DNA of 64,000 bases from Actinopolyspora lacussalsi subsp. righensis (GTDB lineage Bacteria; Actinomycetota; Actinomycetes; Mycobacteriales; Pseudonocardiaceae), in contig NZ_FPAT01000005.1 of NCBI RefSeq assembly GCF_900116555.1, forward strand, positions 62,001 through 126,000. Direction: 5' to 3'. Shown here piece by piece: positions 1 to 64,000 of this stretch. The translations under genes were made by a program, and so were the position numbers. Positions within the stretch are counted from its first letter, which is position 1; each line of letters opens with the position of its first letter. The notes beneath the pieces are model-generated. The model had not been told where the DNA came from. It saw nothing but the letters and a program-made list of their open reading frames with translations, and did no database searches.

Positions 1-126
1 CCCCAGGTACACACCGTCCCGGTACACGACGACGGAACCAGTGGCCGCGCCGGACAACCACCCGGTGACGGGACCTCGCCGCCCGGACCGGACGCCCCCG
101 GGGAGCGCTCACCCGCGCCGCGGTGA
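1..126 (+). CDS. Possible 3' end of an upstream gene
   Basis: Frame 1 is open from the window edge to a TGA at 124-126 and encodes about 41 residues rich in Gly, Pro, Asp and Arg. No domain is visible. It sits 86 bp before a betaine-aldehyde dehydrogenase gene, where choline or betaine transporters with disordered cytoplasmic tails are often found, so it could be such a tail. That is a guess from context. An open frame of this length is also expected by chance at this GC content. Confidence 0.25.
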   Translation, partial: PQVHTVPVHDDGTSGRAGQPPGDGTSPPGPDAPGERSPAPR

Positions 127-212
127 TCCACCGAGTGTTGCCGGGCACGGCCGAACGGCCGGGTGGCGTGCCACTCGGAAAGCAAGCAAGCAGCCTCGAC
201 GGGAAACTCACT

Positions 213-1760
213 ATGTCGCAGACCCACGCCCCGCCGAACGAGTCGATCGCCACGCGAACCGGGGATCCGACCGCTTCCGGCACCCTGTTCATCGATGGTG
301 TGTGGCAGGCGGCCTCGGCCGGGAAAACCCGGGAGATCCGCTGCCCCGCCGACGGTTCTCCGGTGATCACGGTCTCCGAGGGCGACCGCACGGACGCCGA
401 AAACGCCATAGCGGCGGCCCGGGCCGCGTTCGACGAGGGAACGTGGCCGGCCACCTCGCCCTGGGAACGCGGCGACCTGCTGCTACGGGTGAGTGAGATC
501 CTGGTCCGCGACCGTGCGGAATTCGCACGCGCGGAGTCGCTGGACACCGGTAAGCGGCTGGTCGAGAGCGGCTACGACATGGACGACATCGCCGCGTGCT
601 TCCGCTACTACGGCAAGATCGCCGGAACCGACGCGGGCCACGTCGTCAACACCGGTTCCACCGATGCCATCAGCAGGGTCGACTACGAACCGGTCGGCGT
701 GTGCGGCCTGATCACACCGTGGAACTTCCCGCTGCTGCAGGTGGCCTGGAAGGTCGCTCCCGCTCTCGCCGCGGGCAACACCTTCGTGCTCAAGCCGAGT
801 GAGCTGACTCCGAGCACCGCGATGCTGCTGATGCGCGCACTCCGTGAGGCGGGCATGCCCGCGGGCGTGGGAAACCTGGTTCTCGGCAACGGCGCCGAGA
901 CCGGAGCCCCGCTCGCGGAACACCCCGACGTCGACCTGGTCTCGTTCACGGGTGGACTGCACACCGGTCGGAACATCGCCGCCTCGGCCGCCGCGACCGT
1001 GAAACGGGTCGCCCTCGAGCTGGGCGGGAAGAACCCGAACGTCGTGTTCGCCGACGCGGACTTCGAAACCGCCGTGGACTACGCGTTGACCGCGATCTTC
1101 CTGCACTCCGGCCAGGTCTGCTCGGCGGGCGCCCGTCTGATCGTGCAGGACGAGATCCACGACGCACTGGTCGACGAGATCGTGCGGCGTGCCGAGCGCA
1201 TCGGACTCGGCGGCCCCTTCGACGAGACCGCCGAGTCCGGACCGCTGATCTCGGCCGAACACCGTGCCAAGGTCGAGGATTACGTGGCTCGCTCGGTCGA
1301 GGAGGGAGCGGTGCTGCGTACCGGCGGGAGCCGCCCGGAGGACGCCGAGCTGCGGGCTGGCTACTTCTACCTGCCCACCGTGCTCGACGAGGTACGGCAG
1401 GGCTCTGTCGCCGTGTCCGAGGAGTCCTTCGGACCGGTGTTGACCGTGGAACGCTTCCACGACGAGGACGAGGCCGTGCGCATCGCCAACGACACGCACT
1501 ACGGCCTGGCCGGTGCGGTGTTCACCTCCGATGTGAGCAAGGCGCAGCGGGTGGCCGGGCGGCTGCGGCACGGCACCGTGTGGATCAACGACTTCCACCC
1601 CTACCTGCCCCAGGCCGAGTGGGGCGGCTTCAAGCAGTCCGGTATCGGACGTGAGCTGGGCGGCGGCGGCCTCCGGGAATACCAGGAGGTCAAGCACGTC
1701 TACCAGAACCTCCGTCCAGGACCGCAGTACTGGTTCGCGGGACAGCAGCCGAACGCGTGA
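213..1760 (+). CDS. betB: Betaine-aldehyde dehydrogenase (aldehyde dehydrogenase superfamily)
   Basis: This NAD(P)-dependent aldehyde dehydrogenase of 515 aa probably oxidises betaine aldehyde to glycine betaine in the cytoplasm. It carries the ALDH hallmarks: the proline-rich substrate-entry segment TPWNFPL, the nucleotide-site SFTGG motif, the general-base glutamate in LELGGKNP (E269) and the nucleophilic cysteine in GQVCSAG (C303). The length is normal for the family. The ATG at 213 is preferred over an in-frame ATG at 123 because the extra 30 residues lack ALDH character. The substrate is inferred from the downstream choline oxidase gene, 236 bp away on the same strand. The two enzymes together would convert choline to betaine, an osmoprotectant. 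A different aldehyde substrate cannot be excluded from sequence alone. Confidence 0.85.
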   Translation: MSQTHAPPNESIATRTGDPTASGTLFIDGVWQAASAGKTREIRCPADGSPVITVSEGDRTDAENAIAAARAAFDEGTWPATSPWERGDLLLRVSEILVRDRAEFARAESLDTGKRLVESGYDMDDIAACFRYYGKIAGTDAGHVVNTGSTDAISRVDYEPVGVCGLITPWNFPLLQVAWKVAPALAAGNTFVLKPSELTPSTAMLLMRALREAGMPAGVGNLVLGNGAETGAPLAEHPDVDLVSFTGGLHTGRNIAASAAATVKRVALELGGKNPNVVFADADFETAVDYALTAIFLHSGQVCSAGARLIVQDEIHDALVDEIVRRAERIGLGGPFDETAESGPLISAEHRAKVEDYVARSVEEGAVLRTGGSRPEDAELRAGYFYLPTVLDEVRQGSVAVSEESFGPVLTVERFHDEDEAVRIANDTHYGLAGAVFTSDVSKAQRVAGRLRHGTVWINDFHPYLPQAEWGGFKQSGIGRELGGGGLREYQEVKHVYQNLRPGPQYWFAGQQPNA

Positions 1761-1996
1761 GCTTCCCCGACCTCGGGGCGTCGGTGGTCGACGCGACCAC
1801 CGAGGTGATCGATCCGTTCCGCCGAGTGGACTCCGAATCCCCCCGAACCACCGACGTCCCGGAACCAACCACGCCGGACTCCGCCCGCGGCGACCCGTTC
1901 GACGGCCGCGGGGCGAACCGGTGAGCTCCCGATCGTCCCCGGCTTCGACGGGCCCAGGACGTATCGCGGTGTCGCGCACAGAACAGGAGAGCAACG

Positions 1997-3550
1997 ATGA
2001 GTGATGAGGCGACCGCTTTCGACTACGTCGTCGTGGGTGGCGGCAGCGGAGGAGCCGCGCTCGCCGCACGACTGTCGGAGGACCCGGACATCACGGTGTG
2101 CCTGCTGGAGGCCGGCCCCACCGACCAGGACAAACGCGAGGTCCTGGAACTGAAGCAGTGGATGTCGCTGTTGGAGTCGGGCTTCGACTGGGACTACCCG
2201 ATCGAGCCGCAGGAAAGCGGAAACTCCTTCATGCGGCACGCGCGTGCGAAGGTGCTCGGCGGCTGCTCCTCGCACAATTCCTGCATCGCCTTCTGGGCTC
2301 CGGCGGAGGACCTCGACGAGTGGGAGTCGATGGGAGCCACGGGCTGGGGCGCCTCGGACGTCTTCCCGCTCTACCGCAGGCTGGAGAACAACGAGTCGCC
2401 CTCGGAACACCACGGTCACCAGGGCCCGGTCCGCTTGCGCAACGTTCCACCGAACGACCCCTGCGGCAGTGCGCTGCTGCGTGCCTGTGAAGAGACCGGT
2501 ATCCCGATCACGGAGTTCAATTCCGGCCGGACGGTCACCCACGGTGCCAACTGGTTCCAGATCAACGCCCACGAGGACGGCACCAGGGCTTCCTCCTCGG
2601 TGTCGTACCTGCACCCGATCATGGGCAACCGTCCGAACCTGCACGTACGCACCGACGCCAGGGTCAAGCGGGTGGTCTTCGACGGGAACCGGGCCACGGG
2701 AGTGGAGTGCCTGGCGGCCGACGGCATCCGGACCGAACGGGTGACGGCGCGGCGGGAGGTGGTGCTCAGCTCGGGCGCCATCGACACCCCGAAGCTGCTG
2801 ATGCTGTCCGGTATCGGTCCCGCCGAGCACCTCCGTTCGGTCGGGGTGGACGTGCTGGTCGATTCCCCCGGCGTGGGGTCGAACCTGCAGGACCACCCGG
2901 AAGGGGTGATCGGCTGGGACGCGGCCAAACCGATGGTGCAGGACTCCACCCAGTGGTGGGAGATCGGCATCTTCACGACCACCGAGGCCGGTCTCGATCG
3001 CCCCGATCTGATGTTCCACTTCGGTTCGGTGCCGTTCGACATGCACACCGTGCGGCAGGGGTACCCGAGCACGGAGAACGGGTTCTGCCTGACCCCGAAC
3101 GTCACGCGGAGCCGTTCGGTGGGAACGGTGCGCCTGCGCAGCAGGGATTTCCGGGACAAACCCGCCGTGGATCCGCGCTACTTCACCGACCCGCACGACA
3201 TCAGGGTGATGACCCACGGCATCAAACTGGCACGTGAGATCGTGAGCCGGCCCGCGATGCGCGAGTGGGCCGGAGCCGAACTGCATCCCGGACCGGATGT
3301 GGTCTCCGACGACGAGATCGCCGATTATCTGCGTGCCACGCACAACACGGTGTACCACCCGGCTGCCTCGGTTCCGATGGGCAACGGCGAGAACGCGCCG
3401 CTGGACGCCAGGCTGCGTGTGAAGGGAGTGCACGGTTTACGGGTGGCCGACGCCTCGGCGATGCCGTTCCTCGTGGCGGTGAATCCGAATATCACCACGA
3501 TGGCGATCGGTGAAAAATGTTCCGACATGCTGAAGGAGGACGCCGCCTGA
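1997..3550 (+). CDS. codA: Choline oxidase-type GMC flavoprotein
   Basis: This 517-aa glucose-methanol-choline oxidoreductase has the N-terminal FAD-binding VVVGGGSGG loop. It resembles Arthrobacter choline oxidase more than Escherichia BetA. It keeps the GGCSSHNSCIAFW block with the histidine (H93) that covalently links FAD, the serine two residues later (S95), the glutamate of QDHPEG (E302) that binds the trimethylammonium group, the catalytic histidine of VYHP (H454) and the asparagine of VNPNIT (N498). It is therefore predicted to oxidise choline with oxygen to betaine aldehyde and on to betaine. The ATG has a GGAG box about 8 nt upstream. It follows the betaine-aldehyde dehydrogenase and ends at a strong bidirectional terminator. 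Having both enzymes is redundant if the oxidase performs both steps. Confidence 0.88.
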   Translation: MSDEATAFDYVVVGGGSGGAALAARLSEDPDITVCLLEAGPTDQDKREVLELKQWMSLLESGFDWDYPIEPQESGNSFMRHARAKVLGGCSSHNSCIAFWAPAEDLDEWESMGATGWGASDVFPLYRRLENNESPSEHHGHQGPVRLRNVPPNDPCGSALLRACEETGIPITEFNSGRTVTHGANWFQINAHEDGTRASSSVSYLHPIMGNRPNLHVRTDARVKRVVFDGNRATGVECLAADGIRTERVTARREVVLSSGAIDTPKLLMLSGIGPAEHLRSVGVDVLVDSPGVGSNLQDHPEGVIGWDAAKPMVQDSTQWWEIGIFTTTEAGLDRPDLMFHFGSVPFDMHTVRQGYPSTENGFCLTPNVTRSRSVGTVRLRSRDFRDKPAVDPRYFTDPHDIRVMTHGIKLAREIVSRPAMREWAGAELHPGPDVVSDDEIADYLRATHNTVYHPAASVPMGNGENAPLDARLRVKGVHGLRVADASAMPFLVAVNPNITTMAIGEKCSDMLKEDAA

Positions 3551-3573
3551 CATCGGCGTGACACCGACGGAAC

Positions 3574-3613
3574 AAAAACTGGAGGGCTTTCCGCGGAAAG
3601 CCCTCCAGTTTTT
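3574..3613. terminator. Bidirectional intrinsic terminator
   Basis: A perfect 17-bp inverted repeat (AAAAACTGGAGGGCTTT and its complement) surrounds a 6-nt CCGCGG loop. The A and T tracts provide a U-run in both transcripts. It separates the convergent choline oxidase and secreted-protein genes. Confidence 0.92.
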
Positions 3614-3618
3614 TTGGT

Positions 3619-4260
3619 TCAGCTGACGCTGGTGGTGGTCAGCACGGGATTGGGCGAGGGATAGCAACTCGTCGGAACATCGATACTTCCGAGAATTGAG
3701 GAAACCTGCGCGTTGAACGTCAGACCCGGATCGTCGTAGGCGGTGCCGTAGAGGTGGGTCTCGATCGGACCGGAGCTACCCGCCTGCAGCGTGGCGGTCA
3801 CGGTGGGCAGCTCGAACTCGGCCCCGCCGGCGATCGGACCGGACACGTGCAGCGTGGCGATTCCGTTGCTCACGTCGATCGTGGGCGCCGGAGTGCCGAG
3901 GTTGGAGCCACCGGTCTGCGAGGTCGAGACGTGGGTGGTGTTCTCGGGCACCGGCAGCTTGAGATCCAAGCCGTCGATCTGCTCCACGCCGAAACCGTTC
4001 ACCTCGGAGGGCACGGTGTTGACGGCCGGGTCGATGACGATGTCGAACTGCTCACCGGGTGCGACGCTCGCCGGGGCGGTCACCTCCGAGTCCTGCTGGT
4101 AGCTGAACTGCTGCTCCCCGAGCGGAGAATCCCCCGAGCACTCGAAGTTGTGCGAGAAACTCTCCGCGGCTGCGGGCTGGGCAAGAGCGATCACGGGGGC
4201 GACGGCGAAAGCGGCCGCCGCCAATAAGCGCGTCCCGCCCGAACGAATGGAAGATGCCAT
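3619..4260 (-). CDS. Secreted protein of unknown function
   Basis: The predicted 213-aa precursor starts with a classical Sec signal peptide: Arg-containing n-region, Ala-rich hydrophobic core and an AAA|ES cleavage site near residue 32. The mature part is acidic, rich in Ser, Thr, Pro and Val, and has two cysteines near its ends (FECSGD and TSCYP) that may form one disulfide. The alternating hydrophobic pattern suggests a beta-sandwich. The ATG at 4260 is chosen because AGAGGTGAG lies about 6 nt upstream; an in-frame ATG 14 codons earlier has no such site. No catalytic motif is recognised. It resembles the small secreted beta proteins common in actinobacteria, but I cannot name the family. 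It ends only 3 nt from the shared terminator T-tract. Confidence 0.8.
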   Translation of the reverse strand: MASSIRSGGTRLLAAAAFAVAPVIALAQPAAAESFSHNFECSGDSPLGEQQFSYQQDSEVTAPASVAPGEQFDIVIDPAVNTVPSEVNGFGVEQIDGLDLKLPVPENTTHVSTSQTGGSNLGTPAPTIDVSNGIATLHVSGPIAGGAEFELPTVTATLQAGSSGPIETHLYGTAYDDPGLTFNAQVSSILGSIDVPTSCYPSPNPVLTTTSVS

Positions 4261-4636
4261 TGGTCTCACCTCTGAAACGATTGTCCGAAACGTGGATTCC
4301 ACATGGAATGCCGCGCGGCAACCAAAATATCTACCGACCAGTAGGGCTTTCCGTCAATAACGGCGAACAACCCCCGGGAAAACGAGACGAAAAAATAGAT
4401 ACGAGTCGTAATTCAATTGACTGGATAATTTCACTGAAACACAGCAGTAACCGGCCGAGCGGAGTCACACCTTTGGCGCAGTATCGCTACGCGCAGTTCA
4501 CGTGATCCGCCAAACGAGGGATCTTCGTTTTTCGCCCGTTCGCGTGTGAGCCAGGTTACTGAAAAGACTGGCAATGTAACGCTCCGCAGTCAGCGCCAGG
4601 CCACCGCGCGAAACGAGCGGAACTCGGACCCTGGTC
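4261..4636. other. Intergenic region, AT-rich for this genome
   Basis: This 376-bp divergent intergenic region is distinctly AT-rich between 4310 and 4500. It should contain the promoter of the secreted protein on the minus strand. The sequence ACCGACCAGTAGGG at 4333-4346 matches the TetR-type palindrome seen elsewhere in the window at 12 of 14 positions. No convincing reading frame or RNA is visible. Confidence 0.5.
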
Positions 4637-4660
4637 AGCATACCGGCTAGTCGGTATGCT
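4637..4660. promoter_or_regulatory. TetR-type operator upstream of the HAD/APH/ACAD operon
   Basis: AGCATACCG-N6-CGGTATGCT is a perfect 9-bp inverted repeat ending 7 nt before the ATG at 4668. Its core ACCGGCTAGTCGGT resembles the palindromes at 9571, 10318 and 13857. Its position over the likely promoter or transcript start suggests repression by the TetR protein encoded at 9644-10276. Confidence 0.65.
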
Positions 4661-4667
4661 CCGCACC

Positions 4668-5330
4668 ATGCGGACCGAACCCGCCATAACCACCGTGGTG
4701 TTCGACTACGGGGGCGTACTCACCACACCGGGCCGAACGGCCGTCGAGTCCTGGGCACGTGCCGAGGGTATCCGATCCGAGAGTTTCTCCGCAGTCCTTC
4801 GGGAATGGGTCGGCCGTAACGCACCGGACGACACCCCGATCCATCTCCTCGAGACCGGCGAGCTCTCCCTCGCGGAGTTCGACGGGATGCTCGCCGAACG
4901 ACTGCTTCGCGTGGACGGGCGACGGGTCGTGGCCGAAGGACTGCTCGCCAGGCTGTTCTCGTTCATGGAACCGGACGAGGAGATGATGCGACTGGTCACG
5001 GCACTTCGTGATTCGGGAACCCGGACGGGGTTGCTGTCCAACAGCTGGGGCAACAGCTATCCGTGGCAACGGTTGGGACCGCTGTTCGACCAAGCGATCG
5101 TCTCCGGCGAGGTCGGCCTGCGCAAACCGGACCCCCGGATCTATCACCTGGCGCTACGGCGACTGGACACGCCACCGGAACGCACGCTGTTCGTCGACGA
5201 CGTGCGAGCCAACATCGCCGCCGCCGAGGAAATCGGCATGCACACGATCCTGCACCAGGACGCGAAGCGCACCCGGACCCGTCTCACCGAACTCATCCCA
5301 GACCTCGACGCACCCGACCCGCAGGAGTAA
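4668..5330 (+). CDS. HAD-superfamily hydrolase-like protein (ACAD10 HAD-domain type)
   Basis: This 220-aa protein has the HAD motifs in order: VVFDYGGVL (nucleophile D13), LLSNSW, RKPDPRIY and FVDDVRAN. The second aspartate of the usual DxD pair is glycine (G15), as in the HAD domains of epoxide hydrolase N-termini and ACAD10-like proteins, so classical phosphatase activity is doubtful. It is the first gene of an operon: its stop is 2 nt before the next start. The ATG at 4668 is preferred to one at 4656, which lies inside the operator palindrome. HAD, APH and acyl-CoA dehydrogenase modules are fused in this order in vertebrate ACAD10, so a role in 4-hydroxyacyl-CoA processing is inferred. Confidence 0.85.
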   Translation: MRTEPAITTVVFDYGGVLTTPGRTAVESWARAEGIRSESFSAVLREWVGRNAPDDTPIHLLETGELSLAEFDGMLAERLLRVDGRRVVAEGLLARLFSFMEPDEEMMRLVTALRDSGTRTGLLSNSWGNSYPWQRLGPLFDQAIVSGEVGLRKPDPRIYHLALRRLDTPPERTLFVDDVRANIAAAEEIGMHTILHQDAKRTRTRLTELIPDLDAPDPQE

Positions 5331-5332
5331 CC

Positions 5333-6373
5333 ATGTCCGACGAGACCGCGACGTCCCAGCCTCCGGGACTGGACCTCGGCGCGCTCCGTTCCTACCTGGA
5401 GCGCGATCACCCCGGCTTGATCGACGGCGAGCTGCACGGCGAGTTGATCCAGGGCGGAAGATCCAACCTCACCTACGCGATCGGCGACGGGAAGAACAGC
5501 TGGGTACTACGGCGCCCCCCGCTCGGTCACGTACTGGCCACCGCGCACGACATGAGCCGCGAATACCGGGTGATGAGCGCACTGGCCGGAACCGACGTGC
5601 CGGTCCCCGGCACGTATCTGCTCTGCGAGGACGAACAGGTCATCGGTGCGCCGTTCTTCATCATGGACCTGGTGTCGGGCCAGGCGTGTCGCAGCGAGGA
5701 GCAGACCCGGGCACTGAGTTCCGGGCAGCGCCGTGACCTGGCGATGCACCTGGTCGAGGTACTGGCGCGGCTACACGCCGTGGCCCCGGAGTCGGTCGGA
5801 CTCGGCGACTTCGGCAAACCCGAGGGGTTCCTGCGGCGTCAGGTTCGCCGCTGGAGCAAACAGCTGGATGCCTCGCAACAGCGGGAGCTGCGCGGGGTCA
5901 CCGAGCTTCGGGACCGGCTGGCCGCACGCGTACCCACGGGTGGGCCAACGGCGATCGTGCACGGTGACTACCGGCTGGACAACGTGCTGATCGACGAGGA
6001 CTGCGCCATTCGGGCGGTGCTCGACTGGGAGATGGCCACGCTCGGTGATCCACTCACCGACCTCGGGCTGCTGGTCGTGTACTGGGAGGGTTTCAACGGC
6101 ATCGCGGACAACCCCATCGCCAAGGGCGTGGGTCCGGAGTTCGGTTTTCCCTCCGCGCGCGAGATGCTGCGGCACTACGCCGAACTCAGCAGCGTCGATA
6201 CTTCCGAACTGGACTGGTACGTGGCTTTCGGCTTTTTCAAGATCGCGGTGATCCTGGAGGGAATCCACTACCGCTTCACGCAGCGTCAGACCGTCGGCGA
6301 GGGATTCGAGCACGTCGGCGCGCTGGTCGAACCGTTGATCGAGCAAGGATTGACCAACATTTCGGAGAAATGA
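5333..6373 (+). CDS. APH-family phosphotransferase, probable hydroxyacyl-CoA kinase
   Basis: The 346-aa protein belongs to the aminoglycoside phosphotransferase-like kinase fold. It has the catalytic loop HGDYRLDNVL (H210, D212, N217) and the metal-binding aspartate of VLDWEMATLGDP (D231). The N-terminal LIQGGRSNLTY segment corresponds to the nucleotide-binding loop. The ATG has a GCAGGAG ribosome site overlapping the end of the HAD gene. In this subfamily (ACAD10/11 kinase domain, LvaA of Pseudomonas levulinate catabolism) the substrate is a 4-hydroxyacyl group, not an antibiotic. Direct coupling to an acyl-CoA dehydrogenase gene, with adjacent stop and start codons, supports that reading over resistance. 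The exact acyl chain is unknown. Confidence 0.88.
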   Translation: MSDETATSQPPGLDLGALRSYLERDHPGLIDGELHGELIQGGRSNLTYAIGDGKNSWVLRRPPLGHVLATAHDMSREYRVMSALAGTDVPVPGTYLLCEDEQVIGAPFFIMDLVSGQACRSEEQTRALSSGQRRDLAMHLVEVLARLHAVAPESVGLGDFGKPEGFLRRQVRRWSKQLDASQQRELRGVTELRDRLAARVPTGGPTAIVHGDYRLDNVLIDEDCAIRAVLDWEMATLGDPLTDLGLLVVYWEGFNGIADNPIAKGVGPEFGFPSAREMLRHYAELSSVDTSELDWYVAFGFFKIAVILEGIHYRFTQRQTVGEGFEHVGALVEPLIEQGLTNISEK

Positions 6374-7582
6374 ATGGATTTCACTTTTGATGAGCGCACC
6401 GAGAACCTGCGCTCGGAGATCAATTCCTTCATGGAAACCCACGTCCATCCCGCGGAGGAGGAATTCGAGCGGCAGGTGAGCGACGCGGCCGATCCCTGGT
6501 CGGTCCCCCAGGTGGTCGAGGATCTCAAGCAGGAGGCACGTCGGCGTGGACTGTGGAACCTGTTCCTGCCCGGCGATCACGGCGCGGGACTGACGAATCT
6601 GCAGTACGCGCCGCTCGCCGAGATCACCGGACGCAGTCCGCACCTGGCACCGCCCGCGATGAACTGCGCGGCCCCCGACACGGGCAACATGGAAGTACTT
6701 GACATGTTCGGTGACCAGCGACAGCAAGAGCGGTGGTTGGGGCCGTTGCTGCGTGGCGAGATCCGCTCGGCGTTCTGCATGACCGAGCCGGACGTCGCCT
6801 CCTCGGACGCGAACAACATCGCCACCCGGATTCGTCGGGAAGGCGACGAGTACGTCATCACGGGACGCAAGTGGTGGTCGTCCGGAGCGATGAACCCGAA
6901 CTGTCGGGTGCTGATCGTCATGGGCAAGACCGACCCGACCGCCGAACGGCACCGGCAGCAGAGCATGATCCTGGTTCCGGTGGACACACCCGGTGTCACG
7001 ATCCGGCGGGGTATGCACGTGTTCGGTTACACCGACGGTGATCACGGGGGACACGCCGAGATCGACTTCGACGAGGTCCGGGTTCCCGCCACGAACATCA
7101 TCTCCGGCGAGGGCGAGGGATTCGCCATCGCGCAGGCCCGGTTGGGTCCCGGCCGTATCCACCACTGCATGCGTGCCATCGGTATGGCCGAACGCGCGCT
7201 GGAACTGATGTGCCGTCGGGTCACGCACCGGGAGGCGTTCGGACGCCCGCTGGGTGATCAGGGCGTGGTGCAGCACTGGATCGCCGAGGCACGGGTACGG
7301 ATCGAATCGGTTCGCCTGCTGGTGCTGAAAACGGCCTGGCTGATGGACACGGTCGGCAACCGCGGCGCGCACACCGAGATCCAGGCGATAAAGGTGGCGG
7401 TACCGGAGATGGCCACCACCGTGATCGATCGTGCCATTCAGGCGCACGGCGGTGCGGGAGTCAGCCAGGACACCCCACTGGCCAATCTGTACGCGCACGC
7501 CAGAACGCTGCACCTGGTCGACGGACCCGACGAGGTACACCGCCGTTCGCTGGCGCGCCGGGAACTCAAGCAGTACCGGTGA
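6374..7582 (+). CDS. Acyl-CoA dehydrogenase, ACAD10/11-like
   Basis: This 402-aa flavoprotein has the acyl-CoA dehydrogenase core: the FCMTEPDVASSD FAD/substrate loop, a middle beta domain and a C-terminal helical domain with FGRPLGDQ. The position of the usual catalytic EGT loop reads DGPDEVH, the signature of the ACAD10/11 and related FadE group. The gene starts at the base after the kinase stop (TGA ATG) with GGAGA as its ribosome site, so the two are translationally coupled. By analogy with ACAD10/11, it may act on the phosphorylated 4-hydroxyacyl-CoA made by the kinase and release phosphate while forming an enoyl-CoA. A simple saturated acyl-CoA substrate is the alternative. Confidence 0.88.
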   Translation: MDFTFDERTENLRSEINSFMETHVHPAEEEFERQVSDAADPWSVPQVVEDLKQEARRRGLWNLFLPGDHGAGLTNLQYAPLAEITGRSPHLAPPAMNCAAPDTGNMEVLDMFGDQRQQERWLGPLLRGEIRSAFCMTEPDVASSDANNIATRIRREGDEYVITGRKWWSSGAMNPNCRVLIVMGKTDPTAERHRQQSMILVPVDTPGVTIRRGMHVFGYTDGDHGGHAEIDFDEVRVPATNIISGEGEGFAIAQARLGPGRIHHCMRAIGMAERALELMCRRVTHREAFGRPLGDQGVVQHWIAEARVRIESVRLLVLKTAWLMDTVGNRGAHTEIQAIKVAVPEMATTVIDRAIQAHGGAGVSQDTPLANLYAHARTLHLVDGPDEVHRRSLARRELKQYR

Positions 7583-7742
7583 CGCCGGAAAACCCTCGAA
7601 CCCCGCCCAAAACCAGACGGGTTCGGCTGGGAGCGGGCTCGGCCCCACGGGATTCGGCACTACGGGGTTCGACCGCTGGAAGCCGAGACACACCGCGCCC
7701 CACGACGAGAACGACAACGCAGAACGATCAGGAGGCAGCACC

Positions 7743-8195
7743 ATGACCGTGTTCAGTAGCGCCGATGAACTGCACGCAGCCAGCGGCACCGATCTGGGCA
7801 GCAGCAGTTGGTGGACGGTCACCCAGGACATGATCGACCGGTTCGCGGAGGCCACCGGCGATCACCAGTGGATCCACGTCGATCCCGAGCGGGCCGCCGC
7901 CGGGCCGTTCGGCACCACGATCGCGCACGGATTTCTCACGCTGAGCATGGTCAGCGCACTCAACGCCGAGATCTACGGCGTGCGAGGCGCGAGCATGGTC
8001 ATCAACTACGGGCTGAACAAGGTCCGCTTCCCGAGTCCGGTGACGGTGAACAGCCGCGTGCGCGCGAGCTCACGGCTCGCCGACGTGTCCGAGGCGGGCG
8101 AGGCATCGCAGCTGACGCTGCACACCACGGTGGAGATCGACGGTACGGACAAGCCGGCCTGTGTCGCCGAGGTCCTCTCGCGAGTGATGTTCTGA
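7743..8195 (+). CDS. MaoC-like enoyl-CoA hydratase
   Basis: This 150-aa single hot-dog protein belongs to the MaoC/R-specific hydratase group. It shows the hydratase pattern FAEATGDHQWIHVD, with the catalytic Asp and His, followed by a GTTIAHGF segment. It would hydrate a 2-enoyl-CoA to a hydroxyacyl-CoA, which fits a position after an acyl-CoA dehydrogenase. The ATG has a strong AGGAGG site 7 nt upstream. A 160-bp gap separates it from the dehydrogenase; no terminator is evident there, so read-through is likely. The gene ends at a large hairpin. Confidence 0.85.
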   Translation: MTVFSSADELHAASGTDLGSSSWWTVTQDMIDRFAEATGDHQWIHVDPERAAAGPFGTTIAHGFLTLSMVSALNAEIYGVRGASMVINYGLNKVRFPSPVTVNSRVRASSRLADVSEAGEASQLTLHTTVEIDGTDKPACVAEVLSRVMF

Positions 8196-8208
8196 CGTCG
8201 GTTCCGAT

Positions 8209-8261
8209 ACCACCGCGGCCCGACCACTCGACCGATGAGGACGAGTGATCGGGCCGCGGTG
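8209..8261. terminator. Bidirectional hairpin terminator
   Basis: A perfect 14-bp repeat (CCACCGCGGCCCGA and its complement) encloses a loop that contains a second small stem (CACTCG/CGAGTG). It lies between the convergent hydratase and quinone oxidoreductase genes. There is no U-tract, as is usual in high-GC actinobacteria. Confidence 0.7.
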
Positions 8262-8368
8262 GACGGCTCACGACAGGCCGATCACGGCCGAAAGGTTCGG
8301 TACCGAGCGGCGGGGCTCGGCAGCACCGTTCCGACCCTGATCAACCGGCGTACTTCCGGACGGTGCGG

Positions 8369-9355
8369 TTACGAGTTCACGTAAACCACCCGCCCGACGG
8401 TGTGACCGTCGGCGACGCGTTGCGTGGCCTCGGCCAGCTCCGACAGCCCGACCCGCTGACTGACCAGTGGGGACAGCCTGCCCTCGTCGGCCATTCGGCA
8501 GAGGTCCTCGTGGGCCTCGCGGACGGCCGCCGGGTCGCGCTCGTTGTAGAGTCCCCAGTGCAATCCGACGATCGAATAGTTCTTGATCAACGCGTGGTTC
8601 AGCCCGGGACTCGGGATCTTCCCACTCGCGAAACCGATGATCAGAATCCGTCCTTCGAAGGCGACGCACTTGGTGGACCGCTCGTAGGTTTCCCCGCCGA
8701 CCGGGTCGTAGATCACGTCGGCCCCCCGACCGCCGGTCTTCTCCTTGACCACCCCCACGAAGTCCTCGCTGTGTCGATCGATCACCACATCGGCACCGAG
8801 TTCGCGGGCCACCTCGGCCTTTTCCGGTCCGCCCACGACACCGATCACGGTGGCACCGGCCGCCTTGCCGAGCTGCACCGCCGCACTGCCCACTCCACCG
8901 GAGGCCGCGTGGACGAGTAGCGTCTCGCCCTCCCGCAGGGCGCCCCGCCGGTGCAACCCGAACCAGCCGGTCTGATACCCGATGAACAGCGAAGCGGCCT
9001 CGGCATCGGACAGCGCGGCCGGAGCGGGGAAGGTACGGGCGGCGTCCATGAGAGCGTACTCCGCGAATCCCCCGACGGGTACGGCACCGCCCCCGATGAC
9101 CCGTTCGCCGGTGGTGAAACCGCCGACTCCGGATCCGAGCTCGACGATCTCACCGCAGAGCTCCACTCCGGGAGTGAAGGGCGTTTCCGGTTTGACCTGG
9201 TACTGACCCCGACACATCAACGCGTCGGGGAAATTGACCGGAGAGGCCGCCACTCGAACCAGAACCTGATCAGGGCCGGGTCGCGGTAACGGGGACTCGA
9301 CGAGTTCGAGCACATCCCTCGGCTCGCCCAGTTCCGAAACTCTGAGTGTCTGCAC
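8369..9355 (-). CDS. Zinc-independent quinone oxidoreductase / NADPH-dependent MDR reductase
   Basis: The 328-aa protein is a medium-chain dehydrogenase/reductase of the quinone oxidoreductase type. It has an N-terminal GroES-like domain (FTPGVELCGEIVELG) and a Rossmann domain with HAASGGVGSAAVQLG for NADPH. The zinc-ligand cysteine cluster of alcohol dehydrogenases is absent. The start is GTG, with GGAGGTG upstream. Related proteins reduce enoyl groups or quinones, so it may reduce an enoyl-CoA or enal in this pathway. A 288-bp upstream region carries a TetR-type palindrome, which argues that it belongs to the same regulon. Confidence 0.85.
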   Translation of the reverse strand: MQTLRVSELGEPRDVLELVESPLPRPGPDQVLVRVAASPVNFPDALMCRGQYQVKPETPFTPGVELCGEIVELGSGVGGFTTGERVIGGGAVPVGGFAEYALMDAARTFPAPAALSDAEAASLFIGYQTGWFGLHRRGALREGETLLVHAASGGVGSAAVQLGKAAGATVIGVVGGPEKAEVARELGADVVIDRHSEDFVGVVKEKTGGRGADVIYDPVGGETYERSTKCVAFEGRILIIGFASGKIPSPGLNHALIKNYSIVGLHWGLYNERDPAAVREAHEDLCRMADEGRLSPLVSQRVGLSELAEATQRVADGHTVGRVVYVNS

Positions 9356-9570
9356 TGGTCACCTCCAACATTCTTCCCACGACCGCCGCGGCCGCGGGAG
9401 TGATCCGAACTCCGGGAGTTCATGACAGAACCTGCTCGCCGGCTCGGGACTCGTTCGGCCGCTCGGGTTCCGTCCCGGCCGCCTCTCCGTGCCGAATCAC
9501 CGCTGTCCCCACCCGCTCTGTAACCGAACAACGAACCGGTGGACGACGGTGCCGAACCGACAAGCATCGC

Positions 9571-9584
9571 ACCGACCGGTCGGT
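9571..9584. promoter_or_regulatory. TetR-type operator upstream of the quinone oxidoreductase
   Basis: ACCGACCGGTCGGT is a perfect 14-bp palindrome, identical to the one at 10318. It lies about 215 bp upstream of the oxidoreductase start and 60 bp downstream of the TetR stop. Confidence 0.7.
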
Positions 9585-9643
9585 ACGCCACCGACTCAGC
9601 ACCTCACGCTGCGGAGCGACCGACACGGCGTTCCTCGCGGTTC

Positions 9644-10276
9644 TCAGGCACGCAACGCGTCCAACAGCAGGTCCGCGAACTGATCACCCACCTGCTCCCC
9701 GCTCATCGGCCCGTCCCTGCGGTACCAGCTGCCGAGGTGATGGACGGCGCCGAAGAAGAAGTCGACCACGAGCTCGGGGGAACGGTCCGCGCGGAACACT
9801 CCGGCTCGTTGTCCCTCCTCGATCAACTGCTTCACTCGTTCGTGATAGCGCCGACGCTGGGCACGCACCTCGGCCTGTTTGTCGGAATGCAGCAGGTGCA
9901 TGGAGCGGAAGAAGATTACGGTGTCCTCCAGATAGGCGACCGTGGTCACCACGACGTCCGCGGCCACTGCCCGGAGTCGCCGCTCGACGGACTCCGAACT
10001 GTCCGCCGCCTGTTCCATCCGCGACATCTGCACACGCAGCACTCGCGCGTAGATCTCGTAGAGCAGGTCGTCCTTGGAGCCGAAGTAGTGGTACATGGCT
10101 CCCTTGGTCACTCCGGCCGCGTCCACGATCTGTTGCACCGAGGTCGTCTCGAATCCCTGCTCGGCGAACAGTCGTGTGGCCGCGCTCAGCAGCCGCTGCG
10201 GCACCGGCTCCTGCCCGCTGTGTCGCGTCCGCTCGACGGTCTCTCCGCCTCCCTCGGTGAACGAGCTCGGTGCCAT
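9644..10276 (-). CDS. TetR-family transcriptional regulator
   Basis: This 210-aa regulator has an N-terminal TetR helix-turn-helix (AATRLFAEQGFETTSVQQIVDAAGV then GAMYHYFGSKDDLLYEI, quoted in two parts) and a longer alpha-helical ligand domain ending with WYRRDGPMSGEQVGDQF. The size and C-terminal pattern resemble the FadR/KstR2 type that sense acyl-CoA thioesters; this is an inference. The ATG at 10276 is chosen for its AGGGAGGAAG site; an in-frame GTG lies 11 codons upstream. A perfect copy of the 14-bp palindrome lies 42 nt before the start, indicating autoregulation. It sits inside the acyl-CoA locus and is the natural candidate to control it. Confidence 0.88.
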   Translation of the reverse strand: MAPSSFTEGGGETVERTRHSGQEPVPQRLLSAATRLFAEQGFETTSVQQIVDAAGVTKGAMYHYFGSKDDLLYEIYARVLRVQMSRMEQAADSSESVERRLRAVAADVVVTTVAYLEDTVIFFRSMHLLHSDKQAEVRAQRRRYHERVKQLIEEGQRAGVFRADRSPELVVDFFFGAVHHLGSWYRRDGPMSGEQVGDQFADLLLDALRA

Positions 10277-10317
10277 CGCTTCCTCCCTGACTACTGCCGC
10301 TGGGTACACAACAGGGT

Positions 10318-10331
10318 ACCGACCGGTCGGT
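10318..10331. promoter_or_regulatory. TetR-type operator upstream of the TetR gene
   Basis: This is a perfect ACCGACCGGTCGGT palindrome preceded by T and followed by CC. It is 42 nt upstream of the chosen TetR ATG on the opposite strand, consistent with autorepression. Confidence 0.72.
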
Positions 10332-10487
10332 CCCCGTACGCGTCCGTCGACGGGCCCGTCGTCGAGGGCGCGCGCCGAGCCGACTCCCGTAACTCGACCC
10401 TGGTCGTCGGCCGGCCGTGCGCCACCACCAGGTCGGCGGTCCCGTTCCCGAAACCTGCCGGTAGTTCCCGAAACGGAGCGGCCGATC

Positions 10488-11258
10488 TCAGTCGGCCCGT
10501 TCGATCTGCCTGCGCAGCGAGCGCATCCCGGACAACCAACGATCCGGGTCCGTCGCGCGCTGGACGTAATGTCCGGCCACCTCGGGATGCGGCAGGATCA
10601 GGAACTCGCCACCCAGCGAATCCGCGACGACCTCGGCGACCTTCGTGGGCTCCACGGCATCGGCGTCGAGCAGCCGCCGTCCCGTCTCACCGCTCTCGGC
10701 GAGCATTCCGGTCCGCACGCCCTGCGGGCACAGTGCCTGCACCGTGATACCTCGATCGGCGTAGGTCACCGACAGCCATTCGGCGAATCCCAGTGAAGCG
10801 TGCTTGGTCACCGAGTACGGCGCGGCTCCGAGCATGGTGAGCAGCCCGGCGGCCGAGACCGTCGCCAGGAAGTGACCGCCGCCCGCCTCCAGCCAGTGCG
10901 GCAGCACCGCCCGCGCCGCGCGCACGTGCGACATGACATTGATCTGCCACGCCCTGTCCCAGTCCTCCTCGGGGGTTTCCGGACCCCCCGCGGTGGCGAC
11001 ACCGGCGTTGGCGCAGAACAGATCGATGCCGCCGTGACGCTCCAACGCGGTGTCGACGAGTTCGCGCGCCCCGGACTCACTGGCCGCGTCACCGACCACG
11101 GCCGTACCGCCGACCTCCTCGGCTACTTCCCGTGCCGCCGCACCATCGATGTCGTTGACGACCACACTCGCACCCCGCGAAGCGAACTCACGACTCATCG
11201 AGGCACCTATACCGTTGCCCGCGCCGGTGATCACGGCCACGGAACCGGCCAACCGCAT
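10488..11258 (-). CDS. Short-chain dehydrogenase/reductase
   Basis: The 256-aa protein is a classical SDR with the nucleotide motif ITGAGNGIG, an NAG motif (CANAGVA) and the catalytic YSVTK. The ND after the second strand (VVVNDIDG) suggests NAD preference. It carries a longer C-terminal segment with many Arg residues. It would oxidise or reduce a hydroxyacyl-CoA or related alcohol in the pathway encoded around it. The gene lies between the TetR gene and a second SDR on the same strand, 136 bp downstream of the latter. Confidence 0.85.
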   Translation of the reverse strand: MRLAGSVAVITGAGNGIGASMSREFASRGASVVVNDIDGAAAREVAEEVGGTAVVGDAASESGARELVDTALERHGGIDLFCANAGVATAGGPETPEEDWDRAWQINVMSHVRAARAVLPHWLEAGGGHFLATVSAAGLLTMLGAAPYSVTKHASLGFAEWLSVTYADRGITVQALCPQGVRTGMLAESGETGRRLLDADAVEPTKVAEVVADSLGGEFLILPHPEVAGHYVQRATDPDRWLSGMRSLRRQIERAD

Positions 11259-11394
11259 GCCGACCTCCTGTCCCCGTCGTTGCGAAACTGACTGTCGATC
11301 CGACGAACCCGCTCCGGGCGAGGCTCGCGACGCGGTGACGAACCGCTCCGCGCGGGTACCGCGAGCCCCACCCGCTCCTACCGGCCGAAGGTGC

Positions 11395-12150
11395 TCACAT
11401 CCCTCCGGTGAGCGATACCCCGCCGTCCAGGGTCAGGATCTGGCCCGTCACCCAGGACGCCTCGTCGGAAAGCAGGTAGGCGGCGGCCCCGGAGATATCG
11501 GAGGGCACCCCCAGCCTGCGCATCGGGTACTGCTCGGCGACCTCTGCCTCGTTGTCCTGATACAGCGCGGTGGCGAACTGCGTCTTGACCACGGCGGGGG
11601 CGACCGCGTTGACACGCACGTCCGGACCGAGCTCCACGGCCAGCTCACGAGTGATGTGGCTCAGCATCGCCTTGGTCGCGCCGTAGTAGCCGATGCCGGG
11701 AGCCGGATTCGATCCGGCCAGCGAGGTGACGTTGAGTACCGCACCGCCGTTGGCGGACATCCACTCCCGGTGGACCAACTGGGTCCAGGCCAACGAAGCC
11801 AGTACGTTGACCTCGAAGGTCTTGCGTGCGACTTCGTGATCGAGTTCGATCAGCGGGCCGTAAGCGGGGTTGATACCGGTGTTGTTGACCAGCATGTCGA
11901 CACGGCCGAAAGTGCGCAGGGTGCGGTCGACCGCCTCGGACTGGTGCTCGCTGTCGTCGGCCTTGCCCGCCACCGCGATCGCGTGTTCCGCACCGCCAAG
12001 TTCCTCGACGGCCTCCTGCAGAGCATCGGGTTTACGCGCCGTGATGCACACCCGGGCGCCCTCGGACACCAGGCGCTGTGCGATGCCGAAACCTATTCCC
12101 CTGCTCGCACCGGTGACGATCGCCACCCGACCGTCGAACCGCTTGCTCAT
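11395..12150 (-). CDS. Short-chain dehydrogenase/reductase (FabG-like)
   Basis: This 251-aa SDR has VTGASRGIG for cofactor binding, the NNTG motif, the active-site YYGATKA and the C-terminal LTLDGG typical of FabG and LvaD-like enzymes. The basic residues in TARKP after the second strand point to NADP(H). It starts 26 nt after the stop of the acyl-CoA synthetase gene, so both belong to one minus-strand operon. A 3- or 4-hydroxyacyl dehydrogenase role is likely from context. Confidence 0.86.
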   Translation of the reverse strand: MSKRFDGRVAIVTGASRGIGFGIAQRLVSEGARVCITARKPDALQEAVEELGGAEHAIAVAGKADDSEHQSEAVDRTLRTFGRVDMLVNNTGINPAYGPLIELDHEVARKTFEVNVLASLAWTQLVHREWMSANGGAVLNVTSLAGSNPAPGIGYYGATKAMLSHITRELAVELGPDVRVNAVAPAVVKTQFATALYQDNEAEVAEQYPMRRLGVPSDISGAAAYLLSDEASWVTGQILTLDGGVSLTGGM

Positions 12151-12176
12151 ACGTTTCCTCTCCTAGTAGTTGTCGA

Positions 12177-13841
12177 TCAACCGCGCGCTTCGTCCCGAAG
12201 CCGCCGTCGAAGGATCTTGCCGGTGGTCGTCTTCGGCAACTCCTCGACCAGCTCCACCTCTCGTGGATACTTGTACGCCGCCAACCGCTGTCGGCAGTGA
12301 TCGGCGAGCTCCTCCCCGGTGGTGCTCGTACCGGGCACCAGGCTGACGTAGGCCTTGACCGTCTCGCCCCGGTACTCGTCCGGAACTCCCACCACCGCCG
12401 CTTCCCGAACGGCGGAGTGCGAGTAGAGGACGTCCTCCACCTCGCGGGGCCAGACCTTGAAACCGGAAGCGTTGATCATGTCCTTCTTCCGGTCGACAAC
12501 GTAGAACCAGCCCTGTTCGTCCATGAAGCCGACGTCACCGGTGTGCAGCCTGCCCTCCGGGATCGACTCCTCGGTCTGTTCCGGCTGGTTCCAGTAGGAG
12601 GGCACGACCATCGGCCCCTCCACGACGATCTCGCCGACCGACCTCACGGGCAGGTCCACCCCGTCGTCGTCCACCACGCGCAGCACGCAGTTGAACGTGG
12701 GGATACCGACGCTGATCGTGCCGGTCTCCTCGTCGACCGGAGCCTCCAGGTGCGGCGGCACGGAGGTCGCCGTGGCCGTGGTCTCGGTTAGCCCGTAGCC
12801 GTTGCGGATGTAGAGCCCGAAATCGGACCGGAACCGTTCGACCATCGCGGCCGGCAGCGGCGCCCCACCCGCGTACACCTGTTCGAACGAGCGAAAATCG
12901 TCGGCGGTGGCTTCGGGATGATTCATCAAAGCGATGTAGGCCGTGGCAGGACCGATCATGTACCGCGGTCGCCACCGGCGCAGCGCCGCCAGTACCGCCG
13001 ACGGTTCGAACCGGTACACGAGGTCGAGCCGTCCTCCCAGGGCCAGCGTGGCGCCGAACTGGCACACGAGACCGGTGATGTGGAACAGCGGAGCCAACGC
13101 GATCATGCCGCTGCCGTCGTGGCTACCCGTGCGCTGCGTGAACGCCTGGGCGTTGAAACTGAGGTTGCGATGGGTGTTGGTCGCACCTTTGGGAGCACCG
13201 CTCGTTCCTGACGTGTAAGTCAGCAGTGCGATGTCGTCCGGATAGAGTCGAACGCTCGGAGGCGTGGCCGTCCGGCGTGCGGTCGCCGTTGCCACGAGAT
13301 CCGCGGTATCCGCGGGCCGACGACGCTCCAACCCCCGCAACGGAGTCCCCTCGTGCTCGGCGGCCAGATCCAGCTCGCTGGTGGTCAGTGTCACCGTCGC
13401 TCCGGTGGAGGCGGCCACTTCGCACAGCACGTCGTGCCAACCGTTCTCGGAGGAGATCACGGCGGCGGGTTGGGCGTCCGCCAGGACGGTGGTCAGTTCG
13501 TGGGAGCGGTACATGGGATTGAGCGGGACGACGATGCCGCCCAACTTCCACCCGGCGAGCACGGCGATCGCGAACTGCGGAACGTTCTGCAGGTACACCG
13601 CGACGCGGTCACCCCCGCCGACTCCCTGCTCGGCGAGGTACTCGGCCACCCCGTTGGCGAACTCGTCCAGCTCACGATAAGTGATCTCGGTACCGAAGTA
13701 CGTAAGGGCGACGCGGTCGGGAAACCGCGAACGGGTGTCCGTCAGCACGGACAGCATGTCCTCGTACGGTGGGGCGATGTCCGCAGGCTCGTCCGCGGCA
13801 TAGCGCTCCAGCCAGGGACGTTGATCATAGACACCGGACAT
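12177..13841 (-). CDS. Acyl-CoA synthetase (AMP-forming, ANL superfamily)
   Basis: The 554-aa enzyme belongs to the adenylate-forming family. It has the P-loop-like LTYTSGTSGAPKGA, the GYGLTETT adenine-binding motif, the hinge TGDVGFMDEQGWFYVVDRKK and the C-terminal catalytic lysine in PKTTTGKILRR. It should activate a carboxylic acid with ATP and CoA and so feed the surrounding acyl-CoA enzymes. The ATG at 13841 follows GGAGG by 6 nt; the GTG two codons earlier overlaps that site. An operator palindrome lies 16 nt upstream of the start. It occupies the position of LvaE in the levulinate operons, although the substrate here cannot be read from sequence. Confidence 0.9.
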   Translation of the reverse strand: MSGVYDQRPWLERYAADEPADIAPPYEDMLSVLTDTRSRFPDRVALTYFGTEITYRELDEFANGVAEYLAEQGVGGGDRVAVYLQNVPQFAIAVLAGWKLGGIVVPLNPMYRSHELTTVLADAQPAAVISSENGWHDVLCEVAASTGATVTLTTSELDLAAEHEGTPLRGLERRRPADTADLVATATARRTATPPSVRLYPDDIALLTYTSGTSGAPKGATNTHRNLSFNAQAFTQRTGSHDGSGMIALAPLFHITGLVCQFGATLALGGRLDLVYRFEPSAVLAALRRWRPRYMIGPATAYIALMNHPEATADDFRSFEQVYAGGAPLPAAMVERFRSDFGLYIRNGYGLTETTATATSVPPHLEAPVDEETGTISVGIPTFNCVLRVVDDDGVDLPVRSVGEIVVEGPMVVPSYWNQPEQTEESIPEGRLHTGDVGFMDEQGWFYVVDRKKDMINASGFKVWPREVEDVLYSHSAVREAAVVGVPDEYRGETVKAYVSLVPGTSTTGEELADHCRQRLAAYKYPREVELVEELPKTTTGKILRRRLRDEARG

Positions 13842-13856
13842 GAACACCTCCGCAAG

Positions 13857-13870
13857 ACCGACCAGTCGGT
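13857..13870. promoter_or_regulatory. TetR-type operator upstream of the acyl-CoA synthetase operon
   Basis: ACCGAC-CA-GTCGGT is a perfect 6-bp inverted repeat. It differs from the sites at 9571 and 10318 at one central base and lies 16 nt before the synthetase start, a typical repressor location. Confidence 0.7.
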
Positions 13871-13953
13871 ACGTCCAGTAGACTGATTACGACGGTCCAC
13901 GTCAACCCACCTCCGGAACACGGCGAAAAACCGACCACGTCTTGACGAGATCC

Positions 13954-13969
13954 ATTGGTCTAGTCCAGC
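13954..13969. promoter_or_regulatory. DasR-like dre operator upstream of the chitinase
   Basis: ATTGGTCTAGTCCAGC closely matches the streptomycete DasR-responsive element ACTGGTCTAGACCAGT. It lies 35 nt before the chitinase ATG, just after a TTGACG -35-like hexamer at 13942, so a bound GntR-type DasR would block the promoter. This implies induction by glucosamine phosphate derived from chitin. Confidence 0.7.
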
Positions 13970-14003
13970 TTCGGTGATTCAACCCGTGACCCCGGAGGTT
14001 CCG

Positions 14004-15029
14004 ATGCATATTCGCCGCATCACCGCCGCCATCGCCGCCGCGGCCATCCCGTTGACGATGACGGCGGCCCCGGCCGTGGCAGCGCCCGACAACGGAGGAA
14101 AGGCCAACCAGCCGAGCGCCGCGGCCGAGAGCGCCGCGTTGCCCGAACACCAGCTCACCGGCTATTGGCAGAATTTCGTCAACGACGCCGAACCATTACG
14201 CGTAAGCGACATTCCGGACAACTACGATCTGGTGGCACTCGCATTCGCCCAGTCGGACGCCGCCAGCCCCGGCGCCGTGAAATTCAGCGTCGATTCACGA
14301 CTCTCGGACGCGCTGGGTGGCTACTCCGACGCGCAGCTCAAGGCGGACATCGCCGAAAAGCAGAGCCAGGGCACGGATTTCGTGATGTCCATCGGCGGCG
14401 CCAAGGGGTCGGTGGACCTGAGCACAGAACAGCGCGTGACCAACTTCGTCGACTCGATGACCACGATTATCGAGAACTACGACCTGGACGGTCTCGACAT
14501 CGATCTGGAACACAGTTTCGACACCGCGGGAATGACCAGTGCCGCGCGCCAGCTCCGAAACCACTTCGGTTCGGACTTCATTCTGACCATGGCGCCGCAG
14601 ACACTGTACGTACAGCCTGGCGGCTCGTACATGCAACTGATCGACAACCTGAGCGACATCATCACCACGGTGCACACCCAGTACTACAACTCGGGCTCGA
14701 TGCTGGGATGCGACCAGCAGGTGTACAGCCAGGGCTCAGTGGACTTCATCACCGCCCAGGCCTGCATTCTGCTGGACAAACTCAGCGCCGACCAGATCGC
14801 GCTGGGACTGCCTGCCGCACCGTCCGCCGCGGGCAGTGGTTACGTGCAGCCCTCCGTCGTCACCGACGCACTGGACTGCCTGGCGTCGACGACCGACTGC
14901 GGACAGTTCGTCCCGGGTCAACCGCACCCCTCGATCAGCGGAGTAATGACCTGGTCGATCAACTGGGACGTCAGCAACGGCACCACCTTCTCCACGACCG
15001 TCGGCAACCACTTGGAGACCCTGCCGTAA
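14004..15029 (+). CDS. Secreted GH18 chitinase
   Basis: The 341-aa precursor has a Sec signal peptide (MHIRR n-region, Ala-rich core, AVAA|PDN cleavage near residue 28). A single glycoside hydrolase 18 barrel follows, with the catalytic DGLDIDLE motif; E169 is the proton donor. The SIGGAKG strand and the MTWSINWD strand are also typical. There is no carbohydrate-binding or linker domain, so it is a compact exochitinase- or ChiC/ChiD-like enzyme. The ATG has a CGGAGG site. A DasR-type operator upstream supports control by chitin-derived amino sugars. Two cysteine pairs in the C-terminal half may form disulfides. Confidence 0.92.
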   Translation: MHIRRITAAIAAAAIPLTMTAAPAVAAPDNGGKANQPSAAAESAALPEHQLTGYWQNFVNDAEPLRVSDIPDNYDLVALAFAQSDAASPGAVKFSVDSRLSDALGGYSDAQLKADIAEKQSQGTDFVMSIGGAKGSVDLSTEQRVTNFVDSMTTIIENYDLDGLDIDLEHSFDTAGMTSAARQLRNHFGSDFILTMAPQTLYVQPGGSYMQLIDNLSDIITTVHTQYYNSGSMLGCDQQVYSQGSVDFITAQACILLDKLSADQIALGLPAAPSAAGSGYVQPSVVTDALDCLASTTDCGQFVPGQPHPSISGVMTWSINWDVSNGTTFSTTVGNHLETLP

Positions 15030-15156
15030 ATCCCGTGACCCGCGGGCCGCGAAGCCGTCACGGCGGATCCGGCGAGCTACATCCCGGAGCCCGCTTTTCC
15101 GGACCGGCCGAGGGGACGGAAGCTCCCCTAACACATTCCCGGACGTGACGCTTCGC

Positions 15157-15206
15157 CGAAAGTGGACGACTCGAAGCCGCCGGCGGTGGAAAGTCGTCCA
15201 CTTTTC
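15157..15206 (+). terminator. Intrinsic terminator after the chitinase
   Basis: A 13-bp perfect stem (AAAGTGGACGACT and its complement) with a GC-rich loop lies 130 nt after the chitinase stop and ends in CTTTTCGC. It also insulates the following toxin-antitoxin promoter. Confidence 0.75.
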
Positions 15207-15322
15207 GCGCCCTTTCCCGAAGTTTGATTACACAAAGCAATATTCTTGTCACTTAATGTGATTCTGCTGACAACCCGCACGTTGGCGCACACAAACTCTT
15301 CACCAGGAGGTAAGCTGGAACC

Positions 15323-15907
15323 ATGACAGTCGCGCTGGAGACCGTGCTCGCCAGAGCCGGTCTGAAGGTCACCGCGCACGAATTCCTCGTACTGGTCGAG
15401 GACGCGGCCAAAAGACTCACGCCGCCACAGGCGGATCCCAGCGCGCACTTCGACGAATCGGAACGCGCGGCGCTGACCGAGACGGGGCTGGACCTGTCAC
15501 CGCTCGCCGAGCAGGAAACCGACCCCCGTGCGCGCGCGGTGGCGGAACAGACCGTACTGCGCGACACCGCACTGTCGGTGGGCCAAGCCGCCGAGATCGT
15601 GGGAGTGGACAGCAGCCGCATCAGACACCGGGTGGCCTCCCGCCGGCTGATCGGCTGGAAGGACCGCGGTGGCTGGCGACTGCCGGCCTGGCAGTTCACC
15701 GAGGACGACGTACTTCCCGGCCTGGAAACGGTGCTGGCTGCCATGCCCGGTGACCAACCGGCGCTGGTACTGGCGAACTTCATGACCACTCCACAGCAGG
15801 ACCTGGATCTGGGAGATCGCCCTGTGAGTCCGCGTGACTGGCTGATGGCATACGGTAACCCGCAGCGAGTCGCCGAACTCGCTTCGGTCATCGGAACGCC
15901 CGCGTAG
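15323..15907 (+). CDS. Antitoxin of a RES-type toxin-antitoxin pair
   Basis: This 194-aa protein has a central MerR/XRE-like helix-turn-helix (ALSVGQAAEIVGVDSSRIR). A short wing with GWRLPAWQF follows, and then a C-terminal segment with PVSPRDWLMAYGNPQRVAELA that resembles the toxin-binding domain of Xre/MbcA/ParS antitoxins. The N-terminal 85 residues are helical and acidic and are extra relative to MbcA, so this is a long actinobacterial variant. It ends 24 nt before the RES gene, the usual antitoxin-first order. It should neutralise the toxin and repress the shared promoter. The ATG follows an AGGAGG site. Confidence 0.8.
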   Translation: MTVALETVLARAGLKVTAHEFLVLVEDAAKRLTPPQADPSAHFDESERAALTETGLDLSPLAEQETDPRARAVAEQTVLRDTALSVGQAAEIVGVDSSRIRHRVASRRLIGWKDRGGWRLPAWQFTEDDVLPGLETVLAAMPGDQPALVLANFMTTPQQDLDLGDRPVSPRDWLMAYGNPQRVAELASVIGTPA

Positions 15908-15931
15908 TCGACGACGGACACAGGACCACCA

Positions 15932-16588
15932 ATGGCTCGGCTCCCACAGCCGCCCGCTCCAGCCGTGTTGCAGGCGCTCCTTCGCCGAACCGAGGACGTC
16001 GTCGCGGTCCCCGCCGGGACCCGGCTCGTACGGATCTTCGCCTCGGGCGGTAATCACCCGCAGCACTGGAACAGTTTCCGCTACGCGGGACCGCTGCCGC
16101 ACGCCCGCTTCGACCCGCACCCCCCGAAGCCGCAAGGCGGTCCCACCGTCACCAGGGAGCACGGCGTGCTGTACTTCTCGCTGGCGGTACAGACCTGCAT
16201 CGCCGAGGTGTTCCAGGCGACATCCACAGTGGATCGCAAAACGCGTGCGCCACAACTGGTGATATTCCGACCACGTCGGACGGTCCGACTGCTCGACCTG
16301 TCCGGGCTCTGGCCGACCAGAGCCGGCGCCTCCCAGGCGATCAGCAACGGCACGAAGGAGCGCACCCAGTCCTGGGCACGTTGCATCCGCGCGGCCTACC
16401 CGGAACTGGACGGTCTCTGGTACCGATCGTCGATGGACGCCGGTGAGCCCTCGGTCTGCCTGTGGGATCCACCGGCGGCGACGGTACTGCCGGAAAACCC
16501 CGACCTACTGCTGCCGCTCGAACACCCCGGCCTGGACCTGCCGCTGGGAAGGGTCTGCAAGGAGCTCGGTTACACCCTGCTGAACTAG
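15932..16588 (+). CDS. RES-domain NAD+-degrading toxin (MbcT/Res family)
   Basis: The 218-aa protein carries the RES domain, named for its conserved Arg, Glu and Ser: R34 in RLVRIF, E92 in CIAEVF and S166 in GLWYRSS. Characterised members of the family (MbcT, Res) degrade or phosphorolyse NAD+ and stop growth. The YFSLAVQT strand and the final LLPLEHP segment are also typical. It is downstream of and probably co-transcribed with its antitoxin. No nonsense or frameshift is seen, and all three key residues are present, so the toxin should be active. Confidence 0.87.
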   Translation: MARLPQPPAPAVLQALLRRTEDVVAVPAGTRLVRIFASGGNHPQHWNSFRYAGPLPHARFDPHPPKPQGGPTVTREHGVLYFSLAVQTCIAEVFQATSTVDRKTRAPQLVIFRPRRTVRLLDLSGLWPTRAGASQAISNGTKERTQSWARCIRAAYPELDGLWYRSSMDAGEPSVCLWDPPAATVLPENPDLLLPLEHPGLDLPLGRVCKELGYTLLN

Positions 16589-16779
16589 TGGGACCTCGTC
16601 CACCGGTTTCGACGCGGCACTCACCCCCTTGCGGACCGGCGGAACCACCCGCGAACTCTCGCCGCGGGCGAGCGGAAGCATCGGCCGACGGCCTGCCCAA
16701 CAGCGGGCCGGACACCCCGCACGCGAAGCGTGCTCGCGAGCGACCTGTCCGGCCCACCGAGCCGGCCCCGCGGATGCCG

Positions 16780-16828
16780 CTGTTTCGGCCTGTCCCTGTT
16801 TCAGTCTGTCCGCTGTTTCAGCCTGTCT
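16780..16828. repeat. Three near-tandem 16-nt repeats at the TerC gene end
   Basis: Copies of CTGTTTCAGCCTGTCC (with one or two changes) start at 16780, 16796 and 16813. The last one overlaps the TerC stop codon. On the minus strand they would read as repeated ETG-containing peptides, so the TerC C-terminus may have been shortened or lengthened by slippage here. Confidence 0.6.
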
Positions 16829-17843
16829 CCGCGTTCTCGGCTTCACACTGCTGGCGACGTGACCTGCGCAGACTGGCCACCGTGGTGACCAACAGCACGA
16901 GAACGATCACACCGAGCGACAGGAAGTTCCCGATCTCGAACCACTCGGGCACCAGCCCGTAATCGTGCAGAGCGTGCACGATCAGCTTGAATCCGATGAA
17001 GGCCAGAATCACGGACAGCCCGGTGGAGAGATAGATCAACCTGTCGACGAGGTCCCCGAGCAGGAAGTACAGCTGGCGCAACCCCATCAACGCGAAGGCG
17101 TTGGCGGTGAACACCAGGAACGCCTCCTGTGTGATCCCGAAGATCGCCGGGATCGAATCCACCGCGAACATGACGTCGGCGCTGCCGATGGCCACGATCA
17201 CGATGAACATCGGTGTCAACCACCGCTTACCGTCGATCCTGACCGACATCTTGGTGCCGTGGAACTGCTCTGTTACGGGATAGGCCTTGCGAACCCATCG
17301 CACGACCGCGTTCTCCGGATCATCGTTCTCCTCGTTGTTGCGGAGCATGCTGATCGCGGTCCAGAGCAAGAAAGCGCCGAAGACGAAGAACACCCACACG
17401 AAGCGGGAGATCAGCTGGGCGCCGATGGCGATGAACAACCCGCGGAAGACCAGCGCGAGCACGATACCGATCAGCAGCACCCGGTGCTGGTGGATCGAGG
17501 GAACCGCGAAGCTGGACATGATCACCATGAAGATGAACAGGTTGTCCACGCTCAGCGAGTACTCCACCACGTAACCCGTGAAGTACTGGATCGCGAAGTC
17601 GTGGCCGCCGAACCACCACACTCCGAGACCGAACAGGAGAGCGCAGGCGACGTAGAAAACCACCCAACGAGCGGCCTCACCCGCCTTGACCTCGTGCGGT
17701 TTGCGGTCCACGATCACGAGATCCAACAGCAGCAGCACGACCAGACCGGCCAAGGTGGCCAGCCAGACCCACCAGGAAACACCCAGCGTCTCCTGTTGAC
17801 TCCGCTGCGTCGCCTCCGCGAGCACATGAGTCCCGACGTACAT
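16818..17843 (-). CDS. TerC-family membrane protein, putative manganese exporter
   Basis: The 341-aa protein is a polytopic TerC/Alx-type protein. It has about eight hydrophobic segments and two signature acidic membrane motifs, EYSLSVDNLF in the third or fourth helix and IGSADVMFAVDSIPA near residue 225. These Asp and Asn residues are the likely metal ligands. TerC/Alx/YkoY proteins export Mn2+ or metallate secreted enzymes. The ATG at 17843 is chosen because GGAGGTG lies 4 nt upstream; a TTG directly before it would be too close. A candidate Mn2+ riboswitch in the leader supports the transport role. The C-terminus ends in a repeated, charged tail. Confidence 0.9.
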   Translation of the reverse strand: MYVGTHVLAEATQRSQQETLGVSWWVWLATLAGLVVLLLLDLVIVDRKPHEVKAGEAARWVVFYVACALLFGLGVWWFGGHDFAIQYFTGYVVEYSLSVDNLFIFMVIMSSFAVPSIHQHRVLLIGIVLALVFRGLFIAIGAQLISRFVWVFFVFGAFLLWTAISMLRNNEENDDPENAVVRWVRKAYPVTEQFHGTKMSVRIDGKRWLTPMFIVIVAIGSADVMFAVDSIPAIFGITQEAFLVFTANAFALMGLRQLYFLLGDLVDRLIYLSTGLSVILAFIGFKLIVHALHDYGLVPEWFEIGNFLSLGVIVLVLLVTTVASLRRSRRQQCEAENAETG

Positions 17844-17848
17844 CAATC

Positions 17849-17991
17849 ACCTCCGGTACAGGGCTTATGCCGGGGACCGGAGGTCTCTCCCACCGGCTGA
17901 GCCGGTCGACGGTACCGGGAAAGAGCCACCGGACATGCCGGAGTTCGATCCGTGATGACGACACCGCCGCGACAGGAATACTCCCCTCCAA
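17849..17991 (-). promoter_or_regulatory. Candidate yybP-ykoY manganese riboswitch with RBS-sequestering switch
   Basis: Reading the minus strand, the leader contains GGAGG-GGAGTA (17979-17989) and, about 100 nt later, GAGA-CCTCC (17879-17887). This reproduces the yybP-ykoY architecture, in which a P1 helix is flanked by GGAGUA on the 5' side and GAGACC on the 3' side. The P1 3' strand continues as ACCTCCGGT (17876-17884), which is exactly complementary to ACCGGAGGT, the TerC ribosome site (17849-17857). The two pairings exclude each other, so metal-stabilised P1 would free the ribosome site and switch translation on. The middle helices were not modelled in detail. Confidence 0.72.
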
Positions 17992-18409
17992 ACCTCGTGA
18001 ATTGTCACCCACGTTCGACGTCGACCGCTATCGGGGGTACGCACCGACAGCCGTTCACCGAAAACGCCATGACCCCGGAAAACACGGGGACACGCGGCGC
18101 GAACTGTAGCCAAGGTCACTCTCGCGTGGTTAAATGAGGACTCCACCGGCGATGATGTCTTCGCCTGAGGTCCGGTTCCGGCCGGTGGAAGGCCCGTCGG
18201 ATCGCGGTTGACATCACGGGGAGTCCGTCCGAACCGGAGCAGCGGGGCCGGTTCGTCGAAGGGTGATCGAGCCACACACACGGTTCACGCCACTCCCGTG
18301 CGGCAGCTGTGGAATATTCCCATCGCGATGCGATTTCGTCCCGATATCCGATTCATAGCTTCTTCGGTCGTATCGGATCCATGGGACCCCGTGATACGAC
18401 TCGTTGCCC
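17992..18409. other. Divergent intergenic region
   Basis: This stretch must contain the promoter for the TerC riboswitch transcript on the minus strand. Short frames are present on both strands, but none has a ribosome site or recognisable protein. No further RNA structure stands out. Confidence 0.4.
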
Positions 18410-18415
18410 TAGAGT
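18410..18415 (+). promoter_or_regulatory. -10 box of a leaderless transcript
   Basis: TAGAGT is followed by 7 nt and then GTG at 18423. This TANNNT spacing places the transcription start at the start codon and decides the start of the hydrolase-ABC fusion. Confidence 0.6.
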
Positions 18416-18422
18416 CACCCGC

Positions 18423-21278
18423 GTGTTCCAGTCCCGCCGGTATGTCCCGAACTTCGCGTTGCTGCCGATCGTGCTGGTGGCTCTGATCGTGGCAGCAACA
18501 GCGATGTGGTCGGCCGAACAGGATTCGGCCGACCGTGTTCCCAGCGTCGACACGCGGGACGCGAGTATCGACGTGCTGGACGGTCCCGAACAGCAGCAGC
18601 GGATACAGCTCGATCTCAGGCTGTTCGTCCCCGAACGCACCCCGGCACCATCGGTGGTACTGGCACACGGCTTCGACGGTGACAAGACCGAACTGGCAGG
18701 CCCCGCACGGCGACTGGCCGCACGTGGATTCACCGTGCTGACCTACTCGGCCCGCGGTTTCGGACGGAGCACCGGCAGGATCGCGCTGAACTCACCGGAT
18801 TACGAGGTGACCGACGCAAGTCGGATCCTGGACTGGCTGGCCCGGCAACCCGAGGTGGCGACCCAGGACGAGGAGGACCCCCTCGTCGGGGTAGGAGGAG
18901 TCTCCTACGGTGGAGCGCTGAGCATGCTGCTGGCGGGTAACGATCCCCGTGTCGACGCGATCGCACCGCTGAACACCTACAACGACCTGCGTACCGCGAT
19001 GCTGCCCAATGCCGCCTCGACCGAGTCGATACCGACCGCCACCGCCGCGCAAGGCAGCGACTCGAGGCCGGGTGTGTTCCGACGGGCATGGGCGGACTCA
19101 CTGTTCGGGATGGCAACACGCCCGCAGTCGGAGCAACGGGCCTCGCGGAGCGAGGAATCCTCGTCGACCACGCCGCCGCCGCCCGAGGAGAACGGCGAGG
19201 CGGACAACACGAGAACACCACTGACGTGCGGCAACCTCACCGCGAGGATATGCCGTGCCTACACCGAGATGGCCCGTACCGGACGAGCCGGATCGAGCAC
19301 GCTCGAACTGCTGGCCGCGGCCTCGCCGAGCAGCGTGACCGGCGATATCGACATTCCCACCCTGCTGGTGCAGCGTCAGCGCGGCGAACTCTTCGGGTTG
19401 TCACAAGCCGACGCGAACGCGCGTCAGATCAGCGCCGCGGGGGGCACCGTCAGCATGATGTGGTTGCACGGCGACGGCAACGCTTCGCTGCCCACGCACG
19501 TCTGGGAGAAGGTCGGCGACTGGTTCTCGTACTACCTACACGATTCCGACGAACCGCGACCTCCCCAACCGGAAACGGGATTCCGGTACCAGTTGGTCGA
19601 CCGCATCGCCTCGGAACGTCAACCCGCGACGACCTGGCGGACGGCGGAGTACCCCGGTCTGGGCTCGAACGAGGTGGCTCGCACCGAGCTCTCGCTGGAG
19701 GGCGAGCCCTCCCGAGTGATCGATCCACCCGGTAACGGTGCGGGCACGAGCGGATTCTCGACCACTCCTACTTCCGGGAGCCGGGCAGGAACGACAGCCG
19801 GAAACGACGGCGACTCGTCCACCCGCGGCGACGCCACACCGGGCAGGGTGGCGGTTTTCAAGACCGCACGGGTGGACCGATCCACCCTGATCACCGGGAT
19901 ACCACGGACGCGACTCTCGGTGGCTTCGGTTCCGGAGCAGCCCGGCAACGGCGAGGCGGTGCTGTTCGGCAAGCTGTTCGACATCGGACCGAACGGCTCT
20001 CGGACGCCGATCGGCGACGGCAGTTCCCCCCTGCGAATAACGGGGCTACCCGACAACGGGAGGGCGGTTCGGGTCGATGTGACCCTGCCCGCCACGATGC
20101 ACACCCTGCAGCCCGGTCACCGGCTGGAGCTGCGAATGAGCACCAACGATGCCGCCTACAGCGGCCCCCGGGAAACAGCGGTGCACCTGATCTCCCCGGC
20201 GGGTGCGGGAAATATCTCGCTTCCCGCCGTACCCGCCTCCCGGGTCGATGAAACCTCGATCCCAGTGGGTGCTCTGCTCGGTATCGCGGCGTTCGTGGTG
20301 CTGCTGATCGTGGCGGGGGTACTGGCGATCAGGTTCGAACGTGCGCGTCGGAAACCGCCGAAACCGGAGTTGACCGGCGTGCCGATCTCGATCGAGGGGG
20401 TGAGCAAGTCCTATCCCCGACATCCCGACGCGGTGAACGACCTGTCGCTGCGAGTCGAGGCAGGACAGGTCGTCGGACTGCTCGGGCCGAACGGTGCGGG
20501 CAAGACGACCCTGCTCCGCATGGTGCTCGGTATGACACGAACCGACGGCGGCCGGATCCACCTGTTCGGTCACTCGGTGACACCGAGCGCACCGGTACTG
20601 TCGCGAGTGGGTGGGCTCGTGGAGTCCCCGGGACTGCTGCCGCACCTGACCGGGCTGGAGAACCTGCGCAGCTACTGGCAGGCAACGGGCAGACCGGCGG
20701 AACAGGCCGGGCTGGACGAAGTCGTGCGGATCGCCGGACTGGGCGCCGCTGCTGATCACAAGGTGCGTACCTACGGCCCGGGGATGCGGCAACGAGTGGC
20801 CCTGGCACAAGCCATGCTGGGACTGCCCGACCTGCTCGTGCTCGACGAACCGATGAACGCGCTGGACCCCGCGCACACACAACGGATGCGCGAGGTCATC
20901 CGGGAGTACGCCAGGACCGGACGCACCGTCCTGATGTCGAGTCATCTGCTCAGCGAGGTCGAACAAACCTGCACACACGTCATCGTGATGCACGACGGGC
21001 ACCGAGTGGCGGGCGGAACGGTCGACGAGATCACCGCTGGGGACTCGATGATCGCCTTCCACGTCGATCAACCCGAACTCGCCGCGCGTACACTCCGCTG
21101 TCTGGAGGGAATCGGCAGCGTGCGGGTCGGCGCCGATGTGGTATACGCCGAACTGGCCGGACACTCCACGGCGACAGCCGTGAACGTGTTGGTCGCCTCC
21201 GATGTCTCCATAACGCGCGTGGGGCCCCACCGCAAACTCGAGGACGCGTTTCTGGAACTGGTCGGAGAGGACCACTGA
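18423..21278 (+). CDS. Membrane fusion: extracellular S15-like alpha/beta hydrolase plus ABC ATPase
   Basis: This 951-aa protein combines two usually separate functions. A TM helix near residues 10-28 is followed by an alpha/beta hydrolase of the X-Pro dipeptidyl-peptidase/CocE type (VVLAHGFDGDKTE, nucleophile elbow GVSYGG with S161). A Ser/Thr-rich insert and a beta domain ending in LQPGHRLELRMSTND come next. A second TM helix (about 614-638) leads to a cytoplasmic ABC ATPase with Walker A GPNGAGKT (688-695), a YGPGMRQR signature in place of LSGGQ as in DrrA-type exporters, Walker B LLVLDEP and H-loop SSH. The start is a leaderless GTG. The stop overlaps the permease start. The predicted topology puts the hydrolase outside and the ATPase inside. 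The substrate is unknown. Confidence 0.85.
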   Translation: MFQSRRYVPNFALLPIVLVALIVAATAMWSAEQDSADRVPSVDTRDASIDVLDGPEQQQRIQLDLRLFVPERTPAPSVVLAHGFDGDKTELAGPARRLAARGFTVLTYSARGFGRSTGRIALNSPDYEVTDASRILDWLARQPEVATQDEEDPLVGVGGVSYGGALSMLLAGNDPRVDAIAPLNTYNDLRTAMLPNAASTESIPTATAAQGSDSRPGVFRRAWADSLFGMATRPQSEQRASRSEESSSTTPPPPEENGEADNTRTPLTCGNLTARICRAYTEMARTGRAGSSTLELLAAASPSSVTGDIDIPTLLVQRQRGELFGLSQADANARQISAAGGTVSMMWLHGDGNASLPTHVWEKVGDWFSYYLHDSDEPRPPQPETGFRYQLVDRIASERQPATTWRTAEYPGLGSNEVARTELSLEGEPSRVIDPPGNGAGTSGFSTTPTSGSRAGTTAGNDGDSSTRGDATPGRVAVFKTARVDRSTLITGIPRTRLSVASVPEQPGNGEAVLFGKLFDIGPNGSRTPIGDGSSPLRITGLPDNGRAVRVDVTLPATMHTLQPGHRLELRMSTNDAAYSGPRETAVHLISPAGAGNISLPAVPASRVDETSIPVGALLGIAAFVVLLIVAGVLAIRFERARRKPPKPELTGVPISIEGVSKSYPRHPDAVNDLSLRVEAGQVVGLLGPNGAGKTTLLRMVLGMTRTDGGRIHLFGHSVTPSAPVLSRVGGLVESPGLLPHLTGLENLRSYWQATGRPAEQAGLDEVVRIAGLGAAADHKVRTYGPGMRQRVALAQAMLGLPDLLVLDEPMNALDPAHTQRMREVIREYARTGRTVLMSSHLLSEVEQTCTHVIVMHDGHRVAGGTVDEITAGDSMIAFHVDQPELAARTLRCLEGIGSVRVGADVVYAELAGHSTATAVNVLVASDVSITRVGPHRKLEDAFLELVGEDH

Positions 21279-22189
21279 TGCAGCACGAGCGGGACCGCTC
21301 GGCCGAGCGTGCCGTGGAACCGGCCACTCGCCTTCCGGGAGGATCCGACGGCAGCGCACCGGGATACCGCGCCAATCGCACTCTGCCACTGCGTGTGGAG
21401 CTGCGCAGGCAGCTGGCGCGTGGCAGGACCAAGCTGGTGCTGTGCTGTCTGGCGGTGCTGCCGCTGTTGTTGGTGGGCACCTTCGCTCTCGGCAACGACG
21501 AGACGACTCCGCGGCCCCCGGCCGACTTCGGTGATCTGGCCACGAGCAGCGGGGCGAACTTCACCGTCTTCACGCTGTTGCTGTGTACCCATCTGTTGCT
21601 GGTACTGCTCGTGGCACTGTTCTTCGGGGACGCCATCGCGGGTGAGTCGTCCTGGGCGAGTCTGCGTTACCTGGTCGCGATCCCCGTCCCCAGGCATCGA
21701 CTGTTACGGCAGAAAGCACTGGTGGCGGGACTGCTGTCCTGCCTGAGTCTGCTCGTGCTGACCGGCGCGGCCTTGGCCACGGGCACCTTCTGGTACGGCG
21801 CGGGCGTACTGCGCACCCCGCACGAGGGAGTGTTCCACTCCCCGTGGAACGTGCTGGTTCCGCTCGCGATCTGCGGCTATCTGGCGATCCACCTGACCTG
21901 GGTGGCCAGCCTGGCACTGCTGTTCAGCGTGATGGCCGACAACCCGCTCGCGGCGGTGGGCGCGACGGTGGGTGTCTCGGTGATCTCGCAGATTCTGGAC
22001 GAGATTCCCCGGCTGGAGCAGTTCCGTATCCTGCTTCCGAGTCACCATGCGACAGCCTGGACCGATCTGCTGGACACCGGCATCGACTGGACCGATATGG
22101 CGAACGGAACACTGTCGGCCACCGCTTACGCGGCGGTGTTCATCACCGCCACGCTGGTGCGGTTCCACCGGGCCGACATCACCAACTGA
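21278..22189 (+). CDS. ABC-2 type permease partner of the hydrolase-ATPase fusion
   Basis: The 303-aa membrane protein has about six hydrophobic segments, a charged N-terminus and an FFGDAIAGESSWASLRYL segment typical of ABC-2 permeases (the coupling region after the second helix). Its ATG overlaps the stop of the preceding gene (TGATG), so subunits should be made in fixed ratio. Together with the ATPase domain upstream it forms a DrrAB-like exporter. The genes around it do not reveal the cargo. Confidence 0.85.
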   Translation: MQHERDRSAERAVEPATRLPGGSDGSAPGYRANRTLPLRVELRRQLARGRTKLVLCCLAVLPLLLVGTFALGNDETTPRPPADFGDLATSSGANFTVFTLLLCTHLLLVLLVALFFGDAIAGESSWASLRYLVAIPVPRHRLLRQKALVAGLLSCLSLLVLTGAALATGTFWYGAGVLRTPHEGVFHSPWNVLVPLAICGYLAIHLTWVASLALLFSVMADNPLAAVGATVGVSVISQILDEIPRLEQFRILLPSHHATAWTDLLDTGIDWTDMANGTLSATAYAAVFITATLVRFHRADITN

Positions 22190-22267
22190 TCGAGGAGTTC
22201 CCCGGAGCGGATCGGCCCCGCAGTGTTCGACCACCCGAACGAACCACTTGGGCGAACCACTCGTGTG

Positions 22268-22284
22268 GCACCACTCAGTGGTGC
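22268..22284. terminator. Small hairpin between convergent genes
   Basis: GCACCACT-C-AGTGGTGC is a perfect 8-bp stem that overlaps the last codons of the flavin-binding protein gene. It may terminate the permease transcript, but it lacks a U-tract. Confidence 0.4.
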
Positions 22285-22697
22285 GGCACGTCCCGGTTCT
22301 CGGCCGCGCCCCAGCCGTGCCAGCGGTCCACATCGATCCAGGCACTGACACGGTCGCGGTCGCGCACGTGGTAAGGGGAGCCGGTGTAGTGCCGCGCGAG
22401 CCGGTCTATGTCGGAAAGGCTCGGATCGTCCAGCAGTTCGGTGACACGTCCCTGCAGACTCACGTGGGTGTACCAGTCGTCGGTGGCGAGCACGGTCAGC
22501 GACACCCGCGGTTCGGCACGCATGTACTCCAGCCGTTTCCGCCCTTCGTCCATGTTGACCAGGATCCGGCCGTGCCGCAGTAGATACCAGGTGGCCACCG
22601 AGACCGGCTGGCCGTCGGCGCGCACCGTGGTTATCACCGAGGGATTCGGCGCGGACAGCAACTCGGTGACCCGCTCGGGCAGTGGTGGCTTCGGCAC
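22275..22697 (-). CDS. PPOX-class F420-dependent flavin/deazaflavin-binding protein
   Basis: The 140-aa protein has the split-barrel fold of the pyridoxamine-phosphate-oxidase-like group common in actinobacteria (Rv1155-like). Seen motifs are SVITTVRADGQPVSVATWYLL (quoted to the strand end), the ILVNMDEGRKRLEYMR strand-helix and PRVSLTVL. These proteins bind F420 or FMN and reduce small substrates; the substrate here is unknown. The GTG at 22697 has AGGTG at good spacing, whereas the TTG two codons earlier overlaps it. It is convergent with the exporter and not obviously linked to it. Confidence 0.82.
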   Translation of the reverse strand: MPKPPLPERVTELLSAPNPSVITTVRADGQPVSVATWYLLRHGRILVNMDEGRKRLEYMRAEPRVSLTVLATDDWYTHVSLQGRVTELLDDPSLSDIDRLARHYTGSPYHVRDRDRVSAWIDVDRWHGWGAAENRDVPHH

Positions 22698-23121
22698 GGA
22701 CAAACACCTCGCTGTTCGAACGACGCTCGTACTGTGGCCCGACCGTTCCGCGCCGGTCCGGTCATTTCACGTCGAGCCGGTCGCTGTGTCTCGGTTACCG
22801 GTTCGTTCCGGACCGGATGCTGGGTCGGCCCGCCGCTCGAACCAATCGTGGCATTCCCGCGGAGCACCGACACACGCACATCCGTCGGGGTGCTCTCCGA
22901 GCGCCACACTCATCCTTCCGGAGTAGCCTCGGCCGCGATGGAGGTATTCCACCCGAGTTGTCTCCTCGCTGTCGTGGCGAGTCTCCGTTTCTCGGGTCGA
23001 ACGCCGACTCCGAATGCCGCCTTCCCGCTCCCCTCCCCCGGCCGCGCGACACCTACGGCGGGCGGAACAACTCGCGACACCAACCACGCGAAACGATCCC
23101 GGCAAGAGGCAGGTGATCATC
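22698..23121. other. Divergent intergenic region without a recognised gene
   Basis: This 424-bp region separates the divergent PPOX and acyl-CoA dehydrogenase genes. Frames on both strands are composition-driven and lack ribosome sites. No terminator, palindrome or RNA motif stands out. Confidence 0.4.
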
Positions 23122-24306
23122 ATGGCGAAAACCGCCAACACCGATTCCGACTTCTTCGGATTCGAGGAACTGCTGACCGACGAGGAGCGAAGCGAGCTGG
23201 CCCGGATCCGCGAAGTCCTGCGTCGGGAGATCAAGCCACTGGCCAACGATGCCTGGGACCGTGCGGAGTTCCCGTTCGAGGCTGTCGAGACCTTCGCGAA
23301 ACTCGGCATCGCAGGCTTTCAGTTCCCGGAGTACGGCGACGGGGTCGCTCGCCGACCGCTGTTCAACGGGTTCCTCAGCCTCGAGATGAACAAGGTGGAC
23401 CCCTCGCTGGCCGTTGCCTCCGGTGTGCACACCGGGCTGGCGATGGGCAGCATTTACGGCGGTGGTGACCAGCGCCAGCGGGACCGCTGGATGCCGGACA
23501 TGGTCGCCTGGAACAAGATCGGAGCTTTCGGGCTGACCGAGCCCGAAGGAGGCTCCGACGTGGCCGGGGGAATGCGCACCACCGCCCGCCGCGAGGGCGA
23601 CGAGTGGGTACTCAACGGCGCCAAGCGCTGGATCGGCAACGGCACGTTCGCCGATCTGGTCGTCATCTGGGCCCGCGACGAGGCCGACGACAGTGTCAAG
23701 GGCTTCGTGGTCGAGAAGGACATGCCGGGCTTTCACGCGAGCAAGATCGAGGGCAAGATCGCGCTGCGCTCGGTGCAGAACGCGGACCTGTCACTGGAGG
23801 ACGTGCGCGTACCGGAGGACAACCGGCTGCAAAACATCGACAACTTCCGCGACACCGCGAAGGTCCTGGCCAAGACGCGGGGAAACGTGGCCTGGCAGGC
23901 ACTCGGTGTGGCAACACGCGCCTACGAACTGGCGCGGGACTACGCGGTCACCCGCGAACAGTTCGGCACCCCTATCGGAGGGTTCCAGCTCATCCAGGAC
24001 CTACTGGTCAAGATGCTGGGCAACATCACGGCCATGTTCGGGATGGTCACCCGACTCGCCCAGAAGATGGCGGACGGCACGGCGGGGCCCGACCACGCCG
24101 CGCTGGCGAAGAGCTTCACCACCACCAGGATGCGCGAGTGCGTGGCGTGGGCACGCGAACTGTTCGGCGGTAACGGCATCGTGCTGGACTACGAGGTGGC
24201 CAAGTTCTTCGCCGACGCGGAAGCCGTCTACTCCTTCGAGGGCAGCCGGGAGATGAACACGCTGATCGTGGGCAAGTCGATCACCGGGCAGAGCGCCTTC
24301 ACCTGA
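23122..24306 (+). CDS. Acyl-CoA dehydrogenase, glutaryl-CoA dehydrogenase-like
   Basis: This 394-aa flavoprotein resembles glutaryl-CoA dehydrogenase. It has the AFGLTEPEGGSD FAD loop, the GNGTFADLVVIWAR strand and, near the end, YSFEGSREMNTLIVGKSITG, where the glutamate of FEGS is the catalytic base and the NTLIVGK..TG pattern is typical of the glutaryl-CoA group. The length is normal for a glutaryl-CoA dehydrogenase. The ATG at 23122 has an AGGCAGGTGA site. It is monocistronic and convergent with uvrB, so it is separate from the acyl-CoA locus at 4-14 kb. Decarboxylating activity cannot be confirmed from sequence. Confidence 0.85.
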   Translation: MAKTANTDSDFFGFEELLTDEERSELARIREVLRREIKPLANDAWDRAEFPFEAVETFAKLGIAGFQFPEYGDGVARRPLFNGFLSLEMNKVDPSLAVASGVHTGLAMGSIYGGGDQRQRDRWMPDMVAWNKIGAFGLTEPEGGSDVAGGMRTTARREGDEWVLNGAKRWIGNGTFADLVVIWARDEADDSVKGFVVEKDMPGFHASKIEGKIALRSVQNADLSLEDVRVPEDNRLQNIDNFRDTAKVLAKTRGNVAWQALGVATRAYELARDYAVTREQFGTPIGGFQLIQDLLVKMLGNITAMFGMVTRLAQKMADGTAGPDHAALAKSFTTTRMRECVAWARELFGGNGIVLDYEVAKFFADAEAVYSFEGSREMNTLIVGKSITGQSAFT

Positions 24307-24367
24307 GCCACGGAGTCCGATGTCCCGCGGCGGGGACGAGTGAACGTCCCACCCGCCCCCGCGAGGT

Positions 24368-26530
24368 TCAGCTCACGCCGGCTTCGTCCATGGCCCGAAG
24401 CTCCTTCTTGAGATCATTGATCTCGTCCCGCAGCCGCGCGGCGAGCTCGAACTGCAACTCCCTGGCCGCGTTCATCATCTGGTCGTTGAGCTGCTGCACC
24501 AGGTCGGCCAGCTCCGCACGTGGCATCGACTTGGTGTCGCGATCCTTGAGCACACCGGAACTGGTGGTGGCCGAAGTCTCCCCGCCGGGTTTCTTGCCAC
24601 GCGAGGCGTTGCGCCCGGAGCCACCCTCCGGAACGGTCTCCTCGGTGTCCTCCGACTCCGAGTACACCCGGTCGAGAATGTCGGCTACCTGCTTGCGCAA
24701 CGGCTGCGGATCGATGCCGTGCTCGGTGTTGTAGGCGATCTGCTTGGCCCGCCTGCGGTTGGTCTCGTCGATGGCCCGGCGCATCGAGTCGGTCACCTCG
24801 TCCGCGTACATGTGCACCTGTCCGGAGACGTTGCGGGCGGCACGGCCGATGGTCTGCACCAGGCTGGTCTCGGATCGCAGGAACCCCTCCTTGTCCGCGT
24901 CCAGGATCGAGACCAGTGAGACCTCGGGCAGGTCGAGCCCCTCACGCAGCAGGTTGATACCGACCAGCACGTCGTACTCACCGAGCCGGAGTTGGCGCAA
25001 CAGCTCCACGCGTCGCAAGGTGTCCACCTCCGAGTGCAGGTACCTCACCCGGATCCCGAGTTCGAGTAGATAGTCCGTGAGGTCCTCGGCCATCTTCTTG
25101 GTCAGCGTGGTGACCAGTACCCGTTCGTCCCGGTCGGCACGTTGCCGCACCTCGGCGACCAGATCGTCGATCTGCCCCTCGGTCGGTTTGACGACCACTT
25201 CGGGATCGACCAGCCCGGTGGGTCGGATGACCTGTTCGGTGAACTCCCCACCGGCGCGCTGCATCTCGTAGCTGCCCGGGGTCGCCGACAGGTACATCGA
25301 CTGACCGATGCGATCGGCGAACTCCTCCCACTTGAGCGGCCTGTTGTCCAATGCGCTGGGCAGCCGGAATCCGTGGTCGACCAGGGTGCGTTTACGCGAG
25401 GCGTCGCCCTCGAACATCCCGCCGATCTGCGGCACCGTCACGTGGGACTCATCGATGACCAGCAGAAAGTCCTCGGGGAAGTAGTCGAGCAACGTGGCCG
25501 GGGCCGAACCTGCCTCCCGGCCGTCGATGTGCCGCGAGTAGTTCTCGATACCGGAGCAGAACCCGACCTGACGCATCATCTCGATGTCGTACTGGGTGCG
25601 CATCCGCAGTCGCTGCGCCTCAAGCAACTTGTTCTGGCGCTCCAGCTTGCCGAGCTGTTCGGTCAGCTCCTCCTCGATGCCGCGGATGGCCTGTTCCATC
25701 CGCTCCGGCCCGGCCACGTAGTGTGTCGCCGGAAATATCCGCAGGTCACGAACCTCGTGCACCACGTCACCCGTCAGCGGGTGCAGGTAGTAGAGCCTGT
25801 CGATCTCGTCGCCGAAGAACTCCACTCGTACCGCGAGTTCCTCGTAGGCCGGGATGACCTCGACGGTATCCCCGCGCACGCGGAAGGTGCCGCGCTGAAA
25901 AGCCAGGTCGTTGCGCTGGTACTGCACGTCCACCAGAGCGCGCAGCAGCACGTCGCGGTCGATCTCCCCGCCGACCTCCAGGGCGATCGAACGATCCAGG
26001 TACGACTGCGGCGTACCGAGACCGTAGATGCACGACACGGAGGAGACCACCACGCAGTCCCTCCTGCTGAGCAGGTTGGAGGTGGCAGAGTGCCGCAACC
26101 GTTCGACGTCCTCGTTGACCGAGGAGTCCTTCTCGATGTAGGTGTCGGTCTGCGGTACGTAGGCTTCCGGCTGGTAGTAGTCGTAGTAGCTGACGAAGTA
26201 CTCCACGGCGTTCTCCGGAAAGAACCCGCGCAGTTCGTTGGCCATCTGGGCGGCCAGCGTCTTGTTCGGCTCCATCACCAGGGTGGGGCGCTGGATCCGT
26301 TCGATCAGCCACGCGGTGGTGGCGGACTTGCCGGTACCGGTGGCTCCCAGCAGCACCACGTCGGTCTCGCCCGAGTTGATCCGACGTTCGAGCTGATCGA
26401 TCGCCTCCGGTTGGTCACCGGCGGGTTCGTAATCACTGACGACACGGAACCGTCCGTCCTTGCGCGGGATCTCACCGACCGGGCGGAACTCGGAGTGCGC
26501 CAGCACGGGGTACTCAGTCGCGAATGCCAC
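24368..26530 (-). CDS. uvrB: Excinuclease ABC subunit B
   Basis: The 720-aa UvrB is complete. It shows the DEAD-like ATPase motifs (GATGTGKS Walker A), the beta-hairpin segment [20 protein letters not shown] (20 residues), helicase motifs [19 protein letters not shown] and QTIGRAARN, and the C-terminal UVR domain that binds UvrC. It verifies DNA damage in nucleotide excision repair. The start is GTG, followed by AFATEYP. TAAGCT lies 6 nt before it, so the mRNA is probably leaderless. The acidic linker before the UVR domain ([16 protein letters not shown]) is longer than in Escherichia coli, as usual in actinobacteria. Confidence 0.97.
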
Positions 26531-26536
26531 TCTCCC

Positions 26537-26542
26537 AGCTTA
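26537..26542 (-). promoter_or_regulatory. -10 box of uvrB (leaderless)
   Basis: On the minus strand TAAGCT is followed by 6 nt and the GTG start of uvrB, matching the actinobacterial TANNNT leaderless pattern. It faces the divergent DUF402 promoter 72 bp away. Confidence 0.5.
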
Positions 26543-26614
26543 CGGGGCCGGTACGACATCACGCCGCCGACTGCGGATCGCGCTCGGATGCGGACAGCGA
26601 GCCCTCTCAACTCG

Positions 26615-26620
26615 TAGAGT
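26615..26620 (+). promoter_or_regulatory. -10 box of the first DUF402 gene (leaderless)
   Basis: TAGAGT is followed by 6 nt and GTG at 26627. No ribosome binding site is present, which supports a leaderless transcript and fixes the start codon. Confidence 0.6.
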
Positions 26621-26626
26621 GGCACC

Positions 26627-27178
26627 GTGACGACGCAACGGGAGATCGCCGCGGACCTCGGGTTGCCGATTCATCCCCCGAAGGTGGAGATTTTCGATCT
26701 GACCGATCGGACGAACACCGACGCCAAACAGCGGGTGCGCCGGGTGGACGAGTACCGGGCGGAACCGTTCGGGCTCTACATGGCACGTCCCATGATCGAC
26801 CACCCCGAGCTGGACTACCTCGAGTCCTGGCTGCTGCCCGACCTGGATCTGCGGATCAGTGACTACCGGCGGAGGCCGGGGCACGACAGGGAACAGGACT
26901 TCTACGTCGACATAGCGCGGATCGAGCCGGGCGAGCACCGCTGGCGCACCGTCGACCTGTACCTGGACGTCGCCGTCAGGCAACGGCAGGACGCGCGGGT
27001 GCTGGACAGCGACGAGTTCGTCACCGCGCTGCGGGCGGAGCTGTTGGACGACGAGACCGCGCGGCGCGCGATGGACACCACCCACCGGGTGGTGGACGGG
27101 CTGGCCCGGCACGAGTACGACCTGCCCGCGTGGTTGCACACCCTCGGTGTCGAGCTGAGCTGGCGGCGCACCGGTTGA
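26627..27178 (+). CDS. DUF402 domain protein
   Basis: This 183-aa protein belongs to the DUF402 (FomD/ribonuclease FAU-1-like) group. The typical pattern is visible: two paired beta strands with ESWLLPDLDLRISDY, then VDLYLDVAVRQ, the acidic VLDSDEFVTAL and a C-terminal helix. Characterised relatives hydrolyse nucleotide-linked phosphodiesters or nucleoside phosphates with bound metal. The conserved acidic residues D and E in DLYLDV and DSDEF could be such ligands. It is transcribed divergently from uvrB with only 96 bp between them, and a related protein follows 163 bp later. A specific substrate is unknown. Confidence 0.8.
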   Translation: MTTQREIAADLGLPIHPPKVEIFDLTDRTNTDAKQRVRRVDEYRAEPFGLYMARPMIDHPELDYLESWLLPDLDLRISDYRRRPGHDREQDFYVDIARIEPGEHRWRTVDLYLDVAVRQRQDARVLDSDEFVTALRAELLDDETARRAMDTTHRVVDGLARHEYDLPAWLHTLGVELSWRRTG

Positions 27179-27328
27179 CCGAGCTCGGGGGCGGCAACAC
27201 GTATCCAGCCCTCGGAACAACCGCCGAATCTCGCGATCCGTCGAACGAGATCCGAACGTGACGTCTACAACACTCAAAAGTTACGTAACGGATTCATATT
27301 GTTGATCATTTCACAGTTTCCGCGCGGC

Positions 27329-27334
27329 TAGGGT
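27329..27334 (+). promoter_or_regulatory. -10 box of the second DUF402-like gene (leaderless)
   Basis: TAGGGT is followed by 7 nt and GTG at 27342. The region just upstream (27270-27310) is unusually AT-rich, which fits a promoter. Confidence 0.55.
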
Positions 27335-27341
27335 CGAGTTC

Positions 27342-27848
27342 GTGGGTTCGGTGATCACTCCTCAACACGTTGAAGTCGTCGATGTCGCCAGTGGGCAGCG
27401 GCACCTGGGCTCCGGGATCACCCAGCAGCTTGACGACTGCCATCTCGAGCGGTGGGGGTTGTGCCTGGAACGCAGCACACCCGACGACCCCGTGCACGGC
27501 AGAGAGGTGACCTGGTTACTGCCCGACCTCGGGCTGCGGCTGACGCGCTATCGCCCCCGCAGCAGACACGCCCGTCCGGACGGCAGCCTGCTGACAGCGG
27601 CCCGGATCGACCGGGACGCGCGTTCCTGGATCACGACGGATCTGCTGCTGGGGCTGGAAGTGCCCGAGCACGGGGCCGCACGAATCGTCAAGTCCGAGGA
27701 ATTCGCCGCCGCGGTCAGCGACGGGATGCTCACCCTGGAGGAAGCCGATCTGGCGGTGTGCACGGTGCACCGGATCTACGAGGAGATCCGGCTACACCGG
27801 GATGTCGAACAGTGGTTGGCCTACCGCGGCGTGTTCACCGCTTGGTAG
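27342..27848 (+). CDS. DUF402-like protein, tandem paralogue
   Basis: The 168-aa protein aligns with the gene before it: VTWLLPDLGLRLTRY matches ESWLLPDLDLRISDY, and the ITTDLLLGLEV and VKSEEFAAAV segments match its beta strand and acidic helix. It is therefore a diverged DUF402 paralogue. The acidic positions are partly changed: the metal-binding VLDSDEF becomes IVKSEEF, and DLYLDV becomes DLLLGL. It may thus have lost or altered activity. It has its own leaderless promoter, so it is not simply co-transcribed. Confidence 0.7.
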   Translation: MGSVITPQHVEVVDVASGQRHLGSGITQQLDDCHLERWGLCLERSTPDDPVHGREVTWLLPDLGLRLTRYRPRSRHARPDGSLLTAARIDRDARSWITTDLLLGLEVPEHGAARIVKSEEFAAAVSDGMLTLEEADLAVCTVHRIYEEIRLHRDVEQWLAYRGVFTAW

Positions 27849-27953
27849 CCGGAACAGCGCTCGGGCGGGCGCCCCGGAACCGATCGAGCCAGTTGAAAAC
27901 CCCGTGCGGAGCTCGGCTGCCCGTCGACACGCTCCCGGAAGGGGCCGGACGAC

Positions 27954-29153
27954 TCACCACGGCGGCGGCTGCCATCCGGTCTCGGATGCCCACCGCTCCG
28001 CGCGGGGCAGCGCCCGCTCGAACCAGGGCCGCTTTGCCTCGATGTAGCGACGCGTATCGGGATCGGAACCGAACCGGGCCGCGAGGTCGCGTTTGATCGA
28101 GGCGTACTCCCGCCGAGCCCCGTCATCGGCGCGGAGCCAGGCGGGAAGCAGCAGCGCGAGCCGCCAGTTGGCCGCCCCCGCGACCCGCAGGTACAGCTTC
28201 GCTCGCAGTCCCGGGTCGGCGGAGACGTGCGTGCGATCGGGCCACTGTTCCGGATCCGGCTGAGGGTGGTGCGCCTCGTCCGTGTCCGCTCCGGGCAGTA
28301 GGGGCATCCCCGCTTCTGCCAACGGCTCGACGAGCGCTTCCGCCTCGGCGAGACTCCGCACGGTGAGCTGTAGATCGATCACGTCATTGGCGGGCAGGCC
28401 GGGCACCGAGGTCGAACCGATGTGATCCACGCGGAGCGCGGAATCACCGGCGGCCTTGGAGATTCTTGCCAGCAGCCTGCTCGCCCGGCGCGGCCATTCC
28501 GGGTCCGGCTCGACGATTCGGGGCCCGTTGAGCGGTAGGGGGTTACGGGAGCGGATGTTGGCCTCGAAGGGCACGAGCCGCTCCCGCCAGAGCTCGTCCA
28601 CGCTCGACCGGATCCGGTCCAACTCGGCACCGTTGTCCAGCCAGATGTCGGCAGCGTCCCTGCGCTGCGCTTCGCTCGCCTGCGCCCCGATACGTGCCCT
28701 GGCGTCCTCCTCGGGCAGTCCGCGGTCGACGAGCCGCCGCACTCGCTGCTCCACCGGAGCGTCGACGACGATCACGAGGTGGTAATCGGCCTGGTAACCG
28801 TTCTCCACGAGCAGCGGGACGTCGTGGACCACGATGGCATCGGAACCGGCTTCGGTCATCAGCTCGGCGGTTCGTGCGGCGACTCTGGGGTGGACGATGC
28901 CGTTGAGGTCGCTCCTGGCCGACTCGTCGGCGAAGACGAGGCGTGCCATGGCGGCGCGATCCAGCGCGCCGTCGGCATCCAGTACCTCGGGGCCGAAACG
29001 GGCGGATATCTCGGCCAACCCGTCGGTTCCGACGGCGACCACTTCCCGGGAGATCCGGTCCGCGTCGATGACGCGAGCGCCGTGTTCGGCCAACCGGTCG
29101 GCGACCGTCGACTTGCCCGAACCGATTCCTCCGGTGAGACCAAGGCGCAACAT
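27954..29153 (-). CDS. coaE: Dephospho-CoA kinase fused to a GrpB/UPF0157 domain
   Basis: This 399-aa protein has an N-terminal dephospho-CoA kinase with the P-loop GLTGGIGSGKS, the DADRISREV segment and the lid with R-rich helices (residues 1-200), which completes CoA synthesis. A C-terminal GrpB domain follows (about 225-395), with the nucleotidyltransferase-like pattern HIGSTSVPGLPANDVIDL. This CoaE-GrpB fusion is known from mycobacteria and relatives, where the second domain may help folding or regulate activity. The ATG at 29153 gives the usual MLRLGLTGG start; another ATG three codons earlier is possible. It lies next to rpsA as in Mycobacterium. Confidence 0.95.
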   Translation of the reverse strand: MLRLGLTGGIGSGKSTVADRLAEHGARVIDADRISREVVAVGTDGLAEISARFGPEVLDADGALDRAAMARLVFADESARSDLNGIVHPRVAARTAELMTEAGSDAIVVHDVPLLVENGYQADYHLVIVVDAPVEQRVRRLVDRGLPEEDARARIGAQASEAQRRDAADIWLDNGAELDRIRSSVDELWRERLVPFEANIRSRNPLPLNGPRIVEPDPEWPRRASRLLARISKAAGDSALRVDHIGSTSVPGLPANDVIDLQLTVRSLAEAEALVEPLAEAGMPLLPGADTDEAHHPQPDPEQWPDRTHVSADPGLRAKLYLRVAGAANWRLALLLPAWLRADDGARREYASIKRDLAARFGSDPDTRRYIEAKRPWFERALPRAERWASETGWQPPPW

Positions 29154-29238
29154 CGGCTTCATCCTGCCAGGCGGTTCAGGCCGTGCCGAAGCGGTCCGCC
29201 GCGCGGTGGAGCGAGCCGACCGGGCGAACGACGAAAAA

Positions 29239-29273
29239 CGGCCCCGCCCCTGCTCGCGGCAGGGACGGGGCCG
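29239..29273 (-). terminator. Intrinsic terminator of rpsA
   Basis: On the minus strand a 15-bp stem (CGGCCCCGTCCCTGC pairing with its near complement) is followed directly by TTTTTCGT. It lies 36 nt after the rpsA stop and before coaE. Confidence 0.85.
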
Positions 29274-29308
29274 TCGACGGTTTCAGCCGTTCACCGCCGA
29301 ACTAGCGG

Positions 29309-30811
29309 TCACGCGCCACCGGAGAGCTTCTCGCGGAGAGCGGCCAGCTGAGCGTCACTGGCCATCGCACTCGGCTCCTGCTCTTCCTCCTCGGCGGGAG
29401 CGGCGGAGGTGTAGTTGCCCTCCTGCTGCTGCTGTTCCTCCTCGCCACCGGCGGCAGCCGCGGCGGCGTCGGCCTCGGCGGCCTTGGCGACCTGGCGCAT
29501 GTGAGCCTCGTAGCGCTCGAGGGCCTCGGCGTACTGCCGCTCCCACTCCTCGCGCTGGGTCTCGTAGCCTTCGCGCCACTCCTGGGTCTCCGGGTCGAAG
29601 CCCTCGGGGTAGATGTAGTTGCCGTCGTTGTCGTACTCGGCGGCCATGCCGTACTGCGTCGGGTCGAAGTCCGAGTCCGGCGTGAAGCCCTCGTTGGCCT
29701 GCTTCAGCGACAGCGAGATGCGCCTGCGCTCCAGATCGATGTCGATGACCTTGACCATGACCTCGTCACCGACCTGCGCGACCTGCTCGGGAATGTCCAC
29801 GTGGCGCTCGGCCAGCTCGGAGATGTGGACCAGTCCCTCGATGCCCTCGTCGACGCGGACGAAAGCACCGAACGGCACGAGCTTGGTGACCTTGCCCGGC
29901 ACGATCTGACCGATCGCGTGCGTACGGGCGAACTGACGCCAGGGGTCCTCCTGCGTCGCCTTCAGCGACAGCGAGACCCGCTCCCGGTCCATGTCCACGT
30001 CGAGCACCTCGACGGTGACCTCCTGGCCGACCTCGACCACCTCGCTCGGGTGATCGATGTGCTTCCAGGAGAGCTCCGAGACGTGAACCAGTCCGTCGAC
30101 CCCACCCAGATCGACGAACGCACCGAAGTTGACGATGGAGGAAACGACGCCCTTGCGGACCTGGCCGTTCTGCAGCTGGTTGAGGAACTCACTGCGCACG
30201 GCCGACTGGGTCTGCTCCAGCCAGGCACGGCGGGAGAGCACGACGTTGTTGCGGTTCTTGTCCAGCTCGATGATCTTGGCTTCGAGCTCCCGGCCCACAT
30301 AGGGCTGCAGGTCGCGGACGCGCCGCATCTCCACCAACGAGGCGGGAAGGAAACCACGCAGGCCGATGTCGAGGATGAGACCACCCTTGACGACCTCGAT
30401 GACGGAGCCGCGCACGGGCTCGTCCTTCTCTTTGAGGTCCTCGATGGTGCCCCAGGCACGTTCGTACTGCGCGCGCTTCTTGGACAGGATCAGACGGCCT
30501 TCCTTGTCCTCCTTCTGCAGGACAAGAGCCTCGACAAAGTCGCCGACGGCCACGACCTCGGCGGGGTCGACATCGTGCTTGATGGAGAGCTCCCGGGAAG
30601 GGATGACCCCCTCGGTCTTGTAGCCGATGTCGAGCAGGACCTCGTCCTTGTCGACCTTGACGATAGTGCCTTCGACGATGTCGCCATCGTTGAAGTACTT
30701 GATGGTCTGGTCGACGGCGGCGAGGAAGTCCTCCTCCGTCCCGACGTCGTTCACTGCGACCTGCGGCTTGGTGGCGGCTGCAGTCGGGACGGTGGTGGTG
30801 TCGGTGGACAT
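29309..30811 (-). CDS. rpsA: 30S ribosomal protein S1
   Basis: The 500-aa protein has four S1 RNA-binding repeats between residues 38 and 360. Each carries the G..V.G.V..i..fGafvdlgg pattern (for example NFGAFVDLGGVDGLVHVSEL, exactly 20 residues). A long charged C-terminal tail includes an AAAAAAGGEEEQQQQEG low-complexity run. S1 binds mRNA during translation initiation. The four-domain form with a long tail is typical of actinobacteria, whose many leaderless genes depend less on S1. The ATG has a GGAGC site about 10 nt upstream. In mycobacteria the C-terminal tail has been discussed as the pyrazinoic acid site, which is contested. Confidence 0.97.
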   Translation of the reverse strand: MSTDTTTVPTAAATKPQVAVNDVGTEEDFLAAVDQTIKYFNDGDIVEGTIVKVDKDEVLLDIGYKTEGVIPSRELSIKHDVDPAEVVAVGDFVEALVLQKEDKEGRLILSKKRAQYERAWGTIEDLKEKDEPVRGSVIEVVKGGLILDIGLRGFLPASLVEMRRVRDLQPYVGRELEAKIIELDKNRNNVVLSRRAWLEQTQSAVRSEFLNQLQNGQVRKGVVSSIVNFGAFVDLGGVDGLVHVSELSWKHIDHPSEVVEVGQEVTVEVLDVDMDRERVSLSLKATQEDPWRQFARTHAIGQIVPGKVTKLVPFGAFVRVDEGIEGLVHISELAERHVDIPEQVAQVGDEVMVKVIDIDLERRRISLSLKQANEGFTPDSDFDPTQYGMAAEYDNDGNYIYPEGFDPETQEWREGYETQREEWERQYAEALERYEAHMRQVAKAAEADAAAAAAGGEEEQQQQEGNYTSAAPAEEEEQEPSAMASDAQLAALREKLSGGA

Positions 30812-31246
30812 CAGGTGGGTTGCTCCGGTACGGGTAGGTCGGTTGTCGAGTCTCTAGGTTCTCATGCACCCGGATCGGCTCCGCACGGACCACCCCCGCT
30901 ACCGCCGAGGCACCCCCCACGGAACGACGGGAACCGCCGTTGACCACACCGACGTTCCACTTCCGTCCGGAAGCCGCAGCTTCCGGCGGGAAGCAGCACG
31001 TGCGGTGGCTTCCCGCGCGGTGTTTTTCCGAGAATGACCGCTTTCGGAACGAATCCCGAAGGCGGACGGACCACGCGAAAACGGACTGTTCCGGCGCCGT
31101 GCGGTAACACGAGCCCTGACGGAGACAGACCCCTGGTGCGAGCGATAGCGTACCCGTCTCGGCGATCGTGGGGCAAATCGCCCGGCGGTTCCCGAAAGCG
31201 GTCGGCACCGGCACGCACCGCACACCACACGATTCCCAGGGAGGCG
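30812..31246. other. Divergent region between rpsA and the methyltransferase
   Basis: This 435-bp region must hold the rpsA promoter on the minus strand. On the plus strand it contains the clustered hairpins annotated at 30967-31026. No protein-coding frame with a ribosome site is seen. Confidence 0.5.
30967..31026 (+). promoter_or_regulatory. Attenuator-like set of mutually exclusive hairpins
   Basis: Four arms occur in order: A CCGGAAGC (30967), B GCTTCCGG (30979), C GGGAAGC (30988) and D GCTTCCC (31008). A pairs with B, B can instead pair with C, and C pairs with D. The C:D hairpin is followed 7 nt later by TTTTT. This is the layout of a transcription attenuator upstream of the methyltransferase gene. 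No sensor element or leader peptide is recognised, and the arms are short. Confidence 0.35.
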
Positions 31247-32119
31247 ATGGTGACCAATCCCGCACCCGATCCGACGGGGCAGGCGGCGGAGTCCCAGCAC
31301 AGCAACGCCGAGAGGATTCTCGGGACGATCGGGGTGGCCAACCGCGCGGCCGGGGCTACGGAGTCCCGTTCGGCGAGCAGAATGTGGTGGGACGCCGACG
31401 CGGACGACTACCAGGCCGAACACGGTCCGTTCCTGGGCGACGCGGAGTTCGTGTGGTGCCCGGAACGACTCAGGGAACGCGAGGCGCGCCTCCTCGGCGA
31501 CGTCGAGGGTTCGCACGTACTGGAGGTCGGCTGCGGAGCGGCGTCCTGCTCCCGCTGGTTGGCCGCCCGGGGAGCACGACCGGTGGGGCTCGACATCTCC
31601 GGCGGCATGCTCGGGCACGCCCTCGCGGGCAACGAGCGCAGCGGGATCCACGTCCCGGTGGTGCAGGCCAGTGCCGACATGCTGCCCTTCGCGTCCGACT
31701 CGTTCGACATCGCCTGCTCCGCGTTCGGCGGCGTGCCGTTCGTGGCGGATTCGGGAGCCGTCATGCGTGAGGTGGCGCGCACGCTGCGCCCCGGGGGACT
31801 GTGGGTGTTCGCGGTGACGCACCCGATTCGCTGGGTGTTCCCGGACGACCCCGGTCCGGACGGGCTCACCGCCGTCGGCTCCTACTTCGACCGCAGCCCC
31901 TACGTGGAGATAAACGGCACCGGCAGGGCCACCTATGTCGAGCACCATCGAACCCTGGGCGACTACATCACCCAGCTCGACGACGCGGGGTTCCGGCTCC
32001 GCGGCCTCGTCGAACCGGAATGGCCCGACGATCTCACCGAGACCTGGGGGCAGTGGAGTCCGCTGCGCGGCAGAACCCTGCCCGGAACCGCGATCTTTAG
32101 GTGCGAGCTCGTGGCATAA
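31247..32119 (+). CDS. Class I SAM-dependent methyltransferase
   Basis: The 290-aa protein has the Rossmann-type methyltransferase motifs: VLEVGCGAASCSRWLA (motif I), GLDISGGML (motif II), SADMLPFASDSFD (motif III) and LRPGGLWVF (post III). The first about 60 residues contain WWDADADDYQAEHG, a feature shared with actinobacterial UbiE/ArsM-like methyltransferases. The acceptor substrate cannot be told. The ATG at 31247 has a GGGAGG site. It lies upstream of a GNAT gene with a 93-bp gap on the same strand, so the two may form an operon. Confidence 0.85.
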   Translation: MVTNPAPDPTGQAAESQHSNAERILGTIGVANRAAGATESRSASRMWWDADADDYQAEHGPFLGDAEFVWCPERLREREARLLGDVEGSHVLEVGCGAASCSRWLAARGARPVGLDISGGMLGHALAGNERSGIHVPVVQASADMLPFASDSFDIACSAFGGVPFVADSGAVMREVARTLRPGGLWVFAVTHPIRWVFPDDPGPDGLTAVGSYFDRSPYVEINGTGRATYVEHHRTLGDYITQLDDAGFRLRGLVEPEWPDDLTETWGQWSPLRGRTLPGTAIFRCELVA

Positions 32120-32212
32120 CGACCGAGCCGACGTCGCCCGCCGCACCGGTGTTTCCCCACCGGACCACGGCACACAACCACCGGAACCTCACGAAGGAAG
32201 CGCAGCAGGGTC

Positions 32213-33190
32213 GTGACCAGCGCTCAGGAACTACTGGAAATTCAGCAGGCGAGGTTTCGCCGGTTGGATCCGGCACTGCCGGAGGCCTACCCGCTACCGC
32301 GCGGCGGTGAACCGGTGATGGCCCGGTTGCGCGGTGGTGAACCGGTGGCGGGACTGACAGCACACACCACCCAACCACCGGGCTCGCTGGCGAGCCTGTG
32401 GTCGACCACCGAGACCTACGAGCTGTTCCCACTGCTGGGAGATGCCCCGGGCGAGGGCATGGACGCACTGCTGCACGCGCTGCGACGGCAGCTCGGCGAG
32501 CTGGGGGCACCGGAGCACGACTCCTCCTGCCTGGTCACCTGGCCCAGCGGGGACGTGGCGGCGACTCGCGCCCTGCTGGATCACGGCTTCGTCCCCTTGT
32601 CGTGCCTCGCGATACGAACGCCCGTGGCTACAGTAGATACGAAACTGTCTGGTACCGTAAAAATGCGCCGGGCGGAGCCTGCCGACGTGGACAGTGTGGT
32701 GGAGCTGGCGATGGCCGAACTCGAATACGCCGCCCTCGTCGGTGCCTCCGTTCCGCGCTCCGGCGCGGCCGGACTCAAGCGCGACGCCGTGTCGGTCCGA
32801 CTGCGCGCGAAGAGCGGACCACGCGGGATTCGCCGCGCGGACGGCGCGCCGTCCGGCGACCCGGTCTGGTTGGCCGAACGGGACGGAAACCCGGTCGGAC
32901 TGGCCGAGTGCGGCTGGGTCGACGCGGACAACCAGCACAGTGGACACCGGCTCGGCAACGGGCTCTGGGGTTACGTCAACTGCCTCTCGGTACGCGAGGA
33001 GGAGCGGGGCACCGGCATCGGGCGAGAACTGATGTCGTTGGTCCACGACGACTTCGCCGCCGCGGGTGCGGTGGGCAGCTATCTCTACTACAACCCGGCG
33101 AACCCGTTGTCCCCGGTGTTCTGGCACCGCAGGGGCTATCGCCCGCTGTGGACACTCTGGGAGATCAGACCGGCAACCGCGCTTCGCTGA
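32213..33190 (+). CDS. GNAT-family acetyltransferase
   Basis: This 325-aa protein has a C-terminal GNAT domain (about residues 145-320). It contains LSVREEERGTGIGRELM (acetyl-CoA loop RGTGIGRE) and YLYYNPANPLSPVFWHRRGYRPLW, quoted as the last beta strand and helix. The N-terminal 140 residues resemble a degenerate second GNAT-like module. The start is GTG with a weak upstream AGGAAG, so the exact start is less sure. The target is unknown. It is followed 49 bp later by an ABC-like ATPase and membrane protein pair. Confidence 0.78.
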   Translation: MTSAQELLEIQQARFRRLDPALPEAYPLPRGGEPVMARLRGGEPVAGLTAHTTQPPGSLASLWSTTETYELFPLLGDAPGEGMDALLHALRRQLGELGAPEHDSSCLVTWPSGDVAATRALLDHGFVPLSCLAIRTPVATVDTKLSGTVKMRRAEPADVDSVVELAMAELEYAALVGASVPRSGAAGLKRDAVSVRLRAKSGPRGIRRADGAPSGDPVWLAERDGNPVGLAECGWVDADNQHSGHRLGNGLWGYVNCLSVREEERGTGIGRELMSLVHDDFAAAGAVGSYLYYNPANPLSPVFWHRRGYRPLWTLWEIRPATALR

Positions 33191-33239
33191 GAGCCGCGGC
33201 GAGGGGTGCCGGTCGCTGACGCGAAAGGCACGCCGAGTC

Positions 33240-33929
33240 GTGGAAATCCTCGCAGCGGGCGCCGGAGTCACCGGGCCACACGGGACACTGCTCGAACCGA
33301 CCTCCCTACGGGCATCGTCGGGAGAACTGCTGCTGGTGTCAGGACCGCCGAGATCCGGGCGCACCGCACTGGCCCTGCTGCTCGCGGGCAGACTCCGCCC
33401 CGACTCGGGAACCGTGCTCCGGAACGGGCGCCGGGCCCCCGCCGAGCTGCGCGAAACCGTGGCCGTCGTCGACGCGCCCGGTGTCACCGAGCCGGAAGGC
33501 AGTGTCCAGCTGCGCGATGTGGTCGCCGAAGGTCTCGGGATAGCCGGACGGCGTTTCGGCGGACGGGCGGTACGCGACTGGCTCGCGGAACGCGGTCTGC
33601 GACAGCAGGCCGGCCTGAGATTCGAACGGATCACCCCGCACTGCCGCACGCGGCTGCTGCTGGACCTGGCTCGCGAGGCTCGTGGCGTCGAGGCACTCGT
33701 GCTCGACTGCCCGGACCGGCACGGCGGCGAGGCGGTCCGCTGGTACAGCGCCGCGCAGGAGGCCGCCTCCCAGGGATACGCCGTCGTCGCGCTGTGCTCA
33801 CCGCACACCGCCACCGAGCTCAACCACCTCCCCGCGCGTATCGGCACGGACAACGACGAGCCGGCGTCACCGCCGCGAACCGAACCGTCCGCCGATTCAG
33901 CCCCGCCCGCCGACTCCGGCTCGTTTTGA
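33240..33929 (+). CDS. Degenerate ABC-type ATPase paired with a YhgE/Pip protein
   Basis: The 229-aa protein has an ABC-like N-terminus with a Walker A variant (SGPPRSGRT, where Arg replaces the Lys before the final Thr) and the RLRPDSGTVLRNG strand of ABC ATPases. The signature motif is not recognisable, and the Walker B-like ALVLDCPD has Cys in place of the catalytic Glu. ATP hydrolysis is therefore doubtful; it may be a regulatory or structural subunit. The start is GTG. The C-terminal 30 residues are Pro/Ser-rich and disordered. It ends 10 nt before the large membrane protein, so they are translationally linked. Confidence 0.75.
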   Translation: MEILAAGAGVTGPHGTLLEPTSLRASSGELLLVSGPPRSGRTALALLLAGRLRPDSGTVLRNGRRAPAELRETVAVVDAPGVTEPEGSVQLRDVVAEGLGIAGRRFGGRAVRDWLAERGLRQQAGLRFERITPHCRTRLLLDLAREARGVEALVLDCPDRHGGEAVRWYSAAQEAASQGYAVVALCSPHTATELNHLPARIGTDNDEPASPPRTEPSADSAPPADSGSF

Positions 33930-33939
33930 GGAAATCAGC

Positions 33940-36003
33940 ATGACCACGTTCCGGCTGGCTCGGACCGAGCTCCGTCGACTGACCTCCGGCAAATTACCCA
34001 AACTCGCCCTGGTAGCGGTCACGCTCGTACCGCTGCTGTACGGCGCGATGTACATCTACGCCAATCTCGACCCCTACGAACGCCTGTCCGCCGTTCCCGC
34101 CGCCGTCGTGATCGACGACGAAGGGGCCGAAACGGAGGACGGCAGCGAACTCAACGCCGGCGAGAAGGTCTACGACCGCCTCGTCGATTCCGGGGACTTC
34201 GACTGGCACCGGGTCGGTGAGCGACGGGCGACCACCGGTGTCTCGGAGGGGCGCTACACGTTCGCACTGGTGATTCCGGAGGACTTCTCGCGTGCACTGC
34301 GGTCGCCGAGCGATTTCGACCCCAGGCAGGCCCGGCTGCGGCTGGTGACCAACGACGCGAACAACTATCTGGTGGGCACCATCGCCGACCGCGTGGCCAC
34401 CAGGATCCGTGAGTCGGTGGCCGCAGATGCGGGCAGTGACGCGGCACACCAACTGCTGCTCGGGCTGAGCACGGTGCACGACCGAACAGCACGGGCGGCC
34501 AACGGGGCGGGAGATCTCGCCGACGGAGCGGGCGATCTCGACACCGGATTGGAGAACGCCAGGCAGGGCGCCGAGAAACTGTCGACGGGCACCCACGAGC
34601 TGCTCACCTCGCAACGGAAGTTGACCGACGGCGCCGCGACGCTGGAGGAGGGCGCGGGCCGGATCTCCGCGGGCAGTCAGCGGCTCGCCGACGGAGCGGG
34701 CGAACTGCGCGAGAAGACCGCGGATCTTCCCGCCAAGAGCGAGGAGCTCGCCGACGGTGCCGAGCGGGTCGCGGAGGGCAACTCCGAACTGGCCGCCACG
34801 GCCGAACGACTCGGCGGCGTCTCGCAACACATCGTCGACGAGCTGGACGGGGCCAACAAGAAGATCGCGGACCGCCTGCGGGCGCTGGGTCTCGACGAAC
34901 AGGAGATCGAGCGGATCACCGCCACGCTGGACGAACTGAACCAACCGCTCGACGAGACCAACAGTCAGGTGCAACAGCGGGTTTCCCGGGTGAACGAACT
35001 CGCCGACGGTGCCGAGCGGGTGGCGAGCGGGGCTCGCCGACTGGCCGACACCGCCCCGGAACTGACCAACGGCATCGAGAAGCTCGACGAGGGCTCACAG
35101 CGTGTCACCGACGGGGCGAGCGAACTCGACCGAGGGCTGGGCGAGCTCGTGGACAACCAGCGGCGTGCGGTCTCCGGAACGGAGGAGCTGGCCGGGGGCG
35201 CCGACGACCTGGCGGCGGGAACGAGCAGGCTGGCCAACGGTTCGACGGAACTGGCGACGGGGTCGAACGAACTCGCCGACAGGTTGTCGAGCGGGGTGGA
35301 CGAGATCCCGAACCCGGACAGCGGAGCACGGCAGGCCACGGCCGAAACCATCGGGGACCCGGTCAAGGTGAGCGAACGGGCGCAGACCAGTGCGGGCAGC
35401 TACGGCGCCGGGCTCGCGCCGTACTTCATGGGGCTGGCGCTGTGGATCGGCGGTTTCGTGCTGTTCCTGCTGCTGCGGCCGCTGTCCAACCGGGCACTGG
35501 CCGGAGGGGTCGCCCCGTGGCGCGTCGCGCTCGGCGGCTGGCTACCCGCGGCGATCGTGGGAACCGTGCAGGCCGTACTGCTGTACGGGGTCGTGCGGTT
35601 CGGGGTCGGGATAGAGCCGGCCAGGCCGGTGGCGACGCTGGCGTTGCTGGTGCTGACCTCGCTGGCGTTCACCGCCGTGGTGCACTCGCTCAACGCGGCC
35701 TTCGGACCACGCGGCAAGTTCCTGGCGCTGGTGTTCCTGGTGCTGCAGCTGGTCAGCGCCGGTGGAACCTTCCCGTGGCAGACGACACCGGCACTGCTGC
35801 ATCCGCTGCACCACGTACTGCCGCTGAGCTACGTCGTGGACGGCCTGCGGCAGCTGCTCTACGGCGGCTCGCCGGACAACGCGGCACACGCGGCACTGGT
35901 ACTGGGCAGTTACCTGGTCGGGGGGCTGCTGCTGAGCACGGCGGCAGCGGCACGCCAACGGGTGTGGACCGCGAAACGGCTTCGTCCGGAGCTCGCCCTG
36001 TGA
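33940..36003 (+). CDS. YhgE/Pip-family membrane protein (ABC-2-like)
   Basis: This 687-aa protein starts with one TM helix (about residues 20-42). A long extracellular region of roughly 430 residues follows, made of heptad-like Asp-Gly-Ala-Gly repeats (LADGAGEL, LADGAERV and similar), a coiled-coil pattern. It ends with five to six TM helices of the ABC-2 type. This is the YhgE/Pip architecture: phage infection protein in lactococci and EsaA-like type VII secretion accessory proteins. The ATG has a GAGGAAA site overlapping the upstream stop. Its partner ATPase is degenerate. A role in envelope export or surface exposure is plausible but unproven. No type VII secretion genes are nearby. Confidence 0.88.
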   Translation: MTTFRLARTELRRLTSGKLPKLALVAVTLVPLLYGAMYIYANLDPYERLSAVPAAVVIDDEGAETEDGSELNAGEKVYDRLVDSGDFDWHRVGERRATTGVSEGRYTFALVIPEDFSRALRSPSDFDPRQARLRLVTNDANNYLVGTIADRVATRIRESVAADAGSDAAHQLLLGLSTVHDRTARAANGAGDLADGAGDLDTGLENARQGAEKLSTGTHELLTSQRKLTDGAATLEEGAGRISAGSQRLADGAGELREKTADLPAKSEELADGAERVAEGNSELAATAERLGGVSQHIVDELDGANKKIADRLRALGLDEQEIERITATLDELNQPLDETNSQVQQRVSRVNELADGAERVASGARRLADTAPELTNGIEKLDEGSQRVTDGASELDRGLGELVDNQRRAVSGTEELAGGADDLAAGTSRLANGSTELATGSNELADRLSSGVDEIPNPDSGARQATAETIGDPVKVSERAQTSAGSYGAGLAPYFMGLALWIGGFVLFLLLRPLSNRALAGGVAPWRVALGGWLPAAIVGTVQAVLLYGVVRFGVGIEPARPVATLALLVLTSLAFTAVVHSLNAAFGPRGKFLALVFLVLQLVSAGGTFPWQTTPALLHPLHHVLPLSYVVDGLRQLLYGGSPDNAAHAALVLGSYLVGGLLLSTAAAARQRVWTAKRLRPELAL

Positions 36004-36082
36004 CGTGGTGCGGACCAGGGCGTGACCGATGACCGAACCGTTCGGGCGGTGGCCTCCCGAGTGGACCACCGCCCGAACGGCG

Positions 36083-36490
36083 TCACCGCTCGGAGCGCTG
36101 CGAGGGATCGTCGTAACGGGCGACCTCGATCAGGTTGCCGTCCGGATCGCGCAGGTACAACGAGGTTATGGGGCCGTTGGTGCCGGTGCGGACCACGGGA
36201 CCGGCCTCGATCCGCACGTCGTTGGCCCGCAGGTGCTCCTGGACGTCACCGAGCGCGTCGCCGGTCACCAGGCACAGATTCGCCGACCCGGGAACCGGGT
36301 GGGTGGCCGTGGGCTCCACCAGTTCACTGGCGGCGTGCAGTTTGATGGTCTGCTGTCCGAAACGCACCGCGCGTCGTTCCTCCTGGAACTTCACGGGCTC
36401 CATACCGAGAATGTTCTCGTAGAAGTCCAACGCACGATCGACATCGGCCACGGTAAGTACCAGGTGGTCCAGTCTGTCGACGTTGATCAT
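36083..36490 (-). CDS. VOC-family (glyoxalase/dioxygenase-like) protein
   Basis: The 135-aa protein has two paired beta-alpha-beta-beta-beta units of the vicinal oxygen chelate fold: DHLVLTVADVDRALDFYENILGM at the start (quoted to the first motif) and SLYLRDPDGNLIEVARY at the end. The metal ligands would be H10 and the Glu of LIEVARY. It resembles short glyoxalase/fosfomycin-like proteins, but the true substrate is unknown. The ATG at 36490 follows GGAGG. It is a single gene between a membrane protein operon and polA. Confidence 0.85.
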   Translation of the reverse strand: MINVDRLDHLVLTVADVDRALDFYENILGMEPVKFQEERRAVRFGQQTIKLHAASELVEPTATHPVPGSANLCLVTGDALGDVQEHLRANDVRIEAGPVVRTGTNGPITSLYLRDPDGNLIEVARYDDPSQRSER

Positions 36491-36812
36491 GATCCTCCTT
36501 CGCCGACGCCAGGCACACTCCCCCAACACCACGCGTCGGCACCGCGGTTTCTCGTGTCGTCCAACTACGTCGGGTCCCCGGCGATTCGTTTCCCCTGATC
36601 GAGTGAGCAGACGGAATCCCCGACGGAACCGGTACCGCCGACGCATCAATGAATCCAGGGCAGCCTAACGGCAGCCGTTGATCGCCGAAGCAGCAGGCCG
36701 ACACGGTTCAGTGTGTGCCCACCGCACTCCGGAGCGGTAGGGGAAGCCGCCCTCCGCGACGCGGAAGGCGGTTCCGTCCAGCGAGCACCCCGACAACCCG
36801 AAAAAACTTCGA
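36491..36812. other. Intergenic region downstream of polA
   Basis: This 322-bp stretch lies between polA and the VOC gene, both on the minus strand. It contains a candidate polA terminator at 36746-36772, another short palindrome (ACCGC-N8-GCGGT) just beside it, and presumably the VOC promoter. No gene is recognised. Confidence 0.5.
36746..36772 (-). terminator. Candidate polA terminator hairpin
   Basis: A 13-bp nearly perfect stem (GCCGCCCTCCGCG with its complement) lies 40 nt after the polA stop on the minus strand. It has one mismatch and no U-tract. Confidence 0.5.
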
Positions 36813-39503
36813 TCAGTGGGCGGCCGCGTCCCAGGAGACACCGGTACCGACCGAGACCTCCAGTGGAACGTCGAGTTCGGCGGCCGAGGTCATCTGTTCC
36901 CGCACCACACGTCGAACCGCCTCGGTCTCGCCCTCGGCCACCTCGATGATCAGTTCGTCGTGCACCTGCAGCAACATGCGGGAGGCCAGCCCCTCCGCCG
37001 CCAACGCGCGATGCACTCCGAGCATCGCCACCTTGATGATGTCGGCAGCGCTGCCCTGGATGGGAGCGTTGAGGGCCATGCGCTCGGCCATCTCGCGACG
37101 CTGCCGATTGTCGCTGGTCAGGTCCGGAAGATACCGGCGCCGCCCCAGGATCGTGGCGGTGTAGCCCTCCTTGCGCGCTCGCTCGACGATCTCGTGCAGG
37201 TACTCCCGCACGCGCCCGAAGCGGGCGAAGTAGGCCTCCATCTGCTGCTTGGACTCCTCGTTGGAGATCTGCAGCTGCTGGGCGAGCCCGTAGGCGGACA
37301 GTCCGTAGGCCAGGCCGTAGGACATGGCCTTGACCCGCCGGCGCAGTTCCTGGTCGACCTCGTCGATGGGAACCCCGAAAGCCTGCGCCGCGACGTAGTT
37401 GTGCAGGTCCTCGCCGGTGCGGAACGCCTCGATCAGCCCTTCGTCACCGGAGAGGTGAGCCATGATCCGCATCTCGATCTGGCTGTAGTCCGCGGTCAGC
37501 AGGGTCTCGTAGTCGCGCCCCACCACGAACACCTCGCGGATGCGGCGTCCCTCCTCGGTACGGACCGGGATGTTCTGCAGGTTGGGCTCAGTCGAGGACA
37601 ACCTTCCGGTGGAGGCGATCATCTGGTTCAGCGTGGTGTGGATCCGACCGTCGGAAGCCACCGCCTTGTCCAACCCCTCCACCGTGGTCTTGAGCTTGGT
37701 GGCGTCCCGGTGCTCCAGCAGGTACCGCAGGAAGGGGTGTTCGGTCTTCTCGTAGAGCCCCTGCAACGCCTCCGCGTCGGTGGTGTAACCGGTCTTGGTG
37801 CGCTTGGTCTTGGGCATGCCCAGCTCGTCGAACAGCACGGTCTGGAGCTGTTTCGGCGAACCGAGATTGATCTCCTTGCCGATCACGGCGTACGCGTCCT
37901 CGGCCGCCTGCTTGACCCGCGCGGAGAACCGGGACCCCAGTTCGGTGAGCCGATCCTGATCGACCGCGATCCCGGCTGTCTCCAGATCGGCCAGCACCAG
38001 CAGCAGCGGCAGTTCCAGATCGGTGAGCAGCCCGTGGTTCTCGATCGCACGCAGCTGCTGGTCCAGCGCGTCGGCCAGTTCCAGGACCGCCTTCGCCCGG
38101 GTCAGTTCCGCTGCTGCCGCGTTCTCCCTGACCTGCTGTTCGTCCTCCAGCAGCGAGAGCTGACCACTGCCGTCGCCCTGGTCGACGGTGAGATCGCGCT
38201 GCAGGTAGCGGACCACGAGGTCGGGAAGGTCGAAGGAACGCTGTCCCGGACGGACCAGGTAGGCGGCCAGTGCCGTGTCACTGTTGAGCCCACCGAGCGA
38301 CCAGCCGCGGTCGCGGATCGCGTGCAGCGCCCCCTTCACGTCGTGCGCGGCCTTGGGCACGGCCGAATCGGCCAACCACTCCGCGAAAGCCGCGTCGTCG
38401 TCCGAGGTCATCGCGGTGACGTCGACGTAGGCTCCCTGCCCGGCAGCGCTGGCCACGGCGATTCCGACGAGATCACCGCCGCTGCGGGACGAACTCCCGG
38501 AACAGGCCAGGCCCACGCGCGAACCGTCCCACGCGTGACGCTCCAGCCAGGTGCGCAGCGTACCGGGCTCGACGATCCCGCCGGCCACCTCGAAACCCTC
38601 GACGACCTCCGGCTCCTCGGTCGACAGCGTGGCGAACAGTCGGTCACGCAGTACCCGGAACTCCAGATCGTCGAACACCCGGTGCACCGCGTCGCGGTCC
38701 CACTGCCCCATTCGCAGGTCCTCGGGCCCGGAATCGAGCGCGACATCGTCGACCAGCTGAGTCAGCTGCCGGTTGAGCAGCACCTGAGCGATGTTGTCCC
38801 GCAACTTCTCCCCGGCCTTGCCCTTGACCTCGTCGGCCCTGTCGACGAGGTCGGACAGCGAGCCGAACTGCTGTATCCACTTGGTGACCGTCTTCTCGCC
38901 CACACCGTCGATCTTGGGAAGGTTGTCGGACGGATCGCCGCGCAACGCGGCGAAATCGGGGTACTGCACCGGGGTGAGCCCGTACTTCTCCTCGACCGCC
39001 TCGGGCGTGAAACGGGTCATCTCGGAGACGCCCTTGCTGGGATAGAGCACGGTAACGTCCCGGTTGACCAGCTGCAGCACGTCCCGGTCACCGGTACAGA
39101 TACTGACCCCGAAGCCGGATTCCACAGCCTGTCCGGTCAGGGTCGCGATAACGTCGTCGGCCTCGTAGTTCTCCCTGCTCAGGACCGGTATGTTCAGCGC
39201 ACCGAGCACTTCTTGGATCAGACTCACCTGGCCGCGGAACTCTTCCGGCGTCGAACCGCGGTTGGCCTTGTAGTCCGGAAAGGTCTCGGACCGGAAGGTT
39301 TGCCGCGACACGTCGAAGGCCACCCCGAGGTGTGTGGGCTGCTCGTCCCGTAGCAGGTTGATCAGCATCGAGGTGAAGCCGTAGACCGCGTTGGTGTGCT
39401 GTCCGGTGCCCGTCTGGAAGTTCTCCTTGGGCAGTGCGTAGAACGCTCGGTAGGCCATGGAATGGCCGTCGATCAGCAGCAGGCGTCGGTGCTCGGATGC
39501 CAT
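36813..39503 (-). CDS. polA: DNA polymerase I
   Basis: This 896-aa PolA is complete. Residues 1-300 form the 5' nuclease domain (LLLIDGHSMAYRAFYALP, FDVSRQTFRSE, GVGEKTVTKWI). The middle domain corresponds to the 3'-5' exonuclease but lacks the catalytic DxE pair: the segment reads RVGLACSGSSS. Proofreading is therefore absent, as in mycobacterial PolA. The polymerase domain has motif A LLTADYSQIEMRI, motif B RRRVKAMSYGLAYGLS and motif C QVHDELIIEV. It fills gaps in repair and removes Okazaki primers. The ATG at 39503 is preceded by TAGACT, suggesting a leaderless or near-leaderless mRNA. Confidence 0.97.
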   Translation of the reverse strand: MASEHRRLLLIDGHSMAYRAFYALPKENFQTGTGQHTNAVYGFTSMLINLLRDEQPTHLGVAFDVSRQTFRSETFPDYKANRGSTPEEFRGQVSLIQEVLGALNIPVLSRENYEADDVIATLTGQAVESGFGVSICTGDRDVLQLVNRDVTVLYPSKGVSEMTRFTPEAVEEKYGLTPVQYPDFAALRGDPSDNLPKIDGVGEKTVTKWIQQFGSLSDLVDRADEVKGKAGEKLRDNIAQVLLNRQLTQLVDDVALDSGPEDLRMGQWDRDAVHRVFDDLEFRVLRDRLFATLSTEEPEVVEGFEVAGGIVEPGTLRTWLERHAWDGSRVGLACSGSSSRSGGDLVGIAVASAAGQGAYVDVTAMTSDDDAAFAEWLADSAVPKAAHDVKGALHAIRDRGWSLGGLNSDTALAAYLVRPGQRSFDLPDLVVRYLQRDLTVDQGDGSGQLSLLEDEQQVRENAAAAELTRAKAVLELADALDQQLRAIENHGLLTDLELPLLLVLADLETAGIAVDQDRLTELGSRFSARVKQAAEDAYAVIGKEINLGSPKQLQTVLFDELGMPKTKRTKTGYTTDAEALQGLYEKTEHPFLRYLLEHRDATKLKTTVEGLDKAVASDGRIHTTLNQMIASTGRLSSTEPNLQNIPVRTEEGRRIREVFVVGRDYETLLTADYSQIEMRIMAHLSGDEGLIEAFRTGEDLHNYVAAQAFGVPIDEVDQELRRRVKAMSYGLAYGLSAYGLAQQLQISNEESKQQMEAYFARFGRVREYLHEIVERARKEGYTATILGRRRYLPDLTSDNRQRREMAERMALNAPIQGSAADIIKVAMLGVHRALAAEGLASRMLLQVHDELIIEVAEGETEAVRRVVREQMTSAAELDVPLEVSVGTGVSWDAAAH

Positions 39504-39566
39504 CACGGCATGCGAGTCTAGGCTTACCCCCCGACAGAGGTCGCGCGCAGGGCAGGAGTGTGAACA

Positions 39567-40016
39567 GTGACCGAGAACACCGATATCACGTCGCTGAACG
39601 GCGCGGAAGCGCTGGAGGCGGCGGCGACGGTTCCGCCCGAGGAACAACTGGGCAGTCGGATGGGCATAGCGGTGACCGAGTATGCCCCTGATCGTGTGGT
39701 CGGAACCATGCCGGTGGCGGGAAATCGGCAGCCCTACGGACTGCTGCACGGCGGCGCCAACGCGGTACTGGCCGAGCAGCTCGGCTCCATCGCGGCGGCA
39801 CTGCACGCGGGAGCGGACCGGATCGCGGTGGGGTTGGAACTGTCCTGCACGCACCACCGGGCAGCGACCGAGGGAACGGTGACCGGGGTGGCGACGCCGT
39901 TGCACCGGGGTGGCGCCACGGCCACGTTCGAGATCGTCATCACCGACGAGCACGGCAAACGCACCTGCTCGGCACGGTTGACCTGCGTTCTGCGCGACAA
40001 ACCGCCCGCGAACTGA
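39567..40016 (+). CDS. Hot-dog fold thioesterase (PaaI/EntH-like)
   Basis: The 149-aa protein has the PaaI-type hot-dog pattern GLLHGGANAVLAEQLGS, where the His-Gly-Gly and the following Glu form the active site, and ALELSCTHHR-like second strands. It likely hydrolyses aryl- or acyl-CoA thioesters. The GTG start follows AGGAG at good spacing. It is divergent from polA with 63 bp between and convergent with the ANTAR regulator gene. Confidence 0.88.
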   Translation: MTENTDITSLNGAEALEAAATVPPEEQLGSRMGIAVTEYAPDRVVGTMPVAGNRQPYGLLHGGANAVLAEQLGSIAAALHAGADRIAVGLELSCTHHRAATEGTVTGVATPLHRGGATATFEIVITDEHGKRTCSARLTCVLRDKPPAN

Positions 40017-40027
40017 AGCGGCGGCCC

Positions 40028-40046
40028 GCGGAACGCCGCGTTCCGC
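40028..40046. terminator. Hairpin between convergent genes
   Basis: GCGGAACG-CCG-CGTTCCGC forms a perfect 8-bp stem with a 3-nt loop 11 nt after the thioesterase stop. It probably helps terminate that transcript. Confidence 0.5.
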
Positions 40047-40159
40047 GACGGCGGGGCCGTTCCGGAACCTGGCGGGGTCGCGCTAGCCGCGAAACCTTGG
40101 GCAGTCCCGTCCCCGCGGGGGATCCGCTCGCTCGGACCACTGCGGGGTCGTGCGCGGGC

Positions 40160-40789
40160 TCACTCCTCCGAGGACATGCTGTCGAGCACGGCCTGGGCGA
40201 CCGCCTTCATGGTGGTGCGCCGGTCCATGGCGGTTCGCTGCAACCAGCGGAACGACTCGGGCTCGGACATGTCGTGGTTGCTCATCAGCAGGCCCTTGGC
40301 GCGCTCGATCGTCTTCCGCGATTCCAGCCGCTCGGAGAGACTGGCGGCCTCGGCCTCCAGTGCCTGCACCTCGGTGAACCTGGAGACCGCCAGCTCGATG
40401 GCAGGGACCAGGTCCCGCTTGGCGAAGGGCTTGACCAGGTAGGCCATGGCTCCGGCGTCCTTGGCCCGCTCCACGAGGTCGCGCTGACTGAAGGCGGTGA
40501 GGATCACCACGGGGGCGATGCGCTCACCCGCGATGGAGGAAGCGGCCTCGATGCCGTCCATCTTCGGCATCTTGACATCCAGGATCACCAGATCGGGACG
40601 CAGTTCCTCGGCGAGCCGCACCGCCTCCTCGCCGTCACCGGCCTCACCGACGACCTGATATCCCTCCTCGCGAAGCATCTCCACCAGATCGAGCCTGATC
40701 AGCGCCTCGTCCTCGGCTACGAGCACACGGTGCTGAGTAGCGTTCGTCGCACTCGCCGCGTTCGGCTCCTCGGCAGCCGGCGTGGTCAC
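40160..40789 (-). CDS. pdtaR: ANTAR-domain response regulator (PdtaR-like)
   Basis: This 209-aa protein has a receiver domain with the phosphorylated aspartate in VILDVKMPKMDG, the acidic pocket VAEDEALIR and the conserved Lys in LVKPFAKRD. An ANTAR RNA-binding domain follows (ERAKGLLMSNHDMSEPESFRWLQ, quoted across its helices). PdtaR of Mycobacterium binds paired-hairpin RNA terminators and antagonises termination. Its cognate sensor kinase is encoded elsewhere. The GTG start has AGGAGG 6 nt upstream. Its position between polA and tRNA-Leu is the same as in mycobacteria. Confidence 0.92.
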   Translation of the reverse strand: MTTPAAEEPNAASATNATQHRVLVAEDEALIRLDLVEMLREEGYQVVGEAGDGEEAVRLAEELRPDLVILDVKMPKMDGIEAASSIAGERIAPVVILTAFSQRDLVERAKDAGAMAYLVKPFAKRDLVPAIELAVSRFTEVQALEAEAASLSERLESRKTIERAKGLLMSNHDMSEPESFRWLQRTAMDRRTTMKAVAQAVLDSMSSEE

Positions 40790-41067
40790 CGGGTCCTCCT
40801 GGATGAGTCTCGGGTCTGCCGATGCGGTCGCATCGGAGCCTGCAGCTTATCGTCCTGCGCACCCCCACCACAGCGGCAGGGGCGCGGAAGCGGAACCTCG
40901 CGTCGGGCACGCCAGGTGGGCGAGCCGAAGGAGGATCCCGCCGGACGGAGCGGCGGGTCCGGCCGAGCCTCATCGGATGGCGGAGCCCCGACCTCGGGGC
41001 ACGAAGAGGGCCGCCCACCCCGCCGCAGAGCGATGATCACCCCTGTCGTATGCTGTACGCAGTAGCG

Positions 41068-41141
41068 GCCCCCGTAGCCCAATAGGCAGAGGCGGCGGAC
41101 TCAAAATCCGTGTAGTGTCCGTTCGAGTCGGACCGGGGGCA
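41068..41141 (+). tRNA. tRNA-Leu (anticodon CAA)
   Basis: A complete 74-nt cloverleaf can be folded: acceptor GCCCCCG/CGGGGGC, D arm with GG in the loop, anticodon stem GCGGA/TCCGT around the loop CTCAAAA (anticodon CAA at 41102-41104), variable region GTAGT, and T arm GTCCG-TTCGAGT-CGGAC. The discriminator is A, and CCA is not fully encoded. The variable region has only 5 nt, whereas bacterial leucine tRNAs normally have a long variable arm. The identity is taken from the anticodon only. The tRNA borders an accessory island and may have served as its integration site. Confidence 0.9.
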
Positions 41142-41228
41142 CCTTTCATCGCAGTTCACAGGGCTATGGAAGACCCCGCAGGAGATCCAACTCCCTTTTT
41201 CCGCCCTCTTTCAGCACTTCAAAGATCC

Positions 41229-41270
41229 AGATGTCGGTCCAAGCTGGCCTTCTCCATGACCGACATCTGT
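41229..41270. repeat. 11-bp perfect inverted repeat near the tRNA end of the island
   Basis: CAGATGTCGGT and ACCGACATCTG are separated by 20 nt. The repeat lies 88 nt after the tRNA gene in non-coding DNA that is less GC-rich than its surroundings. It could be an integrase or excisionase arm site, a terminator without U-tract, or an operator for the following gene. Confidence 0.55.
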
Positions 41271-41345
41271 CAAACTCTTACACTCAGTGCCTGACGAGTC
41301 GTACAGTGGCGCACCTCACTGCTGCTCGCCCCGCTCGGGGTCGCC

Positions 41346-41825
41346 ATGAAACGCGGCACGGTCGACGGGGTCACGTTCAAGGTCCACAACGTGCGCTCTG
41401 AAGCTTCTACCAACTCGCTGGGTAACGCCACGCCTTCGCCCGAAGGTCAGCGGTTCGTGGCCTTCGACATGGACGTGACCAACAACAGCGGCGAGGAACG
41501 CTCGGCCCTCGGCGTGTCCGAGTCCCGCATCCACGTGGGCAGCGCGGAGCTTCACATGGACGTCGACGCGCCCACGCTGCCAACAACGTTCCTGCCCGGT
41601 GATCGCGTCACCTCCACGCATTTCGTCGCGGTGGACTGCACCGCCAAGCAGCTGCGCATCACGGCAGGACTCGACATGGGGCAGAACCAGCAGTTGCAGC
41701 ACCCGGTGCGAAACCCGCACTTCCGAGGTCCACTGCCGCAGGAGCAGCCGCGGCCCGCCTCGGGGCCCGCTGAGGAGTACTCGCCCCCGGACCCCGGGAC
41801 CACGCCACAGCAGCCACGGAGATGA
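41346..41825 (+). CDS. DUF4352-like beta-sandwich protein, N-terminus possibly truncated
   Basis: This 159-aa protein has an Ig-like pattern of secreted DUF4352-type proteins: FVAFDMDVTNNSGEERSAL followed by FLPGDRVTSTHFVAV. The tail is Pro/Gln-rich. Such proteins normally carry a lipoprotein or Sec signal. The frame upstream of the ATG does encode a hydrophobic stretch (RTSLLLAPLGVA) but has no start codon before the TGA at 41292. The 5' end therefore appears to have decayed, or translation begins after the old signal. Its stop overlaps the next gene by 4 nt. Confidence 0.6.
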   Translation: MKRGTVDGVTFKVHNVRSEASTNSLGNATPSPEGQRFVAFDMDVTNNSGEERSALGVSESRIHVGSAELHMDVDAPTLPTTFLPGDRVTSTHFVAVDCTAKQLRITAGLDMGQNQQLQHPVRNPHFRGPLPQEQPRPASGPAEEYSPPDPGTTPQQPRR

Positions 41826-42061
41826 TGACTCTGGCCGTGACTTTGGGCGAGTATTCGCACGGCGAACTCGACACCGTCAAGGCCCACGGCAAGAACCCCG
41901 TCGGCCCCGACGGCAAACCCTCCCTCGGCAAGCCGCATTCGGGCCCGAACAAGCAGGGCACCCGAATGATGCGACTGCGCTGCCCGTACTGCGGCTACAC
42001 CGTCCGCACCACCGCGAAATGGCCGGAATACGGCAACCCCGCTCCGCCGGGGAAGAAATGA
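41822..42061 (+). CDS. SprT-like zinc-ribbon fragment
   Basis: The 79-aa product ends with CPYCGYTVRTTAKWPEYGNP, which matches the C-terminal zinc ribbon of SprT-like proteins found on actinomycete integrative elements, where the pattern is normally CPxCGYTVRTTxKW followed by a second Cys pair. That second pair is missing: the sequence ends in PAPPGKK. The N-terminal catalytic part is also absent. It is most simply a remnant of a longer gene. The ATG overlaps the previous stop (ATGATGA). Confidence 0.5.
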   Translation: MMTLAVTLGEYSHGELDTVKAHGKNPVGPDGKPSLGKPHSGPNKQGTRMMRLRCPYCGYTVRTTAKWPEYGNPAPPGKK

Positions 42062-42120
42062 CCCTGTGAGTGTTCTTCTCCGGACACGAGGAGGGACGAG
42101 TCCACGTCCTCATACACACG

Positions 42121-42153
42121 TCAAGTCCCCGACCGTGGCAGGCCGGGGCTTGA
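42121..42153 (-). terminator. Hairpin downstream of the CYTH gene
   Basis: TCAAGTCCCCG and CCGGGGCTTGA form a 10-bp stem with one bulge and a GC-rich loop, 7 nt after the CYTH stop on the minus strand. Confidence 0.55.
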
Positions 42154-42159
42154 TGTAGA

Positions 42160-42735
42160 TCACTCGACGTTGGCTGTCCGGGTCCGTCGTGCCGCCACCG
42201 CATCGGTGTACTGCTCGGTGGTGAGATCGTCCTCGACGATGCCCAACGAGTTCAGGACCGCGCGTACCACCGCCAAGCCGGCTGGGACGTCCTCGGTCCG
42301 CCCGACCTGGGTTTCGACTTCGAGGAAGGTTCCCTCCAGCTCGGGAACGTGCACCAGAGTCGCGAGCAGCTCGTAGCCGCTTTCGGTGAACCGGTAGTTG
42401 CGGCAGTGCTTGCTGAACGCGATTCGTTCGATAAGTCCGAGACCGCTCAACAGCGCTGCTACAGAAGCCCCATCGGCAACCTCGGTCTCGTACTCGGGTT
42501 TGGAGCCGCTGGTGTGCACGGCGGGTTCCTTGAAGGTCAACACGGTTTTCGCGGAGCATTCATCCTCCACGGTCCGCAGCCGCACCTCGTAGTCTTGGGC
42601 GGTTAGTTCTCCGGTCGGCTGGTCGAAGTACCGATCCCGGTAGGTCTGCACCTGTTCCTCAGCGCGCGAGGCCAGTCGCTCGTGTACCGCATCCGGATGA
42701 CGGACATGTGCTTTCAGTTCGGCCTCTACTGCCAC
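42160..42735 (-). CDS. CYTH-domain protein (class IV adenylate cyclase / triphosphatase-like)
   Basis: The 191-aa protein begins with the CYTH signature ExExK (VEAELK, E4, E6, K8) and has the alternating basic and acidic strands of the triphosphate tunnel fold, such as VRLRTVED, KTVLTFKEPA and FLEVETQVG. CYTH enzymes act on triphosphates (ATP to cAMP, thiamine triphosphate, or inorganic tri- and polyphosphate). The GTG has a GGGAG site and lies 9 nt after the stop of the XRE-family gene, so the two form an operon. Pairing with a DUF5919-type regulator is common in actinobacteria but unexplained. Confidence 0.82.
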   Translation of the reverse strand: MAVEAELKAHVRHPDAVHERLASRAEEQVQTYRDRYFDQPTGELTAQDYEVRLRTVEDECSAKTVLTFKEPAVHTSGSKPEYETEVADGASVAALLSGLGLIERIAFSKHCRNYRFTESGYELLATLVHVPELEGTFLEVETQVGRTEDVPAGLAVVRAVLNSLGIVEDDLTTEQYTDAVAARRTRTANVE

Positions 42736-42744
42736 GGTGACTCC

Positions 42745-43569
42745 CTACACGATCCGAACGGCCTGGTTGCGCAGTTCATGGGTGAACCTGCGAAAGCCTC
42801 GGTGTAACGCGCCGTGCGAACTTTCCGCAATCTTGTACATGCGTGAAGTGTGTCCCTCGTGGTTCTCACCGAAGGCGGACACGAACTGAACATCGTCCAG
42901 AGTCAGCACTCGCCAAGTCGGGAGCATGTCGTAGAAATACACTCGCACATCAGTGTGCGTGCTCAGCTCTTCGAGACGCGCGACGCTGAACTCTATACCT
43001 GATTTGAACACTCCCCAGCTCTCGCCGACCTCTCTGGCACGACGCTGCGCTGCTTCGCCATTCGGGTCAAGCAACATAGCACTCACTGTCGGGCAACCAC
43101 GACTGACGACTGACCGAAGCAGGGAGTCATTCATCGCGACAATGCCCAGTCCGCGCACCGCCACGATCTCTATCATGCTCGCGGTGGCAGCTGCCCGCTG
43201 AACATCCGAGACGGCATTGGACTGTGATGGAAACGTCGCCAGCAGTTCCGCTTGGCCAGCTGTTCCCAGGTGATCCACTCCCAAAGGACGTACTGGTGCC
43301 AACCCGAACAGAACTCGCACCTCGTCAGGCATATTCAGACCATCGGCGATGCGTTCGTAGACGCCGAAGGCGGTAATTCGACGTGAACCATTCACGATCT
43401 CACTGATACGCCCTTGAAGGATGTCAGTGGCACTGGAAAGCTGAGACTGCGTAGCTCCAGCCGAACGTTGCAACACGCGGAAGAGCTCTCCAACGTCACG
43501 ATCGCGGCACGCTTTCCGCAGGTCGTCGCGTTTCCACACCGGTTCAGGAACGTTGAGCGAGTTCCACAC
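42745..43569 (-). CDS. XRE-family regulator with a C-terminal effector domain
   Basis: This 274-aa protein has an N-terminal XRE helix-turn-helix (GATQSQLSSATDILQGRISEI, quoted in part; it recognises DNA through QGRISEIVNGSRR). A C-terminal domain of about 160 residues follows with VVSRGCPTVSAMLLDPNGE and a SWGVFKSGIEF helix, resembling DUF5919 or the C-terminal domains of actinobacterial defence-associated regulators. This part is related to PLD/TIR-adjacent sensing domains by fold expectation only. The start is GTG. It is co-transcribed with the CYTH gene, which it probably controls. Confidence 0.75.
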   Translation of the reverse strand: MWNSLNVPEPVWKRDDLRKACRDRDVGELFRVLQRSAGATQSQLSSATDILQGRISEIVNGSRRITAFGVYERIADGLNMPDEVRVLFGLAPVRPLGVDHLGTAGQAELLATFPSQSNAVSDVQRAAATASMIEIVAVRGLGIVAMNDSLLRSVVSRGCPTVSAMLLDPNGEAAQRRAREVGESWGVFKSGIEFSVARLEELSTHTDVRVYFYDMLPTWRVLTLDDVQFVSAFGENHEGHTSRMYKIAESSHGALHRGFRRFTHELRNQAVRIV

Positions 43570-43687
43570 GAGCGTGATCTTCTCACCATGAGAACCCCGA
43601 GTTGGAATTGGGATACCCCCTCACCGTGCCGATGCTGGAAGTGATGAAAGCGGCAACGGCGCACATCGACCGGGACTGACCCGGTCG

Positions 43688-43909
43688 GTGTTGGAGGAGA
43701 TGGAGCACGACATGCTCGACATGGACCCGCCGGAGGACAGGCATACGGCCTACCGGTTCACGCCCCGAGGGGAATGGCTTCAACACGCGACGTTGACGCA
43801 GCCTCCGGAAGAGGGCGGGCCGATCGACACGCTCAGCGGTCACGGCTCCCGCACAGCTCCCCCGAACTCCGGCACCCGGATGCGCCACACCCAGCAGTTC
43901 TGCCCCTAG
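43688..43909 (+). pseudogene. Small zinc-motif protein truncated by a nonsense codon
   Basis: A 73-aa frame encodes EDRHTAYRFTPRGEW and ends ..TQQFCP-stop. The TAG at 43907 sits inside what would be a Cys-Pro-X-Cys zinc motif. Past it the same frame continues as CFDAYLHLPTLTPRWKP, which still looks coding. The simplest reading is a TGG-to-TAG mutation. The GTG start is weak. Function is unknown; similar short proteins occur on actinomycete plasmids. Confidence 0.45.
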
Positions 43910-43973
43910 TGCTTCGACGCCTATCTGCACTTGCCCACGCTCACCCCCAGATGGAAGCCCACGGAGCGACCTT

Positions 43974-44198
43974 GTGACGACGACACAAACGCATCACTAC
44001 TGGCTGCCGGTTCCGGACAGAACCGGTTATCGCTGGGCCCGCCACGCTTTCCGGGGCGAACAGTGGGACGGGCGCACCACCGAGACGTCGGTGTGCGACG
44101 TCCCGTGCCCCATGCCCCAATCCAGTGAACTCGACTGGGTGCAGTCGCCCACCTGCCAGGAGTACACCAGGATCCCGCTGGCCGAACAGACCACCTGA
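43974..44198 (+). CDS. Small hypothetical protein of the island
   Basis: The 74-aa product contains HHYWLPVPDRTGYRWARHAF, two Cys (CDVPCPMPQ) and a third in SPTCQEYT. No family is recognised. The GTG start follows GGAG by 9 nt. It lies between the truncated zinc-motif gene and the toxin-antitoxin pair and is typical of short, poorly conserved genes on integrative elements. Confidence 0.5.
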   Translation: MTTTQTHHYWLPVPDRTGYRWARHAFRGEQWDGRTTETSVCDVPCPMPQSSELDWVQSPTCQEYTRIPLAEQTT

Positions 44199-44257
44199 AC
44201 TCGACAACTTCTGCTTGTCCCCCTGCCCTCGCTGAAACCCCATGAAAGGAGAAAGGC

Positions 44258-44656
44258 TTGGCTCCCCCCTTCCCACGTGAAGCCCGGTGCATCCGCGAGG
44301 CCCTGGACCGCACCGACCCGCAACGACGTGCCGAGTTTGACCGCGACTTCCAGGAAGCGCTGCGAAAAGTCGCCGAGGACTACAACACCGGCCACATCGA
44401 CACCGTGCTCGACGACTGGTGGGGCACGGCCATCCTCGCCGAATACCCACCCACCGAGGAAGAAGAAGCGATCAAAGCCCGCGCCGACCGCGGTGACTTC
44501 TCCGGACTGATCCGAGTCGACGAAACCGGTCTCGAATGGCGCGAGGACGCACACGGCAACCTGTGGCGCACCGACGACAACGGCAACCTGTGGTGGGAGA
44601 CCCCCGACGGCAAACGGGAAAAGGTCGAGGCAAACACGACTCCGGAGGAGAACTGA
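44258..44656 (+). CDS. DUF6247-like antitoxin
   Basis: This 132-aa acidic protein resembles the DUF6247 family found in front of small RelE/ParE-like toxins in actinobacteria. The N-terminal part is helical (REALDRTDPQRRAEFDRDF), followed by the conserved VLDDWWGTAILA segment. The tail contains two WR/WW-EDxxGNLWRT-like repeats (EDAHGNLWRTDDNGNLWWET). The start is TTG with AAGGAG 9 nt upstream; the nearby ATG at 44242 is out of frame. Its stop overlaps the toxin start by one base. Confidence 0.72.
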   Translation: MAPPFPREARCIREALDRTDPQRRAEFDRDFQEALRKVAEDYNTGHIDTVLDDWWGTAILAEYPPTEEEEAIKARADRGDFSGLIRVDETGLEWREDAHGNLWRTDDNGNLWWETPDGKREKVEANTTPEEN

Positions 44657-44895
44657 TGGCTCGTCACTTCATCCAATGGAGCGATGTTCCCCGAGAAGCA
44701 TATCGGGCTCTGCCAACCAAGCAGCGCAAAGCCGTCGACAAGCGCATGGAGCAGATCGCGGAAAACCCTCGGGACGACAGCAGATACGACAAGAAGACGG
44801 ACCGATGGAGCACCACCGCTGACAACGGCGCCATACTGATCGTGTTCGCACTCCACGACGAAACCCTGCGCATCACCATCCTGCGCCTGTTCTGA
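44656..44895 (+). CDS. RelE/ParE-like toxin
   Basis: The 79-aa basic protein has the small RelE/ParE fold pattern: an N-terminal helix pair with YRALPTKQRKAVDKRMEQIAE (first part shown), then beta strands with TDRWSTTADNGAILIVF and the C-terminal RITILRLF. Its ATG overlaps the antitoxin stop (TGATG). Members cleave mRNA or poison gyrase; which applies is unclear. The gene is intact and sits in an otherwise decaying island, so the pair may have preserved the island by addiction. Confidence 0.72.
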   Translation: MARHFIQWSDVPREAYRALPTKQRKAVDKRMEQIAENPRDDSRYDKKTDRWSTTADNGAILIVFALHDETLRITILRLF

Positions 44896-45022
44896 CAGCT
44901 CCCTGACGACCCCGAACTCGGCCGCTCGTGCGTGAGCGGCCGATTACGAATTCTGCGGTTGTTCCCGGCTCGGTGCGGGTCTGTGCGGATGTTCACGGCA
45001 CATACACGGCAAAGTTTTCGCC

Positions 45023-45262
45023 TTATGTATCGCCCAGTTCCTCCAAGAACTTCTGAATCCGGTTTCGTGCCGCTTCTTCCTACCCGGTCAGTACCTCGAC
45101 GTAGATCTGGAGGAGCACGCTGACGCTGTGTCCGGCTCATTCGGCCACCTGGGTGAGTGGCACTCCGGCGGCCAGCCAGCTGGACACGGCGGCGTGCCCG
45201 AAGATCATAGGGCCGCTTGACCAGTGGGGATGCGAACTCAGTCAGTTGTACAGCCTCCCGAA
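45023..45262 (-). pseudogene. Tyrosine integrase C-terminal remnant
   Basis: The minus strand encodes FASPLVKRPYDLR in one frame and continues in another as HAAVSSWLAAGVPLTQVAE, stop, AGHSVSVLLQIYVEVLTG, stop, EEAARNRIQKFLEELG. Intact actinomycete integrases read RPYDLRHAxVSxWLxAGVPxTQVAEWAGHSV, so there is a one-base insertion at the GGG/CCC run near 45197-45199, a TGG-to-TGA change at 45137-45139 and a CAG-to-TAG change at 45080-45082. The catalytic Arg (RPYDLRH) and the His of WAGHS are still recognisable. The N-terminal part is missing. Confidence 0.82.
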
Positions 45263-45264
45263 GC

Positions 45265-46689
45265 TCATAGCTCCTCGAAGCACTGTTCCCACAGCCACTT
45301 CGGTGGTCCGTACACCGCACGCACGGTCAACTCGGTTATGTCCCCTTCGCCCGTGGCTTCGAACGGGCTCCAGCGAATCACTGTTTCCTCGTTCGTATCC
45401 GTTCCCCAGGGGCGGGTCGAGCTGCGCCACATCCCGTCATCGAGTGTGTTCATCAGTCCGTCCAGCACCCGACGGTGATCCCTTTCGAAGGTATGCATCG
45501 ACGCCTGTGCTCGGTACTTACCGGCATCACTCGTACATGTCTCCTCGGGAATCAGCCATGTCTTCTCGGTCGAGACACGTGGCCGGATATCGTCCAGCAG
45601 GTTCCGAAGCGCGTTCTCGGCAACAGCGCCCCGGGAGCAACGCACCTCGGCGCTGACAACGAGCCAGACCTGCCCCAGGACATCCCGCAAGCCACTGGAC
45701 ACTTCGACGAATTCGGATAGCTGCTCATCGGTGAGGTCGCCCTCCGGCAGGTCGTCCTCCTCGGGGTCCTCATCCGACTCGAATCGCGAGGTGCTGTTGT
45801 CGACGATTCCGAGCGGATCGGCACCGAGCCGCACGTAGATCCCCTCGAACCACCGGGCACCCGTCGAATTCCCCCGAGCTCGTGGGTTCCGCACCACTCC
45901 GATCGATTCCCGGGGCCACTGTTCGACGATGGCACTGTCCTCCGGAATCCCGAAGAAGCGGGCCGTATCCCGTCCCGCGGCCAGCACCAGCTCTTCCCGA
46001 GTCGTACTCGCGCCGCTCGCGACGGTGCCGAGCAATGCCGCGTGATAACCGTCCTCCGCACGAGCACCGGCCGGTAGTAGTTCGACCGCCTGCCCGCCCC
46101 ATTCGTACAGCGGCTGGCGTAGCAATCCTACGGCCGTGGTCAGATCCGCGGCCGCGAGCCACAGCTGTGTACGAACCACCACCTCGTCCGGCTGGTCGGC
46201 GGCATCCGCGAACACCGAATGCACCCGCCCCGAATCGTAGGTCTCACGGCTCCGGAACGGGTAATCCGCTTCCGGGTAATCCGCACGTGCGTGCTTCGCG
46301 ATTAAACCCGATACCGAGGACACGGTCACACCCATTTCCGGAAAGAACCGAGGTGGTGCCACGAGATCGGCGAAGACCTCGCTCTCGTCCTCTTCCTCGT
46401 CCCCGATGATGCTGTACCGGTCTTCCGAGAAACTGAACTTCTCGAGAGCCGGATAAGCGGCGGCGAGGAACGAATCGCCGATCGAGGACCGAGAATCACG
46501 GGACGTCACCGAAGTAACTACGGAGCTGTAATCCGGCCAGCCACCCTCGAGTCCTCTAGATTCCACACGAAGCGTCGAGCACTCCAACATCTCGGCGATC
46601 GAACAAGATCTGTCCAGTGCTTCGGTGATCGTGTCGGCATCGACATCCAAATGGACCGAAGTCACCACGTCGTTTTCGTCGAAGTGCAT
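45265..46689 (-). CDS. Hypothetical protein, 474 aa
   Basis: This acidic protein has no recognised domain. It contains a low-complexity acidic stretch (ESDEDPEEDDLPEGD), several Trp-rich segments (VIRWSPFEATGEGDITEL, PPKWLWEQCFEEL) and no signal peptide or TM helix. Codon use is normal for the genome. The ATG has GGGGATGA 1-2 nt upstream, a weak site. Its stop lies about 6 nt from the integrase remnant, so it could be either the first chromosomal gene after the island or part of its cargo. Confidence 0.65.
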   Translation of the reverse strand: MHFDENDVVTSVHLDVDADTITEALDRSCSIAEMLECSTLRVESRGLEGGWPDYSSVVTSVTSRDSRSSIGDSFLAAAYPALEKFSFSEDRYSIIGDEEEDESEVFADLVAPPRFFPEMGVTVSSVSGLIAKHARADYPEADYPFRSRETYDSGRVHSVFADAADQPDEVVVRTQLWLAAADLTTAVGLLRQPLYEWGGQAVELLPAGARAEDGYHAALLGTVASGASTTREELVLAAGRDTARFFGIPEDSAIVEQWPRESIGVVRNPRARGNSTGARWFEGIYVRLGADPLGIVDNSTSRFESDEDPEEDDLPEGDLTDEQLSEFVEVSSGLRDVLGQVWLVVSAEVRCSRGAVAENALRNLLDDIRPRVSTEKTWLIPEETCTSDAGKYRAQASMHTFERDHRRVLDGLMNTLDDGMWRSSTRPWGTDTNEETVIRWSPFEATGEGDITELTVRAVYGPPKWLWEQCFEEL

Positions 46690-46764
46690 TTCATCCCCGA
46701 ATTACTCCCCTTGCTCTGCATTCCGTGTTCACCTTTCCGGCGTTTTCCCACGCGGGACAACGTA

Positions 46765-46776
46765 TACCGGCCGGTA
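46765..46776. promoter_or_regulatory. Candidate TetR operator upstream of the TetR-monooxygenase operon
   Basis: TACCGGCCGGTA is a perfect 12-bp palindrome 140 nt before the TetR ATG. A second palindrome, TTGGGCA-AC-TGCCCAA (46864-46879), and GCCCG-AAA-CGGGC (46887-46899) lie closer. One of these is the likely operator. Confidence 0.5.
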
Positions 46777-46863
46777 CGTGTCGAGCAAAGCATTTCGACG
46801 GAGCCGCGCATCGGGCGCCGGACGTCCCTCGACCGGGTGGCACGCCGAGATGTACGGTCGAAA

Positions 46864-46879
46864 TTGGGCAACTGCCCAA
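46864..46879. promoter_or_regulatory. Second candidate operator (7-2-7 inverted repeat)
   Basis: TTGGGCA-AC-TGCCCAA is a perfect inverted repeat located 38 nt before the TetR start codon. Its position is better than the 12-bp palindrome further upstream for blocking transcription or translation start. Confidence 0.5.
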
Positions 46880-46917
46880 GGCGATTGCCCGAAACGGGCG
46901 AAACAGGTGGTGACGAC

Positions 46918-47556
46918 ATGGCCGCGACGGCTAAGGAGCGAGGACGCGAGGCGCGCGAACGGTTGCTGCGCGCGGCGGCGGAGCTGATCACCGAACGCGG
47001 TTGGAACGGGGTGAGCACTCGCGTGGTGGCCGAACGGGCCGGAGTGACCGCCGGAACAGTGCACTACCACTTCGACTCGGTGGACGCGCTGCTGACGGAA
47101 ACGGCCGTCGGGACGATGCGTGCGGCAACCGCGTGGCTCAAGACAGCCCTCGAACAGGTGAGTAGCGCGGACGAAGCACTGACGACTCTGCTCGCCGCGC
47201 TGGATTCCTACGGTGGAAGCGATCCGGAATCGGTGCTGTTCGTGGAGGCGTACCTCGCCGCCACCCGCGATCCCGGCTTGCGGGAGCGGATCAGCGCCGT
47301 GCTCACCGAGCTTCGCACGGCACTGACCGACCGATTCACCGAACACGGCATCACCGACGCCGAAGCCACCGCCGCGGTAGTGGTCGCGAGCCTCGACGGC
47401 CTGGTGATGCACCGCGCCCTGAACCCCGCGCTTACCACCGGGACCGTACGAGCCGTGCTGCGCAGGCTGCTCACCACCGAGCACGACGGCGAGGGCGACC
47501 GACACGACGAAACCGCCGACGGCGACGCGAGCACCGAGAAGGGAGACCGCTCGTGA
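46918..47556 (+). CDS. TetR-family transcriptional regulator
   Basis: This 212-aa protein has an N-terminal TetR helix-turn-helix (ERGWNGVSTRVVAERAGVTAG then TVHYHFDSVDALLTE). A helical ligand domain follows, with an acidic, Asp/His-rich tail. The ATG has AGGTGG at good spacing. It overlaps the monooxygenase start by 4 nt (GTGA), so the two are co-transcribed and the regulator probably senses the monooxygenase substrate. Three inverted repeats upstream are candidate autoregulatory sites. Confidence 0.88.
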   Translation: MAATAKERGREARERLLRAAAELITERGWNGVSTRVVAERAGVTAGTVHYHFDSVDALLTETAVGTMRAATAWLKTALEQVSSADEALTTLLAALDSYGGSDPESVLFVEAYLAATRDPGLRERISAVLTELRTALTDRFTEHGITDAEATAAVVVASLDGLVMHRALNPALTTGTVRAVLRRLLTTEHDGEGDRHDETADGDASTEKGDRS

Positions 47557-48764
47557 AAGCGATCATCTGCGGAGCGGGCATCGCCGGACTCACCCTGGCG
47601 CGACGACTGAACAGTCTGGGCTGGCACGTGGTGCTGTTGGAACGGGCACCCGGTCCGCGCACACAGGGCTACATGATGGACTTCTTCGGTCCCGGCTACG
47701 ACGCCGCCGAGGCGATGGGATTACTGCCGAGATTGCACGAACTCGGCTACCAGGTCTCGGAGGCGTGTCTCGTCGACCGGAACGGCCGGACCCGCGCTCG
47801 GCTCGACTTCGAGCGGTTCTCCCGGGCGGTGAACAGTCGCATGGTGAACATCCCGCGTCCGGATCTGGAACTGGCGTTGCGGGAAAGCCTTCCCACCGAA
47901 GTGGACCTTCGGTTCTCGGTCGGTCCCGTTCACGTCGACAACCGTTCCGACGGGGTGAGCGTGACGCTGAGCGACGGTCGGGTGCTGCACGCGGACCTGC
48001 TGGTCGGCGCGGACGGTGTTCATTCCACGGTACGAACGCTGGTGTTCGGCGACGAACGAAACCACCTGCGGTATCTCGGTTTCCACACCGCCGCGTTCAC
48101 CTTCCACGCCCCAGAGATCCGCGCCCGTCTGGAGAATCGTTACTGCCTCACCGACACCGTCGACCGCCAGATCGGGCTGTACGGTCTGCGCGACGACAGG
48201 GTCGCGGTGTTCGCCGTCCACCGCACGGGCGATCCCACGCTGCCCACCGACCGCCACGCCGCGCTGCTCGACAACTACGGTTCGTTGGAGTGGCTCGTTC
48301 CCGAGGCGCTGGCGCATTGCCCGCCGTCCGAGGATGTGTACTACGACCAGGTCGCGCAGATCGAGACGCCCCGCTGGCACAGCGGTCGCGTGGCATTGGT
48401 CGGTGATGCCTGCCACGCCGTGTCGCTGCTGGCTGGCCAGGGTGCCTCACTGGGGCTGGCCGGTGCGTACGTACTCGCCGACCGACTGCGGCGTGCCGCA
48501 TCGATCGAGGACGGACTCGGGGACTACGAACGGGTGTGGCGACCGGTGGTCGAGGAGAAGCAGCGGACCGCGCGTGGCGGCGTGCGCTGGTTCCTGCCAC
48601 ACACGACCGCGCAACTGACACTGCGCCGGATCGTGCTCGGTCTGTCCCGGCTACCCGGCATGCACCGCCTTGTGGCGCGCTCGCAGACCGGCAAGCCGGT
48701 AACGACCATCACCGAGCTCGGCCAGCAGGGTGACACCACCACGGGCCACTCGGCACGGCGGTGA
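47553..48764 (+). CDS. FAD-dependent monooxygenase
   Basis: The 403-aa protein is a class A flavoprotein monooxygenase (TetX/Rox and related enzymes). It has the N-terminal Rossmann GAGIAG, the DG motif region GADGVHSTVR and the FAD/NADPH GD motif ALVGDACHAVSLLAGQGA. It hydroxylates aromatic or polyketide-type compounds, and some relatives inactivate tetracycline or rifampicin. The GTG overlaps the TetR stop. The gene pair suggests inducible detoxification. The substrate cannot be read from sequence. Confidence 0.87.
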   Translation: MKAIICGAGIAGLTLARRLNSLGWHVVLLERAPGPRTQGYMMDFFGPGYDAAEAMGLLPRLHELGYQVSEACLVDRNGRTRARLDFERFSRAVNSRMVNIPRPDLELALRESLPTEVDLRFSVGPVHVDNRSDGVSVTLSDGRVLHADLLVGADGVHSTVRTLVFGDERNHLRYLGFHTAAFTFHAPEIRARLENRYCLTDTVDRQIGLYGLRDDRVAVFAVHRTGDPTLPTDRHAALLDNYGSLEWLVPEALAHCPPSEDVYYDQVAQIETPRWHSGRVALVGDACHAVSLLAGQGASLGLAGAYVLADRLRRAASIEDGLGDYERVWRPVVEEKQRTARGGVRWFLPHTTAQLTLRRIVLGLSRLPGMHRLVARSQTGKPVTTITELGQQGDTTTGHSARR

Positions 48765-48892
48765 GCGATGCGTGGGAGTCGGAGACCGCGAGGACGACGG
48801 AGACACGGCGGGCTCCGCAGGTGTCCGGGCCGATGCCGGGAGCGATTTAGAATGCCAGTTGACACGAGCGGACCGACTTCGGGAAGGACCCA

Positions 48893-50101
48893 GTGAGCCA
48901 GCAGGAGCCCACTCCCCCGCCAGCAGCACGACCACAACCACGTCTGATGCGTCAGGAGGGTGCGCGGCGCTCCGAGGTCGCGCCGATCGAGCTCTTCTTC
49001 GACCTGGTATACGTCTTCGCGATCGTCCAGGTGTCGCACACACTGCTGTCCCACCTGAGCTGGCTGGGAGTGCTGGAAGTGGCCCTGCTCTTCGGGGCCG
49101 TGTGGTGGGCCTGGAACTACTCGGCCTGGGCGATGAACTGGCTGGATCCGAGCAGTGGGCTCGTACGGGTCCTCAACGGACTGCTGATGCTCGCCGCGCT
49201 GGGCATGTCGCTCGGGTTGCCGCACGCCTTCGCCGAGGACGGCCTGTTGTTCGCCGCCTGCTACGTGGGCGCCCAGGTCGGGCGCGCGGCGTTCATGGCC
49301 GTGGCGCTGCGTGGGCACGTACTCGGGAAGAACTACACGAACCTGCTCGCCTGGAGCGCTTCGGCAGGCGTGCTCTGGCTCGTCGGCGCGTTTCTCGACC
49401 CCACCGCACGACTGGTCGTCTGGCTGGTCGCGCTGGTCGTGGACGTGGCGGCGCCACGATTCGAGTTCCGCTTCCCCGGGCTGGGAGCGGCGCCGATGCA
49501 CACCTGGCCCACCGACCCGGAGCATCTCGCCGAGCGCAACCGTGGTGTGTTCATCATCGCGCTCGGTGAGTCCATCCTGATCATGGGGTTCACGCTCTCC
49601 GAACTGGAACCGATCACCGTCCGCGCGGTCGTGGCCACGTTGCTCGGTTTCGTCGGCCTGTTCGTGCTGTGGTGGGCCTACTTCGCGCTGGCCGGGCAGG
49701 ACACGCAGGCCAGTCGGGGCGACGCGAGCACCAGTGCGCTGCGTTCGGCGTTCGCCTACGCCCACGCGCTGATGGTGGCGGGTGCGATCGTCGTGGCCGT
49801 CTCGATCGAACTGCGCATCAGCCATGCCGAGACCGACCCGGCGGTGGTGCTGACCACTGTGGGGGGTCCACTGGTCTATCTGGCCGGCAACATCCTGTTC
49901 CTGCGCTCACGAACCGGTTCGGTGGCCCGTGCCCGTTACGTGGCGGCGACGGGGCTGGTCGTGATCGGTGTCATCGGCCTGGTACTCGGTCACACGGTTC
50001 CCTCGCTCGCCATCGGGCTGGCCACCGTGGCGGTCATGGGGACGCTGGCCGTGGTCACCCAGCTCACGTCGAAGTCGGGTTCCTCGGAGACCGCGGTGTG
50101 A
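48893..50101 (+). CDS. Low temperature requirement protein A (LtrA) family
   Basis: The 402-aa membrane protein has about ten to twelve hydrophobic helices. It shows the LtrA signature PIELFFDLVYVFAI near the N-terminus and FIIALGESILIMG in the middle. The biochemical role of LtrA proteins is unclear; the Listeria gene was linked to growth at low temperature. The GTG start has AAGG at weak spacing. It is separated from the monooxygenase by 128 bp with no clear terminator. Confidence 0.85.
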   Translation: MSQQEPTPPPAARPQPRLMRQEGARRSEVAPIELFFDLVYVFAIVQVSHTLLSHLSWLGVLEVALLFGAVWWAWNYSAWAMNWLDPSSGLVRVLNGLLMLAALGMSLGLPHAFAEDGLLFAACYVGAQVGRAAFMAVALRGHVLGKNYTNLLAWSASAGVLWLVGAFLDPTARLVVWLVALVVDVAAPRFEFRFPGLGAAPMHTWPTDPEHLAERNRGVFIIALGESILIMGFTLSELEPITVRAVVATLLGFVGLFVLWWAYFALAGQDTQASRGDASTSALRSAFAYAHALMVAGAIVVAVSIELRISHAETDPAVVLTTVGGPLVYLAGNILFLRSRTGSVARARYVAATGLVVIGVIGLVLGHTVPSLAIGLATVAVMGTLAVVTQLTSKSGSSETAV

Positions 50102-50332
50102 TCACACCTCTCGACGCGGGGCGGGTGTGACCCGGCGACGGCCTTTCCCGAGCTGACGCACCGCACTCCCACCTCCGGCGCTCAGCTGCTCGACGAACGG
50201 CGCCTCCTCCGGCTCACGGAGCCACCGGCCGCTCCACGGTGGTCCGGTGGCTCCAACGGCTCTGCCTGAGTCGTGACGCGTTTCCGGACGAGCGATCGGT
50301 CGACGCCCAGCGCCATTCGACACGACTCTCCA

Positions 50333-50361
50333 TTGACGTGATACCGATCACTGTCTACTGT
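50333..50361 (+). promoter_or_regulatory. Sigma70-type promoter for the sugar transport operon
   Basis: TTGACG (50333-50338) and TACTGT (50356-50361) are separated by 17 nt, a near-consensus housekeeping promoter. The LacI-type operator begins 4 nt after the -10 box, over the transcription start. Confidence 0.65.
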
Positions 50362-50365
50362 GCTG

Positions 50366-50379
50366 TCGAAGCGCTTCGA
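50366..50379. promoter_or_regulatory. LacI-family operator
   Basis: TCGAAGCGCTTCGA is a perfect 14-bp palindrome with the central CG and AAGCGCTT core of LacI/GalR-type operators. It overlaps the expected start of transcription, so a bound repressor would block the sugar operon. Confidence 0.7.
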
Positions 50380-50416
50380 AAAGCGGAAGTTCGTTCGGTG
50401 CGGATGAGAACAACTT

Positions 50417-50539
50417 ATGCCAACGGTCGCCGATCTCGCCCGACAAGCCGGTACACCGATGAGCACCACGTCCTCCGACGCCGGCGGAGAGCGGTTCATC
50501 CCGGAGGACACGGGCGACCGTGCGGGTCGGGGTGTTCAC
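50417..50539 (+). pseudogene. Truncated LacI-family regulator (DNA-binding part only)
   Basis: From ATG 50417 the product reads MPTVADLARQAG, TPMSTTS, then SDAGGERFIPEDT. It aligns without gaps with the LacI-family helix-turn-helix and hinge (for example MPTIADVAxxAGVSPSTVS and the GKRPISEET segment). After about 40 residues the homology stops and the frame becomes Pro/Arg-rich. The effector domain is absent. The start is preceded by a weak GGATGAG. It is best read as a decayed regulator of the adjoining sugar operon. Confidence 0.6.
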
Positions 50540-50765
50540 CGCTGGACGCACCCGCCACGACAGGTTTCGCGGACACCGAAACCTCCCACCGACGTGAGCG
50601 CCGTTGAGCTTCCGCCCCAGCGGCGAGAAGAACGTGCCGGTGACGCCCGAGCGAGCGGGAACGCGGGCTCCGGGCCTCGCGCACTCACCCGAGCGAACGA
50701 GGCGACGGAACCACGGCACCTCGCGACCGACAGGAACGCCACGGGACCGGAAGAAGGTGGCAACG

Positions 50766-52112
50766 GTGCGATTACCGACAAGCATAATCGAACCGCTTCG
50801 ACAACCTCGCTTCGGAGGAAGCGGAATCGACCGTTCGGCGGAAAGCGGAAGGGCCACGGCGGGCTCGGACGGGCACGGGGCACGCGGTCCCCGGTGGCCC
50901 CGTTCGAGAGCCAGGATGGTCACCTTCGGCCTGGCGCTGCTGTTGGTCACCGCGGGCTGCACGGGCGGGGTGAGCTCCCGGCCCGCTGACGTGGTCGTCG
51001 AGCTCGACCACTACACCAGCGCCGAGGCAGGTCGCCAGTTCCGTTCGGTGCTGGACCGGTGCGCCAAACGGTTCGGGCTGCGCATCCGCAGGCAGAACGT
51101 CCCGGTCGATCAGCTCATGCCCAAGGTCCTCCGGGACGCCACGGCCCATTCCCTTCCCGATCTGCTGTTCGTGGACAACCCCGATCTGAAGACCGTGGCC
51201 AAAACGGGAGCGCTCACCGAGCTGAGCCAGTACGGGCTCAGCGGCGAGGGGTTCTACCCCGGCATCGTCGAGGCCGGCAGCTACCGGGGAAAGCTCTACG
51301 GCCTGGCACCCGGGGTGAACGGGCTCGCGCTGTTCTACAACCGCACCATGTTCGAACGGGCCGGCCTGGAGCCGCCGGAAACCTGGCAGGAGATGCGAAG
51401 CGCGGCCAGGGAGTTGACCGAGGGCTCGACCCACGGAATCGCGTTCTCGGCGCTCGCCTCCGAAGAGGGATCCTGGCAGTTCGAGCCCTTCCTGTGGAGC
51501 AACGGAGGCTCGCTCGATTCCCTGGACTCGCGGCGGTCCGTCGAGGCGCTGGAGTTCTGGTCCGGTTTGGTCGAGGACGGCCTGGCATCGAGATCGGTGG
51601 TCAACTGGAACCAGAACGACGTCATCGACCGCTTCGCCGGTGGAAACGCCGCGATGATGATCAACGGTTCCTGGTCGTTGTCCTCATTGGATGATTCCGG
51701 GGTGGACTACGGCATCGTCACGCTCCCGACGCCGAGTACGGACATCGCCCCGAAGGTGCCGCTGGGTGGTGAGGTCGGCGCGATCCCGGAGACGACCCCG
51801 GAGCGGCAGCGCGATGCCGCTCGGGTGCTGGGCTGCATGCTCGAGCGGGACAACATGCTGGATTGGACGAGCGACCACGCCTACGTACCGGGGCGCACGA
51901 AGGTGGCCGAGCAGTACGCCGCGGACCGTCCGGTCATGAAACCGTTCGTCGAGGAGGTGGCAACCGGCCGGGCCCGCACCGCCGAGCTGGGACCGCGCTA
52001 CCGCGAGGTCTCACAGGGGTTGGCCGACGCGATCCAGGCCACGATCGCGGGATCGACCAGTCCGCGAGAAGCATTGGAACGGGCGGCACGCATCGCGGCG
52101 AACGCGGACTGA
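50766..52112 (+). CDS. Sugar ABC transporter substrate-binding lipoprotein
   Basis: This 448-aa protein is a cluster-B solute-binding protein. A lipobox LVTAGC places the modified Cys at residue 65 when the GTG at 50766 is used; a later ATG at 50917 would give a signal without its positive n-region. The mature part has KLYGLAPGVNGLALFYNRTMF and NAAMMINGSWSLS, typical of sugar-binding lobes. It delivers oligosaccharides to the permeases downstream. The following xylose genes suggest a xylose-containing ligand. The N-terminal Arg-rich extension before the signal is unusual, so the start is not certain. Confidence 0.85.
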   Translation: MRLPTSIIEPLRQPRFGGSGIDRSAESGRATAGSDGHGARGPRWPRSRARMVTFGLALLLVTAGCTGGVSSRPADVVVELDHYTSAEAGRQFRSVLDRCAKRFGLRIRRQNVPVDQLMPKVLRDATAHSLPDLLFVDNPDLKTVAKTGALTELSQYGLSGEGFYPGIVEAGSYRGKLYGLAPGVNGLALFYNRTMFERAGLEPPETWQEMRSAARELTEGSTHGIAFSALASEEGSWQFEPFLWSNGGSLDSLDSRRSVEALEFWSGLVEDGLASRSVVNWNQNDVIDRFAGGNAAMMINGSWSLSSLDDSGVDYGIVTLPTPSTDIAPKVPLGGEVGAIPETTPERQRDAARVLGCMLERDNMLDWTSDHAYVPGRTKVAEQYAADRPVMKPFVEEVATGRARTAELGPRYREVSQGLADAIQATIAGSTSPREALERAARIAANAD

Positions 52113-52131
52113 CGTCGACGGTGTCGAGTGG

Positions 52132-53103
52132 ATGGTTGCCATGACGACGAATACGCGAACGACGAGCGGAACCAGTCGGCCGCGACACGCCAACCGGAAA
52201 CCGGGCGGCCACGGCGAGCGTCTGGTCCAGTGGACCTTCGTCCTGCCGATGATGCTGTTCCTCCTGCTGTTCTTCTGCTATCCGGTACTGCGGAACCTGA
52301 CGATGAGCTTCCAGGAGTGGACCGTCGCCTCGTTCTACGAGGGCGGTTCCCCGTTCGTGGGGCTGGACAACTACATCGCGCTGGTCACCGATCCGATCTT
52401 CGGCAGAGCGGTGCTGAACACGGCCCTGTTCACCGCGGGATCGTTGTTGTTCCAGTTCGTGATCGGGCTGGGGCTCGCGGTGTTCTTCCAGCGGCGTTTC
52501 CCGCTCAGCGGGACGTTGCGCGGCCTGATGCTGCTGCCGTGGTTGTTGCCGCTGGTTGTTTCCGGCGCGGTGTTCCGCTGGATCTACGACGAGGGGTTCG
52601 GGGTGCTCAACCAGCTGCTGCTGGGGCTGCACCTGATCTCGGATCCGATCCCCTGGCTCTCCAGCACCCAGTACGCACTGACCTCGGCGATCATCGCCAA
52701 CATCTGGGTCGGGGTGCCGTTCAACCTGGTCATCCTGCACAGCGGACTGCAGGCCGTACCCGCTTCGCTCTACGAGGCCGCCGCCCTGGACGGGGCGGGA
52801 CCGTGGCAACGGTTCCGGATGATCACCCTTCCGCTGCTGCGCCCCGTGATCGCCATCGTGCTGATGCTGGGGCTGATCTACACCCTCAAGGTGTTCGACA
52901 TGATCATGATTCTCACCGGCGGTGGCCCCGCGAACGCCAGTGAAACGCTGACCACCTGGTCGTTCGCCCTGTCGTTCGAGGAGTTCGACTTCGGGCAGGG
53001 AGCGGCGGTGGGCAACTTACTCATCGTGATCGCGCTGGTGTTCGCGTTGTTGTACCTGCGTTCCATCCGGAACACGTTCAGCTCACAGGGGGAGCGAGGA
53101 TGA
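52132..53103 (+). CDS. Sugar ABC transporter permease (MalF/UgpA type)
   Basis: The 323-aa permease has six TM segments and the cytoplasmic EAA motif EAAALDGAGPWQRFRMITLP that contacts the ATPase. An N-terminal Arg/His-rich tail precedes the first helix. An in-frame ATG at 52141 has a better ribosome site (GGATGG) and may be the true start. It begins 19 nt after the binding-protein stop. No ATPase gene follows, as usual in actinobacteria, where a shared MsiK ATPase energises many sugar importers. Confidence 0.9.
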   Translation: MVAMTTNTRTTSGTSRPRHANRKPGGHGERLVQWTFVLPMMLFLLLFFCYPVLRNLTMSFQEWTVASFYEGGSPFVGLDNYIALVTDPIFGRAVLNTALFTAGSLLFQFVIGLGLAVFFQRRFPLSGTLRGLMLLPWLLPLVVSGAVFRWIYDEGFGVLNQLLLGLHLISDPIPWLSSTQYALTSAIIANIWVGVPFNLVILHSGLQAVPASLYEAAALDGAGPWQRFRMITLPLLRPVIAIVLMLGLIYTLKVFDMIMILTGGGPANASETLTTWSFALSFEEFDFGQGAAVGNLLIVIALVFALLYLRSIRNTFSSQGERG

Positions 53104-53918
53104 CTACCACGCGACGCGTCGGCAACACCGTGGTCGGAGTCCTGCTGGTGCTCGTGTTCCTGGCACCGGTCTACTGGATGATCAACGTTTCGCTGCAGAG
53201 CAGCGACGCGTTGCTGCGGACACCGCCCGCCTGGTTCCCGTTCGACCCGACCTGGAGCGGCTATGCCGAGGCCCTCCGCACCCAGGGCTCGCATCTGGTG
53301 ACCAGCCTGGTGATCGCGTTGGGCACCGTGGTGTTCACGCTGCTGGTGAGCGCACCGGCCGCCTACGCCCTCGCGCGGTTCCGGCTGCGCGGCACGCTCG
53401 CACTGGTGCTGGTCGTGCTGCTGGTGCAGATGGTTCCCGGCATCGTGATGGCCAACTCGCTGTATCCGATCTTCAGCGGGGTCGGGCTGCTGGACAGCTA
53501 TCCCGGCATGATCCTCGCCGATTCGACGCTGACCGTACCGTTCGCGGTGCTGATACTGCGCACCTTCATGAGCGGCGTCCCCGGTGAGCTGATCGAGGCG
53601 GCCCGGGTCGACGGTTGCGGCCAGTGGCGCACTTTCGGCTCCGTGGTGCTACCGGTGTGCCGCAACGCGGTGATCACGGCAGGGCTGTTCAGCTTCCTGT
53701 TCGCCTGGGCCGACTTCCTGTTCGCCGTCAGCTTCACCACCGGCAACACCATTCAACCGATCACGGTGGGGATCTATCGCTTCGTGGGGAACCAGACGAC
53801 GAACTGGAACGGCGTCATGGCCACCGCGGTACTCGCCTCCATTCCCGCCGCCGTCCTACTGCTGACGGCACAACGCTACGTCGCGGCGGGAATCACCGGG
53901 GGCGGAGTGAAGGAATGA
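53100..53918 (+). CDS. Sugar ABC transporter permease (MalG/UgpE type)
   Basis: This 272-aa permease has six TM segments and the EAA motif region ELIEAARVDGCGQWRTFG. It overlaps the first permease by 4 nt (ATGA). The two permeases form the heterodimeric channel of the importer. Its stop overlaps a possible early start of the next gene (ATGA at 53915). Confidence 0.9.
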   Translation: MTTTRRVGNTVVGVLLVLVFLAPVYWMINVSLQSSDALLRTPPAWFPFDPTWSGYAEALRTQGSHLVTSLVIALGTVVFTLLVSAPAAYALARFRLRGTLALVLVVLLVQMVPGIVMANSLYPIFSGVGLLDSYPGMILADSTLTVPFAVLILRTFMSGVPGELIEAARVDGCGQWRTFGSVVLPVCRNAVITAGLFSFLFAWADFLFAVSFTTGNTIQPITVGIYRFVGNQTTNWNGVMATAVLASIPAAVLLLTAQRYVAAGITGGGVKE

Positions 53919-54055
53919 CGTTCGCGAGGTTCGGAAGCGGATCGTTCCGCGCCCCCGGCGACCGGTTCGTGGAGTTCCTCCGACACGACGGGGTTCTTCC
54001 GGTCCCGCGGATCAGTCAAGGACCCGATCGACCACGGCTACAGGAAGGCGGAATC

Positions 54056-56041
54056 ATGCGAGGTGCCCACGAGAGCGACGGGGCATTGGAGTGGACCCAC
54101 GGTCAGGAAACCGTTCGGATCGAACCCTGGGGGCGGGACAGCCTGCGGGTGCGAGCCGGATTCGCTCCGGTGGTCGACGACCTTCCCGGGGCGCTCGTCG
54201 AACGTCCCGACTCCGGCGAGGCTCCCGGGATCACCATCGGGGACTCCCTCGCCAGGATCACCAACGGTTCCCTGACCGCCGAGATCGACACGGCGGGAAT
54301 GCTGCGTTTCGTCGACGCGAACGACGGCGGCGAACTGCTGGCGGAGCAACCCGCGCACTTCTGGTGGCCCGGGCCGCGGCTCTACGGGTCCAGCTCCGGC
54401 AGCAACAGGCGCATGGAGCAGTGTTTCCGGGCCTACGACGAGGAGCGGATCTACGGGCTGGGGCAGCACACGCACGGACTGCTCGACCAGAAGGGGACCG
54501 TGCTGGATCTGGTGCAGCGCAACGCGGAGGTCTCCATTCCCTTCCTGCTCTCGAGCAGGGGATACGGCTTTCTGTGGAACAACCCGGCGGTCGGCAGGGT
54601 CGAGTTCGCGCACAACGGGACCAGGTGGGTGGCCGACAGCACCAGGCAGCTGGACTACTGGGTCACCACCGGCCGGACACCGGCCGATCTGCTGGGCAAC
54701 TACACCGAGGTCACCGGCCGGCCCCCGATGCTGCCGGAGTGGGCCGCCGGGTTCTGGCAGAGCAAACTGCGGTACCGCTCCCAGGAGGAACTGCTGGAGG
54801 TGGTCCGGGAGTACCGCCGTCGCGGGCTGCCGCTGTCGGTGATCGTCTCGGACTTCTTCCACTGGCCCCACCTGGGCGAGTGGAAGTTCGATCCGGCCGA
54901 GTACCCGGACCCGGCGGCCATGCTGCGCGAGCTCGACGAGGCCGGAGTGCGCCTGATGGTCTCGATCTGGCCCTCGGTCAACCCGCTCAGCGAGAACTTC
55001 GAGCGAATGAGCCGGGAGGGGTTGCTGGTCGAGACCGAGGCCGGGGTCCCGTACCACGCGCCGTGGCGGGACAAGGGGTTCGACGTCGAGATGCCGGTGG
55101 CCTTCTACGACGCCACGAACCCCCGGGCGCGACGGTTCGTCTGGGACCGGGCGCGGGAGCACTACTACGAACTGGGAGTGCGGGTTTGGTGGTTGGACGC
55201 CTGTGAACCGGAGATCCGCCCGGGTACTCCGGAGAACCTGCGGTTCGCGGAGGGGCCGGGCAGGGAGGTGTTCAACCTGTATCCGCTGCGGCACGCCCAG
55301 GGATTCCACGACGGGATGCGGGAGGAGGGTGAGACCGAGATCGTGTCACTGTGCCGTTCCGCGTGGGCAGGCAGTCAACGCTACGGTGCGGCTCTGTGGT
55401 CCGGCGACATCGACGCCACCTTCGAATCGCTGCGGGCTCAGGTGCGTGCCGGGTTGAACGTCGCGTTGTCCGGGATTCCCTGGTGGACCACTGACATCGG
55501 CGGGTTCCACGGTGGCGATCCGGATTCGGAGTACTTCCGGGAGCTGGTGGTGCGGTGGTTCCAGTACGGGGTGTTCTGCCCGCTGTTCCGGCTGCACGGA
55601 AACCGCGATCCGCGTATGCCGCTGGGGCCGGAGATGACCGGTGGGCCCAACGAGGTGTGGTCGTTCGGCGAGCGGGCCTACGAGTCGATCCGCGAGACGC
55701 TGTTCCTCCGGGAGCGGCTCCGGCCGTACCTGATGGAGCAGATGCGTGTGGCGCACGAACGCGGTCTGCCGCCGATGCGCCCGTTGTTCGTCGACTATCC
55801 GGGTGACGAGCGGGTGTGGGACGTCGAGGACCAGTTCCTGCTCGGTCCGGACGTGCTGGTGGCGCCGGTGACCGAGTACGGCGCACGGGAGCGCTCGGTA
55901 CGGCTACCGCGCGGCGACAGGTGGGTCGGCGCCTGGGACGGGCGGACGTTCGACGGCGGCACCACGATCACGGTCGGGGCCCCGCTGGAGACGGTGCCGG
56001 TGTTCCGAAAGGAGGGGGCGAGCGTGGAACTGGGCAAGTAG
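54056..56041 (+). CDS. GH31 alpha-xylosidase/alpha-glucosidase
   Basis: The 661-aa intracellular enzyme belongs to glycoside hydrolase 31. The nucleophile is D381 in VWWLDACEPEI and the acid/base is D451 in ALWSGDIDATFESL. The conserved barrel segments PMLPEWAAGFWQSKLRY and WWTTDIGGFHGG are present. The WLDxxEPE variant is common in the alpha-xylosidase group that releases xylose from xyloglucan oligosaccharides. The ATG at 54056 has AGGAAGG upstream. An in-frame ATG at 53915 overlaps the permease stop and would add 47 residues. No signal peptide, so imported oligosaccharides are the likely substrate. Confidence 0.88.
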   Translation: MRGAHESDGALEWTHGQETVRIEPWGRDSLRVRAGFAPVVDDLPGALVERPDSGEAPGITIGDSLARITNGSLTAEIDTAGMLRFVDANDGGELLAEQPAHFWWPGPRLYGSSSGSNRRMEQCFRAYDEERIYGLGQHTHGLLDQKGTVLDLVQRNAEVSIPFLLSSRGYGFLWNNPAVGRVEFAHNGTRWVADSTRQLDYWVTTGRTPADLLGNYTEVTGRPPMLPEWAAGFWQSKLRYRSQEELLEVVREYRRRGLPLSVIVSDFFHWPHLGEWKFDPAEYPDPAAMLRELDEAGVRLMVSIWPSVNPLSENFERMSREGLLVETEAGVPYHAPWRDKGFDVEMPVAFYDATNPRARRFVWDRAREHYYELGVRVWWLDACEPEIRPGTPENLRFAEGPGREVFNLYPLRHAQGFHDGMREEGETEIVSLCRSAWAGSQRYGAALWSGDIDATFESLRAQVRAGLNVALSGIPWWTTDIGGFHGGDPDSEYFRELVVRWFQYGVFCPLFRLHGNRDPRMPLGPEMTGGPNEVWSFGERAYESIRETLFLRERLRPYLMEQMRVAHERGLPPMRPLFVDYPGDERVWDVEDQFLLGPDVLVAPVTEYGARERSVRLPRGDRWVGAWDGRTFDGGTTITVGAPLETVPVFRKEGASVELGK

Positions 56042-56303
56042 GCGGGACCCGGTGCGAGGCCCTCCTGCTCGGCGGGCCACCCATCGTACGGGCACGATTC
56101 CCGTGGTGGTCTCGGCTCGGTTCCGGTGGCGTCGGCAGGCACCGCCGAAACCGGGAGCACATGGCCGCCACGGGATGCTCGCTCGGCGTGACGGAGTGGT
56201 GCAAGAGTGGCCCGATGTGGCGGGATGGCGACTGCACGTCCGGGCGCGAGCGTTCGTATCCGGCCACGAGCAGGTCGCGAACCCCCGCGATGGAGAACGG
56301 TGC

Positions 56304-57497
56304 CTACTCGAAGGATGCGAGGAAGCTGCTCACCGCGGCTTCGGCGGCACCGAGCAGGTGTCCCTGCTCCCCCAGCCGAGCGCTGCCGAGTTCCACCGGC
56401 AGTTCGGGAAGTCCCCGCACGCGTTCGAGGCTGTGGCGCAGTTCTCCCTCGGCGTGCCGTAGCAGAGGTCGCAGCAGCCCACCGAGCAGTACCAGTCCCG
56501 GATCGAAGATGTTTATCAGATTGGCCAGACCGGTCGCGACCGGCGCGCAGAGCTGCCGGAACGCGTCGAGCGCTTCGGCGTCCCCCCGTTCGGCGCGGTC
56601 GAACAGCCGTTCCAGTTCGGCCTGTCTGTCGGCGGGTTCGACGACGCCGATCCGCCGCAGCAGGGCATCGGCCCCGATCTCGGTTTCCCAACAGCCCCGG
56701 GCACCACAGTGGCAGGTTCTGCCGCCGGGACTCGTGATCATGTGCCCGATCTCGCCCGCGTATCCGGTGTTGCCGGTGAGCAGCTGGTCGTGGGCCACGA
56801 TCCCGGCGCCCACGCCGACACCCGCGGACACGTACACCAGGTCGGTTCGATCCCTGCCCGCACCACGACGGTGTTCGGCCAGGGCGGCCAGCCGTGCCTC
56901 GTTGCCGACCACCACCGGAGCCGTGATATCCGCCGACTCGCGCAGTCGTTGCCCGAGCGCCAGCTCGTGCCAACCGAGGTTGGGAGCGCGGGTGACCACA
57001 CCGTCCTCGTCCCGTACCAGGCCGGGCACCGCCACCCCCACCGCGATGGGCGGGGCCTCGGTCGTCGTCACGAGCTCGCGGACCAGTCGTGCGAGCTGCT
57101 CCAGCCCCGGTGTGGGGTCACCGGGCGAGTGTTCGTGCTGGGTGGTCATCTCCTCGAGAACGTTGCCTCCCAGCCCCACTCTGCCGATGCGTACGGTGTC
57201 CACGTCGATGGCTATGGCGAGCACGTAGGCGCGTTCGTCGCGCAGCGAGACGATCAGCGGGGGACGTCCCCGGCCGGTTCTGCCCGGCTGCTGCTGGCTC
57301 GAACCGCTTTCCAGCACCAGCCCGCGTTCGGTCAGTTCCCCCACCAGGTCCGCGATGGCGCTGCGGGTGAGTCCGGTCACTTCGCCGAGTCCGACCCGGC
57401 TGGTGGGGCCCCGCAGGTGCAGATGACGCAGCAGCGCCCGGAGATTGTGACGTCGCAGGCTGGCCGGATCGCGGCCCTGCGCGGTCGATGCGGTCAC
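56304..57497 (-). CDS. ROK-family transcriptional repressor (XylR-like)
   Basis: This 397-aa protein has an N-terminal winged helix (SLRRHNLRALLRHLHLRGP then GLTRSAIADLVGELTERGLV) and a ROK kinase-like sugar-binding domain with GVGVGAGIV. The zinc motif GEIGHMITSPGGRTCHCGARGCWE is quoted here as the His ligand and CHCGARGC cluster. It should bind xylose or glucose and repress the divergent GH3 operon and perhaps others. The GTG at 57497 follows GAGGA at 5 nt. An in-frame ATG 36 codons upstream is possible. Repeats lie in the intergenic region. Confidence 0.9.
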   Translation of the reverse strand: MTASTAQGRDPASLRRHNLRALLRHLHLRGPTSRVGLGEVTGLTRSAIADLVGELTERGLVLESGSSQQQPGRTGRGRPPLIVSLRDERAYVLAIAIDVDTVRIGRVGLGGNVLEEMTTQHEHSPGDPTPGLEQLARLVRELVTTTEAPPIAVGVAVPGLVRDEDGVVTRAPNLGWHELALGQRLRESADITAPVVVGNEARLAALAEHRRGAGRDRTDLVYVSAGVGVGAGIVAHDQLLTGNTGYAGEIGHMITSPGGRTCHCGARGCWETEIGADALLRRIGVVEPADRQAELERLFDRAERGDAEALDAFRQLCAPVATGLANLINIFDPGLVLLGGLLRPLLRHAEGELRHSLERVRGLPELPVELGSARLGEQGHLLGAAEAAVSSFLASFE

Positions 57498-57531
57498 GTG
57501 GTCCTCGCTTCGCGGCTCATCGCTTCCCTCA

Positions 57532-57557
57532 CCAGTCAACGTTCGCCAGTCAACGTT
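57532..57557. repeat. Direct repeats, candidate ROK operator
   Basis: CCAGTCAACGTT occurs twice with a 2-nt gap (57532-57543 and 57546-57557). The second copy is part of CAACG-N6-CGTTG. They lie between the divergent ROK and GH3 genes, followed by an AT-rich segment (57605-57645) that is the probable GH3 promoter. Confidence 0.5.
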
Positions 57558-57741
57558 GCACCGTTGCGCGGCGCCAACGGGTGTGGGGGTTGACACGCCG
57601 CCCATTTTGTTTTTACCTCTTACAAATAATATTTAACACGTCACATCGCATGATCGCGGCAGCGGCGCACCGGTGAACGACCGGATCCGGTCCCGCTGTC
57701 GAGACCGAACGACATTTGGCACCGAGTTGACGGAGAGCTGG

Positions 57742-60465
57742 ATGAGACGAGGACCGACACGTCTCCTGGTGACCCTCGGCCTGTGCGTGAGTTGTGCGCT
57801 GTCCACCGCACCCGCGCTGGCCCAGGAGAGAACCGATGAGACCCCCGTGTACCTGGACCAGAGCTACTCGGCACGGGAACGTGCCGCCGACCTGGTTTCC
57901 CGGATGACGCCGTCCGAGAAGGCGTCACAGCTGATCAGCAGTCAGGCACCCGCCATCCCCCGGCTCGAGGTGCGGTCCTACGGCTGGTGGAACGAAGCGG
58001 CGCACGGCGTCGCACGGGAGCAGTACAACGAGGAGGGCAACCCCGAGATACTGACCAACACCACCTCGTACCCGGTGAGCCTGTCCATGGGATCCACCTG
58101 GAACCCCGACCTGATGTACCGGGTCGCACAGGCCACCTCCAGCGAGGCTCGCGAGGTGGTTCGCGACAACAAGCTCGACCTCAACTTCTACTCCCCCACC
58201 ATCAACCTGAGCCGGGATCCGAGGTGGGGCCGCAACGACGAGACATTCAGCGAGGACCCCGGGCTGACCGCGGCCATGGCCTCGCAGTACGTCAACGGCA
58301 TGGAGGGCAAGGACAAGCAGGGCAACCTGCTGCCCGCCGCGGAGGGCTACCTCAAGACCAGCACCACGATCAAGCACTTCGCCGCGAACAACAGCGAGTT
58401 CAACCGGCTCACCGGCACGTCGAACATGGACGAGCGGACGCTGCGCGAGTACTACACGGCTCCGTTCAAGGAAGTGATCCGCCAGAGCTCGCCCGGTTCG
58501 ATCATGACCGCTTACAACCGGGTCAACGGGGTGCCCGCCTCAGCCGACGTCGGCCTGCTGGACACCCTGGCCCGCAAGACCTTCGGGTTCGACGGGTTCT
58601 TCACCTCCGACTGCGACTCGGTCTACGAGATCCAGCACGGCCACAATTGGAAACCGGAGGGCAAGGAGGAACCGCTCGACCACATCGAGCGCAACGCCTA
58701 CGCGAACGCGGCCGGTGTGGACCTCAACTGCAACCAGGGCTACCACGACGAGCACAACTTCGGTAACACGCTGCCCGAGGCGGCCCAGCAGAAGATCGAG
58801 ACCCAAAACGGCGTCTACACCGAGAACTTCATGGACGCCTCGCTGATCCGGATGTTCACGGTGCGGATCCGGCTCGGCGAGTTCGACGACCCCGAACAGG
58901 TGCCCTGGGTCCAGCGCGCCCGCGAACGCGTCCCCAAGGGCAGCTGGGAGGACGCGGAGTCGAACAACGCGGTGACCCAGACCCCGGAACGGTTGGACCT
59001 CGCCCGCGAGGCGGCCTCCGAGTCCATCGTGCTGCTGCGCAACCAACCCGCCGAGGACGGTGGCAAGCTGCTGCCGCTGCGGATACCGAAGTCGGGACAG
59101 TACCGCCTGGCGGTCGTCGGTGATCACGCCAATCCGGAAGAGATGTATCTGGGCGGCTACTCCAGCGACCAGGGGCCGTCCGGCCGTGCCAACGGCGTCA
59201 ACGGCTACGAGGGGCTCAAACGGGCGGTCGAGGAGATCAACCCCGATGCGGTCGTGGACTACCTCCCCGGCACGAAGCCCGGTAGCGAGCACCAGTTGAA
59301 CCGGAACTCCGTGCGTGCCTCCGCCGACTTCGACGCGGTGGTCGTCTACGGCGGAACGGACGAGAGCACCGCGAAGGAGGACGAGGACCGGGAGTCGCTG
59401 CGGCTGCCGGAACCGCAGACGAAGCTGATCAACGAGGTAGCGGCGAACAACCCGAACACGGTGGTCTACCTGGAGACCATCGGGGCGGTCGACGTGAGCG
59501 ACTTCTCCTCCGACGTGCAGGCGCTGCTGTGGAGCTCCTACAACGGACAGCGCAAGGGCCAGGCGCTGGCCGACGTGCTGCTGGGCGAGAGCAACCCGAG
59601 CGGACACCTGCCCTTCACCTGGCACAAGAACGAGTCCCAGCTGCCCTCGATCGATGACTACTCGATCAGACCGGCGGACTCGCGACCCGGCCGGACCTAC
59701 ATGTACTTCGACGGCAGGGCCGCCTATCCGTTCGGCCACGGGCTCGGCTACACCGAGTTCGAGTACGGTGACCTGCGGATCCAACGCGACCACGTCAACG
59801 CCAACGGTGAGGTCCGTGCGAGCGCGCGGGTCACCAACACCGGAGAGGTCGCGGGCTCCGACGTGGTGCAGCTCTACGCCGCCTCCTCGAAGGCGGACCG
59901 GGCCGAACGTCCGGACGAACGGCTCGCCGGCTTCGAGAAGGTCTCGCTCCGGCCGCACGAGAGCAAGCGTGTCGAGTTCACGATCCCGGTGCGCGATCTG
60001 GCGCTGTTCGACCAACAGCGGAACCGCTACGAGCTCAGCGCAGGTGGCTACGAGTTCCGACTGGCGCATTCGAGTTCCGAATCGGACGTCGCCGACAGCG
60101 AGCGGGTGACGGTGCACGGCAAGCTGCGACCGGTTCCCGCCGCTGTGAGCACCACACCACGGGCCGCAGGTGACGCCGAACGCGGGATCACGGTGCGCAG
60201 GACCTTCGATCGCGACACCGTGGTCCGGCCACGCACGACGGTCTCGTTCAACGACGGAACGCTCGTCGGGCATGTCGCGGACGAACGCGACGAGCCCCTG
60301 CCACCCGGAATGCGGGTGCAGTACAGCAGCAACCGACCGGGGGTCGTGTCGGTGAATCAGCACGGGGTGATTCGCACCCGTGATTCCGGGGTCGCCACGG
60401 TCACCGCGACCGTGCGCTACCGCGGTCACACCGAGTCGACGAAGTTCGTCGTCAAGGTTCGGTGA
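57742..60465 (+). CDS. Secreted GH3 beta-xylosidase/beta-glucosidase with C-terminal BIG2-like domain
   Basis: The 907-aa precursor has a Sec signal (MRRGP, hydrophobic core, ALA|QE near residue 27). The GH3 N- and C-domains carry the nucleophile D290 in FFTSDCDSV and the KHFAANNSE loop. A fibronectin III-like domain follows (EVRASARVTNTGEVAGSDVVQLY, first part shown). The last about 85 residues form a BIG2-like Ig fold (VVSVNQHGVIRTRDSGVATVTA). SDCDxV is typical of xylan-active GH3 enzymes. The ATG at 57742 has GGAGAG upstream; a GTG at 57673 would precede the signal. It should release xylose outside the cell. Confidence 0.87.
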   Translation: MRRGPTRLLVTLGLCVSCALSTAPALAQERTDETPVYLDQSYSARERAADLVSRMTPSEKASQLISSQAPAIPRLEVRSYGWWNEAAHGVAREQYNEEGNPEILTNTTSYPVSLSMGSTWNPDLMYRVAQATSSEAREVVRDNKLDLNFYSPTINLSRDPRWGRNDETFSEDPGLTAAMASQYVNGMEGKDKQGNLLPAAEGYLKTSTTIKHFAANNSEFNRLTGTSNMDERTLREYYTAPFKEVIRQSSPGSIMTAYNRVNGVPASADVGLLDTLARKTFGFDGFFTSDCDSVYEIQHGHNWKPEGKEEPLDHIERNAYANAAGVDLNCNQGYHDEHNFGNTLPEAAQQKIETQNGVYTENFMDASLIRMFTVRIRLGEFDDPEQVPWVQRARERVPKGSWEDAESNNAVTQTPERLDLAREAASESIVLLRNQPAEDGGKLLPLRIPKSGQYRLAVVGDHANPEEMYLGGYSSDQGPSGRANGVNGYEGLKRAVEEINPDAVVDYLPGTKPGSEHQLNRNSVRASADFDAVVVYGGTDESTAKEDEDRESLRLPEPQTKLINEVAANNPNTVVYLETIGAVDVSDFSSDVQALLWSSYNGQRKGQALADVLLGESNPSGHLPFTWHKNESQLPSIDDYSIRPADSRPGRTYMYFDGRAAYPFGHGLGYTEFEYGDLRIQRDHVNANGEVRASARVTNTGEVAGSDVVQLYAASSKADRAERPDERLAGFEKVSLRPHESKRVEFTIPVRDLALFDQQRNRYELSAGGYEFRLAHSSSESDVADSERVTVHGKLRPVPAAVSTTPRAAGDAERGITVRRTFDRDTVVRPRTTVSFNDGTLVGHVADERDEPLPPGMRVQYSSNRPGVVSVNQHGVIRTRDSGVATVTATVRYRGHTESTKFVVKVR

Positions 60466-60472
60466 CCGAGCC

Positions 60473-60498
60473 GGGGAGCCGGTGGTCACCGGCTCCCC
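60473..60498 (+). terminator. Strong hairpin between the GH3 gene and xylA
   Basis: GGGGAGCCGGTG-GT-CACCGGCTCCCC is a perfect 12-bp stem starting 8 nt after the GH3 stop. It may terminate most transcripts, or protect the upstream mRNA, so that xylA can be expressed differently from GH3. Confidence 0.7.
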
Positions 60499-60546
60499 AT
60501 CCGTCCCCAGTGGACGGCAATGCCGTTCCCCTGAAAGGAGCAACAA

Positions 60547-61710
60547 GTGAACGACTACTCACCCGCCGCGTCCGACAAGTTCTCGTTCGGACTCTGGACG
60601 GTCGGTTTCCAGGGAGCCGACCCGTTCGGAGCGCCCACCCGGTCGGAGCTGGACCCGGTGCGGGCGGTACACCGCCTGGCGGAGCTGGGGGCCTGGGGAA
60701 TCACGTTCCACGATGACGACCTGATCCCGTTCGCGGCGGACGAGTCCGAGCGGCAGCGGGTGGTCTCGCGGTTCCGCGAGGCGCTGGACGAGACCGGCAT
60801 GACCGTGCCGATGATCACCACCAACCTGTTCGGACACCCGGTCTTCAAGGACGGCGCCCTGACGGCCAACGACAGGGACATACGGCGGTTCGCGCTGCGC
60901 AAGATGCTGCGCAACGTCGAACTCGCCGCCGAACTCGGTGCGCGGACCTTCGTCGCCTGGGGTGGCAGGGAAGGCGCCGAGACCGACGCGGGGATCGACG
61001 CCCGTGCGGCCTTCGCCCGCTACAAGGAGGGCATCGACACGGTCTGCGAGTTCGTTCGGGACCGCGGTTACGACCTGCGGTTGGCCCTGGAGCCCAAACC
61101 CAACGAGCCGCGTGGCGACATCCTGCTGCCGACGGTGGGGCACGTGCTCTCGTTCATCGAGCAGCTCGAGCACCCCGACATGGTCGGGGTGAATCCGGAG
61201 GTCGGTCACGAACAGATGGCCGGGCTCAACTACGTGCACGGCATAGCCCAGGCGCTGTGGGCGGGCAAACTGTTCCACCTGGATCTCAACGGCCAGCACG
61301 GCGCCAAGTTCGACCAGGACCTCCGGTTCGGTGCGGGCGACCTCAAGAGCGCGTTCTTCACGGTCGACCTGCTGGAGAACGCGGGCTACCAGGGGCCGAG
61401 GCACTTCGACTTCAAGCCCTCGCGTACCGAGGACGACGAGGGTGTGTGGACCTCGGCCGCGGGGTGCATGCGCAACTACCTGATCCTGCGGGAGAGGTCG
61501 GCGGCCTTCCGCGCCGACCCGCGAGTGCGGGAGGCGCTCGAGGCGTCCCGCGTGGACGAACTCGCTCGTCCCACGCTGGCCTCCGGCGAGAAGCCCGAGG
61601 AACTGCTGAGTGCCGCGGAGGGATTCGACCCCGAGGAGGCGGGGAAGCGCGCCATGCACTACGAGCGGCTGGACCAGCTCGCGTTGGAGCACCTGATGGG
61701 GCTGGGCTGA
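60547..61710 (+). CDS. xylA: Xylose isomerase
   Basis: This 387-aa class I xylose isomerase converts D-xylose to D-xylulose. It shows the start [17 protein letters not shown], the catalytic ITFHDDDL, the WGGREG loop and the metal sites of [21 protein letters not shown] and [19 protein letters not shown] (last shown within the limit). The GTG has AAGGAG 6 nt upstream. It is the central step of the operon between the secreted GH3 enzyme and xylulokinase. Confidence 0.97.
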
Positions 61711-61884
61711 GCTGAGTCCGCACGCTCCGCCGCCGCGGGGCGACTGCCATCACGGCGGGCACCATTCGTGTCGAGCGCGTGTGTCGCGAGCACACGCGCT
61801 CGACGCGTGTCGTCACGTACGAGAACCAACGAGAACCGAGTGCGCCCGTGAGGTGCTCTCCTGGTCACCGCGAAAGGAGTCGTC

Positions 61885-63294
61885 GTGTTCGTTCTGGGGA
61901 TGGATTCCTCCACCCAGTCCACGAAGGCGCTGGTCGTCGACGCCGAGGACGGCAGCGTCGTCGCCGAGGGTAGGGCCTCCCACCCACCGCACTCCGAGAT
62001 AGATCCGGAGGTGTGGTGGCGGGCGTGCGGCGAGGCCGTGCGACAGGCGGTCGATGCCGCCCCCGGCCCCGTCGAAGCCGTGGCCGTGGCCGGGCAGCAA
62101 CACGGCATGGTCGCGCTCGACACCGCGGGAACGGTGCTGCGGGACGCGCTGCTGTGGAACGACACCCGTTCGGCACCGCAGGCACGACGGCTGACCGAGC
62201 GACACGGCGCCGCCGAACTGGCCGAACGCACCGGGCTGGTTCCGGTGGCGAGCTTCACGCTCACCAAACTCGCCTGGCTCGCCGAGAACGAACCCGCCAA
62301 CGCGGCGCGGTTGGACCGGGTGCTACTGCCGCACGACTGGCTGACCTGGCGGTTGTCCGGCAATCCGGACCGTGCTGTCACCGACCGGGGGGACGCCTCG
62401 GGAACCGGCTACTTCTCCCCCGCTTCGGCGGAATGGCTGCCGGAACTGTGCCGGGAGGTGTTGTCCGACCGTGCCCCTCGACTGCCCGAAGTGCTCTCCC
62501 CGCGCGAACCAGCCGGGGAGGTCACCGAGCTCGAGGAGCTGCGCGGAGCGGTGCTGGGTCCGGGAACCGGCGACAACATGGCCGCGGCGCTCGGGCTCGG
62601 GATCGAACCGGGCGATGTGGTCGTCTCCGTCGGAACCTCGGGTACCGCCTTCGCGGTGACCGAGCAGCCGTGCGGCGACCCGACGGGAACGGTGGCCGGA
62701 TTCTGCGACGCGACCGGCCGCTACCTCCCGCTGATCGCGACGCTGAACGCGGCCCGGGTGCTCGACTCGACGGCCAACGCGCTCGGGACCGACCTCGCCG
62801 GGTTGGACGAACTCGCGCTACGGGCCGAACCCGGCGCGGAGGGGCTGACGCTGCTGCCCTACCTCGACGGCGAGCGCACCCCCAACCTGCCCGACGCCAC
62901 GGGCACGTTGACCGGGATGCGCACCGGCAATCTGACCCCGGAGAACATGGCACGCGCGGCTGTGGAGGGAATGCTCTGCGGACTCGCGGACGGGATCGAC
63001 GCGCTGCGGAACGTGGGAGTGACCGTGCGGCGGGTGCTGCTGATCGGGGGCGCCGCGGAGTCGGCCGCGGTGCGCGCGATCGCTCCGATGCTGTTCGGAG
63101 TGGACGTGCAGGTACCGGAGGCGGCGGAGTACGTCGCCCTCGGCGCCGCCAGGCAGGCCGCGTGGGTGGCCAGCGGGACCGACCAACCCCCGAAATGGCC
63201 GCTGCGCTGCGAATCGTACGAGGCCCGGGACGTGGCTCGCGGGGAGGAGATCCGCGAGAAGTACCGCGATGCCGCACAGCGGGTGTACGGCTAG
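61885..63294 (+). CDS. xylB: Xylulokinase
   Basis: The 469-aa FGGY-family sugar kinase phosphorylates D-xylulose. Motifs include MDSSTQSTKALVVD (phosphate 1), VAVAGQQHGMV, the catalytic DRGDASGTGYF region (first Asp), and the adenosine motif VLLIGGAAESAAV. The start is GTG, with GAAAGGAG 6 nt upstream. A 174-bp gap separates it from xylA; the gap holds palindromic CGCGTGTGTCGCG-like sequences but no clear terminator. It links the pathway to the pentose phosphate cycle. Confidence 0.95.
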   Translation: MFVLGMDSSTQSTKALVVDAEDGSVVAEGRASHPPHSEIDPEVWWRACGEAVRQAVDAAPGPVEAVAVAGQQHGMVALDTAGTVLRDALLWNDTRSAPQARRLTERHGAAELAERTGLVPVASFTLTKLAWLAENEPANAARLDRVLLPHDWLTWRLSGNPDRAVTDRGDASGTGYFSPASAEWLPELCREVLSDRAPRLPEVLSPREPAGEVTELEELRGAVLGPGTGDNMAAALGLGIEPGDVVVSVGTSGTAFAVTEQPCGDPTGTVAGFCDATGRYLPLIATLNAARVLDSTANALGTDLAGLDELALRAEPGAEGLTLLPYLDGERTPNLPDATGTLTGMRTGNLTPENMARAAVEGMLCGLADGIDALRNVGVTVRRVLLIGGAAESAAVRAIAPMLFGVDVQVPEAAEYVALGAARQAAWVASGTDQPPKWPLRCESYEARDVARGEEIREKYRDAAQRVYG

Positions 63295-63308
63295 TTGTAG
63301 GTGCTTGA

Positions 63309-63343
63309 ACCGCTCGGTGGGCACCGGTGCTCCGCCGAGCGGT
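63309..63343 (+). terminator. Hairpin terminator after xylB
   Basis: ACCGCTCGG and CCGAGCGGT form a 9-bp stem. The loop itself contains the perfect palindrome GCACCGGTGC. It lies 15 nt after the xylB stop and before a new promoter region. Confidence 0.65.
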
Positions 63344-63515
63344 CGCGGGCCGTCCGTCCGAGACGCGTTCTCGCTCAGGCGGATTCACCGAACGGTTCCG
63401 TGCTCGCTCGGGACTGATTTTCCACGCACTCGGTGACTCGACAACGGGCAGTACCGTCGTCGGTTACCGGTGTGTAGGTTGGCGCGGTAACACCGGCGTC
63501 CGCCACGGAGGAAGC

Positions 63516-64000
63516 ATGCACGCGATCGAGCTGAACGGGACGACTCCCACCGTCCGGCAGGGGGCCTGGGTCGCCCCGACCGCCACACTGGCCGGTGAGG
63601 TCACCCTCGCCGAGGAGGCGAGCGTCTGGTACGCCTCGGTGGTGCGGGCCGACTGCGACAGCATCTCGGTCGGGCACGGCAGCAATCTCCAGGACGGCTG
63701 CGTGGCACACGCCGACCCCGGGACCCCGGTGAGCATCGGTGAGCACGTCTCGGTCGGTCACCGTGCCGTGCTGCACGGCTGCACCGTCGAGGACAACGTG
63801 CTGGTGGGCATGAGCGCGACCGTGCTCAACGGGGCGCGCGTCGGTTCCGGCAGCATCATCGCGGCGGGAACGGTGATCCTGGAGGGCACCGAGATCCCGC
63901 CGAACTCGCTGGTCGCGGGCGTGCCGGGCAAGGTACGTCGCGAGACGACCGAGGAGGAACGCGAACTCATCACCGCCAACGCCCAGCACTACCTCACGCT
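63516..64000 (+). CDS. Gamma-carbonic-anhydrase-like hexapeptide-repeat protein (cut by window end)
   Basis: From ATG 63516, with CACGGAGG upstream, the frame stays open to the window edge (161 codons). The product is a left-handed beta-helix protein of the gamma-carbonic anhydrase/PaaY group: SVWYASVVRADCDSISVGHG, then NLQDGCVAHAD, GEHVSVGHRAVLHGC and NVLVGMSATVLNGARVG. The three metal-ligand histidines of the family correspond to H in VAHAD, VGHRA and LHGC. Members hydrate CO2 or act as thioesterases. The C-terminus is missing only because the window ends. Confidence 0.88.
   Translation, partial: MHAIELNGTTPTVRQGAWVAPTATLAGEVTLAEEASVWYASVVRADCDSISVGHGSNLQDGCVAHADPGTPVSIGEHVSVGHRAVLHGCTVEDNVLVGMSATVLNGARVGSGSIIAAGTVILEGTEIPPNSLVAGVPGKVRRETTEEERELITANAQHYLT

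Follow-up and report, generated by a model that had tools for sequence, protein, structure and literature searches.

In the mammalian protein ACAD10 a HAD domain, an APH-fold kinase and an acyl-CoA dehydrogenase (ACAD) are fused in this order. The role of the HAD domain is a puzzle: according to the part of PMC11342911 consulted, it restrains the ACAD10 kinase, yet its phosphatase activity on 4-phosphohydroxyhexanoyl-CoA is negligible. A locus of Actinopolyspora lacussalsi subsp. righensis, in which the same three folds are encoded by neighboring genes, raises the question what a HAD protein does beside such a kinase. Our main reading, to which we assign a probability of about 0.6, is that the locus is a TetR-regulated module feeding 4-oxo and 4-hydroxy carboxylic acids into beta-oxidation, with the HAD protein as a kinase-coupled partner that limits the phospho-intermediate, and that such partners were recruited repeatedly.

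Organization of the Locus

All coordinates are positions in the window, i.e., the whole stretch of 64,000 nt of contig NZ_FPAT01000005.1 that was analyzed; the features are listed in Table 1. The ORF coordinates confirmed what the first-pass annotation had described: HAD, kinase and ACAD genes follow each other on the plus strand in the domain order of ACAD10, with spacings of 2 nt and 0 nt, the stop codon TGA of the kinase being directly followed by the ATG of the ACAD. They are three ORFs and not a single polypeptide. Pfam assignments agreed for all nine module genes. The region 8196-8275, where the MaoC and QOR genes converge, folds with -57.4 kcal/mol (z -8.1), and the hairpin located there is a possible bidirectional terminator.

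Table 1. Predicted features of the module (window coordinates).
Feature	Position	Strand	Remarks
TetR-type operator (predicted) TACCGGCTAGTCGGTA	4641..4656		upstream of/overlapping HAD start
HAD-IA phosphatase-fold protein	4656..5330	+	Pfam; DYG in motif I; possible true start at 4668
APH-fold kinase, ACAD10/11 type	5333..6373	+	catalytic D212 in HGD
Acyl-CoA dehydrogenase (ACAD), ACAD10/11-LvaC subgroup	6374..7582	+	R256, H264, R267, D383
MaoC-type enoyl-CoA hydratase	7743..8195	+	Pfam; SD-like AGGAGG upstream
Strong hairpin between convergent MaoC and QOR genes	8210..8262		folding energy
Quinone/enone oxidoreductase (QOR), PIG3-like	8369..9355	-	244 bits, under the PIG3 model cut-off of 297
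TetR-type operator (predicted)	9570..9585		upstream of QOR
TetR family regulator (TetR_C_24)	9644..10276	-	profile match
TetR-type operator (predicted)	10317..10332		upstream of tetR
SDR oxidoreductase 1 (SDR1)	10488..11258	-	Pfam
SDR oxidoreductase 2 (SDR2)	11395..12150	-	Pfam and profile match
Acyl-CoA synthetase (AMP-binding)	12177..13847	-	Pfam and profile match
TetR-type operator (predicted)	13856..13871		upstream of synthetase-SDR2-SDR1 run

Control by TetR, likewise proposed in the first-pass annotation, is supported by four copies of a palindromic 16-mer within the module, which are putative operators; the copy ahead of tetR suggests autoregulation. With up to one mismatch, the 16-mer was found at eight sites of the genome and a reversed control pattern at none. 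An enone reductase gene located elsewhere in the genome carries the same putative operator, in a check that covered solely loci fetched for carrying it.

The HAD start codon at 4656 overlaps the operator at 4641-4656. In two relatives (L045, L050) the HAD ORF called by our script begins at the residue equivalent to Met5 of the window HAD, so the start may be 4668 instead of 4656; a third relative (L052) has the same start as the window HAD.

Kinase and Dehydrogenase

The assignment of the kinase to the ACAD10/11 kind is supported by its predicted APH fold, the catalytic Asp in HGD and a score of 168 bits to ACAD11, compared with 25 bits to macrolide and viomycin kinases. An antibiotic kinase is thereby ruled out; the best other match is an “aminoglycoside phosphotransferase-like” protein (54 bits), and the best match of all is not among the aminoglycoside or macrolide kinases whose company would have spoken against the annotated family. 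H210, D212, N217 and D231 are present in 109 of 109 rows of the alignment.

Judged from its residues, the dehydrogenase is of the ACAD10/11-LvaC kind, as had been proposed from its DGPDEVH signature (residues 383-389). It reaches 487 bits to ACAD11 and 152 bits to the best ACAD outside this subgroup. R256, H264, R267 and D383 align with R626, H634, R637 and D753 of mouse ACAD11, which the consulted part of PMC12440821 names as key residues, with D753 as the catalytic one (chain numbers are one lower). Of 110 alignment rows, near-copies counted among them, all have the first three residues and 109 have D383, with a gap in the remaining one; the full set occurred in none of the five genome paralogues tested, out of 11 other genome matches. 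ACAD11 likewise consists of a kinase and an ACAD, the latter with these four residues; it differs from the module in being fused and in having no HAD.

The HAD Protein and its Neighborhood in Relatives

The window HAD, whose AlphaFold model has a mean pLDDT of 91.8, shares the HAD-IA fold with TIGR02247 proteins, the N-domain of soluble epoxide hydrolase and YihX. Its motif I is DYG, i.e., DxG in place of DxD; the nucleophile Asp, the Ser/Thr, the Lys and the acidic pair are all present (D17, S128, K157, D181, D182). DxG was found in 113 of 114 HAD loci with or without kinase (one row is gapped), in strict TIGR02247 rows and in Escherichia coli YihX, an annotated phosphatase. Since DxG is family-wide and present in YihX, it is no sign of lost catalysis, and a loss of the second Asp owing to the kinase is ruled out. 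The conservation of D17, K157, D181, D182 and N186 in 113 of 114 loci, with Ser or Thr at residue 128 in 113, likewise rules out a decayed pseudogene. The same residues speak for a true phosphatase, which would clear dead-end 4-phospho acids or 4-phosphoacyl-CoA as metabolite repair or a safety valve and would be no regulator; we return to this explanation below.

Conservation of the HAD-APH-ACAD neighborhood, on which the first-pass annotation had staked its proposal, was found in relatives, across other orders of Actinomycetes. An APH gene lies within 5 kb of HAD in 60 of 80 HAD-sampled loci, and HAD lies near 21 of the 54 best-match kinases. Within 40 kinase-sampled loci it was present in 21, directly upstream of the kinase in 20 of these (L068 has two genes between) and with a 4-nt overlap in 10; gene calling by script was crude, and start positions are uncertain in L053, L073 and L076. 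On the kinase tree the HAD label needs five changes, compared with 22.9 after shuffling (109 rows, many of them HAD-sampled). Recurrence and clustering together rule out a chance neighborhood. A Tsukamurella plasmid carries the genes in one run (thiolase-SDR-SDR-QOR-HAD-FabG-MaoC-APH-ACAD), which argues for a single module.

HAD is not exclusive to kinase loci. In at least seven loci HAD has an ACAD but no kinase nearby (L129, L142, L144, L156, L240, L241, L243), and three of 18 genomes checked have HAD without kinase (E<=1e-15) and without ACAD (E<=1e-80); in the HAD tree, from which row L146 was left out, their HADs fall in a DUF6912-linked clade.

Relation to Animal ACAD10

The first-pass annotation regarded the locus as an unfused counterpart of ACAD10, which holds by analogy and probably not by descent. 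The folds and their order are the same, HAD is linked to the kinase, the ACAD residue set (common to ACAD11) is shared and only the first Asp of DxD is kept in HAD; differences are the fusion in place of three genes and the position of the animal kinase on the kinase tree. That the three parts of animal ACAD10 descend by gene fusion from a bacterial operon of this type would agree with the common order, the 487 bits to ACAD11 and the second Asp absent from both HADs (for ACAD10 as given in the consulted part of PMC11342911). Nevertheless, we regard such a descent as very improbable. In a quick tree, mouse ACAD11, the only animal kinase included and a stand-in for ACAD10, falls outside the HAD-linked clade; its group (SH-aLRT 100) comprises 3dxp and six alphaproteobacterial kinases, the latter without HAD alongside. 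HAD was found in none of 15 non-actinobacterial plasmid loci and in none of three further ones. Moreover, the window HAD scores 106.4 bits to TIGR02247, below the curated cut-off of 125.4, while the ACAD10 HAD is presumably a member of this family. Ten strict TIGR02247 loci had no kinase within their 1.5-kb flanks, and a search of plasmids with a strict TIGR02247 HAD gave no match at 1e-20 and only weak, mixed HADs at 1e-8.

A Second Phosphatase-Fold Partner

The new observation of this work is that in a separate clade of kinases the coupled partner is a histidine phosphatase (HP), unrelated to HAD. Among 99 kinase loci, a count that leaves out five plasmid loci without kinase match (L179, L181, L247, L251, L253), 13 have HP, 24 HAD, 62 neither and none both; for the 65 loci with a subgroup ACAD nearby the numbers are 10 HP, 23 HAD and 32 neither. 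Twelve of the 13 HP genes start -10 to +4 nt from the kinase stop. The second catalytic His is replaced by Ser in all 13, which come from Deinococcus, Azospirillum and actinomycete loci, and is kept in 10 of 10 control HPs. In the midpoint-rooted kinase tree the HP clade comprises 13 loci with HP and three with none, the HAD clade 24 with HAD and 15 with none, so that kinase clade largely explains why both partners never occur together. The kinase can do without a partner, as 62 of the 99 loci have neither; 30 of them also lack a nearby subgroup ACAD and may serve a different function. More distant HP partners would be missed, because the scan queries came from loci already seen. A comparable arrangement is described in the consulted part of PMC6692424 for the levulinate cluster of Pseudomonas citronellolis, where a histidine phosphatase adjoins the LvaA homolog; compared by this description, its superfamily is unrelated to HAD.

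According to their sequences, HAD and HP each lack one textbook catalytic residue (DxG for DxD, Ser for the second His). The true phosphatase considered above is also favored by the occurrence of another phosphatase superfamily at the place of HAD, by the DxG shared with YihX and by the free 4-phosphohydroxyhexanoate measured in cells, reported in the consulted part of PMC11342911. Against it stand the negligible activity of the ACAD10 HAD and the Ser in the HP partners, odd if both phosphatases work, and we consider it rather unlikely. We favor the reading that phosphatase-fold proteins were recruited several times to act on the phospho-intermediate as a brake or valve, with HAD taken up in actinomycetes, HP in the other kinase clade and a HAD domain in animal ACAD10. 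A wider claim, that a catalytically altered phosphatase-fold brake is dedicated to 4-hydroxyacyl-CoA kinases throughout the living world, with these at least three cases as separate inventions from two unrelated superfamilies, is tentative and somewhat doubtful.

Proposed Pathway

A route for 4-oxo and 4-hydroxy acids into beta-oxidation is well supported by families and residues; this part of the annotated levulinate/4-hydroxyacid-type pathway stands, with levulinate as a possible substrate. The surrounding genes could suffice for each step from the acid to 3-oxoacyl-CoA. The acyl-CoA synthetase would activate the acid, one SDR would reduce 4-oxoacyl-CoA to 4-hydroxyacyl-CoA, the kinase would form 4-phosphoacyl-CoA and the ACAD would eliminate phosphate to 2-enoyl-CoA, which MaoC would hydrate to 3-hydroxyacyl-CoA and the other SDR oxidize to 3-oxoacyl-CoA. 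QOR and the reductase with the same operator elsewhere in the genome may reduce enones. HAD would keep the level of the phospho-intermediate down. It could do so by slow dephosphorylation or, in the manner reported for ACAD10, by acting as a product-sensing brake. The kinase and dehydrogenase roles are predicted from conserved residues common to assayed homologs, the other steps from family and context. An extra step, formerly proposed from HAD and MaoC, is unneeded: MaoC fits the ordinary hydratase step and HAD is better read as a kinase partner.

The lva operon of Pseudomonas putida (LvaA/B kinase, LvaC, LvaD, LvaE), compared by description, shares the kinase, ACAD, SDR and synthetase families, and it uses the 4-phosphoacyl-CoA route according to the consulted part of PMC6692424, which also gives a small LvaB there in contrast to HAD here. 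No LvaB-like gene lies between HAD, kinase and ACAD, as their gaps leave no space for one. The module adds MaoC, QOR and a second SDR, and has TetR in place of LvaR, sigma54-dependent in the partial description used.

Alternatively, the module might degrade a cyclic or branched substrate, such as a gamma-lactone or a steroid fragment, with levulinate and 4-hydroxy fatty acids being incidental. Two genes of relatives point in this direction, one of the phosphotriesterase family in the Tsukamurella operon and one resembling gluconolactonase in a single Deinococcus locus, and QOR and the enone reductase suit unsaturated ketones. However, Pfam revealed neither type of hydrolase among the module genes in the window, and the kinase and ACAD chemistry requires 4-hydroxyacyl-CoA alone, which makes this alternative unlikely.

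Implications

Since HAD is a separate gene in this operon, its action on the kinase is testable in trans, and HAD can be freely added, removed or mutated. The unrelated second partner offers an independent test of the brake or valve idea. If HAD and HP both act in this way, the problem they share would be a harmful or CoA-trapping phospho-intermediate, which would bear on the catabolism of 4-hydroxy acids and lipid peroxides in animals as well as on levulinate engineering in bacteria.

Gene Layout and Putative Control of the Module

All nine genes named in the first-pass annotation were recovered at their positions, and the HAD, APH kinase and acyl-CoA dehydrogenase (ACAD) genes follow in tandem with spacings of 2 and 0 nt. 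A strong hairpin lies between the convergent MaoC and quinone oxidoreductase (QOR) genes. The HAD protein of an A. alba locus (L085) is 98% identical to that of the window. A 16-bp palindrome resembling TACCGACYRGTCGGTA precedes the HAD, QOR, tetR and synthetase genes. The first of these operator-like sites overlaps the start of HAD at 4656, and this gene may really begin at 4668. Allowing at most one mismatch, 6–8 sites per genome were found in all ten Actinopolyspora genomes, compared with 0–1 for the reversed pattern. The palindrome also stands directly before the kinase in four of five scanned HAD-less loci of other genera (L060, L066, L071, L077) and was not found in the fifth (L065). For the TetR protein the best named model was ScbR, far below its cut-off; from the placement of the sites, this TetR probably controls the module.

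Outside the module, the palindrome precedes a curcumin/leukotriene-B4-dehydrogenase-type reductase in 6/10 Actinopolyspora genomes, a count from loci picked by presence of the site, the sites of the other four lying outside the sample. This reductase, which scores below the cut-offs of both models, is possibly an enone reductase of the same regulon. The palindrome of the L197 type occurs across the genus, and coding conservation could explain it. A degenerate site placed similarly to that at 4332 occurs in some other loci of the genus. In each of the eight loci examined from the genus, the GMC gene adjoins the module; near it and the aldehyde dehydrogenase gene no operator scoring at least 11 was present in the window.

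Features of the module, its surroundings and related loci
Feature	Position	Strand	Remark
Aldehyde dehydrogenase	123-1760		just upstream of module
GMC oxidoreductase	1997-3550		choline-dehydrogenase-like; just upstream of module
Divergent gene	3619-4302		227 aa, secreted-looking; without matches in Pfam (1e-5) or NCBIfam (1e-20)
Weaker operator-like site	4332-4347		TACCGACCAGTAGGGC; before divergent gene
HAD	4656-5330	+	
APH kinase	5333-6373	+	
ACAD	6374-7582	+	
MaoC	7743-8195	+	
QOR	8369-9355	-	
TetR	9644-10276	-	
SDR1	10488-11258	-	
SDR2	11395-12150	-	
Acyl-CoA synthetase	12177-13847	-	
Phosphotriesterase-family gene	L175:10544-11527		related operon
Gluconolactonase-like gene	L176:4575-5663		related operon
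Operator-like site	L195:3020-3035		before curcumin/leukotriene-B4-dehydrogenase-type reductase
Operator-like palindrome	L197:3080-3095		within 3' end of second acyl-CoA synthetase gene, before SDR-ACAD pair

Affiliation of Dehydrogenase and Kinase

Our firmest conclusion from sequence comparison is the membership of the dehydrogenase in the ACAD10/11-LvaC subgroup, as initially proposed. Among solved structures it matches ACAD11 (487 bits) and 4hr3 (448 bits), whereas other ACADs score from 152 bits down, and it carries the ACAD11 residues assigned to phospho-substrate recognition and catalysis in the consulted sections of PMC12440821. None of the five same-genome paralogues tested (of eleven matched) has the full set, one having one of the four residues. 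The kinase scores 164–209 bits against 9o56, 3dxp and two ACAD11 chains; 9fsg (“aminoglycoside phosphotransferase-like”, 54 bits), 3ats (34) and macrolide and viomycin kinases (25) follow, so that, in line with the first assignment, antibiotic kinases are not its nearest relatives. Across 109 aligned rows its catalytic residues do not vary. ACAD10/11 kinases require a CoA thioester, according to the same sections (PMC12440821).

Conservation of the HAD Neighborhood

The predicted conservation of the HAD-APH-ACAD neighborhood was borne out in part of the relatives when sampled by kinase and in most when sampled by HAD. Besides the window's genome 60 relatives were searched; 54 had a kinase match, and the best-match locus was taken from each (40 in a first set, 14 in a later one with about 3 kb per side, less at contig ends). 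HAD lay near the kinase in 21/54 loci (21/40 and 0/14), directly adjacent in 20 of these. Among the best 80 of at least 573 confirmed HAD relatives, taken from named genomes, 60 have the kinase at a distance of up to 5 kb, 62 have an ACAD at up to 6 kb and 58 have the two together, some loci being short at contig ends and L164 having a cut kinase. Mapped onto the tree of kinases, presence of HAD requires 5 changes versus 22.9 in shuffles, a contrast inflated by near-copies and HAD-sampled rows.

HAD loci without a nearby kinase occur in Streptomyces, Nocardioides and Nocardiopsis and in a DUF6912-linked HAD clade. Of 18 HAD genomes chosen because the kinase was not near HAD or not found (L114, L119 and L122 left out), 15 encode both kinase and ACAD; the three that have neither are all DUF6912-linked. 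In L240, L241 and L243 HAD lies near an ACAD and the kinase of the same genome elsewhere. The DUF6912-linked sister clade (L129, L142, L144, L155–L159, L238, L239) sometimes has a divergent ACAD10/11-type ACAD, with no kinase nearby.

The view of the module as an ACAD10 counterpart by descent was not upheld. In quick, midpoint-rooted trees with uneven composition flagged, in which ACAD11, with letters taken from a structure match, stands in for ACAD10, the mouse ACAD11 kinase, six partner-less alphaproteobacterial kinases (L177, L180, L184, L249, L250, L254) and 3dxp form one group (SH-aLRT 100), and a starred split (95) parts the mouse kinase from the HAD-linked kinases. The shared gene order is therefore more likely to reflect convergence than inheritance. 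The lva operon, as described in the consulted sections of PMC12440821, is without anything like HAD, whereas the window module has one; no description of a bacterial HAD beside these genes was found in the titles and abstract openings searched, long lists being covered in part.

A Second Kinase Partner

In P. citronellolis a histidine phosphatase adjoins the LvaA homolog and LvaB was not found, according to the consulted part of PMC6692424. Annotated records revealed the same pairing in Deinococcus NW-56 (with one gene in between), D. deserti, D. taeanensis, D. radiodurans and Azospirillum, but none in those of D. aetherius, D. psychrotolerans, Methylobacterium, Cytobacillus, Sphingopyxis, Bosea, Haematobacter and Sphingobium. 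A similarity scan of 99 kinase loci, those outside actinomycetes being a biased set of plasmids hand-picked from the match list, showed 24 loci with HAD and 13 with histidine phosphatase, while 62 had neither partner and none had both; for the 65 with a subgroup ACAD within 4 kb the numbers were 23, 10 and 32 (neither). Eight of the 13 histidine phosphatase loci are actinomycete, and 12 of the partner genes start -10 to +4 nt from the kinase stop. Since seven whole genomes hold 7–16 family matches each, adjacency by chance appears unlikely. The linked kinases form one tree group (13 with partner, three without).

Histidine phosphatases use a second catalytic His. This residue is Ser in all 13 (L057, L059, L176, L245, L248, L255, L256, L267–L271, L273), compared with His in 10/10 controls, mostly the best-scoring of 74 family matches from the seven genomes.

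Proposed Route and Role of the Partner

The kind of kinase and dehydrogenase, the gene order, the operator-like sites and the partner pattern are established at the level of sequence. Around them, the synthetase would activate the acid, the two SDRs would catalyze 4-oxo reduction and 3-hydroxy oxidation, MaoC would hydrate and QOR would reduce an enone. A Tsukamurella operon additionally holds a thiolase, a synthetase and a phosphotriesterase-family gene, which supports a single route starting at an acid or lactone. This last gene and a gluconolactonase-like one in a Deinococcus locus suggest that lactones may be among the substrates.

The partner could be a brake on the kinase by analogy with the HAD of ACAD10, which lacks the second Asp and has negligible phosphatase activity, yet restrains the kinase, according to the consulted sections of PMC11342911. 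That two unrelated folds are found at this position, both with atypical active sites, speaks for such a sensor or brake. A simple loss of HAD catalysis, however, is argued against by motif I with Gly for the second Asp (DxG), common to every HAD relative examined and to YihX, and the partner may instead be a slow phosphatase. The structure model of the window HAD has a pLDDT of 91.8. We favor the reading that the partner limits the phospho-intermediate, which it would do as a brake or by slow phosphatase activity.
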